Positions 1 through 42,743 of a stretch of 42,743 nucleotides of DNA are shown in pieces. The stretch lies in NCBI GenBank assembly GCA_019695295.1, contig JAIBAH010000027.1, forward strand, positions 1-42,743. The letters are read 5' to 3'. The first letter of the stretch is position 1. Every line of letters starts with the position of its first letter. A model generated the notes under the pieces. It was not told the DNA's origin. It saw only the letters and a list, made by a program, of their open reading frames with translations, and did not search any database. The DNA is from Bacteroidia bacterium. GTDB taxonomy: Bacteria; Bacteroidota; Bacteroidia; J057. The position numbers were made by a program, and so were the translations under genes.

Positions 1-58
1 GACAGAATAAATAAAACCGGAACACCTTCAAAATGAAAGCACCCCGCTCTGTTTTCAT
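1..58 (-). CDS. 5' end of an unidentified gene (partial, runs off window start)
   Basis: An ATG at 58-56 on the minus strand opens a frame with no stop up to the window edge, giving 19 codons that begin MKTERGAFILKVFRFYLFC. It starts 11 nt after the stop of the ArsR-type regulator, on the same strand, so it is probably the fourth gene of that operon. The basic, aromatic start (KVFRFY) resembles the beginnings of small membrane proteins, but 19 residues are too few to assign a family. It could also be a chance open frame. Confidence 0.35.
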   Translation of the reverse strand, partial: MKTERGAFILKVFRFYLFC

Positions 59-69
59 CCGAATACGTT

Positions 70-366
70 TTATGAAAAATTACACTCACAATTTTCCAGA
101 CATCCCAGTATCTGAGTGATTTGTTTCTCTTTGAGAGAGTAGAAAATATTTTGTTTTTCCCGTTCGGATTGCAGGATTCCTTTTATCTTCATATTGTTAA
201 GATGATGGGAAAGGAGTGATTGCTCGCACTGAATCATCGTACAAATATCATTCACACACAAACGCTCATGATTGCTCAGTAACTCTATAATCGCAAGGCG
301 GGTCGGGTGGGCTATCGTTTTTAGGATAAAAGCCACTTTATCCAGTTTATCGTTTGTCAGCATCAT
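70..366 (-). CDS. ArsR/SmtB-family winged-helix transcriptional regulator
   Basis: This 98-residue protein has the length and layout of ArsR/SmtB repressors. An N-terminal helix contains the family signature AHPTRLAIIELL (about residues 19-30), followed by a helix-turn-helix whose recognition helix reads SLLSHHLNNMK (about 50-60), then a beta wing. It carries six cysteines: C37, C42 and C47 around the HTH, and C89, C93 and C95 at the C-terminus. This suggests a metal or thiol/persulfide sensor, since in the family the ligand sits at either place; which ligand is inference. Two consecutive ATG codons open the frame. It starts 2 nt after the DUF983 stop and is the third gene behind thioredoxin. 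A family-type operator upstream of the operon (1130-1145) suggests autoregulation. Confidence 0.9.
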   Translation of the reverse strand: MMLTNDKLDKVAFILKTIAHPTRLAIIELLSNHERLCVNDICTMIQCEQSLLSHHLNNMKIKGILQSEREKQNIFYSLKEKQITQILGCLENCECNFS

Positions 367-368
367 GA

Positions 369-785
369 CTATTCTTTATTATTACCCGTATTGATTGTGT
401 CGCTTTCCGAATAAAAAGTCAACTCATCCTTATAGAAGAGATGCAGCCATATAGAGCGGGAAAGCCGCAGACTGTACGGGAATATCAAAAGCAAAACGCC
501 CGTCATAATAAATGCCCCCGTAACGAGTTTGTCTATATCAAAGCCCCATACAAGCCACCAAATCAAAAAGAAAATACTCCCTCCGATTCCCACATTTAAC
601 CCGTAGCTCACATACATTGCTCCGTAATAAAAGCCCGGCTCCAGAAAAAAAGGCTGTCTGCATTTAGGACAATGCTGAGGCATGTTGATAATGTTTTTCG
701 GATTATAGGCTGCTCCCTCAAATAAATCTCCCTCATGGCAGCGGGGACATTTCAGAAAAAAAATATTTTTTAGCTTTTTCAGCAT
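369..785 (-). CDS. DUF983 zinc-ribbon membrane protein
   Basis: This 138-residue protein matches the DUF983 pattern. A zinc-ribbon-like pair of CPxC motifs (C13-C16 and C39-C42) flanks a GDLFEG stretch. Two hydrophobic transmembrane segments follow, about residues 54-80 and 85-108, the first with the WW pair common in the family. The C-terminal tail is short and polar. The biochemical role of DUF983 is unknown. The two cysteine pairs facing the cytosol could be metal-binding or redox-active, which fits its place between thioredoxin (23 nt upstream) and the cysteine-rich ArsR regulator (2 nt downstream). That link is inference from gene order. Confidence 0.88.
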   Translation of the reverse strand: MLKKLKNIFFLKCPRCHEGDLFEGAAYNPKNIINMPQHCPKCRQPFFLEPGFYYGAMYVSYGLNVGIGGSIFFLIWWLVWGFDIDKLVTGAFIMTGVLLLIFPYSLRLSRSIWLHLFYKDELTFYSESDTINTGNNKE

Positions 786-808
786 ATCGTTATCGGGTTT
801 TGAAATGA

Positions 809-1105
809 TCAGGCGTTACTTTTAACGATTTTTTCCAGTTGAGAAGCAGGCACTACTCCGGATTGTCTCCACAACATCTTTCCGTTTTTGAAAAGCATGA
901 GGGTAGGCACTGACTGTACCTGATAGGTCGCGGATACCTGCTGATTTTTGTCCACATCAATTTTAATAACCGTTACTTCATCCCCTACATTGTTTTTTAA
1001 CTCCTGCAAAATCGGTCCCATCATTTTACAAGGGCCACACCAGGTAGCAAAAAAATCTACTAAAACGGGTTTTTCAGATTGAATAATTTCAGAAAATGTT
1101 GCCAT
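809..1105 (-). CDS. trxA: Thioredoxin
   Basis: A cytoplasmic disulfide reductase of 98 residues, slightly short for thioredoxin (about 105-110). The active site WCGPC is at residues 22-26 and the conserved cis-proline at P67 (SVPTL). The buried aspartate of VDFFATW is present at D17. It has no signal peptide. It is the first gene of a minus-strand operon with DUF983 and an ArsR regulator, so its expression is probably controlled by that regulator rather than constitutive. It may be a dedicated thioredoxin and not the cell's main TrxA. The gene symbol is by family. Confidence 0.93.
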   Translation of the reverse strand: MATFSEIIQSEKPVLVDFFATWCGPCKMMGPILQELKNNVGDEVTVIKIDVDKNQQVSATYQVQSVPTLMLFKNGKMLWRQSGVVPASQLEKIVKSNA

Positions 1106-1129
1106 AAATATTGTTGATTAAAATAATAA

Positions 1130-1145
1130 ATGAATATATGTTCAT
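1130..1145 (-). promoter_or_regulatory. Candidate ArsR-type operator upstream of the trx operon
   Basis: The 16 bases ATGAATATATGTTCAT form an imperfect palindrome with 7 of 8 pairs complementary. They match the TGAA(C/T)AT-ATGTTCA type of half-sites bound by ArsR/SmtB proteins. The site is centred 32 bases upstream of the thioredoxin ATG, where a repressor would block initiation. I found no clear TAnnTTTG element beside it, so the promoter position is not defined. Confidence 0.5.
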
Positions 1146-1219
1146 ATTTACATTTAAACGAAATTCCTGAAGAAAAGTTAGAATTAAGAAAAAATATATA
1201 TCAATAACTTTTTTGTGTT

Positions 1220-1227
1220 TATTTTTG
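1220..1227 (+). promoter_or_regulatory. -7 promoter element for the WD40 operon
   Basis: TATTTTTG matches the Bacteroidota -7 consensus TAnnTTTG exactly and lies 10 bases before the ATG at 1238, which implies a very short 5' leader. No clean TTG -33 element was found at the usual spacing. Confidence 0.5.
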
Positions 1228-1237
1228 CAGAATAATC

Positions 1238-2161
1238 ATGAAAACAATTATCGAAGTCCATAAAGAAGGTCAGTACACAGGGCATAGCGGCAGTATTTAC
1301 GCAATGGTAGCAGATACTGCCCGTAATTTACTCTATACAGCCGGAGATGACGGGATTGTTGTGCAATGGAATGTGGAGGAAGGGGATACCGGAAAAGCGG
1401 TTTTTCGTACCGATAATGCCATTTATTGTATGAAGCTTTCTGCCGGCGGCAAATGGATTATCGTGGGTACACGGGATGGAACCCTCTATATCATTGAGCC
1501 TTTTGAAAAAAAAATAGTCCATATTTTACGAAAATTTACCCTGAGTATATTTGCGCTTTATACTGACGAAAACGACTCCAAACTCTGGATTTTATGTGCC
1601 GAAGGAGTGGTAATTCTGCTGGATATACACACTCTCAGGGAATTGCATGCCTTCAGGATTGGAGAAAAAAATCTCAGGAGTATCATTCCTTACGGCGATT
1701 CGTATCTGACAGGCTCCGGCGACGGAAAGATTTATCAGATTCACAAGGAATCCCTCGAAACAGAAAATAGCTGGCAGGCGCATAATAATTCGGTTTTTTC
1801 GTTATATCTTACAGAAAAAGGAGATACACTGTTCAGCGGCGGAAGGGACGCATATCTGAATCGCTGGGACGCTCTTGCCGGTTTTATTCCGCTGGCAAAA
1901 ATTCCGGCCCATAATTATACGATTAATGATATAACGGCTTCTCCTGATGGAAAACTGCTGGTTACGGCGAGCAGGGACAAAACGATTAAGGTTTGGGATT
2001 CCGAAAACAACACCTTACTCAAAGTAATCGATTTTGCCAAAAATCAGGGACATTTACACAGTGTGAATAAAATTTGCTGGTTAAGTGCCAATAATATATT
2101 AATTTCGTGCGGGGATGATAAACGCATTATAAAGTGGAAAATCTCTGCTTCAAATTTTTAA
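1238..2161 (+). CDS. WD40-repeat protein, single seven-bladed propeller
   Basis: This 307-residue protein has no signal peptide or membrane segment and consists almost wholly of seven WD40-like units, enough for one closed beta-propeller. The best repeats end in DGIVVQWNV (about residue 50), DAYLNRWDAL (about 210), DKTIKVWDSE (about 250) and DKRIIKWKI (about 300). The third and fourth units are degenerate. Such propellers are cytosolic scaffolds for protein contacts and have no catalytic site. It is the first gene of a compact plus-strand operon with a DivIVA-domain protein (38 nt downstream) and a Nudix hydrolase, so a scaffold role near the DivIVA protein is a reasonable inference. Confidence 0.85.
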   Translation: MKTIIEVHKEGQYTGHSGSIYAMVADTARNLLYTAGDDGIVVQWNVEEGDTGKAVFRTDNAIYCMKLSAGGKWIIVGTRDGTLYIIEPFEKKIVHILRKFTLSIFALYTDENDSKLWILCAEGVVILLDIHTLRELHAFRIGEKNLRSIIPYGDSYLTGSGDGKIYQIHKESLETENSWQAHNNSVFSLYLTEKGDTLFSGGRDAYLNRWDALAGFIPLAKIPAHNYTINDITASPDGKLLVTASRDKTIKVWDSENNTLLKVIDFAKNQGHLHSVNKICWLSANNILISCGDDKRIIKWKISASNF

Positions 2162-2199
2162 ATAATTCATCAGACTTTAAATATATTTTTTTTAATACA

Positions 2200-2769
2200 A
2201 TGATTACACCGATTGAGATAAGACAACATACTTTTAGAAAAAAAACGCTTGGGGGATATGATATAGAAGAAGTACAACAATTTTTGAGCAGCCTTTCTAT
2301 GGACTGGGAAAAGCTCATCGAGGAAAACCGTAAGGTGAATTCTGAACTGGAAAAAGTACAGGCAAAATATAACAGCCTCAAAGAAGTGGAAGGAATGTTG
2401 CAAAAAACCCTGCATCAGGCCGAACAATCCACAAAGGATACCTTAGAGAATGCCCGTAAAAGAGCTTCGCTGATTATCAATGAAGCGGAAGCAAACGCAA
2501 GGGAGGTCGTTCGTCAGGGAGTAGAACAAAGAAACAATATTGACAGGGAAATTTCGGAACTCTGCGAAAGAAGGGATGAAATCCTGATGCAGCTTCATAT
2601 TTTCCTGAAAACGCAAACGGACAGGCTGGCGGGTTTTGGTAAAAAGAATACAAACTCCGGTCAGACGGAAAGTAAAAACAGAATTGAAACTCCGGGCGGG
2701 TTATTCAATGATTCCGGGAACGGAAACGGAGAAAGCAAAAATGTGGATGATATCGTTGAACAATTATAA
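2200..2769 (+). CDS. DivIVA-domain coiled-coil protein
   Basis: This 189-residue protein opens with the DivIVA membrane-binding signature: MITPIEIRQHTF, then a KTLGGYDIEEVQQFL stretch (about residues 17-31). A long coiled coil follows (about 36-150), then a polar, Asn/Gly/Ser-rich tail. DivIVA and GpsB proteins bind curved membrane and recruit cell-division or wall-synthesis factors. The function of the Bacteroidota versions is poorly known. The frame is open from 2134, but that start would lie inside the WD40 gene and add 22 residues unlike the family, so I chose the ATG at 2200. It ends 3 nt before the Nudix gene. Confidence 0.88.
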   Translation: MITPIEIRQHTFRKKTLGGYDIEEVQQFLSSLSMDWEKLIEENRKVNSELEKVQAKYNSLKEVEGMLQKTLHQAEQSTKDTLENARKRASLIINEAEANAREVVRQGVEQRNNIDREISELCERRDEILMQLHIFLKTQTDRLAGFGKKNTNSGQTESKNRIETPGGLFNDSGNGNGESKNVDDIVEQL

Positions 2770-2772
2770 CGC

Positions 2773-3432
2773 ATGAAAGAAAAACTCACGGAATCTCATA
2801 AATACCGGGTCTGGCAACGGAATCTGCTCCGAAATGGCCTTACAATACATGGAGTAGAAGAATTATATACCAAACACAGGCATAACGGAGAGGTTTTATT
2901 CTCGCTGGTAAATCTGGACGCAAGCCTTCCTGAAGGGGGTAAAATCCTGCCGCTGTGTATGATTAAAGGCGAAGTCGTTACTGTACTGGTTTGTTTTATC
3001 GAAAAAGAAACCAAAGAAAGATTCCTACTGCTGGTAAAACAGCGCAGAATTTGCGACGGAAGTATGCTGTACGAGCATCCGGCAGGAATGGTGGATAAAG
3101 ATGATAAGCCGCTGGCGGTGGCAGTAAAAGAAGTAAAGGAAGAAACCGGCCTGATGGTTACCGAAGAGCAAATAATCGCCCTGAATCAGGAACCTTTGTA
3201 TCCCAGTACAGGCACCTGTGATGAGGCGATGTACTTTTTTTGCTGCGAGCTGGAGATGTCACACTCAGAAATGGATGCCTATCACGACAAAATCATGGGT
3301 GTGGAGCACGAAAACGAAAGCATCATCACGGAAATTGTGCCACTGAAAGACGCGCTTAGGCTCATTACCAACACCAACGGATTGCTCAATATCTATATGT
3401 ATTTACAGTACAAAGGGGAAATCCGGATATGA
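2773..3432 (+). CDS. Nudix hydrolase (NudK / ADP-sugar pyrophosphatase-like)
   Basis: A 219-residue protein with a Nudix fold that would hydrolyse a nucleoside diphosphate linked to another moiety. The Nudix box begins at the glycine of AGMVDKDDKPL (about residue 112) and ends in KEVKEETGL. The spacing fits GX5EX7REUXEEXGU, but two positions are conservative changes: D for the first E, and K for R. The metal-binding EE pair is intact. Length and the preceding QRR motif resemble sugar-nucleotide pyrophosphatases, but the substrate cannot be read from the sequence. It is the last gene of the WD40-DivIVA-Nudix operon. Confidence 0.85.
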   Translation: MKEKLTESHKYRVWQRNLLRNGLTIHGVEELYTKHRHNGEVLFSLVNLDASLPEGGKILPLCMIKGEVVTVLVCFIEKETKERFLLLVKQRRICDGSMLYEHPAGMVDKDDKPLAVAVKEVKEETGLMVTEEQIIALNQEPLYPSTGTCDEAMYFFCCELEMSHSEMDAYHDKIMGVEHENESIITEIVPLKDALRLITNTNGLLNIYMYLQYKGEIRI

Positions 3433-3455
3433 GTTTTATTACAAAAAACATGTAA

Positions 3456-3501
3456 CTCATTCATTCACAGGGCAGGCGTTAACGTTTGCGCTATGAATGA
3501 G
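3456..3501. terminator. Hairpin between convergent genes, possible weak terminator
   Basis: A perfect 9-bp stem (CTCATTCAT with ATGAATGAG) encloses a 28-base loop and sits between the ends of the Nudix gene and rmuC. Neither side has a strong T-run, so intrinsic termination is uncertain. Confidence 0.35.
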
Positions 3502-3535
3502 GCGAAATTTTATCCCGTTCATTGTATAGCCCCGA

Positions 3536-4891
3536 TTAATCCTCAAACATCACTTCATTTTCCTGGGCATGCCCGTTACCGTTCAGGGAAAAAGGAATTT
3601 TTTTGGAGGTTTTTACCCCTAACTCCCGAAGTTTTTCTGCTCTGTTGAGAAGGCTGTCTCTACCCGTTGATAGCCTGTGAACCGCTTTTTCGTATCCGTC
3701 AGTTGCATTTTTCAGGCCTTTTCCAACTTTCTCCAGTTCCTCCGTAAACATCATGAATTTATCATAAAGCATTCCTCCCTGACGGGCAATTTCTGAAGCA
3801 TTTTTATTTTGTTGCTCCAGTTTCCAGATAGAGGAAACGGTTTTCAGGGTTGCCAGTAAAGTCGTAGGACTTACAATCACGATTTTTTTCTCAAATGCCT
3901 GATAAAACAAATCGGGTTTGAAAGAGATTGCGGCACTGAACGCCGACTCCATGGGCATAAACAAAAGCACAAAATCCGGCGAAAATAAACCGGTAAGAGA
4001 AGTGTAATGTTTTGCACTCAATTGTTGTACGTGTTGCGAGATGGATTCTACATGTTTTTTCATAAACGCTCTTTTTTCGATTTCTGATTCTGCGCTGGAA
4101 TACCGCTCATAAGCCGTAAGAGAAACTTTAGAATCTATAATCAGGTGCTTGTTGTCAGGTAACTGTATGACAATATCAGGCTGTAACCGATCGCCTTCTT
4201 CATTTTTCAGGTTCATCTCCCGGGATTGTATGATGAATTCTTCGCCTTCCCTCAATCCGCTATTTTCCAGAATTTTAGTCAGTACCAGTTCGCCCCAGTT
4301 ACCCTGGGTTTTGCTTTCTCCCTTCAGGGCTTTGGTTAGGGAATGAGCCTCTGAAGAAAGTTGCTGGTTGAGTTTCAGCAGGTTTTCCAGTTCCTTTTGA
4401 AGGTGAAACCGCTCCCTCGCTTCATTTCCGTAAGACTCCTCCACTCTTTTTTCAAAACTGGTAATGGTTTCCCGTAATGGCGTCAGCATCTGACCGAGTT
4501 TTTCCTGGCTCGATTCTGTGAGTTTCTGGGTACTTTCCTGTAATAATTTATTGGCGGTATTTTCAAACTCCGTTTGCATTTGTTTCTGAAGTTGCAGAAA
4601 AGCCAGTTCTTTTTCTTCCATTTTCTGACTCATGGCAGACTTTTCAGCAATAAGCCGGGCATTATCCGTATGAATACGAAGCATCTGAAGCTGCTGCATT
4701 TTCATTTCTTCCTGAGCGGCACTTAATTCCGCATCTTTAGCCGACAATAATTTTTTTACGGCATACGCCTCCGCCATCATAATCGATTGCTCATGATTTC
4801 GTTTCTTTTCACGCCCATTATTCATCACCCAAAAAACAATCCAGGAGAAAATCACTCCACTAAACAAACCCAAAATTATATAAATCAACAT
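3536..4891 (-). CDS. rmuC: DNA recombination protein RmuC
   Basis: This 451-residue protein follows the RmuC layout. One N-terminal transmembrane helix (about residues 1-23) is followed by a long coiled coil (about 30-190). The conserved core comes next, with GNWGELVLTKILENSGL (about 205), then the PDKKHLIIDSKVSL-like stretch that is DNKHLIIDSKVSLTAYERY here (about 247-265), and FMPMESAF. The core is related to restriction-endonuclease folds. In Escherichia coli RmuC loss raises recombination at inverted repeats; the precise reaction is unsettled. It is a single gene, convergent with the Nudix gene and divergent from the FKBP gene. Confidence 0.93.
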   Translation of the reverse strand: MLIYIILGLFSGVIFSWIVFWVMNNGREKKRNHEQSIMMAEAYAVKKLLSAKDAELSAAQEEMKMQQLQMLRIHTDNARLIAEKSAMSQKMEEKELAFLQLQKQMQTEFENTANKLLQESTQKLTESSQEKLGQMLTPLRETITSFEKRVEESYGNEARERFHLQKELENLLKLNQQLSSEAHSLTKALKGESKTQGNWGELVLTKILENSGLREGEEFIIQSREMNLKNEEGDRLQPDIVIQLPDNKHLIIDSKVSLTAYERYSSAESEIEKRAFMKKHVESISQHVQQLSAKHYTSLTGLFSPDFVLLFMPMESAFSAAISFKPDLFYQAFEKKIVIVSPTTLLATLKTVSSIWKLEQQNKNASEIARQGGMLYDKFMMFTEELEKVGKGLKNATDGYEKAVHRLSTGRDSLLNRAEKLRELGVKTSKKIPFSLNGNGHAQENEVMFED

Positions 4892-5086
4892 GATATATGA
4901 CTGGTTAATCGTTTGGTAATTAAGAAAATTAATATTTCAGGAATACATCGCACAACCGGACGTTAAAAATAGGGTATTTAATTCGAAAAACAAATTTTTA
5001 TTGTAAAAATTTTATCTGTTCCGGAGTGAAAAAAGTATGTCGGGGCAGAGATTCAAAAAAATTCTGCCTGAGAGCCGAAAAAATAT

Positions 5087-5094
5087 TAATTTTG
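5087..5094 (+). promoter_or_regulatory. -7 promoter element for the FKBP lipoprotein gene
   Basis: TAATTTTG matches TAnnTTTG exactly and lies 31 bases before the ATG at 5126. A 6-bp inverted repeat (5044-5049 with 5063-5068) lies just upstream and could be an operator, with no further support. Confidence 0.55.
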
Positions 5095-5125
5095 CAAAAA
5101 AAATAAAAAATTAATATCTCAGCTT

Positions 5126-5587
5126 ATGCGTTCATTCTTAATAGTATGTATTTTAGCTTTTTTGAGTTTTACTTTTTTCTCCTCCTGTAACCGCAGAGAA
5201 AACACCGAAGAGGAATTAATTGTAAATTACCTGAAAGACAAAGGCCTGGATAGTAAAGCCATAAAGACAGAAGAAGGTGTTTATTACTACATCCAAACTG
5301 CCGGAAACGGCGAAAAACCAACGATAGACTCCAAAGTGACAGTGGATTATAAAGGGTATCTTTTAGACGGTAAAGAATTTGATTCCTCTTATTCTCTTGC
5401 CGAAAAACCCGCTTTTTTCCTTTATCAGGTCATTGAAGGCTGGCAAATCGGGATTCCCTATTTTGACAAAGGCTCAAAAGGCTCGCTCTTTATCCCATCC
5501 CGTTATGCATACGGAAAAAATCCTCCTTCCGGAATTCCCAAAAACGCAATTTTGATTTTCGATATCGAATTATTAGACATTCAATAA
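5126..5587 (+). CDS. FKBP-type peptidyl-prolyl isomerase, lipoprotein
   Basis: A 153-residue lipoprotein. A hydrophobic signal ends in the lipobox FSSC with lipidated C21, so it should be anchored in the cell envelope. Residues about 60-153 form an FKBP domain with VTVDYKGYLLDGKEFDSSY, then GWQIGIPYFDKGSKG, then the IPSRYAYG stretch and a closing ILIFDIELLDI strand. It probably accelerates prolyl isomerisation during folding of periplasmic or outer-membrane proteins. Its own promoter element is at 5087. The next gene starts 54 nt later, so co-transcription with the aminotransferase is possible. Confidence 0.93.
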   Translation: MRSFLIVCILAFLSFTFFSSCNRRENTEEELIVNYLKDKGLDSKAIKTEEGVYYYIQTAGNGEKPTIDSKVTVDYKGYLLDGKEFDSSYSLAEKPAFFLYQVIEGWQIGIPYFDKGSKGSLFIPSRYAYGKNPPSGIPKNAILIFDIELLDIQ

Positions 5588-5641
5588 CATTTTTCCAAAC
5601 GGTTGAGTTATAAACTGATTATACTATTATACTAAATCGCC

Positions 5642-6871
5642 ATGCCAAAAATTTCATCCCGTGCGGAAATCATGCCCGCATCTCCCATCAGAAAATTAGT
5701 GCCCCTTGCAGAGGACGCTCAGAAAAGAGGAAACAAAGTATACTTTCTCAATATCGGTCAGCCGGATATTCCCACACCACCGGAATATTACGAAGCAATC
5801 CGCAAAGCCAATCTGGAAGTACTTGCCTACAGTCATTCTGCCGGAAATGAATCACTTCGGGCCAAAATTGCGCAGTATTATACCCGCCTGAACCTGCCGG
5901 TTACGACCAATGAAGTAATCGTAACGACCGGAGCTTCAGAAGCCCTGTTGTTCATCTTTATGGCCTGCCTCAATCCCGGGGATGAAATCATAGTGCCTCA
6001 GCCATTTTATGCAAATTACAATAGCTTCGCCCTGACAGCCGGCGTAAAAGTAGTTCCAATTACTACCTATATCGAAAATGACTTTGACCTTCCGGCAATC
6101 GAAACCTTCGAGTCCCTGATTACCCCCAAAACCAAAGCCATTCTGATTTGTAATCCAGGTAACCCCACAGGTATTCTCTACTCTCTGAAAGCCCTCGAAA
6201 AACTGAGAGACATCGTTGTAAAACACGACCTTTATCTCATCGCAGATGAAGTGTACAGAGAATTTGCCTATGACGGACACAAACATCATTCCGTATTTTC
6301 CCTTTCCAATCTGGAAGAAAAAGCAATCGTAGTGGATTCCATCTCCAAGCGGTTTTCCGCCTGCGGTGCAAGAATCGGCTGCGTGGTTACCCACAATAAA
6401 GAAGTATTGAACGCAATCATGAAATACGCTCAGGCCCGCCTTTCCCCGCCCACGATGGGACAAATCGGTGCCGAAGCCGTATATGACCTTCCGCCTTCTT
6501 TTTATGAAAAAATCATTACGGAATATTCAGAAAGAAGAAATTTCCTTTTGGGAGAACTTCAGAAAATGGAAGGCGTTTTATGTCCGGAAGTAAACGGAGC
6601 CTTTTATGCCATGGTAAAATTACCGGTGGACGACGCCGAAAAATTCTGCCGGTGGATGCTCGAGTCCTTCTCTTACAAAGGAGCTACCGTAATGATGGCC
6701 CCTGCCAACGGGTTTTATGCAGACCCTTCTTTGGGAAAAGACGAAGTGAGAATCGCTTACGTCCTCAAAAAAGAAAACCTTGCCGCAGCAATGGAGTGCC
6801 TTGCCGAAGGGCTTAAAGTGTATCCCGGAAGAACGATTCCTGTAGGGGAAAAAGCCATGAGTTCAAAATAA
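5642..6871 (+). CDS. PLP-dependent aminotransferase, class I/II (aspartate aminotransferase-like)
   Basis: A cytosolic fold-type I enzyme of 409 residues, normal length for the family. It shows the substrate-binding LNIGQPD (about residue 39), the PLP-ring contacts ICNPGNPTG (about 175) and ADEVYREFAYDG (about 203), and the Schiff-base lysine K236 in SISKRFSACGARIG. It transfers an amino group between an amino acid and a 2-oxo acid. Specificity (aspartate, aromatic or alanine) is not readable by eye. It ends 11 nt before ribD on the same strand. Confidence 0.9.
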   Translation: MPKISSRAEIMPASPIRKLVPLAEDAQKRGNKVYFLNIGQPDIPTPPEYYEAIRKANLEVLAYSHSAGNESLRAKIAQYYTRLNLPVTTNEVIVTTGASEALLFIFMACLNPGDEIIVPQPFYANYNSFALTAGVKVVPITTYIENDFDLPAIETFESLITPKTKAILICNPGNPTGILYSLKALEKLRDIVVKHDLYLIADEVYREFAYDGHKHHSVFSLSNLEEKAIVVDSISKRFSACGARIGCVVTHNKEVLNAIMKYAQARLSPPTMGQIGAEAVYDLPPSFYEKIITEYSERRNFLLGELQKMEGVLCPEVNGAFYAMVKLPVDDAEKFCRWMLESFSYKGATVMMAPANGFYADPSLGKDEVRIAYVLKKENLAAAMECLAEGLKVYPGRTIPVGEKAMSSK

Positions 6872-6882
6872 ATTCAATTTTT

Positions 6883-7920
6883 GTGAACGAGCACTTTCTC
6901 CTCCGGACGATTGACCTTGCACTCAAAGCAGACAGCCGGACTTTCCCCAACCCGAAAGTAGGCGCACTGATTGTGCATAATGACCGGATTATCGGAGAAG
7001 GATTTCACGAATATGCAGGCGGACCTCATGCCGAGGTGAACGCTGTGGCTGCCGTAAAGGAAAAACACCTTCTTCCGGAGTCAGTCATATATGTAAGCCT
7101 GGAGCCCTGCAATCATTACGGGAAAACCCCTCCGTGTACAGGGTTAATTCTGAACCATAAAATCCCGAAAGTGGTCGTTGGCTGTGTAGATCCCAATCCT
7201 TTGGTGGGCGGGAAAGGCATTGAATTTCTCCAACAAAACGGCGTTCAGGTAGAAATTGCGGAAAATCAACTTCCTTTTCAGGAAATCAATGCCCCTTTCT
7301 TTATCAATCAGCGTGAAAAACGGCCGTACATCGTCCTCAAGTGGGCCGAAAGTGCCGACGGATTCATTGCGCCTCTGCCTCCGGCTCCTTTTCCGATAAC
7401 GGGGCTGGAAGCACAGGTTTTTTCTCACTCTTTGAGGGCAAAACATCATGCCATTATGATTGGCCGCAAAACCGCCGAAATTGATAACCCGTCTTTGACA
7501 AACCGACACTTCTACGGACGCTCTCCTATCAGAATTGTTTGGGATAAAAAATTGAAACTCCCTACCGGATTGAAACTCTTTCAGGACGGATTGCCGACCC
7601 TTGTTTTGAATGCAATCCAGGAAAAAAAAGTGGATTCTGTTCAGTTTTTTGTCCCTCCCTCAGAAGCATGGACTGATATCAAAAAAATGAGTGAAGTATT
7701 ATTCCAGTCTTTGGGGATTTGTAGTATAGTAGTTGAAGGAGGTACAAATCTGCTGAGTCAGTTTCTTGACTGTGGATTCTATGATGAAATATACCGTTTT
7801 GTGGGAAAAGTGCACCTTTTTCAGGGAGTACCAGCACCCAAAATTACAACCCCGTTGCCTTTTTCTGGTTTTTCTTTGGGAGAAGACAGGGCTTTCAGGT
7901 ATTATAAACCGATAGGCTAA
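6883..7920 (+). CDS. ribD: Bifunctional riboflavin biosynthesis protein RibD (deaminase/reductase)
   Basis: A 345-residue enzyme for two successive steps of riboflavin synthesis: deamination of the GTP-derived pyrimidine, then NADPH reduction of its ribose. The N-terminal zinc deaminase has H49-A-E51 and the PCNHYGKTPPC site (C76, C85). The C-terminal RibD reductase domain (about 145-345) has KWAESADGFIA, then the TAEIDNPSLTNR stretch and VVEGGTNLLSQF. The start is a GTG at 6883; no ATG gives a full deaminase N-terminus. It follows the aminotransferase by 11 nt, so the two are probably co-transcribed, and the AlkB-like gene follows by 28 nt. Confidence 0.94.
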   Translation: MNEHFLLRTIDLALKADSRTFPNPKVGALIVHNDRIIGEGFHEYAGGPHAEVNAVAAVKEKHLLPESVIYVSLEPCNHYGKTPPCTGLILNHKIPKVVVGCVDPNPLVGGKGIEFLQQNGVQVEIAENQLPFQEINAPFFINQREKRPYIVLKWAESADGFIAPLPPAPFPITGLEAQVFSHSLRAKHHAIMIGRKTAEIDNPSLTNRHFYGRSPIRIVWDKKLKLPTGLKLFQDGLPTLVLNAIQEKKVDSVQFFVPPSEAWTDIKKMSEVLFQSLGICSIVVEGGTNLLSQFLDCGFYDEIYRFVGKVHLFQGVPAPKITTPLPFSGFSLGEDRAFRYYKPIG

Positions 7921-7948
7921 CTTTTCACCCTCAGCTATTGTTAGTTTT

Positions 7949-8587
7949 ATGCTTTCTCTTTTTCAGCCATTTTCTTCCGATTCTAATCACTGCCTGCTCA
8001 CTCAGGCTGACGGGACACCGCTTCCCAATGCAGAAGTCGTGTTTTATCCTGAATTTTACCCCTACTCAGAAAGTAGCATTCTGTTTGAGCAGTTGATGCA
8101 GGAATTGAAATGGCAACAAAATCATATTACCTTTTATGGAAAAAAAATCCCTGTACCCCGACTTGAAGTATGGCATGGAGATTCGGGAAAAACCTATCAG
8201 TATTCCGGAAACCGCTTTGAGCCTCAGCCCTGGACCGATTTATTATCCAAAATAAAAGAAAAAATCGAGAAAGAAACCGACTCCTCCTTCAACAGTGTGC
8301 TTATTAACCTCTACCGCAATGCGCAAGACAGCGTAGGTTGGCATAGTGACGACGAACCCGAATTAGGTACGAATCCAGTGATTGCATCCTTAAGTCTGGG
8401 CGCAATCAGAAAATTCCGGTTGAGATATATCCATGACAAAACGATTAAAAAAGAAATTTTGCTTCCAGCCGGAAGTTTGTTGATGATGAAAGGAAATACC
8501 CAACATCATTGGCAACACGAAGTACCCAAAAGCAGAACGCCGTCTGCCCCCAGAATCAACCTCACTTTCCGGAATGTATTTACTTAA
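7949..8587 (+). CDS. AlkB-like 2-oxoglutarate/Fe(II) oxygenase
   Basis: A 212-residue enzyme of the AlkB superfamily, which removes alkyl groups from DNA or RNA bases by oxidation. The iron ligands are visible: H132 and D134 in WHSDDEPELG and the distal histidine near H190 in QHHWQHEV. The 2-oxoglutarate-binding arginines are in the final RINLTFR. The VGWHSDDE context resembles the ALKBH2/3-like bacterial branch more than Escherichia coli AlkB. It is the last gene of the aminotransferase-ribD cluster; the link to riboflavin synthesis is probably only positional. Confidence 0.9.
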   Translation: MLSLFQPFSSDSNHCLLTQADGTPLPNAEVVFYPEFYPYSESSILFEQLMQELKWQQNHITFYGKKIPVPRLEVWHGDSGKTYQYSGNRFEPQPWTDLLSKIKEKIEKETDSSFNSVLINLYRNAQDSVGWHSDDEPELGTNPVIASLSLGAIRKFRLRYIHDKTIKKEILLPAGSLLMMKGNTQHHWQHEVPKSRTPSAPRINLTFRNVFT

Positions 8588-8589
8588 CC

Positions 8590-8760
8590 CTATTCAATCA
8601 CGATTAATTCCCGTACCGACGGCTCTTCTTTTTAGAAAGCAAAGCCCTGGCCCCAATCGGTAAGGTCAAAAAGTTTTTCATGAATTCCGGAAGGTATATT
8701 TTCGGCAGGCAATAAGGTGTCCCCTTTTTCATCCAATTTTATTGATTTCGCTTGGAGATG
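8590..8760 (-). pseudogene. Remnant of the 3' end of a T9SS-cargo gene (copy of 13367-13999)
   Basis: This stretch is a degenerate copy of the last roughly 55 codons of the intact gene at 13367. Two blocks are identical to it: 30 bases (8590-8619 = 13367-13396) and 33 bases (8658-8690 = 13444-13476). The end VRELIVIE and stop are kept. A small deletion near 8622-8640 shifts the frame and brings an in-frame TAA, and no start or upstream sequence survives, so it cannot encode a T9SS protein. It is in the same orientation as the intact copy, on the other side of the SNF2 gene. Confidence 0.82.
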
Positions 8761-8782
8761 GTTTCTTTTTTGCGTTAGTTTG
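8752..8782 (+). promoter_or_regulatory. Candidate promoter of the SNF2 gene
   Basis: A TTG (8752-8754) is followed after 20 bases by TTAGTTTG (8775-8782), one base off TAnnTTTG. The spacing is right for a Bacteroidota promoter. It lies at the edge of the gene remnant and would give a leader of about 115 nt. The rest of 8783-8902 shows no gene or clear structure. Confidence 0.33.
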
Positions 8783-8902
8783 CACTACATTTATAGTTGC
8801 GAATCGGTTTTTACGGCTCAGACCTAAAATTTCGGAACGCATTTACAAGCATTTATACTTTAATCGCCGTTCTCTGCCAAATTAAACAATAACCAAATCG
8901 TT

Positions 8903-11900
8903 GTGGATAAATCAAAAATAGACTTGTTGTATAGCAATTTAGATCAATATGAAAAAGACCTTTTGCATATTGTCGTATTCGAAAGAAGTTTTTTTTCCGG
9001 AAGTCACAAACAAATGGAGTATTCCTTGTGGTCAGGGATACTGCATAATCGAAGTAAATTCTGGCGGCATGATCAATTTACCTCCTTTCATGTGAAGGCG
9101 ACCCTCAATACATTGAGCAAAATGGAGGTAATTGACGATAAGAAGAGAAAAATTATTGAGCCAATGTATGCCTATTTGTTTTCGTTAATCATGAAAGACT
9201 CCTACTTTTCAGAAAATATTGTATCGGCTGTAGGAGGTTTACGTATCAGTTACAGTACAACGATTAATGAATTAATTCGCAACTCCTATTATTTTCTTAA
9301 CCTGGGAAATATTGAAAATATCGGGTTTTATCTCCAGAAGATTTATGAAAACAAAAAGTATCATGATGAGTTTATTAACCAGAAAATAGGAGAGTCCTGG
9401 CTAAACGAAGAGAAAACTTTTCGTAGCCTTCTTCTTCTTGGTGATAGTCTTCTTTATCCTCTGCTTAAAGAGACTGTTTTTAAGAAGGGGCTGCCCGAAA
9501 ACGAATCCTTCTTACGTTATGAAAACAAGTTTATTACGGACGCTGTCGCATCCACTAATTCTACTGTGCTAAGTGTGTTATTTGAAGGGTGTTTTTTTAG
9601 GGGGGACATTAAAGGGATGGAGGATTATTTAAATAGGATTTCTGAAAAATCATGGCACAAACCCGCGAAAACAGCCTGGCTTAAAATGGTTCAGGGGAAT
9701 CATCTGGAAGCTACCCTTTATTTTGAACAGGCAATAAAGCTTTTTCATAAAGAATATAAGGTAAAAAAGAATTATTTTCAAGATGCCAATGCCGTTTTTT
9801 ATCATTTCTGCTTATTTATAACTAAAAACACAACAAAATACATAGACATTCTAAAGTATTCAGATAAAATTCAAAGAACAAACCCGTTACAACTTTGTTT
9901 TTATATTCAGGCCCTTTATTGTTTGTGCCTCCAAAATCAGAAGGAGTCCGTTATTCGTATTATACAAACGATTGATACGGATACACCTTTAGTTTATTTC
10001 ACATTATTATGGACACTGGCCATGATGAATGAGAAACCTAATAATATCGCCCTTATGGACGGGGAATTACAAAAGGCAGAAGAAGAAAAAAACCAATGGT
10101 TACTTATGGAACTTTTAGCACTCAAAGCAAATTTCCTTCCGGAAGAGGAGAAATATAAGAGTCAGTCCGAAAAACTAAGCAAATCCCTGAATCTTTTTCC
10201 CCTCTCCTTCACAAATCTGGGAAAAGAAAAAGAGTGGGAAATGGTTCTGAATGCAATAGACATGATTTTTGCGCCCAAAACTACCGTTAAGACCAAAACC
10301 TCCCGATTGGCTTGGGTGGTAAATTTTGAAAGTTTTTCTATTCAGCCAAAAGAACAAACGCTTTCCAAAAACGGAACATGGACAGCTGGTAAAAATATAG
10401 CACTTAAGCGATTGAGAGAAGAAGAAACCCCTTTTATGGAACCTCAGGATTATAGTATCAGCAAATGTATTAGAGAATATGAAGAAAGTAGCGGATGGGG
10501 ATATTATGCAAAAATCTCTCTGGGCTGGGATTACCCTATGGCATTTAAACAAATGGTGGGACATCCTCTGATTTTTTTAGAAAGTGCTCCAGACGTTTCT
10601 GTTGAGTTAGTTAGGGAAGAGGTTCAGCTTTTAGTAATAGAGAAAGAGAATCAGTACGAGGTTACTTTATCCGTCGAAAAATTGGCTGAAAGTGGGATAA
10701 CGATTATCAAAGAAACTCCCACCCGCTATAAACTGTTCGTAGCCCAAAAGGAGCATTTTTTGTTTCATCAGGCAAGTCATGGTAAAAAACTCATAGTTCC
10801 CAAAGAAGGAAAAGAAAAACTCTCCAAAATCGTTACTAACTTATCCAAAGTAATGACAGTTCAGTCTGATTTGGGAGAAGAAAATCAGACTTTGCCTGCG
10901 ATTGATGCCGATAGTCGTATCTATGTTCATTTGTTGCAAATGGGTGAGGGCTTTAGTTTGTCTATGTATTGTAAACCATTTGGTGTTATTCCTCCTTACT
11001 TCAAGCCCGGAAACGGTGGAGAAAATGTAATTGCTGTCCTCGAAGGGGTTAGAACCCGGGCAAAGAGAAACCTTAAAGTAGAACTACAAAATTATAAGGA
11101 GGTAGAATCTCAATGTCCTACGCTTTCACAGAACTCCAGTGGGGACGGGGTATGGATACTTGAGGATACGACCGAGTGTCTTGATATGTTGACGGAATTA
11201 GACCTCCTTTTAAAAGCAGAAAAAATTGTGGTGGAATGGCCAAAGGGGGAAAAAGTAAAAATTAAACATCGTGCTGATTTTAAAAACTTTTCTTTCAATA
11301 TTCAAAAGAAACAGGATTGGTTTGAAGTATCCGGAGAATTGAAGCTGGACTCAGGGGAAGTATTGGGAATGCAGGAGTTATTAAAATTGATTGACCAAAG
11401 TAATAGCCAATATATCCCGATTGCAGAAGGACAATTTCTTGCACTCACTAAGGCTTTTCAGAAAAAACTAAAAGAAATCAGCGGTTTAGTTGGAGAAAAG
11501 GGCAAAAAAGGACTTAGAATTCACCCGCTTGCAGCACTTGCAATGGACGATTTTGCGTCTCAGCTTACCAACATAAAAACCGATAAAGCATGGAAAGAGC
11601 AGATAGATAGAATCAAGTCTTCTCGTAAACTTAAACCCGAGCTCCCCAAAAATTTTGATGCAGAACTCAGACCCTATCAGACGGAAGGCTTCATTTGGCT
11701 TTCTCAATTGGCGCATTGGGGGGTAGGAGCTTGTTTGGCAGATGATATGGGATTGGGAAAAACGGTTCAGGCTCTTGCCGTAATTCTTGCAAGGGCAGAT
11801 CAGGGCCCTACGCTGGTGGTTGCTCCTGTTTCTGTTTGTAGAAACTGGGAAAAAGAAGCGTTTAAATTTGCCCCTACGCTCACCTCAATTATTTTCACCG

Positions 11901-13039
11901 GAAGCACCGAAAACCGGAAAGAAATTTTAGAACAGGTGGGTAAATATGATTTATTAATTTGCTCCTATGGACTCTTACAGCAAGAAATAGAATTGTTTAA
12001 AGAGAAAAAATATGCTACTATTGTACTTGACGAAGCGCAATCCATTAAAAATCATCAAACAAAACGGGCTAAGGCAGCATTTGAGCTACAAGGTGATTTC
12101 AAAATCATTACTACGGGGACTCCAATAGAGAATCATTTGGGCGAATTGTGGTCATTATTTAATTTCATTAATCCGGGTTTTTTGGGAAGTATTCAAGACT
12201 TTCAGGATAGGTATGCTTACCCAATTGAAAAACTCAACAACAAAGAAAGAAAGCAACAACTCAAAAAATTGATTTCTCCTTTTATTCTACGAAGAAAGAA
12301 AAACGAAGTACTGGATGATTTACCTGAAAAAACAGAAATCACACTTACCGTTCAGCTTTCGGAGCAAGAGCGGGCATTTTACGAAGCACTCCGGCTGAAT
12401 GCCCTGAAAAATTTAGAAGGAGCCCAGGCACCTGCTTCTGATATCCGCTTTCAAATTTTGGCTGAGATCACTCGTTTACGAAGGGCTTGTTGTAATCCCC
12501 GACTGGTCACAAAGGATGTTCATATTGAAAGTGCCAAGCTCAAACTATTTGAGGAAGTGGTAGATGAATTACTCGAAAATGGACATAAAGCATTAGTTTT
12601 CAGTCAGTACATTGAACATCTTTCTATTTTAAAGGAACTCCTCGATAGCAAAAATATTTCTTATCAGTATTTAGACGGAAGTACACCTCCTCTCAAACGA
12701 CAAGAATCCGTAGATGCTTTTCAGCGCGGAGATGGAGATTTGTTCTTAATTAGCCTGAAAGCCGGTGGCACAGGATTAAACTTAACCGCTGCGGATTACG
12801 TCATTCACATGGACCCTTGGTGGAACCCTGCCGTTGAAGACCAAGCATCAGACCGTACTCACCGAATTGGGCAGAAACGACCTGTAACGGTGTATAGACT
12901 CGTTACAGAAAATACCATAGAAGAAAAAATCCTGGCGTTACACCATGACAAAAGAGACCTTGCGGATAGTCTATTGGAAGGAACAGAAAGTAGCAGTAGG
13001 CTAAGTGCGGAGGATTTGTTGAACTTATTAAAACGGTAA
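8903..13039 (+). CDS. SNF2-family DEAD/DEAH-box ATPase (large)
   Basis: A 1,378-residue protein starting at GTG (no ATG precedes it in frame after a stop). The C-terminal SNF2 motor (about 910-1378) is complete: Walker A DDMGLGKT (about 946), Walker B DEAQ (about 1042), TGTPIENHLGELWS, RRKKNEVLDDLPEKTE, GGTGLNLTAAD, and DRTHRIGQ in motif VI. Residues about 480-900 resemble the bacterial SNF2-associated region. The first roughly 470 residues are helical, perhaps TPR-like, and I do not recognise them. No SWIM zinc finger was seen, unlike many bacterial SNF2 proteins. It should be a DNA translocase; its target is unknown. The N-terminal half is much more AT-rich than neighbouring genes, and degenerate direct repeats flank it. 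Confidence 0.92.
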   Translation: MDKSKIDLLYSNLDQYEKDLLHIVVFERSFFSGSHKQMEYSLWSGILHNRSKFWRHDQFTSFHVKATLNTLSKMEVIDDKKRKIIEPMYAYLFSLIMKDSYFSENIVSAVGGLRISYSTTINELIRNSYYFLNLGNIENIGFYLQKIYENKKYHDEFINQKIGESWLNEEKTFRSLLLLGDSLLYPLLKETVFKKGLPENESFLRYENKFITDAVASTNSTVLSVLFEGCFFRGDIKGMEDYLNRISEKSWHKPAKTAWLKMVQGNHLEATLYFEQAIKLFHKEYKVKKNYFQDANAVFYHFCLFITKNTTKYIDILKYSDKIQRTNPLQLCFYIQALYCLCLQNQKESVIRIIQTIDTDTPLVYFTLLWTLAMMNEKPNNIALMDGELQKAEEEKNQWLLMELLALKANFLPEEEKYKSQSEKLSKSLNLFPLSFTNLGKEKEWEMVLNAIDMIFAPKTTVKTKTSRLAWVVNFESFSIQPKEQTLSKNGTWTAGKNIALKRLREEETPFMEPQDYSISKCIREYEESSGWGYYAKISLGWDYPMAFKQMVGHPLIFLESAPDVSVELVREEVQLLVIEKENQYEVTLSVEKLAESGITIIKETPTRYKLFVAQKEHFLFHQASHGKKLIVPKEGKEKLSKIVTNLSKVMTVQSDLGEENQTLPAIDADSRIYVHLLQMGEGFSLSMYCKPFGVIPPYFKPGNGGENVIAVLEGVRTRAKRNLKVELQNYKEVESQCPTLSQNSSGDGVWILEDTTECLDMLTELDLLLKAEKIVVEWPKGEKVKIKHRADFKNFSFNIQKKQDWFEVSGELKLDSGEVLGMQELLKLIDQSNSQYIPIAEGQFLALTKAFQKKLKEISGLVGEKGKKGLRIHPLAALAMDDFASQLTNIKTDKAWKEQIDRIKSSRKLKPELPKNFDAELRPYQTEGFIWLSQLAHWGVGACLADDMGLGKTVQALAVILARADQGPTLVVAPVSVCRNWEKEAFKFAPTLTSIIFTGSTENRKEILEQVGKYDLLICSYGLLQQEIELFKEKKYATIVLDEAQSIKNHQTKRAKAAFELQGDFKIITTGTPIENHLGELWSLFNFINPGFLGSIQDFQDRYAYPIEKLNNKERKQQLKKLISPFILRRKKNEVLDDLPEKTEITLTVQLSEQERAFYEALRLNALKNLEGAQAPASDIRFQILAEITRLRRACCNPRLVTKDVHIESAKLKLFEEVVDELLENGHKALVFSQYIEHLSILKELLDSKNISYQYLDGSTPPLKRQESVDAFQRGDGDLFLISLKAGGTGLNLTAADYVIHMDPWWNPAVEDQASDRTHRIGQKRPVTVYRLVTENTIEEKILALHHDKRDLADSLLEGTESSSRLSAEDLLNLLKR

Positions 13040-13117
13040 GTGTATCCTTTGAAATAAATTTGGAGGAAAGGCAAAAAATATTCAATAGCCTAATTATCAA
13101 TCAATTTAAAAAAAACA

Positions 13118-13154
13118 CCAATCCTCTGGAAAAAGAGAGATTGGGAATCGCTTT
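13118..13154 (-). terminator. Intrinsic terminator, minus strand, in the 13040-13366 gap
   Basis: Read on the minus strand, a hairpin (CCAATC/GATTGG plus CTCT/AGAG with one bulged base, six-base loop; 13128-13154) is followed by eight Ts (13118-13125). It would end transcripts of the T9SS-cargo gene that stops at 13367, leaving a 3' UTR of over 200 nt. The rest of this AT-rich 327-base gap shows no convincing gene. Confidence 0.6.
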
Positions 13155-13366
13155 TAGATTTCAAATTATAAGTTATACGCTGGCAAAAAAACACCGATTA
13201 GGGGTATTTTTTAACAACCTCTTGAAAACCAAGACAAACGAGGGAGAAAGCGCAAAAAATATTCGAAGGGTTATTTTTTAGCGAACGATTGAAAAGTAAA
13301 AACGATTGCAAAAAACAAGATACTCTTTCGCTTTTAGTTGCTTCGTAATAATTGAAAACAAAAAAC

Positions 13367-13999
13367 CTATTCAATCACGATTAATTCCCGTACCGATGAC
13401 TCTCCCTTCTCTATTTTTAGAAAATAAAGACCCGGATTCCAACCGGTAAGGTCAAAAAGTTTTTCATGAATTCCGGGAGGTACATTTTCGGCGGGCAATA
13501 AAGTAAGCTCTTTTCCATCCATACTTATTGCCTTGATTTCCACTCTTTCTCCCCCTGTAGATTCCCACAAAACCCTAAGATTCTCCCCTTTTGCTAAAGG
13601 ATTAGGGTAAAAAGACAAAAAAATTTCTCCGTCTTTATTAAATACTACCTTTTTCCAATTGCTGATAATATATTTATTCGATAGCGTCGAATACATTTTC
13701 ACTCTGTAATAAGAAGCCCCTAAATAAGGTTGAGTGTCTTTCGTCTGATAATAGGTTAAGCCCCCCGTACAAAAGGCTTCCAATCGTTGTACCTCTGAAA
13801 AGGCAACCAAATCCCGACTTTTTTCTACAATAAAATGCGCCGCATCCGGCCCGCAAGGAAACGCCCAATCCACAACGATATGAGTAGGCGTTTTATAAAT
13901 ATCATACTCCCATAAATTAAGCGGCTCATGAACCTCCTGTGCATGAAGAAGAGAGGGTAAGAAAAGGAGGAGGAAGAGGGAGATGGAAATTTGTTTCAT
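13367..13999 (-). CDS. Small secreted protein with T9SS type-A sorting domain
   Basis: A 210-residue protein with a clear Sec signal peptide (about residues 1-20, ending LLHAQ) and a C-terminal type-A sorting domain. That domain begins FYPNPLAKGENLRV (about residue 130) and ends in GLYFLKIEKGESSVRELIVIE. The middle (about 25-125) looks like one beta-sandwich, with VEKSRDLVAFSEVQRLEA and YYRVKMYST similar to the fibronectin-like module often found before T9SS sorting domains. It carries no catalytic motif I recognise. It should pass the inner membrane by Sec and the outer membrane by T9SS. It is divergent from the helicase gene, and its 3' end is duplicated at 8590-8760. Confidence 0.85.
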   Translation of the reverse strand: MKQISISLFLLLFLPSLLHAQEVHEPLNLWEYDIYKTPTHIVVDWAFPCGPDAAHFIVEKSRDLVAFSEVQRLEAFCTGGLTYYQTKDTQPYLGASYYRVKMYSTLSNKYIISNWKKVVFNKDGEIFLSFYPNPLAKGENLRVLWESTGGERVEIKAISMDGKELTLLPAENVPPGIHEKLFDLTGWNPGLYFLKIEKGESSVRELIVIE

Positions 14000-14043
14000 A
14001 CTACTACTTTTTTATTAATAAAACGAAATCAGATAATTTTTAG

Positions 14044-14076
14044 TTGTATCATTTCAAATATAATTCCCGTACTTTG
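14044..14076 (+). promoter_or_regulatory. Candidate promoter of the SF1 helicase gene
   Basis: TTG (14044-14046) and TACTTTG (14070-14076) are separated by 23 bases. The -7 element lacks one of the two spacer bases of TAnnTTTG. It overlaps the divergent minus-strand promoter. Confidence 0.4.
14055..14062 (-). promoter_or_regulatory. -7 promoter element for the T9SS-cargo gene at 13999
   Basis: On the minus strand this reads TATATTTG, an exact TAnnTTTG. It lies 56 bases upstream of the start and back to back with the helicase promoter. Confidence 0.5.
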
Positions 14077-14095
14077 CATTCAGAATACAAACAGG

Positions 14096-16021
14096 ATGAA
14101 ATCAGAAGCAACAATCAAACGTTTTCAGAAGCTATTAAAACTAGAGAAAGAAGAAGACCGGAGGATATATCAGGAGATGGTAATGAAACGGTCGTTGAAG
14201 GAGCAATGTGAAAACGGGGTGACCTGGTATCCGCTGGCGATTAAGCGGATATATATAGGGATGGCAGAGAAAACCGTAGTGGAAGTCGTGCGTACCACAC
14301 AATTGGGAAAGCCCCATGTATTTCAATCGGGGAGTACCATCAGCCTGTTCGGTATGGAAAACGACAAACCCTCAGGGATGACCAGCGGAGTAGTACAGGC
14401 TCTCAGGGGCGACGAAATGAAAATCATCCTGAATACAGAAGACTTCCCAAACTGGCTTACCGGGATGAGATTAGGCGTTACCCTCGATTTTGATGACAAA
14501 ACCTACAAAGAAATGGAATCCGCTTTGGTACAATTGCTCGAAGTGAAGCCCAAAACCCGCCTTGCCGAACTTCGGGAAATTATCTGGGGCGACCAGATGC
14601 CGGCTTTTAAGCGATGGCACACCGAATTTCAGCATACCAAACTCAACGAATCCCAGCGGAAAGCCGTACAGCAATGCCTGGAAGCAGAAGATATCGCCAT
14701 CATACACGGCCCGCCCGGAACCGGCAAAACCACCACCATCGTACAGGCAATTGCCGAAATATGCAGACGTGAACCTCAGGTACTCGTCGCTGCACCCAGC
14801 AATACCGCCGTGGATTTACTCTGCCTGAAATGTGAAGCGGAAGGACTTACCGTCGTACGCCTCGGAAACCCCGCACGCGTGGACGAAGACATTCAGAACC
14901 TTACGCTGGATTCCCGCATTACCCAGCATCCCGATTACTCCGCCCTGAGAAAAATCCGCAAAGAAGCCGAGCAGATAAAAACCAAAGCATTGAAATTCAA
15001 GCGGAACTTCGGAGAAGCAGAAAGAAGAGAAAGGCGCGAACTCCTCGATGAAGCATCAGAACTAAAAGGACATGCACATAAACTCGAAGACTATATTCTC
15101 CATCAGGTACTGAGCAGCGCACAGGTCATTGCCTGCACCCTTACCGGAGCCGCCCATTCCGTACTCGGGAAAAAACGATTTCATACCGTATTTCTCGACG
15201 AAGCCTCTCAGGCATTATCCCCCGCAAGCTGGATTCCCATTTTACGGTCAGACAGAGTCATCTTTGCCGGTGACCACTTTCAGCTTCCGCCAACGGTCAA
15301 ATTTATCGAAGCAGAAAAAGGAGGGCTGAGCGAAACCCTTTTTGATACCTGTATCCGGAACAAGCAGTCAGACGTAATGCTCGACACCCAGTACCGGATG
15401 CACAAACACATCATGTATTTTTCCGGAAAACAATTTTACGAAGGCAAACTCAAAGCAGACGAAAGCGTGAAAAACCGCAACCTCGGCCCCGGATTTCCGC
15501 CTGTAGAATTTGTGGACACAACCGGCTGCGGATTTGAAGAACGGAAAAATCCCGACACACTCAGTACTGCCAATCCGGAAGAAGCCTCCCTTTTACTCAA
15601 GCATCTTGCCATACTGCTGAATGAAATTACCGCCACGATACCCGAAATTCTGAATCCGGATTTTTCCATCGGAATAATTTCCCCATACAAAGAACAAGTA
15701 CAGGTAATCCGCGAGCAACTCTGGAACAGTCCGCTTTTTGAACAATACCTCGAATTTATCACCGTGAACACCATTGACGGATTTCAGGGTCAGGAAAGAG
15801 ACATTGTTTATATCAGTCTGGTACGTTCCAACGAAAACGGAGAAATAGGCTTCCTCAAAGACAAAAGAAGGATGAACGTAGCTTTGACTCGTGCCCGCAA
15901 AAAATTAGTCGTCGTTGGAGACAGCGGAACCATCGGAAACTATCCTTTCTACAAGGAGTTTCTGGATTATATTGAAGCCATTGACGCATACAAAAGTGCG
16001 TGGGAGTTTAACTATGATTAG
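14096..16021 (+). CDS. IGHMBP2/SMUBP2-type superfamily 1 DNA/RNA helicase
   Basis: A cytosolic 641-residue helicase. An N-terminal beta-barrel-like part (about 50-160) precedes the motor. Motor motifs are Walker A GPPGTGKTTT (about 205), Walker B DEASQA, motif III GDHFQLPPT, then QYRMH, TIDGFQGQERDIVYISLVRSN and NVALTRARKKLVVVGD. This set and order is that of the IGHMBP2/Upf1-like SF1B group, which unwinds 5' to 3'. The open frame begins at 13991, but that would overlap the divergent gene and its promoter. MKSEATIKRFQKLL at 14096 fits the family start, and the ATG is preceded by AACAGG. Confidence 0.92.
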   Translation: MKSEATIKRFQKLLKLEKEEDRRIYQEMVMKRSLKEQCENGVTWYPLAIKRIYIGMAEKTVVEVVRTTQLGKPHVFQSGSTISLFGMENDKPSGMTSGVVQALRGDEMKIILNTEDFPNWLTGMRLGVTLDFDDKTYKEMESALVQLLEVKPKTRLAELREIIWGDQMPAFKRWHTEFQHTKLNESQRKAVQQCLEAEDIAIIHGPPGTGKTTTIVQAIAEICRREPQVLVAAPSNTAVDLLCLKCEAEGLTVVRLGNPARVDEDIQNLTLDSRITQHPDYSALRKIRKEAEQIKTKALKFKRNFGEAERRERRELLDEASELKGHAHKLEDYILHQVLSSAQVIACTLTGAAHSVLGKKRFHTVFLDEASQALSPASWIPILRSDRVIFAGDHFQLPPTVKFIEAEKGGLSETLFDTCIRNKQSDVMLDTQYRMHKHIMYFSGKQFYEGKLKADESVKNRNLGPGFPPVEFVDTTGCGFEERKNPDTLSTANPEEASLLLKHLAILLNEITATIPEILNPDFSIGIISPYKEQVQVIREQLWNSPLFEQYLEFITVNTIDGFQGQERDIVYISLVRSNENGEIGFLKDKRRMNVALTRARKKLVVVGDSGTIGNYPFYKEFLDYIEAIDAYKSAWEFNYD

Positions 16022-16024
16022 GAG

Positions 16025-16723
16025 TTAAATTCTGAGTCCTAATCCCAGTGCGGCATAACCGCTCAAGGGAGAATGAATATTTTGGAAGTACGTTCTCCTT
16101 AAATCCAATGGCAATGATGGATTTTCTGTGCGAATCATTGTATAACCCCATGTCAAAAAATTAAAAGCAAAATTCCCATCGGCAACCCACCTTTTTCCCA
16201 AAGAAAGCTGGATCCTTGGAACCACCGAAAATCGGGTGCTAATCGTAGCCGCACTTCCTCCAAAATTACTATTGTTTACGGGGGAAAAATCACTTTGGAA
16301 TAAATAAGGGTGTGCGGAAAACCCCAGTTGAAGGCATATCTTTTTTACGGAATAAATCCTCCTGAAATAGTCATATCTTACAGAAACAATCCATTCACGT
16401 CGGTTTTGTTTTCCAAGATTAATCACGGAATCTGCCTGTTTCAGTAGTATCGGGCTTTCATTATCCGAATGGAAATAAAGACGGCTCAATAAAAACTCAT
16501 GGGTATTCTTTTTATCCGCATTTAAGCATAGCCCTAAAGAAACTGGATGATGCAGACGAAATGGAATTTCATAACCCGTATAAATAGTGTCTTTTTTTCC
16601 CCAGTCAGATTCAGGCATAAAAGCCATATTTCCATAAATCTTTACATCATGACCAAATTCACGCCCCTGTCCCAGTATGTAGCCTGAAAATATTAACAGA
16701 AAGCCTAAAAGAAATTGTTTCAT
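16025..16723 (-). CDS. Putative outer-membrane or secreted beta-rich protein, unrecognised family
   Basis: A 232-residue protein with a signal peptide (MKQFLLGFLLIFSGYILGQ, cleaved about residue 19). Alternating hydrophobic strands follow, with aromatic residues at strand ends and a terminal GYAALGLGLRI. This looks like a small beta-barrel, but the last residue is Ile, not Phe/Tyr/Trp, and there is no sorting domain. I do not recognise a family. Its stop is 3 nt from that of the convergent helicase gene. About 60 nt upstream is the terminator of the structured leader at 16785-16932, so it may be controlled by attenuation. A weak separate promoter (TTTCTTTG near 16740) is also possible. Confidence 0.7.
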   Translation of the reverse strand: MKQFLLGFLLIFSGYILGQGREFGHDVKIYGNMAFMPESDWGKKDTIYTGYEIPFRLHHPVSLGLCLNADKKNTHEFLLSRLYFHSDNESPILLKQADSVINLGKQNRREWIVSVRYDYFRRIYSVKKICLQLGFSAHPYLFQSDFSPVNNSNFGGSAATISTRFSVVPRIQLSLGKRWVADGNFAFNFLTWGYTMIRTENPSLPLDLRRTYFQNIHSPLSGYAALGLGLRI

Positions 16724-16784
16724 CCGTTTTTTAATACAAAGAAATCAAAAAAAATGATTCTTTGAAATGCAAAATTTTTAGTCC

Positions 16785-16822
16785 AAAAAAAAATCGCTGC
16801 CGGATTCACATCCAACAGCGAT
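16785..16822 (-). terminator. Strong intrinsic terminator of the leader/small RNA
   Basis: Minus strand: arms 16822-16810 and 16805-16793 pair over 13 bp (two G-U), loop GTGA at 16809-16806, then a run of Ts to 16785. No other minus-strand gene lies to its right, so it must end the transcript that begins at the promoter at 16925-16932. Confidence 0.8.
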
Positions 16823-16864
16823 ATGCTTACGCTCACCCTGTAAAACAAGTTAATTGACGATAAT

Positions 16865-16912
16865 TTAATTAAGTAGAATTATTGGGTTTACTCCTTTAAT
16901 TATCTCTACCAT
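16865..16912 (-). CDS. Possible 15-codon leader peptide
   Basis: The frame encodes MVEIIKGVNPIILLN with stop TAA, beginning about 8 nt from the predicted transcript start. Eight of 15 residues are Ile, Leu or Val, as in branched-chain attenuator leaders. However, AT-rich DNA gives such residues by chance, and no ribosome binding site is visible. Confidence 0.25.
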   Translation of the reverse strand: MVEIIKGVNPIILLN

Positions 16913-16924
16913 TTAATTACACGA

Positions 16925-16932
16925 CAAAGGTA
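16925..16932 (-). promoter_or_regulatory. -7 promoter element of the leader/small RNA
   Basis: On the minus strand it reads TACCTTTG, an exact TAnnTTTG. The -33 region (about 16955) has TGTTTTT, not a clean TTG. Confidence 0.62.
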
Positions 16933-16955
16933 GGGGGTTCATTTTGGGAAAAACA

Positions 16956-16967
16956 TGATTTAAATCA
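16956..16967. promoter_or_regulatory. 12-bp perfect palindrome, possible operator
   Basis: TGATTTAAATCA is self-complementary over 12 bases and lies about 43 bases upstream of the predicted start of the minus-strand leader RNA. A second inverted repeat (ATGAT, four As, ATCAT; 16977-16990) is beside it. Both could bind a dimeric regulator of this intergenic region. No protein can be named. Confidence 0.35.
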
Positions 16968-17124
16968 GGTTTTCAGATGATAAAAATCATTGTTTTTTAT
17001 AAAAATAAAACAAGAAATTAATAATCAATCATTTACAAATAATTTAAGAAACAAAGATTTTTGAAAAAAAATAAAAAAATGGCAGAAAAAAATATTTTTC
17101 TTAACTTGCATCAAAAAAAGACAA

Positions 17125-17592
17125 GTGAAACCATATTTTATTGTACTGATATTGAGTTTTGGGTTGTTTTCAGGTTGCAATGAAGCCCGGGAAACTCCTG
17201 TTACTAAACCGGACGGATTATTATCCGAACAAAAAATGGTAGAAGTACTCACCGATTTTCAGCTTTCCGAAGCGGTTGTAAATCAAAGAGCCGGCCTAAG
17301 GCAGGATATTCGTGCGAAACAAAAACAGGTATATGCGGACGCAATCCTGAAAAAACATGCACTGAACCCCCGTTTATTCTGGGACAGTTACAATTATTAC
17401 ATCACTCAGCCTGAAATACTGGACACAATTTACGCACAAACCCTGAAAGCACTGGAAGCCAAACTCCCTGCAGCAAAGGAAGCAATGCAAAAAAATCCTC
17501 CGGCTGAGCCCCGCGATATTATGAACGTCCCGGCAACTCTTCCCAAAGCCGATAATCCCGCCCTGAATCAGCAGGACAACAAGAAAAAATAA
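17125..17592 (+). CDS. DUF4296 lipoprotein
   Basis: A 155-residue lipoprotein: signal peptide with lipobox FSGC and lipidated C18. It then has the DUF4296 pattern of Bacteroidota, with MVEVLTDFQLSEAVV (about residues 38-52) and helices to RLFWDSYNYYITQPEILDTIYAQTLKAL (about 88-115). A Pro/Asn-rich disordered tail ends in NKKK. The function of DUF4296 is unknown. The start is GTG at 17125; a later ATG would remove the signal. It lies about 100 nt upstream of pheT, which has its own promoter element. Confidence 0.88.
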   Translation: MKPYFIVLILSFGLFSGCNEARETPVTKPDGLLSEQKMVEVLTDFQLSEAVVNQRAGLRQDIRAKQKQVYADAILKKHALNPRLFWDSYNYYITQPEILDTIYAQTLKALEAKLPAAKEAMQKNPPAEPRDIMNVPATLPKADNPALNQQDNKKK

Positions 17593-17644
17593 AGGATTTT
17601 CAATTCTTTTGTCCGGATTATTTCTAAAAGAGGGCTTTTTCCGT

Positions 17645-17652
17645 TATCTTTG
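17645..17652 (+). promoter_or_regulatory. -7 promoter element for pheT
   Basis: TATCTTTG is an exact TAnnTTTG and lies 43 bases before the chosen pheT start (17696). It supports the shorter start, because the longer frame from 17609 would begin upstream of the promoter. Confidence 0.6.
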
Positions 17653-17695
17653 CCCCTTCGTTTTTTCAGACGAGCATTTTTTGTATATTTATTTT

Positions 17696-20101
17696 ATGAA
17701 AGTTTCATATAACTGGCTTAAATCCTTACTGGATTTCCCCTACACTCCTGATGAATTATCTGTAATACTAACCGGCTTAGGGTTGGAAATCGAAGGCATT
17801 GAACCCATCGGTGGAAAAGAGGTGTCTTTTGAAAAAGTCGTAACCGGAGAAGTACTTACCGTAAGACAGCATCCCAATGCAGACAGGCTGAGATGTTGTA
17901 CTGTAAGCGTAGGAGGACCTGAAATACTCAGTATTGTGTGTGGCGCACCCAATGTAGCCGAAGGGCAGAAGGTAGGCGTTGCCATCGAAGGAGCTATTTT
18001 AAACCCCACAGGCAGTACAGAACCCCTGAAAATCAAAAAAGGAAAAATCCGGGGAGAAGAATCTCAGGGAATGATTTGTGCAGAAGACGAGCTGGGACTT
18101 GGAACCAATCACGACGGGATTATGGTTTTACCGGCGGATACTCCTTTGGGCGTGCCCCTCGAAAAAATCCTTTTCCCGATTACCGATACTCAGCTCGAAG
18201 TGGCAATCACTCCCAACCGGATTGATGCGGCTTCTCATTATGGAGTGGCGAGAGATATTTCCGCTTATTCTGGCCTGCCCCTCACTTTTCCGGAGATATT
18301 CCCCGCCGAAAAATGTACTGGAAACAATCCGGTAAAAATCACCATTGCAGACGAAGATAAATGCAGGCGGTATTCCGGAATTTATATAAAAGGCGTAACC
18401 GTAACAGATAGCCCGGAATGGCTTAAAGAAAAACTTACTGCCGTAGGCCTTCGTCCCATCAATTCAGTAGTGGATATCACCAATTATGTGATGATGGAAC
18501 TCGGGCAACCCTTGCATGCTTTTGATGCGGATAAAATAGCCGGAGGCGAAATCATCGTTCGCACATTGCCGGAAACCGGAAAGTTTGTAACGCTTGACGA
18601 AAAAGAAAGAACGATTCAGGCAGAAACCGACCTGATGATTTGTGACAGGCAAAACCCCTTGTGTATAGCCGGCGTATTCGGAGGGCTGCATTCAGGAGTA
18701 ACCACCGAAACCCGCAATATTTTCCTGGAATCTGCCTATTTCGACGCTACTACAGTACGAAAAACGGCCAAAAGACTGGGAATCAATACAGATTCGTCCT
18801 TCCGCTTTGAGAGAGGAGCCGACCCCAATATGACAATTCCGGCCTCGCTGAGAGCCGTGAAGCTCATTACAGAAATCGCAGGAGGAGTCCCTTCTGAAAT
18901 CAACGAGGTAAAACTTGCCGAATTTCCTCCTTTTGAAGTAGAATTATCCATCCCCAAAATACAGTCACTGATTGGCAAAAAAATCCCCAAAGCAGAAATT
19001 GTAACGATTCTTCACCGCCTTGAAATGCAGACAGAGGAAAAGGGAGAAGATACATTAATGGTGAAAGTACCTCAATACCGCGTGGATGTTCAACGCCCTC
19101 AGGATATTGCGGAAGATATTCTCAGGGTATATGGATTCAATAACGTAGCTTTTTCTGATAAAATCTCCTTCTCCCCTCAAACCGGCAATCGTCAGAATGT
19201 ATATCGTCTGTCCCAGCAGGTTTGTAATACGCTTTCCGCTTTTGGGCTGTATGAAATCTGGAACAATTCCCTTACTTCCCGGAAATACGCTTCTGAAAAT
19301 GCAGTGGAAATGCTGAATCCTCTGAGCGAAGAACTGGCAGTAATGAGAGAATCGCTTTTATGGGGAGCACTGGAAGTCATTCAGTATAATCAGAATCGTC
19401 AGAACGACTCCCTTGCGCTTTATGAAATGGGAAAAGTGTACAGAAAATCAGAGAACGAAGGCGGTAGAAAATATCATGAGCAGGAACTGCTTGGCGTTTG
19501 GCTTACGGGCGCAAAACATGCTTTTCACTGGGATAATAAGGCACCGGAAACGACGTTGTTTACCCTCACCAAAGTTGTCGAAAAACTTGCAGCAGCACTG
19601 AAAATTCAGGGTGAAATCCGGGAAACGAATCATCCGGAAATGGATTACGCACTGGAGTATGTCTCCAAAAAACAAAGCGTTTTTGTATGGGGAAAGGTAA
19701 AGCATGAAGCCCAAACCCGTATGGATCTTCGCAATGAGGTATTTTATCTGGTGGGAGACTGGGCAAAAATGGTGAAACTCTATTTTGAGCAAACGGTAAT
19801 TTATCAGCCCCTTTCCTTATATCCGGGCATCAGCCGGGACATCAGTATGCTTATTCCCGAAAAAGAAACGTATGAGAATATCCGAAAAGCCGTTTTACAG
19901 GTAAATCCTCTCATCAAAACGGTAGCTTTACACGATGTATATCGGGGGAAAAATATAGCAGAAGGAAAAAAGAGTTACCTTATTTCGCTGTTTATTCAGG
20001 ATGAAAATGGTACAATGGGAGACTCCGTAGCGGACAAGATTTGGGAAAAGGTCTGCAAAACGCTCGAAAACCGGATGGGCGCAGAAATCAGAAAAGGATA
20101 A
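17696..20101 (+). CDS. pheT: Phenylalanine--tRNA ligase beta subunit
   Basis: An 801-residue subunit of the heterotetrameric PheRS, which charges tRNA-Phe. In order: an N-terminal MKVSYNWLKSLLDF, a tRNA-binding OB domain (about 40-155, HPNADRLRCCTV), the B3/B4 editing domain (about 215-400), B5 (about 405-475, YRVDVQRPQDIAEDILRVYGFNN nearby), the catalytic-like core, and the C-terminal ferredoxin-like anticodon-binding domain (about 705-801, PLSLYPGISRDISMLIP). The frame is open from 17609, but the extra 29 residues are not family-like and precede the promoter. pheS is not adjacent, as is common in Bacteroidota. Confidence 0.96.
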   Translation: MKVSYNWLKSLLDFPYTPDELSVILTGLGLEIEGIEPIGGKEVSFEKVVTGEVLTVRQHPNADRLRCCTVSVGGPEILSIVCGAPNVAEGQKVGVAIEGAILNPTGSTEPLKIKKGKIRGEESQGMICAEDELGLGTNHDGIMVLPADTPLGVPLEKILFPITDTQLEVAITPNRIDAASHYGVARDISAYSGLPLTFPEIFPAEKCTGNNPVKITIADEDKCRRYSGIYIKGVTVTDSPEWLKEKLTAVGLRPINSVVDITNYVMMELGQPLHAFDADKIAGGEIIVRTLPETGKFVTLDEKERTIQAETDLMICDRQNPLCIAGVFGGLHSGVTTETRNIFLESAYFDATTVRKTAKRLGINTDSSFRFERGADPNMTIPASLRAVKLITEIAGGVPSEINEVKLAEFPPFEVELSIPKIQSLIGKKIPKAEIVTILHRLEMQTEEKGEDTLMVKVPQYRVDVQRPQDIAEDILRVYGFNNVAFSDKISFSPQTGNRQNVYRLSQQVCNTLSAFGLYEIWNNSLTSRKYASENAVEMLNPLSEELAVMRESLLWGALEVIQYNQNRQNDSLALYEMGKVYRKSENEGGRKYHEQELLGVWLTGAKHAFHWDNKAPETTLFTLTKVVEKLAAALKIQGEIRETNHPEMDYALEYVSKKQSVFVWGKVKHEAQTRMDLRNEVFYLVGDWAKMVKLYFEQTVIYQPLSLYPGISRDISMLIPEKETYENIRKAVLQVNPLIKTVALHDVYRGKNIAEGKKSYLISLFIQDENGTMGDSVADKIWEKVCKTLENRMGAEIRKG

Positions 20102-20331
20102 GTTTTATCCGGTGATTTTGTCTTTACCGGGTTTACTGATGAAAGTATCAGGACACAGCAATCACGTTATTTACAAATAATGATCAGAAATCCTTCATTT
20201 TTGCCGGATTTACTGAGGATATGCTGATTTATATTAATTCGTTTAGCTTATTGGTATTCAGGAGTTTAGTTTTTTTTTCGGAAGAATTCACCCTGAATAT
20301 TTTGTATAATCGAAAAAAAACACCTAAAATT

Positions 20332-20345
20332 GTATGCTTGCATAC
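20332..20345 (+). promoter_or_regulatory. MarR-type operator upstream of the MarR gene
   Basis: GTATGC, TT, GCATAC is a perfect 6+2+6 inverted repeat. It lies 40 bases before the MarR start. It overlaps TATGCTTG (20333-20340), one base from the TAnnTTTG -7 element, so a bound repressor would cover the promoter. The rest of the 20102-20384 gap has a weak 7-bp hairpin (20107-20132) after pheT and no gene. Confidence 0.65.
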
Positions 20346-20384
20346 CAAATTGAGTAAATGCAAAAAAAAGATTAATGATTAAAT

Positions 20385-20861
20385 ATGAAACAAAGATCAC
20401 CCGATTTTGATATAAAAACCACCTGGCTTGCGATTTCAAAAATGTACAATATCCGGGCGCAGAAAGAAGATATCACAACCAATATTGGATTTGCACTTAT
20501 TCACATAGACGAGGAGGCAGGGACACCTGCAACCAAAATTGCGCCGCTGATGGGTATGGAACCCAGAAGCCTGACACGAATGCTTACAAGTCTGGAAGAG
20601 AAAGGACTGATTTACCGTAAATCCGGAGAGAAAGATGGAAGAATTGTACGGATTTTTCTGACAGAACTGGGGAAGGAAAAGCAAAGAGTAGCGAAGGAAG
20701 TTGTACTGAATTTCAATAAGGCAATTTACAATTCCGTTCCGCTCAAAAAGCTAACGGTATTTTTTGAAGTGATGGATTCGATTAATGAGCTGGTAAAAGA
20801 AACGGCCACTTATTATCAATCGGTATATGCTACTGAGGTTAAAGAAAAAGTAGAAGAATAA
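20385..20861 (+). CDS. MarR-family transcriptional regulator
   Basis: A 158-residue winged-helix protein, typical MarR length. Helices for dimerisation lie at both ends. The HTH is in ATKIAPLMGMEPRSLTRMLTSLEEKGLIYRK (about 62-92, recognition helix around EPRSLTRMLTSLE) and the basic wing is EKDGRIVRIFLT (about 96-107). It probably represses its own operon through the inverted repeat at 20332-20345. The inducer is unknown. Three bases separate it from the following small secreted-protein gene, so that protein is probably its main co-regulated partner. Confidence 0.92.
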   Translation: MKQRSPDFDIKTTWLAISKMYNIRAQKEDITTNIGFALIHIDEEAGTPATKIAPLMGMEPRSLTRMLTSLEEKGLIYRKSGEKDGRIVRIFLTELGKEKQRVAKEVVLNFNKAIYNSVPLKKLTVFFEVMDSINELVKETATYYQSVYATEVKEKVEE

Positions 20862-20864
20862 GCC

Positions 20865-21305
20865 ATGAAAAAACTGCTGATTTTATGGATTGGGATTATT
20901 TTTTGTCTGTGCCTGTACAGTCAGAATATCCTTTTCAGCAGTGCCACGGAATACATGGAAATCAAAAACGGGGTTCTTCAGTACAGGGTTACAACCTACA
21001 CCTACAGCAATCCGGTCAGTAGTGTTCCGACGGGCTCTGATACAAGGGTTATATTCTCTCAGTATTTGCTCAAAGGCAAAACGCTCAAAAGACTAAAAAC
21101 CATTATAAGGAGAAGTAATTTTTACAGCCTGCCCGCTGAATGTGGGGCTTCTCCCAAAGAAAGGCACTATCCGGAATCCCTGATGATAGAATGGAAGGGA
21201 CGAAAACATAAAGTCAGTTTCAGAAGTCATCCGGAATACCCCGCACCTTACGGGTATGAAAAAATCAAATCTGAAATATTTAATGAAATAGACAGAATAA
21301 AATAA
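20865..21305 (+). CDS. Small secreted protein, unrecognised
   Basis: A 146-residue protein with an N-terminal signal peptide (about residues 1-19, ending in SQN). A beta-rich body follows: a Tyr/Thr-rich strand, RVTTYTYSNP, and a C-terminal block SLMIEWKGRKHKVSFRSHPEYPAPYGYEKI. A conserved-looking NFYSLP stretch lies in the middle. I know no family for it. No lipobox or sorting domain is seen, so it is probably periplasmic. It is co-transcribed with the MarR regulator (3 nt apart) and is followed by a strong terminator. Confidence 0.72.
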   Translation: MKKLLILWIGIIFCLCLYSQNILFSSATEYMEIKNGVLQYRVTTYTYSNPVSSVPTGSDTRVIFSQYLLKGKTLKRLKTIIRRSNFYSLPAECGASPKERHYPESLMIEWKGRKHKVSFRSHPEYPAPYGYEKIKSEIFNEIDRIK

Positions 21306-21328
21306 TGGGAATGGGAGGGATTAAAAAG

Positions 21329-21370
21329 AGCGGCTTTCCCCGGAAGTGGAGTAAAGCCGCTTTGTTTTTG
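21329..21370. terminator. Bidirectional intrinsic terminator
   Basis: AGCGGCTTT (21329-21337) pairs perfectly with AAAGCCGCT (21353-21361). T-rich tracts follow on both strands (TTGTTTTTG on plus, CTTTTTAA on minus). It sits between the convergent secreted-protein gene and sdhA and serves both. Confidence 0.8.
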
Positions 21371-21387
21371 CCTGAATGAATCCGTTT

Positions 21388-23313
<1,926 letters not shown>

Positions 23314-23339
23314 ATTTTTATCTTTATATGATTTGTGCG

Positions 23340-23368
23340 CAAATTTAATTAAATTAACATTTTATCAA
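23340..23368 (-). promoter_or_regulatory. Promoter of sdhA
   Basis: On the minus strand, TTG (23368-23366), an 18-base spacer and TAAATTTG (23347-23340) match the Bacteroidota -33/-7 consensus with correct spacing. The predicted leader is about 20 nt. Confidence 0.7.
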
Positions 23369-23524
23369 CGAAAAAGTTTCATTTTTTTTAATACTCAATT
23401 AGCAAAGGCCGGTGGGCTGCTTATTCTTAAAACCAGGGGAGCCGCCAAAGAGCAGTTAAGCCCCTAAACAACCGTACCGGAAAACAGGTTATTATTTTTT
23501 GTAATCTCCCAATAAGGTATTATT

Positions 23525-24247
23525 ATGACAAAACTCAGTGTAAATATTAATAAAATTGCTTTAATCCGGAATTCGAGAGGAAAGAATATGCCGGACTTAT
23601 TAAAAGCCGCAGAGGATATTGTACGTTTTGGCGCTGATGGCATTACGGTTCATCCCCGTCCGGACGAAAGGCATATTCGTAAACAGGATGTGTATGATTT
23701 GAAAGCAATACTTACCGTTGAACTGAACGTGGAGGGATATCCTTCGCCTGAATTTCTGAAAATGGTGGAGGAGGTAAAACCGGCTCAGGTGACCCTTGTC
23801 CCCGACGCACCTGACGCACTCACCTCCAATTCAGGCTGGAATACACTGAAAAACAAGCACTTATTACTTGAAGTAATTATGGGGCTTCAAAACGCCGGAA
23901 TCAGAACTTCTCTGTTTGTGGAGCCGGATATTGAAATGATAGAAGGAGCAAGAGAAATCGGGACAGACCGGATAGAACTATATACAGAAGACTATGCAGC
24001 AGCCTATGCAAAAGGCGACAACTCCGTTGTGGAGTCATATATAAAAGCGGCTGCCTATGCCGGTATGCTGGGCCTGGGAGTCAATGCAGGCCACGACCTG
24101 AACCAAAACAACCTGCGATACTTCGCCTCTTTGGTAAGGCCTTTGGATGAAGTATCTATTGGCCACGCAATTGTCTGCGAATCGTTATACGACGGCCTTC
24201 AGACCACCCTTGAAAATTACAAAAAATGTCTTTCCGGGATTGAATAA
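23525..24247 (+). CDS. pdxJ: Pyridoxine 5'-phosphate synthase
   Basis: A 240-residue TIM-barrel enzyme that makes pyridoxine 5'-phosphate (vitamin B6) from 1-deoxyxylulose 5-phosphate and 3-amino-2-oxopropyl phosphate. Family marks are SVNINKIALIRNSRG at the start, the DGITVHPRPDERHI stretch (about 39-52), NVEGYPS, QVTLVPD, SLFVEPD, and GLGVNAGHDLNQNNL (about 182-197), followed by EVSIGHAIVCESL. Length is normal. It is a single gene, divergent from sdhA, with a strong terminator downstream. Confidence 0.96.
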   Translation: MTKLSVNINKIALIRNSRGKNMPDLLKAAEDIVRFGADGITVHPRPDERHIRKQDVYDLKAILTVELNVEGYPSPEFLKMVEEVKPAQVTLVPDAPDALTSNSGWNTLKNKHLLLEVIMGLQNAGIRTSLFVEPDIEMIEGAREIGTDRIELYTEDYAAAYAKGDNSVVESYIKAAAYAGMLGLGVNAGHDLNQNNLRYFASLVRPLDEVSIGHAIVCESLYDGLQTTLENYKKCLSGIE

Positions 24248-24290
24248 TGAAGTAAAGAGAGAGTCTTTACAAAACCTGATTCCCACAAAA

Positions 24291-24327
24291 AAACAGGCTG
24301 TCTTTTACCCAAAGCAGCCTGTTTTTT
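24291..24327. terminator. Bidirectional intrinsic terminator
   Basis: AAACAGGCTG (24291-24300) pairs perfectly with CAGCCTGTTT (24315-24324). A T-run follows on plus, and a run of seven Ts on minus. It ends both pdxJ and the convergent HYR-repeat gene. A further 8-bp inverted repeat (24350-24357 with 24376-24383) lies nearer the latter but has no T-run. Confidence 0.85.
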
Positions 24328-24418
24328 ACAGAAGAGATTGACAATAGTCTTTTCCGGAAAAAATATCCTAATCTACCGGAAAAATTACTTTAAAAATCTT
24401 TATTATGAACCATTCTTA

Positions 24419-27400
24419 TTAATCCGTAATCAGCACTTTTCCGCTGTAGTTCAGTTCTCCTCCGCTGACTTTGTACAGATAGACTCCTTTGCTGAACTCA
24501 GATACATCGAGTGTACGGATTGTGGTGCCATTTACGTTCCAGACTTCTTTGATTACCACCTGACCTGCGGCATTGTACAGCGTGAAGGTAACGGCGTCAT
24601 TCTGAATATTGGTTAAAGAAACCTGAAGAACGTCTTTTGCAGGAGAAGGATATACGTGACACTGAGCCTCAAGGGTATTATTGAGTACCAATACCGCTGA
24701 GTAACCGACCCCTCCGTCAATATCTACAATTTTCAGACGATACTTATTCGTACCTGAATACGGCTGATTGTCTTCAAAATTATAGTTTTTCTGAGGCAAA
24801 GCGGCATTAATAGCTGAAACTTCTCCTAATTTTTCAAAAGAATTTGTAAATGGATTTTCTCTTTCCACCTCGAAATGCTCGATACTTTGCGCTACGGTAG
24901 TTGTCCAGAAAAGATGATTTACATCACCGGCTCTTTGTCCGGTAAAGGAGAGCAGTTCTACCGGTAAGGCGCCCTGAGTTCCACTGCCTGAGCCACCGCC
25001 GCCACCTGAAAATAAATCCACTTCATATTCCGCATAATAACCGGTAGAGAAATTGCCCAATAGCCAGTTTTGAGCAGTAGAAGAAGCTCCGTTGTCATAC
25101 TCAACATATCCTGTCGCATTTCGTGCAGGTGCTTCAGGCACACCAGAATGTCCGTCAGAAGTGAGCGGGTTGCCATCCGGGTCAGGATTCGGGGAGAAAG
25201 CCCCGTTAATTTTATAGAATTTCAAATCCGTAATCGTAGTTGCCGGAGAAACGGAGCCGTTGATATCATTCAAGTCCTGATTCAAGAAGTAAAACCTTAC
25301 TTTAACGGGAGTGGTGGGCTGAGAAACAGGATTTACAACCCAGTACCGGTTCATTACATGCCAAAGCGGATTATCCACATAATCGGCAGGAGGGTTTGTG
25401 ACGTGTGTTGCGGTATTGGAGCTGTAGTTGGAAAGGGTTGCTGTTTGAACAGTAAGTCCGCCCCCAATATTCCCGATGCTGTTTCCGTTTTTGAATACAG
25501 ACAGAACGATAGTATTGGTGGGAGAGTGATAATAATGAGTCCAGCCCTGATTATCAGTACATTCTGCGTCAGCAATGAGCGTTTGATTGGGGGTACCAAG
25601 AATACTGTATCCGGCAAGACTGACTGTAACGTTAAAAGAACAGGTAGCTGTATTTCCGGCTGCATCTGTAGCAGTAACCGTTACTGTAGTGGTACCTATA
25701 TTGAAAGCACTTCCTGATGCAGGGGAGGCAGAATAAGTTACCCCGGGGCAGTTATCCGTTACTATTGGGGTAAACGTAACGACTGAGTTACATCCTGTCG
25801 TTGTAACCGATGGATTGGAAGGACAGGTTATTACAGGTGCTTCAAAGTCGCTGACGGTTATTGTAAATGAGCAGGAAGCCGTCCGGTTGTTTACATCTGT
25901 TGCTGTATAGGTTACAGTAGTAACGCCTGTATTGAAAGAAGTTCCGCTCACATTATTTATTCCGGTTGCCGGAGAAGCACCGGTAGTAGCACCGGTTTTT
26001 ACCCAGGTAACATGCTGAACGCCACAATTATCAGAATAGGTCGCAGCCAGATTGGAAATAGTAGCGGAACACTGACCCAGACTTGTACTTGTTGTCACGT
26101 TTCCGGGGCATGTAATAGAAGGATTCTGAAGGTCATTAATAGTAACTGTAAAAGAACAGGTGGCCGTATTCCCGGCATTATCCGTAGCGGTATAGGTTAG
26201 GGTGGTAGTACCCACATTAAAGACGGAGCCACTTGCATTATTTAACCCGGTAGCCGGAGAAGATGCGGTTGTGGCACCTGTTTTAGTCCAGGTTACCGAC
26301 TGAATCCCGCAATTATCAGAAGATACGGCATTGATATTGTTTATATTTGCCTGACACTGACCCAGTCCGGACAGAGTGGTAATATTTCCGGGACAAGTAA
26401 TAGTAGGAGGAGTTACATCTCCGATTGTAACAGTAAATGAGCAGGAAGCAGTATTATTGGCACCGTCCGTAACCGTATAGGTAACCGTAGTTACGCCTGC
26501 ATTGAAGGGAGTACCACTTGCGTCATTGATTCCCGTTGCGGGAGAATTTGCAACAGTAGCCCCCGACTTTACCCATGTCACTTTACTTACAACACAATTA
26601 TCCGCGTATGTTGCAGCAATTCCATTTACAACTGCGCCGGGGCAAGGGGAACTTACTGTAGGCACTACATTGGCAGGACAACTAATCGTAGGAAGAATAT
26701 TATCATTCACCGTTACGGTAAAGGAGCAACTTGCTGTATTATTGCTGTTATCTGTTACAGTATAAGTAACTGTAGTTACTCCGGCGTTAAAGGAAGTTCC
26801 GGATGCATTATTAACCCCGGTTGCGGGAGATGACGCAGTAGTAGCGCCTGATTTTACCCATGTCACGCTACTTACAACACAGTTATCGAAAAAGATTGGC
26901 GCAATGCCATTCACGACAGCACTACAACTTGCAGGAGCTACATTTACAGCAAGGTTGGATGGACAAGTCAATGAAGGAGGAAGATTATCCGTTACGGTCA
27001 CGGTAAAGGAGCAACTAGCCGTATTATTACTATTGTCAGTAGCTGTATAAGTTACAGTCGTTACTCCTGTATTGAATGAAGTACCGGAAGCATTATTAAT
27101 CCCGGTAGTAGGAGAGGAAGCGGTTGTTGCTCCTGTTTTTACCCATGTAACCTTTTGGATTCCGCAGTTATCGGAATAAGTCGCAGCAATACCATTTACG
27201 GTTGCCGTACAGGTTCCCGGACCCACATTTGCCGTTGTATTTGCAGGGCAGGTCAAAGAAGGAAGTATATTATCCGTTACGGTCACGGTAAAGGAACAGG
27301 TAGCAGTATTATTACTATTGTCAGTAGCCGTATAGGTCACGGTCGTTACACCTGTATTAAAGGAGGTTCCTGAAGCGGTATTAATCCCCGTAGCAGGAGA

Positions 27401-29665
27401 AGACGCAGTGGTTGCCCCGGTTTTTACCCATGTAACCCGCTGGATTCCGCAGTTGTCTAATTGAGTGGAAGTGATTCCGTTTACCGTTGCTGCGCACGTT
27501 CCCGGAGCAGTATTAGCCGTTTGATTAGAGGGGCAGTTTAGTGTAGGAGGAACTATATCCGAGACGTTTACCGTCACAGTGGTACGGGGGCTCACACATC
27601 CGCCCACGGTCTGAGATACATAAAAGGAAGTAGTTGCAGCCAAAGGCCCTGTATTGTAACTCGCTCCCGTTCCGAGCAGTGTTCCACCGGTAGGAGCATT
27701 ATACCACGAAAAAGTGGCTCCTGCCTGACCCGTTACATTCAAGGTAGCCGATGCATTCGGACAAATTGAGGTATTCGCAGAGGTTGGGGCAGGAATTGCG
27801 CCTGAACCTACAGTAAATGAGGTAGGTACAGTAAAACTTCCTCCATTGTAACTAATCACAACAGAAGAGTTATAGGTACCGGGGGCCAGTGAGGTAGGAT
27901 TAAAGGTCAGGGTAGTGGAACCTGTACCGCCGCCGCTTACAGTACCTGATGTAGGGCTGACAGTAAGGTAAGCAGGAAGGGTAGCGCCTGAACCCAAAAT
28001 TATGTTATTCAAAAAAGTATCGAAAATAGCCTGCATCTGAGTATTATTCACATAAGCTCCCGCAGTACTCCCAAAAAGGACATAGTAAATCCGGGTTACT
28101 CCCCCTAAATTGGTAACTGAATGCAAATCATCGTTTGTATTGGTTGAAAAAGTATGGGAAACTGAGCCATTGTCTCTTACAATAATGAGATGATTTATGG
28201 AAGGATCAACAGCATTATAAACTCTTTTTACAAAACCTTTATAGGTATTTCCGCATGCAGTGCCCGTCAATACCGCTCCATCTGCAAGCCCACTACCGTC
28301 AGCACCATTATTTCCGGTGATTTCAAATAGCGTAAGGGCATTCACATCGGCTGCCATTACCCATAAATTATTGGAAGCCACCAAACGGGTAAAATAAGAT
28401 CCTCCCGCACCAAAAGAGGGGCTTGCGGTAATCAGGTTATCAGAATAGTTAATGCCTGTTGCAAGATTCGTACCCAATATATTCGCACCGTCATACATAT
28501 CATTCCCCGCATCACAGATATTATTACCGCACGCCCCATCAGGTAGTCCGCCCGGACAGGCATTACAAATAGCCTGAAAAGTCCAGGGTGTAGGAATCTG
28601 GCTGATGATTGTGGCAGCACTTGCATTTACATTGGACAGAACCGTAGCCAAAGGAGGGTCACAGGTTTGTAATGACCAGTTCATTCCGCATCCACCGGTG
28701 TTTGTAAATGTAAGGTTTTGGGTGGCATTTCCAGAACAAGAAGAAACCGTTACGGGATTGGGACTTACGGTTCCTGTAGTATTGGGGTTAACCGTTACTA
28801 CTACTGCCGTTCTTACGCTGGGACAGTTTGCCAGGGTTTGCTGTACAAAATAGGTGGTATTGGAAGTAAGAGCAGGAGTAGTATATGACGCAGCAGAGCC
28901 GAGTAGAGTACCACCCACAGAAGCGTTGTACCACTCAAAGCTGGCACCCAATACTCCGGTTGCAGTAAGTGTAGCGGTTTGTCCGGAGCATATCGTAGTA
29001 CCATTGGCAAAAGGGGCCGGAGGCTGAGGGCAGGGGTTGAATGACCAGCACTCATTGGTTGCAGACCAGCTGGAAGCGTTTTTCCCGGGTGCGGTGTAGG
29101 CAACAGTACCGGTTGCATTTTCAATTCCCAGCGTATGTAAACCGCCGTCCGTAGGCATACTTTGCAAAACGCATCGGATTTCGTTGGTTGTTTCAAATAA
29201 CTGAGCCTGAACCGAAACAGGATTTCCGGATATGAAATGCGGGACATTATTCCAGCAAACCACAAATATCCGGTTGGGAGAGGTACCAATCGTCTGGTAG
29301 GAAACAGTCCCTCCTCCCGGTGGATAGATATCTTCCCATGTCGCCGCAATCAAGTTATTTGGGTCAAAAGCATCAGGCAATAGCTGACCCGAACAGCAAC
29401 CACTGTTAGGATTGTTGTTAAACGTTACGAAGCCGTTGGAACTAATCCAAAGCTGATTGTAACTGGTACCAAAAAAAGTAAAATTAAAGGGCATTGCAAA
29501 GGGTCCCTGTATTACATCATCTCCCATTGTAAGGAATGAACCGCCAGGAGCATAATAATTATAGGTGCAACTTGAAACTGTATAGGTTTGAGAAAAAACA
29601 GGTTGCTGATAACCAAAGAGAAAGCAAACGAACAAGAGGAAGGAATACGTAATTTTTGATTTCAT
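24419..29665 (-). CDS. Giant secreted HYR-repeat protein with T9SS sorting domain
   Basis: A 1,748-residue cell-surface or secreted protein. The Sec signal peptide is residues 1-26. An N-terminal beta-sandwich follows (about 30-210; weakly nidogen- or lectin-like). Then come an Ig-like unit (about 215-293), a BACON/ASH-like unit interrupted by about 225 residues (about 295-620), and a second Ig-like unit (about 620-700). Seven HYR-type modules cover about 700-1350, six of about 95 residues and one shorter. A presumed carbohydrate- or ligand-facing region precedes the LPVELLSFTGQ linker, and the type-A sorting domain is at about 1668-1748 (YPSPAKDVLQ to YSGKVLITD). HYR modules are adhesion folds; no enzyme motif was seen. 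The open frame reaches 29707, but MKSKITYSFLLF at 29665 gives the proper signal. Confidence 0.9.
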   Translation of the reverse strand: MKSKITYSFLLFVCFLFGYQQPVFSQTYTVSSCTYNYYAPGGSFLTMGDDVIQGPFAMPFNFTFFGTSYNQLWISSNGFVTFNNNPNSGCCSGQLLPDAFDPNNLIAATWEDIYPPGGGTVSYQTIGTSPNRIFVVCWNNVPHFISGNPVSVQAQLFETTNEIRCVLQSMPTDGGLHTLGIENATGTVAYTAPGKNASSWSATNECWSFNPCPQPPAPFANGTTICSGQTATLTATGVLGASFEWYNASVGGTLLGSAASYTTPALTSNTTYFVQQTLANCPSVRTAVVVTVNPNTTGTVSPNPVTVSSCSGNATQNLTFTNTGGCGMNWSLQTCDPPLATVLSNVNASAATIISQIPTPWTFQAICNACPGGLPDGACGNNICDAGNDMYDGANILGTNLATGINYSDNLITASPSFGAGGSYFTRLVASNNLWVMAADVNALTLFEITGNNGADGSGLADGAVLTGTACGNTYKGFVKRVYNAVDPSINHLIIVRDNGSVSHTFSTNTNDDLHSVTNLGGVTRIYYVLFGSTAGAYVNNTQMQAIFDTFLNNIILGSGATLPAYLTVSPTSGTVSGGGTGSTTLTFNPTSLAPGTYNSSVVISYNGGSFTVPTSFTVGSGAIPAPTSANTSICPNASATLNVTGQAGATFSWYNAPTGGTLLGTGASYNTGPLAATTSFYVSQTVGGCVSPRTTVTVNVSDIVPPTLNCPSNQTANTAPGTCAATVNGITSTQLDNCGIQRVTWVKTGATTASSPATGINTASGTSFNTGVTTVTYTATDNSNNTATCSFTVTVTDNILPSLTCPANTTANVGPGTCTATVNGIAATYSDNCGIQKVTWVKTGATTASSPTTGINNASGTSFNTGVTTVTYTATDNSNNTASCSFTVTVTDNLPPSLTCPSNLAVNVAPASCSAVVNGIAPIFFDNCVVSSVTWVKSGATTASSPATGVNNASGTSFNAGVTTVTYTVTDNSNNTASCSFTVTVNDNILPTISCPANVVPTVSSPCPGAVVNGIAATYADNCVVSKVTWVKSGATVANSPATGINDASGTPFNAGVTTVTYTVTDGANNTASCSFTVTIGDVTPPTITCPGNITTLSGLGQCQANINNINAVSSDNCGIQSVTWTKTGATTASSPATGLNNASGSVFNVGTTTLTYTATDNAGNTATCSFTVTINDLQNPSITCPGNVTTSTSLGQCSATISNLAATYSDNCGVQHVTWVKTGATTGASPATGINNVSGTSFNTGVTTVTYTATDVNNRTASCSFTITVSDFEAPVITCPSNPSVTTTGCNSVVTFTPIVTDNCPGVTYSASPASGSAFNIGTTTVTVTATDAAGNTATCSFNVTVSLAGYSILGTPNQTLIADAECTDNQGWTHYYHSPTNTIVLSVFKNGNSIGNIGGGLTVQTATLSNYSSNTATHVTNPPADYVDNPLWHVMNRYWVVNPVSQPTTPVKVRFYFLNQDLNDINGSVSPATTITDLKFYKINGAFSPNPDPDGNPLTSDGHSGVPEAPARNATGYVEYDNGASSTAQNWLLGNFSTGYYAEYEVDLFSGGGGGSGSGTQGALPVELLSFTGQRAGDVNHLFWTTTVAQSIEHFEVERENPFTNSFEKLGEVSAINAALPQKNYNFEDNQPYSGTNKYRLKIVDIDGGVGYSAVLVLNNTLEAQCHVYPSPAKDVLQVSLTNIQNDAVTFTLYNAAGQVVIKEVWNVNGTTIRTLDVSEFSKGVYLYKVSGGELNYSGKVLITD
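25615..27556 (-). repeat. Tandem HYR-module array (period about 282-285 bp)
   Basis: Six units of 94-95 residues each contain the sequence CxxxVTWxKTGATxxSPxTG between the first and second cysteine-bearing strands, followed by TVTYTxTDxxNNTAxCSFTVT. A seventh shorter unit lacks that insert. Spacing of the TWVKTGA codons (near 25999, 26281, 26568, 26853, 27137 and 27420) is 282-287 bp. Confidence 0.85.
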
Positions 29666-29733
29666 TTCTAAATTAGTTGAATCTCGAATTGATAGTAATA
29701 AACCCACATTAAAACAAATATGATAAGAAAGAG

Positions 29734-29741
29734 CAAAGATA
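29734..29741 (-). promoter_or_regulatory. -7 promoter element for the HYR-repeat gene
   Basis: On minus it reads TATCTTTG, an exact TAnnTTTG, with a leader of about 60 nt. It faces away from the plus-strand elements at 29746-29761. Confidence 0.6.
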
Positions 29742-29745
29742 GTAT

Positions 29746-29761
29746 TATTTTTGTACTTTTG
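29746..29761 (+). promoter_or_regulatory. Two abutting -7 elements for the deaminase/aldolase gene
   Basis: TATTTTTG (29746-29753) and TACTTTTG (29754-29761) each match TAnnTTTG exactly, 30-46 bases before the ATG at 29792. Which one is used cannot be told; neither has a clear TTG at -33. Confidence 0.5.
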
Positions 29762-29791
29762 CTTATAACTTGATAAAAAAGAGAAAAAATA

Positions 29792-30982
29792 ATGGAGGAG
29801 CAGTATATAAGCTATAAAAACGCAATTGCAGAGAAAAATTTACCGGTTGCTTGCATTGACTATGAAAAATGGGAAGCCAATATCCATTTTAATGTCACTC
29901 GTTCAAAAGGCAAGCAGATTCGTATTGCCTCAAAATCGGTACGTAGTATAGAAATGATAAAGGATATACTTTCCAGAGGAGCTCCTTTTCAGGGAATTAT
30001 GAGTTATGATGGAATGGAAACCGTTTTTCTCTCTCAAAATGGATTTGATGATATCCTCATGGGTTACCCCTGTACTGTAAAACCTGCCGTTTTTGCAGTC
30101 GGGGAAGAAATCCGGAAAGGGAAAACAATTTATTTTATGGTGGATAGTGAGTATCACCTTAAAATGATTCAGGAGGCAGCAGAAAATCTGGGAATTATTA
30201 TTCCGGTTTGTGTAGATCTGGATATGTCATCGGATTTTCCCGGATTACATTTTGGGGTTTGGCGGTCTTCTATCCGGAATATAGCCGACTTTAAACACTT
30301 TATAGACAAGTCAAAAAAATATAACCGGATTCGGATAGCCGGCCTGATGGGGTATGAAGCGCAGAATGCAGGAGTTCCTGACGCAGTTCCGGGGGAAAGA
30401 ATGAAAAATGCCCTAATCAAATTCCTGAAGAAACGGTCTCAAAAAGAATATTCCCTTTTTCGGAAAAATGCTTCAGAATATTGCCGTTCTCAGGGAATTG
30501 CGCTTGATTTCGTAAACGGAGGGGGAACGGGGTGTATAGAAACTACCTGCGAAGAAGGTTGGGTAACAGAAGTAACGGTTGGTTCCGGGTTTTATGCTCC
30601 GGCGGTCTTCGATCATTATTCGGATTTTTCGTATCAGCCTGCTGCTTTTTTTGCGCTTCCAATTGCCAGAATTCCGAAAAAGGGAATTTATACTTGTTCC
30701 GGCGGCGGGTATATTGCCTCGGGAAGTACGGGTAAAAATAAAAACCCTAAGGTTTTTTTACCAAAGGGAGGAAGCCTTACAGACCTGGAAGGAGCCGGTG
30801 AAGTAATGACTCCCGTTATTTTTTCAGGAGAGGTGAACCTTCAGGAAGGAGACCCGGTTTTTTTTCGTCATGCAAAAGCAGGGGAATTGTGTGAACGATT
30901 TAACGAATTGCACCTCATTCAGAGTGGGAAAATTATTAAAACGGTGCTTACGTACAGGGGAGAGGGGCAGTCTTTTCTTTGA
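29792..30982 (+). CDS. PLP-dependent amino-acid deaminase/aldolase (alanine-racemase fold)
   Basis: A 396-residue cytosolic enzyme of fold-type III. The N-terminal alanine-racemase-like barrel (about 15-265) holds the PLP lysine at K48 in RIASKSVRS. Later come SYDGMETVFL, VDLDMSS and VNGGGTGC, the last being the phosphate-binding loop. The C-terminal beta domain has VGSGFYAPAVFDHY and ends with FFRHAKAGELCERFNELHL, where His and Cys could hold a metal as in D-serine dehydratases and D-threonine aldolases. The likely reaction is deamination or retro-aldol cleavage of a beta-hydroxy amino acid, perhaps a D-isomer; the exact substrate is unknown. It stands alone between two T9SS-cargo genes. Confidence 0.82.
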   Translation: MEEQYISYKNAIAEKNLPVACIDYEKWEANIHFNVTRSKGKQIRIASKSVRSIEMIKDILSRGAPFQGIMSYDGMETVFLSQNGFDDILMGYPCTVKPAVFAVGEEIRKGKTIYFMVDSEYHLKMIQEAAENLGIIIPVCVDLDMSSDFPGLHFGVWRSSIRNIADFKHFIDKSKKYNRIRIAGLMGYEAQNAGVPDAVPGERMKNALIKFLKKRSQKEYSLFRKNASEYCRSQGIALDFVNGGGTGCIETTCEEGWVTEVTVGSGFYAPAVFDHYSDFSYQPAAFFALPIARIPKKGIYTCSGGGYIASGSTGKNKNPKVFLPKGGSLTDLEGAGEVMTPVIFSGEVNLQEGDPVFFRHAKAGELCERFNELHLIQSGKIIKTVLTYRGEGQSFL

Positions 30983-31001
30983 GAGATAAATTATACAAAT
31001 G

Positions 31002-31040
31002 AATAAGGCTGACAGAAAAGATACTGCCAGCCTTATTTTA
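31002..31040. terminator. Bidirectional intrinsic terminator
   Basis: AATAAGGCTG (31002-31011) pairs perfectly with CAGCCTTATT (31028-31037) between the convergent deaminase/aldolase and beta-helix genes. T-rich bases follow on plus. Confidence 0.75.
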
Positions 31041-31055
31041 TTAATTCAGAAAGGA

Positions 31056-34000
31056 TTACATTTTCACGAACTTAGTGATATAAGAACCACTTTCTGTTGT
31101 AACCCGTACAAGGTAAGTACCCTGAGGAAGTTCTTTTTCCAGTTCTACTTCGTGATGCAGCATTCCGTTTTCAGTATTTACCGATTGAGAGTAAACGGTC
31201 TGACCGACAAGGTTCACCACTTCAATCTGTAAACGCGGTTCAGGAATATTCACTACAGATACTGTAAATGTACCATTATTCGGATTCGGATAAACTGTTG
31301 CCTGCAAATTAACATTCATGTCTGTTTCAAAACTCTGAGATGGGTCTGCATACAACTCTTCCATATCCGGAGACTGAGCGCGGATTCCCGTTGGGGTAAC
31401 AGTACCTGAACAGGTTTGTACAAAATAGTGAAGCGAGGGAGTTCCCTGTAAATTGCTGCAACCCACCGGAATTACCCATATTTCGTAGGTAAAATTGGAG
31501 GGGAGCCCGGTTCTGGTATAAGTAGTACCTACTGTATAGAAGTTTACCAAAGTACTACCGGTCAAAGGGTTTTTAATCCTTACAAAATAACCGGTTGCAC
31601 CAGGAGACGCATTCCATGTAGTAGTGATGCTGCTGCAGGTTGCCGAAAAAGACAAACCTGAAGGGGCTATCGGACGAGGGTCAGGCACTGTAACATATAC
31701 AGGAGACGCGGCGATTGAGTATTGATTATCACACATCCCTTTTACAGACACTTCGTAAGTAGAACCAAAGTTTGCAGGGGTAATGGTATATACCTTACTT
31801 GTTGTTGAAGTATAAGTGCTGGATATGTTACTTAGCGTTGGGGAGACCTTGCGGAAACTGACTGAGTATTGACTGTACAAAAGACCCGTTGACCAGTCTG
31901 TGAAAATTTTATCACAACTCACACTTGCCGTTAAGGTTGGAGCATTTCCGCAGAAAGGAATACCGCTGGTGGTGAAGTAAACCAAATCTGTAGTAGCTCC
32001 ATTTGCATCAACAGCATAAGCCACATAAGCGGTAGCTGGAGCCAAGCCGGTAATATCCGGATTATTTGCTGCTGTACTAAGGTTAGACCAACTGCTGCCA
32101 CTCGCTACTTTTCTCCAGTAGAGGGTATAGTTTGGTGCACAGTTGCTGATAACCGCATGCGCCAGGGTGCTGTCTGCCGGATCTGCTGTAACGCTTAGTT
32201 GAATCGGCCCAACAAAAACATTGATATTTGCTGAACCATTACAACCCGGAATAGAAGAAGTGAAATTCACTGTATAGGTTCCGTTCAGAGAAGCAGTTGC
32301 TCCGGTGATTCCCGCAGGATTTTGCATTGGGCTGCTGTACCCGTTAGGGCCTGACCACTGGAATGTTCCGCTTTGGTTTGAAGTGGAAGTCAGGGTTAAG
32401 ATTGAATTCACACAAAGCGGCGTATTCGCACTGGCGGTAACTACCGGAAGGGCATTTACCATCACTGAGTTCGTAGCGGTATTAGTACAACCGTTTGCGT
32501 CAGTGAATGTATAAGTCAAAGTTTGTGAGCCTGTACCGGCAACCGAAGCGTCAAAGTTTGCGCCAGTAACGCCCGAACCGCTGAAAGCACCTCCGGTAGG
32601 AGATTCACCTGTACCGGTAAGTGCCAAAGTAGTAGCTGTAATACACTGAGCAGGCAAAGCACCTGTCCATGTAACCACCGGAAGTGCATTTACCACCACA
32701 GAGTTGATCGCTGTATTAGTACAACCGTTTGCGTCAGTGAATGTATAAGTCAGCGTTTGAGAGCCTGCACCGGCAACCGAAGCGTCAAAGTTTGCGCCAG
32801 TAACGCCCGAACCACTGAAAGCACCTCCGGTAGGAGATTCTCCTGTTCCGGTAAGGGTTAAAGTAGTAGCGGTGATACACTGGTCTGCAAGTGCTCCTGT
32901 CCAGGTAACCACAGGCAAAGCATTTACCATAACGGTATTAGTCGCAGAGTTCATACACCCGTTGGCATCCGTATAGGTATAAGTCAATGTTTTGGAACCT
33001 GTTCCGGCAGCGGAAGCGTCAAAGTTTGCGCCAGTAACGCCCGAACCACTGAAAGCACCTCCCGTAGGAGATTCACCTGTACCGGTAAGGGTTAAAGTAG
33101 TAGCGGTGATACACTGGTCTGCAAGTGCTCCTGTCCAGGTAACAGTTGGCAGCGCATTGATTGTAATCGTTACCTCTTTTCTTGTTGGACTTACGCAACC
33201 TCCAGCATCCACGCCCTCAGCATAAACGAGATATGTACCAGCAGCAAGGGAGAGGTTTGTTGTATATGAAGGAGATACTATTGCACCATTGGCAAGAGTG
33301 GTCGTTTGCGTATTTCCTGTGGCTGCGTCATAAAACCCATAAGTGGTTGCACCAGTGCTTCCAGTGCCCGTAATCGTTACCGCTACCCCCTGACAAACAT
33401 CTGTAGGGTCAGTAGTAGTAGGAGTAGTGGGTAAGTCACCGCCATATTCATCTGCACCAATTCCAGGCTTAGACGCATTACGGGTATTTCCGTCAATATC
33501 GGTAGTAACCCCAGCAACAGGAGTGCCTTTCCCCTTAATTAAACAGTTGGCACCATTAGTCATTTGCAGATGTAAATCAGTAGCTGAAACAAATACCGGG
33601 TTTTCAGCAATAGAAGCAGCGTCCTGATTGGGGGTTAATGTTGCTTTCCATGAAGCAAGCGTAGTTACAGGCGTATAAGGGATACTTGTACCTGTACCGC
33701 CTGTTTTCATTTGGGTATTGGAAGTATTGATATAGTAATCATTATAATCCAATCCCCCTGTACCGAAGGCGTATGATATTGAAGGCGCTACTATTGCGTA
33801 GTGATTTAACGTATTGGTATTAGAAGATACATCTATCGAAATCAGGTTGTTCTTTACCGTCAGATTCGTTGGGGTTGCAGTGGCAATCCGAATACCTGCT
33901 GCACTTTGAGTAGCTGAAGTTGAAGCTCCCGGATCGAGGTCTCCTGTCATCAGAATCGTATTGTAAACGATTTTATCTCCATCTCCGGCACCAATACCAA

Positions 34001-37000
34001 TTCCAACAGATTGATCGCCAGCCGTACCATTAGCCAATACATCATAGATAATATTATTTGCAATCAGGTTATTGGAAGGCGTTCCGGTACCCGCAACGAT
34101 TATCCCAACAGCGGAGAAGGTTTTTTCTTCTTTAATATGATGAATCGTATTACCCGTAACTGTAAAATTATTTACTGCTGTGGCGGTAGGGGACCATCCT
34201 GCTGCACCTACTCCTATCCCAACTCTGTCCGCTCCGGTTGCAGTTTCTCCAAAGGTAATTCCTACGTATTTTATTTCATTATTGGTAATATATCCGGCAG
34301 ATTGCCCCTGTACAACGATGCCGCCCTGTCCGATTTGCCCGGAGGCAGGTCCGAAACCGGCAGCCCCGATTTTACACTGTGTAACAACATTTCCATTATT
34401 AAGAGTAGTAACATCACCATTCAAAAACACTCCGTATCTTACTCCAACAATAGAATCATTTTGGATAGTATTGGAATTATTTCCAAGTCCTGTAGTACCT
34501 GAGATTGCATTTCCGGAAGCAAGAATACCATATGTAAGGTTAGTAGAAAGACTTTGATCTGCTCCACATGCGAGATTGGTATTTTTGAAAATATTATTCT
34601 GACATCCCTGATTAACCCCCGCTGCGGCATTACTGCTTAGCCATATTGCAGCAGTGTTGGTTGCAACTGAAGTATTGACAATGCTCAGATTACGGGTAGT
34701 TCCGGAAGGAGTATTGGAGCCATCAATCATAAAATAATCTGCATCCGAAAAAGCGAGGATAGCAGTAGCGCTTGAACCGGAAATGATGGGATTAACGGAA
34801 GCCGCCGGTTTGATAGTAACTGTATTAACGGCACTGATACCGGATGGGTTTGTAACTACAATCGGGAAAACTTCTCCGTTTGCTGAATTGTAAGGTGTAG
34901 TTCCGTCATTGATGAGCGATAAAGTTACCGGTCCTGATACCCCTCTGCATGTAAGGTCATTCACTGCTGCAGTGAGAGTAGTATAAGTTCCTCCTGCACC
35001 CACCGTATAGGTTCCGGTCATTGCAGGAGAGAAACTGATGGCTCCTGCCGGGCTTGAAACGGTAGGGGTAATAGATTGTGGCGTTAGGTTTACATTAATA
35101 GAAGCACTCACCCACTGCGCATCAAAATTAGGCCCCGTAGCTGAGGCAGAAATATCATAAGCTACCCAAAAATAATTGGTTCCATTTAATAAAGTAATAC
35201 TACTTCCTGGGGTAACCGTCTGATTGCTGCCATTTACAGTAAAGGTACCGACAAGCGTGGTGGTTGAGAATACAGAAGAAGTACCAGTAAAATAGATTTT
35301 TCCACTCGTCACTTCACTGTATGTCGTAGTCCCCAACCCGTTTACTATGAGATTATTCAGGGTAGCAGGGCATCCGGTATTGGCATCCGTAACGATTTCC
35401 ATACGGATAATTGCTTTATTGACAGAGCCTCCAAGACAAGCTGAGCCGGAAGCCTGTGTAGTCGTAGAGGAAGTGTAACCCATTGGAACAGAAGGCCCGT
35501 TAGGATTTGTCCCTGCAAACTCGTCTGCACCGATATCTGGAGGGCAATTTCTGGTATTTCCATCATAATCCGTTGAAACAGCGGTAAGCGTCCCGCCTGA
35601 TTCCAGTAAAGTCGGCGTACCAATATTAATGTGAAGGTCAGTAGCAGAAACGAAAGCGGGATTCACGTTTACAGATGCTCCGTCCTTAGCGGTAGCCGCC
35701 TGCCAGTTTGCCAAAGTAGTTCTTGCAGAGCCGTTGTAATGCCCTACATTGGCAGAAGGATTTACATAATAAGCGTTATTGTTTACATTAGCAGAGGATA
35801 TACTCGCTGTATTATTTACAGCAAACCCATAAGCACCTGCACTTGCATGATTATTTACCAGAATATTATTCAAAAACTGGCTGAAAGTTACTCCGGAAAC
35901 GCTGGAATTTACACAAAAAGAGGTATAGGTGGCATTCACCGCAAGCTGGTCATTCATTAGGATTGTATTGTGATTAAATACCACATTTGTTGCACCTGCT
36001 GTAAAAAATACTCCACAAGGGATAAAAGTACTGGTAAAGCTGGCCTGGTAAATAACCATTTTACAGTCTCTGATAAAGTTATTTACCATTGTAATTCCGG
36101 AGTTACTTGTAGCACCGGTAATATAGATACCGTGAGTTCCATACCCGCTCGCAAAAGGTTGGTTAATATCGTGAATGTTGTTTTTTCTGATAATACACCC
36201 TGCATTTACCGTTCCAACTTCTATTCCGGCTACAGTAGAAGCGTATCCTGTAGTACCATAATCTCCTCCTCTGATGTCGTTTTCTTCTATAATAGCAGAA
36301 CCTACTCCAGGGGTAACGGCAGAATACGTAATTACGATTCCCCTCTGACCAATATTCTCTGCGGATATACTGCTACCCAAAGTATTCCCCTTGATTATCG
36401 TACCGGTATTCGGGTAAGTAGCTGAAGCACCATTCGCAAAAATAGCATTATAACATCTTGTTATAACGTTGTTTTCTATCCGGGTATTCAATGAACTATA
36501 CGCTCCTGTTCCAATAGCTGAGGAGTTAGACATATTGATTCCGTAACTGTTTGTAGTACTTGTGGCGGAATTCCGGCTACCAATAATGATACAATTTTTT
36601 ACTGTATTATTATCGGCTCCGTCAAGACCGGTGGTACTGGTAGATGCGAGCCTGATAGCGGCAGTAACAGAGGCACTTGTAACTACCTGAATAGTAAGAT
36701 TGCGGGTTCCGGCTGTATTAGGGTCATCCCCATCAATCGTTACATTATCTGCTCCATAAAGTTCAATTACGCCCCGGCTTGCCATAGGACTTGCCGCTGA
36801 GTTTATGGTTCTGTTCCCGGCAGGCCTGATCAGGATGCTGCTGTAGCTGGAGGGCGAAGTACTTTTTAGTAAAGGAACAGAAATCGCCGGTTCTGTAGTA
36901 TTGGCATTAATACTGATACGGATTGCACCGGTATGAGTCCCTGCATTGATTGCGGTAAATGCGGCATTTAACGTGGCAAAACTACCATAAGCAGTACCTC

Positions 37001-37565
37001 CCGTAGCATAGACTTCCACTACATTGGCAGAGGGAGTTACGGTATAAGAGAAAACGGTTGCCAGAGAGGCATTGTTGGTCACCGGGCCGCAAGAGCAGGG
37101 AGCACCAGGCCCATTTGCCCAAATCTCGGCTCCACCACCGGAGTGTACAGCACTGATAATGTACTTCACTACCGTGCCTGCAGGTTGTGCAGGAATTGTA
37201 GCCGTAGCAACATCCACTACCGGACTTCCGAAAGTACAGGAATAGCTTCCCGTAAGTACCTGAGTGGTACCGGTTCCTGTTCCATTAGCCCCTGACGGAT
37301 TACTACCATCTGTGGTATAATATACCCAGGTACTGGTAGTGTAAAACTGATACTCTACCTTCCATGCAAGTGTAAGGCTTTGAGCGGAACTGGGGGCCAC
37401 AACGCTTCTGTAGTTGTTGGCTCCGCAGCCGGGATTGTTGGTCGTGGCTTCATGATACACATAGTTTGCTTCTGCAAAGCTACTGAGTGAAACACCCGTA
37501 AACATGAAAAGGCACACCAATCTGAGCCAGAAAAGGCTTTTTGTAAATGTGTGTAATAGAGACAT
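31056..37565 (-). CDS. Giant secreted parallel beta-helix protein with T9SS sorting domain
   Basis: A 2,169-residue secreted or surface protein. A signal peptide (about residues 1-32) is followed by a chitobiase-like YYTTDGSNPSG region. Two right-handed beta-helix domains (about 170-690 and 850-1395) each close with a DGNTR...GADE(F/Y) motif. Between them is a module like the BNR-neuraminidase N-terminal domain (GTNYFWVAYDISA). After an Ig-like unit come three 78-residue repeats (about 1470-1705), a PKD/Ig-like unit, fibronectin-III-like units and the type-A sorting domain (about 2095-2169, YPNPNNGTFTVS to TKFVKM). Beta-helices often bind or cleave polysaccharide, but I see no catalytic set, so adhesion is as likely. 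Confidence 0.9.
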   Translation of the reverse strand: MSLLHTFTKSLFWLRLVCLFMFTGVSLSSFAEANYVYHEATTNNPGCGANNYRSVVAPSSAQSLTLAWKVEYQFYTTSTWVYYTTDGSNPSGANGTGTGTTQVLTGSYSCTFGSPVVDVATATIPAQPAGTVVKYIISAVHSGGGAEIWANGPGAPCSCGPVTNNASLATVFSYTVTPSANVVEVYATGGTAYGSFATLNAAFTAINAGTHTGAIRISINANTTEPAISVPLLKSTSPSSYSSILIRPAGNRTINSAASPMASRGVIELYGADNVTIDGDDPNTAGTRNLTIQVVTSASVTAAIRLASTSTTGLDGADNNTVKNCIIIGSRNSATSTTNSYGINMSNSSAIGTGAYSSLNTRIENNVITRCYNAIFANGASATYPNTGTIIKGNTLGSSISAENIGQRGIVITYSAVTPGVGSAIIEENDIRGGDYGTTGYASTVAGIEVGTVNAGCIIRKNNIHDINQPFASGYGTHGIYITGATSNSGITMVNNFIRDCKMVIYQASFTSTFIPCGVFFTAGATNVVFNHNTILMNDQLAVNATYTSFCVNSSVSGVTFSQFLNNILVNNHASAGAYGFAVNNTASISSANVNNNAYYVNPSANVGHYNGSARTTLANWQAATAKDGASVNVNPAFVSATDLHINIGTPTLLESGGTLTAVSTDYDGNTRNCPPDIGADEFAGTNPNGPSVPMGYTSSTTTQASGSACLGGSVNKAIIRMEIVTDANTGCPATLNNLIVNGLGTTTYSEVTSGKIYFTGTSSVFSTTTLVGTFTVNGSNQTVTPGSSITLLNGTNYFWVAYDISASATGPNFDAQWVSASINVNLTPQSITPTVSSPAGAISFSPAMTGTYTVGAGGTYTTLTAAVNDLTCRGVSGPVTLSLINDGTTPYNSANGEVFPIVVTNPSGISAVNTVTIKPAASVNPIISGSSATAILAFSDADYFMIDGSNTPSGTTRNLSIVNTSVATNTAAIWLSSNAAAGVNQGCQNNIFKNTNLACGADQSLSTNLTYGILASGNAISGTTGLGNNSNTIQNDSIVGVRYGVFLNGDVTTLNNGNVVTQCKIGAAGFGPASGQIGQGGIVVQGQSAGYITNNEIKYVGITFGETATGADRVGIGVGAAGWSPTATAVNNFTVTGNTIHHIKEEKTFSAVGIIVAGTGTPSNNLIANNIIYDVLANGTAGDQSVGIGIGAGDGDKIVYNTILMTGDLDPGASTSATQSAAGIRIATATPTNLTVKNNLISIDVSSNTNTLNHYAIVAPSISYAFGTGGLDYNDYYINTSNTQMKTGGTGTSIPYTPVTTLASWKATLTPNQDAASIAENPVFVSATDLHLQMTNGANCLIKGKGTPVAGVTTDIDGNTRNASKPGIGADEYGGDLPTTPTTTDPTDVCQGVAVTITGTGSTGATTYGFYDAATGNTQTTTLANGAIVSPSYTTNLSLAAGTYLVYAEGVDAGGCVSPTRKEVTITINALPTVTWTGALADQCITATTLTLTGTGESPTGGAFSGSGVTGANFDASAAGTGSKTLTYTYTDANGCMNSATNTVMVNALPVVTWTGALADQCITATTLTLTGTGESPTGGAFSGSGVTGANFDASVAGAGSQTLTYTFTDANGCTNTAINSVVVNALPVVTWTGALPAQCITATTLALTGTGESPTGGAFSGSGVTGANFDASVAGTGSQTLTYTFTDANGCTNTATNSVMVNALPVVTASANTPLCVNSILTLTSTSNQSGTFQWSGPNGYSSPMQNPAGITGATASLNGTYTVNFTSSIPGCNGSANINVFVGPIQLSVTADPADSTLAHAVISNCAPNYTLYWRKVASGSSWSNLSTAANNPDITGLAPATAYVAYAVDANGATTDLVYFTTSGIPFCGNAPTLTASVSCDKIFTDWSTGLLYSQYSVSFRKVSPTLSNISSTYTSTTSKVYTITPANFGSTYEVSVKGMCDNQYSIAASPVYVTVPDPRPIAPSGLSFSATCSSITTTWNASPGATGYFVRIKNPLTGSTLVNFYTVGTTYTRTGLPSNFTYEIWVIPVGCSNLQGTPSLHYFVQTCSGTVTPTGIRAQSPDMEELYADPSQSFETDMNVNLQATVYPNPNNGTFTVSVVNIPEPRLQIEVVNLVGQTVYSQSVNTENGMLHHEVELEKELPQGTYLVRVTTESGSYITKFVKM
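32452..33155 (-). repeat. Three tandem 234-bp repeats in the beta-helix protein gene
   Basis: Three units of 78 residues, each containing VTWTGAL, CITATTL, GESPTGGAFSGSGVTGANFDAS and a TDANGC motif, repeat at exactly 234 bp (equivalent bases at 32551, 32785 and 33019). The units are nearly identical, pointing to recent duplication. Confidence 0.85.
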
Positions 37566-37618
37566 TGTTTAAAATTTGAAATTAATTAATGACAATAAAA
37601 ATACCCTACAATCATAAC

Positions 37619-37626
37619 CAAAGATG
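37619..37626 (-). promoter_or_regulatory. Possible -7 element for the beta-helix protein gene
   Basis: On minus it reads CATCTTTG, one base off TAnnTTTG, 53 bases upstream of the start codon. Confidence 0.35.
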
Positions 37627-37704
37627 TGTTATTTCGGTTGCTTTTTTAATCTCTTTTTTTTACCCTGGAAAGAAAAGCTACATAAAAATGCAGATTATTG
37701 AATA

Positions 37705-40104
37705 CTATTTAAAAGTAACCATCGTCCATCCTTCTCCTCCCATTTCGAGGGGTGCGTCTGAAACCGACTGTATAATATTTAAATCCTTCAAATGTTTGCG
37801 AATAGCTTCCCTTAATGCTCCGGTGCCTTTTCCATGCAGAATATTGACAAAGCGGAGACCTGCCCATATTGCGTCATCAATTTTTTTATCGATCAGCGGG
37901 AGTGCTTCTTCTACCCTCATGCCCATGACATCAATCTGAGGGGAGGAAGACTTAATCTGACTGGTTTTTAAAATACTTACGGGTTTTTTGTCATTTTTTT
38001 CTGATTCCGGAGTCTCTATTTTTATCAGATATGTTAGGGCAACAGTAGTTCTTATAGAGCCAATTTCCACAACGCCCTTTTTTCCGTTTATTTCAATCAG
38101 TTTTCCGTAGGAACTGGCATTTTTCAGCTTTACCCAGTCTCCCTGAACGGGTATTTCTCCCGGTAGTAAAATGAGGTTTCCTTCTGTTACTTTTTCCTGT
38201 TCCGCTATGTGGGATTCCTGCTCATTGAGTTCAGGTGCTGCTTCTTCCAGATTTTTGCGAAGCTTACGGGTAATTTCTTTTTCTGCTTTGTTTTCTTTAA
38301 TTTCCCTGATAGTTTGCTCGATTCGTTTATTGGCCTGTTCAATCATTTTTTTAGCTTCCTGTTTGGCTTCGAGCATTATTTTTGCCTTATTGGCTTTCAG
38401 TTCCTTTTCAAGGTTTTCGTATTTTTTCAGATTTTCGGTAAACTTCAGGCTTTGCTGCTGATTTTCTTCCAGCAATCGTTTGAGATGCGTATTTTTCTTT
38501 TCGAGATCTTCTATCAGTTTTTCGGTAAATACCACATCCTGCCCGATTTTACTCTTGGCTTTCCGTACGATTGAGCGGTGTACCCCCACTCTTTCTGCAA
38601 TTTCGAAGGCATAACTTCTTCCGGGTACGCCCATCATAAGCCGGTAAGTGGGTTTTAACTCCTGAGTATCAAACTCCATGGCAGCATTTCCTACCCCCGT
38701 ATGGGTTTGTGCATATTCTTTCAGGTTGCCGTAGTGAGTGGTAATAATCCCGAAAGCTCCCTGACGGATAAACCTTTCCAGAAAAGATTCTGCAATTGCG
38801 CCGCCGAGTTTCGGGTCTGTTCCTCCTCCAAATTCATCAATCAGAAACAAAGAATCTTCGGCCATATTGTCCCCCATCTGACGCATTCTGAAAAGGTGAG
38901 AAGTATAGGTGGAAAGGTCGTTTTCTACGGATTGCTCATCTCCCAAATCAATAAACAGGGAATCAAACAGACGAAATACCGAGCGTTCATCCACCGGTAT
39001 AAGAAACCCCGACTGAAGCATCAGCTGAAGCAGCCCTACTGTTTTTAAAGAAACGGATTTGCCTCCGGCATTGGGTCCGGAAATAATCAGAATCCGCTGC
39101 TTTTTATTCATTTCCAGATTCAAAGGGACAATCTCAAAAGGATTTGCCGCTGACCGCAATTGTAGTATAGGATAAAATCCATTAACAATGCTAATCGTAT
39201 TTTCTTCAGGGAGAATCTTCGGAAGGGTCGCTTTCAGGGCCTTTGCAATCAGTGCTTTCGCCCGGATAATATCTATTTCAGTGATTTTTTCCTTGAAATA
39301 CATCAAAGATTCTACCTGCGTTCGGATTTTGGCGGTAATTTCTGTAAGGATTTTGATGATTTCGTTTTGTTCCAGAATCTGATATTCCCTCAATTTGTTA
39401 TTAAAAACAAGTGATTCAGCAGGCTCAATAAAAATAGTCTGACCTGACTGAGAAATATCCTGAATAAATCCCGGAATCCGGCCTTTTGCCTCAGCTTTTA
39501 CAGGAATTACCAATCGCTCATTCCGGATAGTAATTTCTTTTTCTACGCTCCAGTTGTTTTCGTTGGCATAGCGAAGAATGCGATTCAGCAGCGTACGAAG
39601 TTCTGCAGAGGTGCTTTTGATATTCCGGCGGATAGAATACAATTCGGGAGAAGCATCTTCCCGTATATTTCCGTAGGGATCCAGAATCTGTTCAATGTTT
39701 TTAATTACCGTTTCAGTAAACTCGCTGCTCCCCGTAAGAGCGGCAATCTTAGGATATTTGTGTTTTCTTTTTTCCAGATAGGCTCTTACCTGTTTTACTA
39801 CAACAAGCCATTTGTGTAATCTTCCCAACTCTTCGAGATTAAGCCAATTGCCCTCTACAGACGCTTTTTGTAAAATATATCCGACTGATGAAAAATTATT
39901 AAAAGGAAAAGGGTCATCAAAATCCAGTAAATCTTTCATTTCCCTTACTTTTTCAAGAGAATCAAAAAGAAAATCAGGGTCAGGGACAGGCAATATCTCC
40001 ATACAGGCAAGCCGGGCTTCTTCACTGATTGCCTTTTTTGCTGTTTCATTTAGTATTATATCAAAACCTAATTTCTGAAAGGTATTGGGATTGTAAATTT
40101 TCAT
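37705..40104 (-). CDS. mutS2: MutS2 family ATPase with Smr domain
   Basis: A 799-residue protein with the MutS2 layout. There is no mismatch-binding domain I. A helical core (about 1-320) is followed by the ATPase with Walker A SGPNAGGKSVS (about 341-351) and Walker B LFLIDEFGGGTDP. A long Lys/Glu coiled coil (about 515-640) precedes a KOW-like linker, and the C-terminal Smr nuclease domain (about 720-799) has HGKGTGALR. The usual Smr LDLHG motif reads DVMGM here. MutS2 suppresses recombination and, in Bacillus, rescues collided ribosomes. Which role holds here is unknown. It is flanked by two T9SS-cargo genes on the same strand. Confidence 0.94.
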   Translation of the reverse strand: MKIYNPNTFQKLGFDIILNETAKKAISEEARLACMEILPVPDPDFLFDSLEKVREMKDLLDFDDPFPFNNFSSVGYILQKASVEGNWLNLEELGRLHKWLVVVKQVRAYLEKRKHKYPKIAALTGSSEFTETVIKNIEQILDPYGNIREDASPELYSIRRNIKSTSAELRTLLNRILRYANENNWSVEKEITIRNERLVIPVKAEAKGRIPGFIQDISQSGQTIFIEPAESLVFNNKLREYQILEQNEIIKILTEITAKIRTQVESLMYFKEKITEIDIIRAKALIAKALKATLPKILPEENTISIVNGFYPILQLRSAANPFEIVPLNLEMNKKQRILIISGPNAGGKSVSLKTVGLLQLMLQSGFLIPVDERSVFRLFDSLFIDLGDEQSVENDLSTYTSHLFRMRQMGDNMAEDSLFLIDEFGGGTDPKLGGAIAESFLERFIRQGAFGIITTHYGNLKEYAQTHTGVGNAAMEFDTQELKPTYRLMMGVPGRSYAFEIAERVGVHRSIVRKAKSKIGQDVVFTEKLIEDLEKKNTHLKRLLEENQQQSLKFTENLKKYENLEKELKANKAKIMLEAKQEAKKMIEQANKRIEQTIREIKENKAEKEITRKLRKNLEEAAPELNEQESHIAEQEKVTEGNLILLPGEIPVQGDWVKLKNASSYGKLIEINGKKGVVEIGSIRTTVALTYLIKIETPESEKNDKKPVSILKTSQIKSSSPQIDVMGMRVEEALPLIDKKIDDAIWAGLRFVNILHGKGTGALREAIRKHLKDLNIIQSVSDAPLEMGGEGWTMVTFK

Positions 40105-40246
40105 TCTGATTTGTCAGTACAAGCATTAAAAATGGTTTATACGAAAGCTCGGGCATACAGTTACAAAAACGGGTCATACCTCTCTGGATACACTCTCTTT
40201 TTGTAGGTTTAAGTATTGTATGGTTCATTCTCGGTATCTTCCCTCA

Positions 40247-40297
40247 TAAAAAAATCAGAGGCATTCTCCATTCCTTTAAAAGAATTTTGAATGCCTC
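40247..40297 (-). terminator. Intrinsic terminator, minus strand, in the 40105-40468 gap
   Basis: GAGGCATT (40258-40265) pairs with AATGCCTC (40290-40297). An inner ATTC/GAAT pairing extends the hairpin, and on the minus strand seven Ts follow. It lies about 170 bases past the stop of the fasciclin-repeat gene. The remaining gap sequence up to mutS2 has no gene I can support and no exact -7 element. Confidence 0.7.
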
Positions 40298-40468
40298 CGG
40301 TTATGTTTCTCTCAGGGTTTCAGCTTTTTTGACTTCCGTATTCGTGAAAGTATATTTTTCCTGAATATTGGAGTTGTCAAGACTTTTTCCTTTGGAATTG
40401 CAGGATTACAATCACTTTGGAAATTCAATGCTGAATGTAAACTTGCAATACAGAATCTTAGACGCTGT

Positions 40469-42743
40469 TTATAGTTTCACAAATCGGCTCTGAGCTGCAC
40501 TGGACTCTCCGGCAACGCGAATCAGATAGCTTCCGGCAGGCAGAGAAGTGACATCAATCTGTTGATTTTGCATCAGTCCGTTTAATACTGTTTTGCCCAA
40601 TATGTCAATAACCTCAAAGCTACCTTCTGTGAAGTTTTTAACCTGGATATAATCCGTTGAGGGATTAGGAGAGAAGATTAAAGGATTCATAAAATATGCC
40701 TCATCTACACTTACAGATGCCGGAACTAATACCGCGTCAATCACATGTACTACCCCATTGTCAGATAAAACGTCGGGTGTAGTTACATTTGCATTATTAA
40801 TTTTTACACCGGATGTCAAATCTACTGTTATTGTTTGGCCATTCAGGGTAGTAACTGTTCCGTTTGTAAGGGCAGAGGATAATACTTCCGTTCCTAATAC
40901 ATGGTACAATAAAACATCAGACAAATTAGGCAAAGCAAGTAACCCGTTGATATTTGTACCCAAAGCCGCAGCTAAGTTATCAAATGCAGTATTGGTCGGT
41001 GCGAATACGGTATAGGAAGCCAATGGGTCAGTAAGGGCAGGTAGTAATTCTTCCTGAATCACAGCAGTTACAAGGGTAGTAAAACCGTTATCAATTGCTA
41101 CGTCTGCTACGGTTTCTACGGGTAATACTACTGCGTCGAGTACGTGTACCGTTCCGTTATCTGCCGTTACATCTGCCAGACTCACCTGAGCCTGATTGAC
41201 AAACACATTACCCATAGAGGTTTTGGTCAGTTTCAGGGTGTTGGTTGTACTCAATGGATTTACGATTGCGCCATTGGTTACTGCCGAAGAAGCTACTTCT
41301 ACATTCAATACATGATATAATAATACATCAGACAAATTAGGCAAAGCAAGTAATCCGTTGATATTTGTACCCAAAGCCGCAGCTAAATTATCAAATGCAG
41401 TATTGGTCGGTGCGAATACGGTGTAGGAAGCCAATGGGTCAGTAAGGGCAGGTAGTAATTCTTCCTGAATCACAGCAGTTACAAGGGTAGTAAAACCGTT
41501 ATCAATTGCTACGTCTGCTACGGTTTCTACGGGTAATACTACTGCGTCGAGTACGTGTACCGTTCCGTTATCTGCCGTTACATCTGCCAGACTCACCTGA
41601 GCCTGATTGACAAACACATTACCCATAGAGGTTTTGGTCAGTTTCAGGGTGTTGGTTGTACTCAATGGATTTACGATTGCGCCATTGGTTACTGCCGAAG
41701 AAGCTACTTCTACATTCAATACATGATATAATAATACATCAGACAAATTAGGCAAAGCAAGTAATCCGTTGATATTTGTACCCAAAGCCGCAGCTAAGTT
41801 ATCAAATGCAGTATTGGTCGGTGCGAATACGGTGTAGGAAGCCAGCGGGTCGGTAAGTGCAGGCAATAACTCTTCCTGAACCACTGCAGTTACAAGGGTA
41901 GTAAATCCGTTATCAATTGCTACGTCTGCCACAGTTTCTACAGGTAATACTACGGCATCAAGAACGTGTACCGTTCCGTTATCGGCCGTTACATCTGCCA
42001 TACTCACCTGAGCCTGATTGACAAATACATTGCCGGTGGAAGTTTTGGTCAGTTTCAGGGTGTTGGTTGCGCTCAATGGACTTACAATTGCTCCGTTGGT
42101 TACTGCCGATGAAGCTACTTCTACATTTAATACATGATACAGTAATACATCAGTTAAATTAGGTAAAGCAAGCAATCCGTTGATATTCGTACCCAAAGCC
42201 GTTGCTAAATTATCAAATGCAGTATTGGTTGGTGCGAATACGGTGTAGGAAGCCAGCGGGTCGGTAAGTGCAGGCAATAACTCTTCCTGAACCACAGCTG
42301 TTACAAGCGTAGTAAAACCATTATCAATTGCTACGTCTGCTACGGTTTCAGCAGGTAGTACTACTCCTTCCAGGACGTGTACCGTTCCGTTATCTGCCGT
42401 AAGGTCAGCCGTGCTCACCTGAGCCTGATTGACAAATACATTACCTGTAGAAGTCTTGGTCAGTTTCAGCGTGTTGGTTGTGCTCAATGGATTTACGATT
42501 GCGCCATTGGTTACTGCCGAAGAAGCTACTTCTACATTTAATACATGGTACAATAATATATCAGATAAATTAGGCAAAGCCAGTAATCCACTGATATTGG
42601 TACCCAAAGCAGATGCTAAATTATCAAATGCAGCATTGGTTGGTGCGAATACGGTGTAGGAAGCATTCTGGTCTTGTAATACAACATCTAGGCCTTCCTG
42701 CTGAAGTGCGGCTGCCAGATATGTATGATTGGGACTTGTCGCA
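40469..42743 (-). CDS. Fasciclin (FAS1)-repeat secreted protein with T9SS sorting domain (5' partial)
   Basis: The frame is open to the window edge, so the N-terminus and signal peptide lie outside. About 757 residues are visible. Five FAS1 domains can be counted. Each has YTVFAPTNxAFDNL (H1), a LLYHVLNVEV stretch (H2 region) and NGTVHVLDAVVLP. The first four repeat every 137 residues, and the last ends differently. A type-A sorting domain follows (about the final 75 residues, FSPNPSTDYIQV to SRFVKL). FAS1 domains mediate cell adhesion. The often-quoted start at 42607 is a TTG inside the first domain and is not the real one, since FAS1 sequence continues upstream (TSPNHTYLAAALQQEGL). Confidence 0.92.
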   Translation of the reverse strand, partial: ATSPNHTYLAAALQQEGLDVVLQDQNASYTVFAPTNAAFDNLASALGTNISGLLALPNLSDILLYHVLNVEVASSAVTNGAIVNPLSTTNTLKLTKTSTGNVFVNQAQVSTADLTADNGTVHVLEGVVLPAETVADVAIDNGFTTLVTAVVQEELLPALTDPLASYTVFAPTNTAFDNLATALGTNINGLLALPNLTDVLLYHVLNVEVASSAVTNGAIVSPLSATNTLKLTKTSTGNVFVNQAQVSMADVTADNGTVHVLDAVVLPVETVADVAIDNGFTTLVTAVVQEELLPALTDPLASYTVFAPTNTAFDNLAAALGTNINGLLALPNLSDVLLYHVLNVEVASSAVTNGAIVNPLSTTNTLKLTKTSMGNVFVNQAQVSLADVTADNGTVHVLDAVVLPVETVADVAIDNGFTTLVTAVIQEELLPALTDPLASYTVFAPTNTAFDNLAAALGTNINGLLALPNLSDVLLYHVLNVEVASSAVTNGAIVNPLSTTNTLKLTKTSMGNVFVNQAQVSLADVTADNGTVHVLDAVVLPVETVADVAIDNGFTTLVTAVIQEELLPALTDPLASYTVFAPTNTAFDNLAAALGTNINGLLALPNLSDVLLYHVLGTEVLSSALTNGTVTTLNGQTITVDLTSGVKINNANVTTPDVLSDNGVVHVIDAVLVPASVSVDEAYFMNPLIFSPNPSTDYIQVKNFTEGSFEVIDILGKTVLNGLMQNQQIDVTSLPAGSYLIRVAGESSAAQSRFVKL
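41013..41797 (-). repeat. Two FAS1 units sharing 374 identical bases (period 411 bp)
   Basis: 41013-41386 and 41424-41797 read as identical, bounded by single differences at 41012/41423 and 41387/41798. Equivalent bases in the wider array fall at 41142, 41553, 41964 and 42375, an exact 411-bp period. The two units further upstream are more diverged. Confidence 0.9.

Follow-up and report, generated by a model that had tools for sequence, protein, structure and literature searches.

It has been reported that, in Bacteroides thetaiotaomicron, a start site and an intrinsic terminator were both present in eight of nine candidates confirmed by northern blot, and that 27 of the 49 high-confidence small RNAs (sRNAs) are strain-specific, with a quoted G+C content of 35% (PMC7366714). 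In Flavobacterium, the -7 box has been mapped as spanning positions -12 to -5 (PMC9723704). The locus described here lies in a 42,743-nt stretch of DNA from a Bacteroidia bacterium (contig JAIBAH010000027.1), referred to below as the window. Positions 16785-16932 are explained most simply by a short minus-strand RNA that starts at its own promoter and ends at its own terminator, a view that the sequence supports. The features of the locus are as follows.

13991-16021: IGHMBP2-family helicase gene, beyond ORF 16025-16723
16025-16723, minus: downstream ORF of 232 aa, no known family
16744-16737, minus: TTTCTTTG, weak candidate for a promoter of gene 16025-16723 itself, one mismatch to TAnnTTTG
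16792-16785, minus: U-run after the terminator, read from the sequence
16822-16793, minus: intrinsic terminator stem-loop, 13 pairs with a GUGA loop, from folding and shuffles
16841-16815, minus: candidate antiterminator hairpin, -9.0 kcal/mol, excludes the 5' arm of the terminator
16912-16865, minus: 15-codon ORF MVEIIKGVNPIILLN, ATG 8 nt after the predicted start; may be chance
16920-16785, minus: predicted transcript of about 134 nt, from promoter plus terminator
16932-16925, minus: sigma-A -7 box TACCTTTG, an exact TAnnTTTG; the same element precedes gene starts in window and genome
17125-17592, plus: DUF4296 gene on the upstream side of the candidate, followed by pheT

The reading that we prefer, and to which we give an even chance, is that the region encodes a lineage-specific, sigma-A-driven, intrinsically terminated sRNA of about 134 nt. 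The housekeeping sigma factor, acting at the TACCTTTG box, would initiate near 16920, and the polymerase would halt at the 13-bp hairpin and U-run (16822-16785). The resulting RNA of about 134 nt would have a 5' part that is A/U-rich and mostly unfolded, and a 3' end protected by the terminator hairpin. The unstructured 5' part might pair with mRNAs, in the manner of other Bacteroidota intergenic sRNAs. Promoter and terminator are features seen in the sequence, whereas we infer that there is a transcript, that it is independent of the downstream gene and that it has targets.

Promoter box and terminator

The exact TAnnTTTG element that an earlier, sequence-only reading had placed on the minus strand is indeed present, as TACCTTTG at 16932-16925. 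The window contains 37 TAnnTTTG sites, most of them inside genes; nine are intergenic, though intergenic DNA makes up only 10% of the window, and seven of these nine lie 18-52 nt upstream of a start on the same strand. Among 30 loci of the genome with TACCTTTG, many have the site directly ahead of an ORF, and a near-identical stretch of 15 bases, CCCCCTACCTTTGT, precedes another gene. The enrichment before starts, the TACCTTTG sites in the genome and CCCCCTACCTTTGT indicate together that the box marks a genuine class of promoters here, as it does in Flavobacterium (PMC9723704) and Bacteroides (PMC7366714), and the element looks functional in the genome. No -33 TTTG was seen in the sequence at the usual spacing upstream of the box. 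Whereas the other near-gene intergenic boxes are 18-52 nt from their genes, TACCTTTG is separated from the next gene by 209 nt and is followed by the terminator. Taking the box as -12 to -5, according to the Flavobacterium mapping (PMC9723704), transcription would start at about 16920.

Near-identical promoter-like stretches were also observed on another contig of the same genome (C5; locus L077, positions 45-52 and 422-429). They are 377 bases apart and read GGAAAAAG(A/T)GC(T/C)CTACCTTTGTATCAGAA; no ORF of at least 60 codons begins within 70 bases, and the pair is possibly a duplicated RNA or short gene.

The terminator at 16822-16793 is far beyond chance. Its 13 uninterrupted pairs have an energy of -20.1 kcal/mol (z -6.8 versus shuffles), and two adjacent U-G pairs become A/C mismatches on the opposite strand. 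All that had been claimed of it before, i.e., the 13 bp, the GUGA loop, the U-run, the two G-U pairs and the restriction to the minus strand, was borne out. In 42.7 kb, the only stems of at least eight uninterrupted pairs followed by a T-run were this one and another at the very start of the window, and 10 shuffled windows yielded no stem of at least 12 pairs. Across the more than 20 genes of the window (1-42743), hardly any strong uninterrupted intrinsic terminators occur. This scarcity suggests that the organism mostly ends transcription by other means; it also means that the combination of box and terminator could mark further candidates. The 12-nt tip GGAUGUGAAUCC of the candidate's terminator recurs elsewhere in the class, in a terminator that another genome has behind a thiol-peroxidase-like gene (L066, 1630-1658); this probably reflects a favoured GUGA tetraloop.

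Folding of the 5' part and conservation

The whole 148 nt folded better than shuffled sequences (z -3.1), a value accounted for by the terminator alone. The first 100 nt, the 5' domain, gave -13.2 versus a shuffle mean of -13.9 (z +0.24), the 66-nt region containing the helix proposed near the 5' end gave a z of -0.56, and the 5' ensemble was split among several structures, each with a probability below 0.5. In the supposed 12-bp helix, a 3-nt bulge interrupts the 12 pairs, whose probabilities are about 0.2-0.47, and neither this stem nor the alternative pairings suggested along with it rose above chance. A pseudoknot between ACCC and GGGU can be drawn, yet 707 of 1000 shuffles offered some 4-bp contact equal to it. 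The earlier inference of a small RNA or attenuator is thus supported as regards a short, independently started and terminated transcript, but not as a "structured leader", for which there was no fold signal outside the terminator.

The sequence-only reading had also proposed a comparison with Rfam and a covariance search in related genomes, and both were run. Rfam gave zero matches in the window at curated thresholds, and at permissive ones the best sub-threshold match reached 21.9 bits versus a cut-off of 58, so that nothing meaningful was found for the region at either threshold. BLAST searches of the own genome, of 60 relatives and of two relatives via their helicase loci returned short chance matches only, and those of 395 genomes of the class isolated short matches only; the best match falls inside a coding gene and was rejected as a homologue. 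No convincing homologue was obtained with a single-sequence covariance model in 149 related genomes, nor with laxer filters within the family. Since the opposite strand of the window scores 21 bits with the same model, matches of 18-24 bits were taken as background. Those inspected were other terminators or hairpins without the 5' part, two of which (in G127 and G012) overlap coding genes, and a 32-bit match was due to the common GGAUGUGAAUCC terminator tip. As judged by synteny via the helicase and DUF4296 neighbours, the intergenic region is not kept in the relatives inspected, and the plasmids, phages and viral contigs searched gave nothing useful. The nearest relatives are distant, with 45% identity of the DUF4296 protein in the same genus. 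Because only distant relatives were available and there were no homologues to compare, the lack of covariation data is no evidence against structure.

An identity as 6S RNA was not supported, as the region did not match RF01685 and a long rod interrupted by a central bubble was not significant. In the organism's own genome, which is 97% complete, 6S-Flavo (RF01685) was unmatched and the small SRP RNA was found.

Among the features by which intergenic sRNAs of Bacteroidota are recognised, the region has a sigma-A TAnnTTTG promoter, without the -33 box, and an intrinsic 3' terminator; conservation in relatives, which about half of the known sRNAs show and which is thus not strictly defining, was not detected by BLAST or the covariance model. 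Given that 27 of the 49 high-confidence sRNAs of B. thetaiotaomicron are strain-specific (PMC7366714), the absence of homologues is not unusual.

The downstream gene and alternative readings

The U-run is separated by 61 nt from the ATG of the minus-strand ORF 16025-16723. The region therefore occupies, on the same strand, the leader position that had been assigned to it, but the label of "outer-membrane-like" for the 232-aa product was not supported, with zero matches in Pfam or NCBIfam; its N-terminus is signal-peptide-like, judged by eye only. Within the family searched, its relatives are partial only (28-29%), at four loci in three other genomes. At these loci, whose genes are perhaps not orthologues, the covariance model found no match and there was no such leader. 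Pairing of the candidate with the start of the adjacent gene was no better than that of shuffled sequence (757 of 1000). Just upstream of the start at 16723, an inverted repeat, CAAAGAATCA / TGATTTCTTTG, flanks a T-run (16737-16766) and overlaps the weak -7-like box; it is perhaps an operator, or an A/T-rich chance occurrence.

An alternative that we consider possible, if rather doubtful, is that the region is a terminated leader, i.e., a transcription attenuator, of gene 16025-16723. Polymerase starting near 16920 would usually halt at 16785, and the gene would be read when the hairpin at 16841-16815 formed in place of the terminator, in response to a signal such as ribosome stalling on the I/L/V-rich ORF of 15 codons or the binding of a factor. 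The location of the region, 61 nt upstream of the gene and in the same orientation, is consistent with this, as is the lack of a strong separate promoter, the one-mismatch TTTCTTTG being the sole box in the remaining 61 nt. The hairpin, which is mutually exclusive with the terminator, has a z of -2.7 and ranks by local stem energy among the lowest 10 of 500 shuffles, although it was found post hoc. Neither this hairpin nor the short ORF figured in the earlier reading. However, the terminator is more stable by about 11 kcal/mol, with a pair probability near 1, and its 5' arm gains no more than usual from pairing with all of the sequence upstream (130 of 500 shuffles). The ORF MVEIIKGVNPIILLN starts 8 nt past the predicted start and is rich in I, L or V (8 of 15 residues), and leader ORFs suggestive of attenuation have been reported in B. 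thetaiotaomicron (PMC7366714), but ORFs of at least 12 codons often arise by chance (112 of 1000 shuffles, 11%). Moreover, the Rfam search gave no known aptamer, the loci of the gene's partial relatives have no such leader, and the gene is unlike an amino-acid biosynthesis enzyme. We regard as very unlikely a new kind of leader-peptide attenuator, one by which a Bacteroidota lineage would control a probable envelope protein of no known family through translation of a 15-residue peptide rich in I, L or V.

It also seems very unlikely that the transcript is a short mRNA with its own terminator for the 15-aa small protein MVEIIKGVNPIILLN. Its ATG follows the beginning of the -7 box by 21 nt, inside the 18-52 nt range of the other genes of the window, and the frame is open to a UAA, but the ORF is very short, others of its length commonly arise by chance in sequence of this kind, and BLAST in relatives and class genomes found no homologue. 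Somewhat less improbable is the absence of any functional RNA, with a -7 box present by chance and a terminator acting on stray or antisense transcripts. That the window contains 37 TAnnTTTG sites, mostly intragenic, would agree with this, as would the missing -33 element and the lack of conservation in the relatives searched, whereas the co-occurrence of an intergenic box and a lone strong terminator in the right order, strand and spacing argues against it. As for the sRNA, the absence of a convincing promoter of the downstream gene in the 61 nt counts against it and favours a leader, as does the possible antiterminator hairpin; furthermore, the sRNA has no homologue in any relative searched and no target signal at the adjacent gene. 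We nevertheless favour the sRNA over the leader, although sequence alone cannot separate it from an attenuator, and both could be true at once, as a leader that has been stopped can also serve as an sRNA.

Comparison with known systems

If transcribed, the candidate would add one lineage-specific sRNA or terminated leader to a lineage for which none turned up in the sources searched; it holds nothing surprising in kind, and its significance is low unless expression or function is demonstrated. With 6S-Flavo RNA (RF01685), unmatched here and genome-wide, it would share only being a Bacteroidota small RNA. Leader-peptide transcription attenuators resemble it in the short ORF, the alternative hairpins, the terminator and the gene on the same strand, but here the antiterminator is weak, no codon run is tied to gene function and there is no conservation. 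Rfp18 of Flavobacterium psychrophilum (PMC9723704) is alike in its TAnnTTTG promoter and in being an independent short transcript, as we infer for the candidate; it is, however, genus-conserved and strongly folded, and the candidate is neither, as far as testable. The intergenic trans-acting sRNAs of Bacteroides, i.e., GibS and the 49 B. thetaiotaomicron candidates (PMC7366714), are alike in the sigma-A -7 box, the intrinsic terminator and a G+C of about 35% (0.33 in the candidate), as well as in partial unfolding and frequent strain-specificity. The points of difference are expression, a conserved seed and a target, and the candidate was compared with known RNAs at the sequence level through Rfam. 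By the B. thetaiotaomicron criteria of a start site and an intrinsic terminator (PMC7366714), it would rank as an ordinary candidate, of a kind already known.
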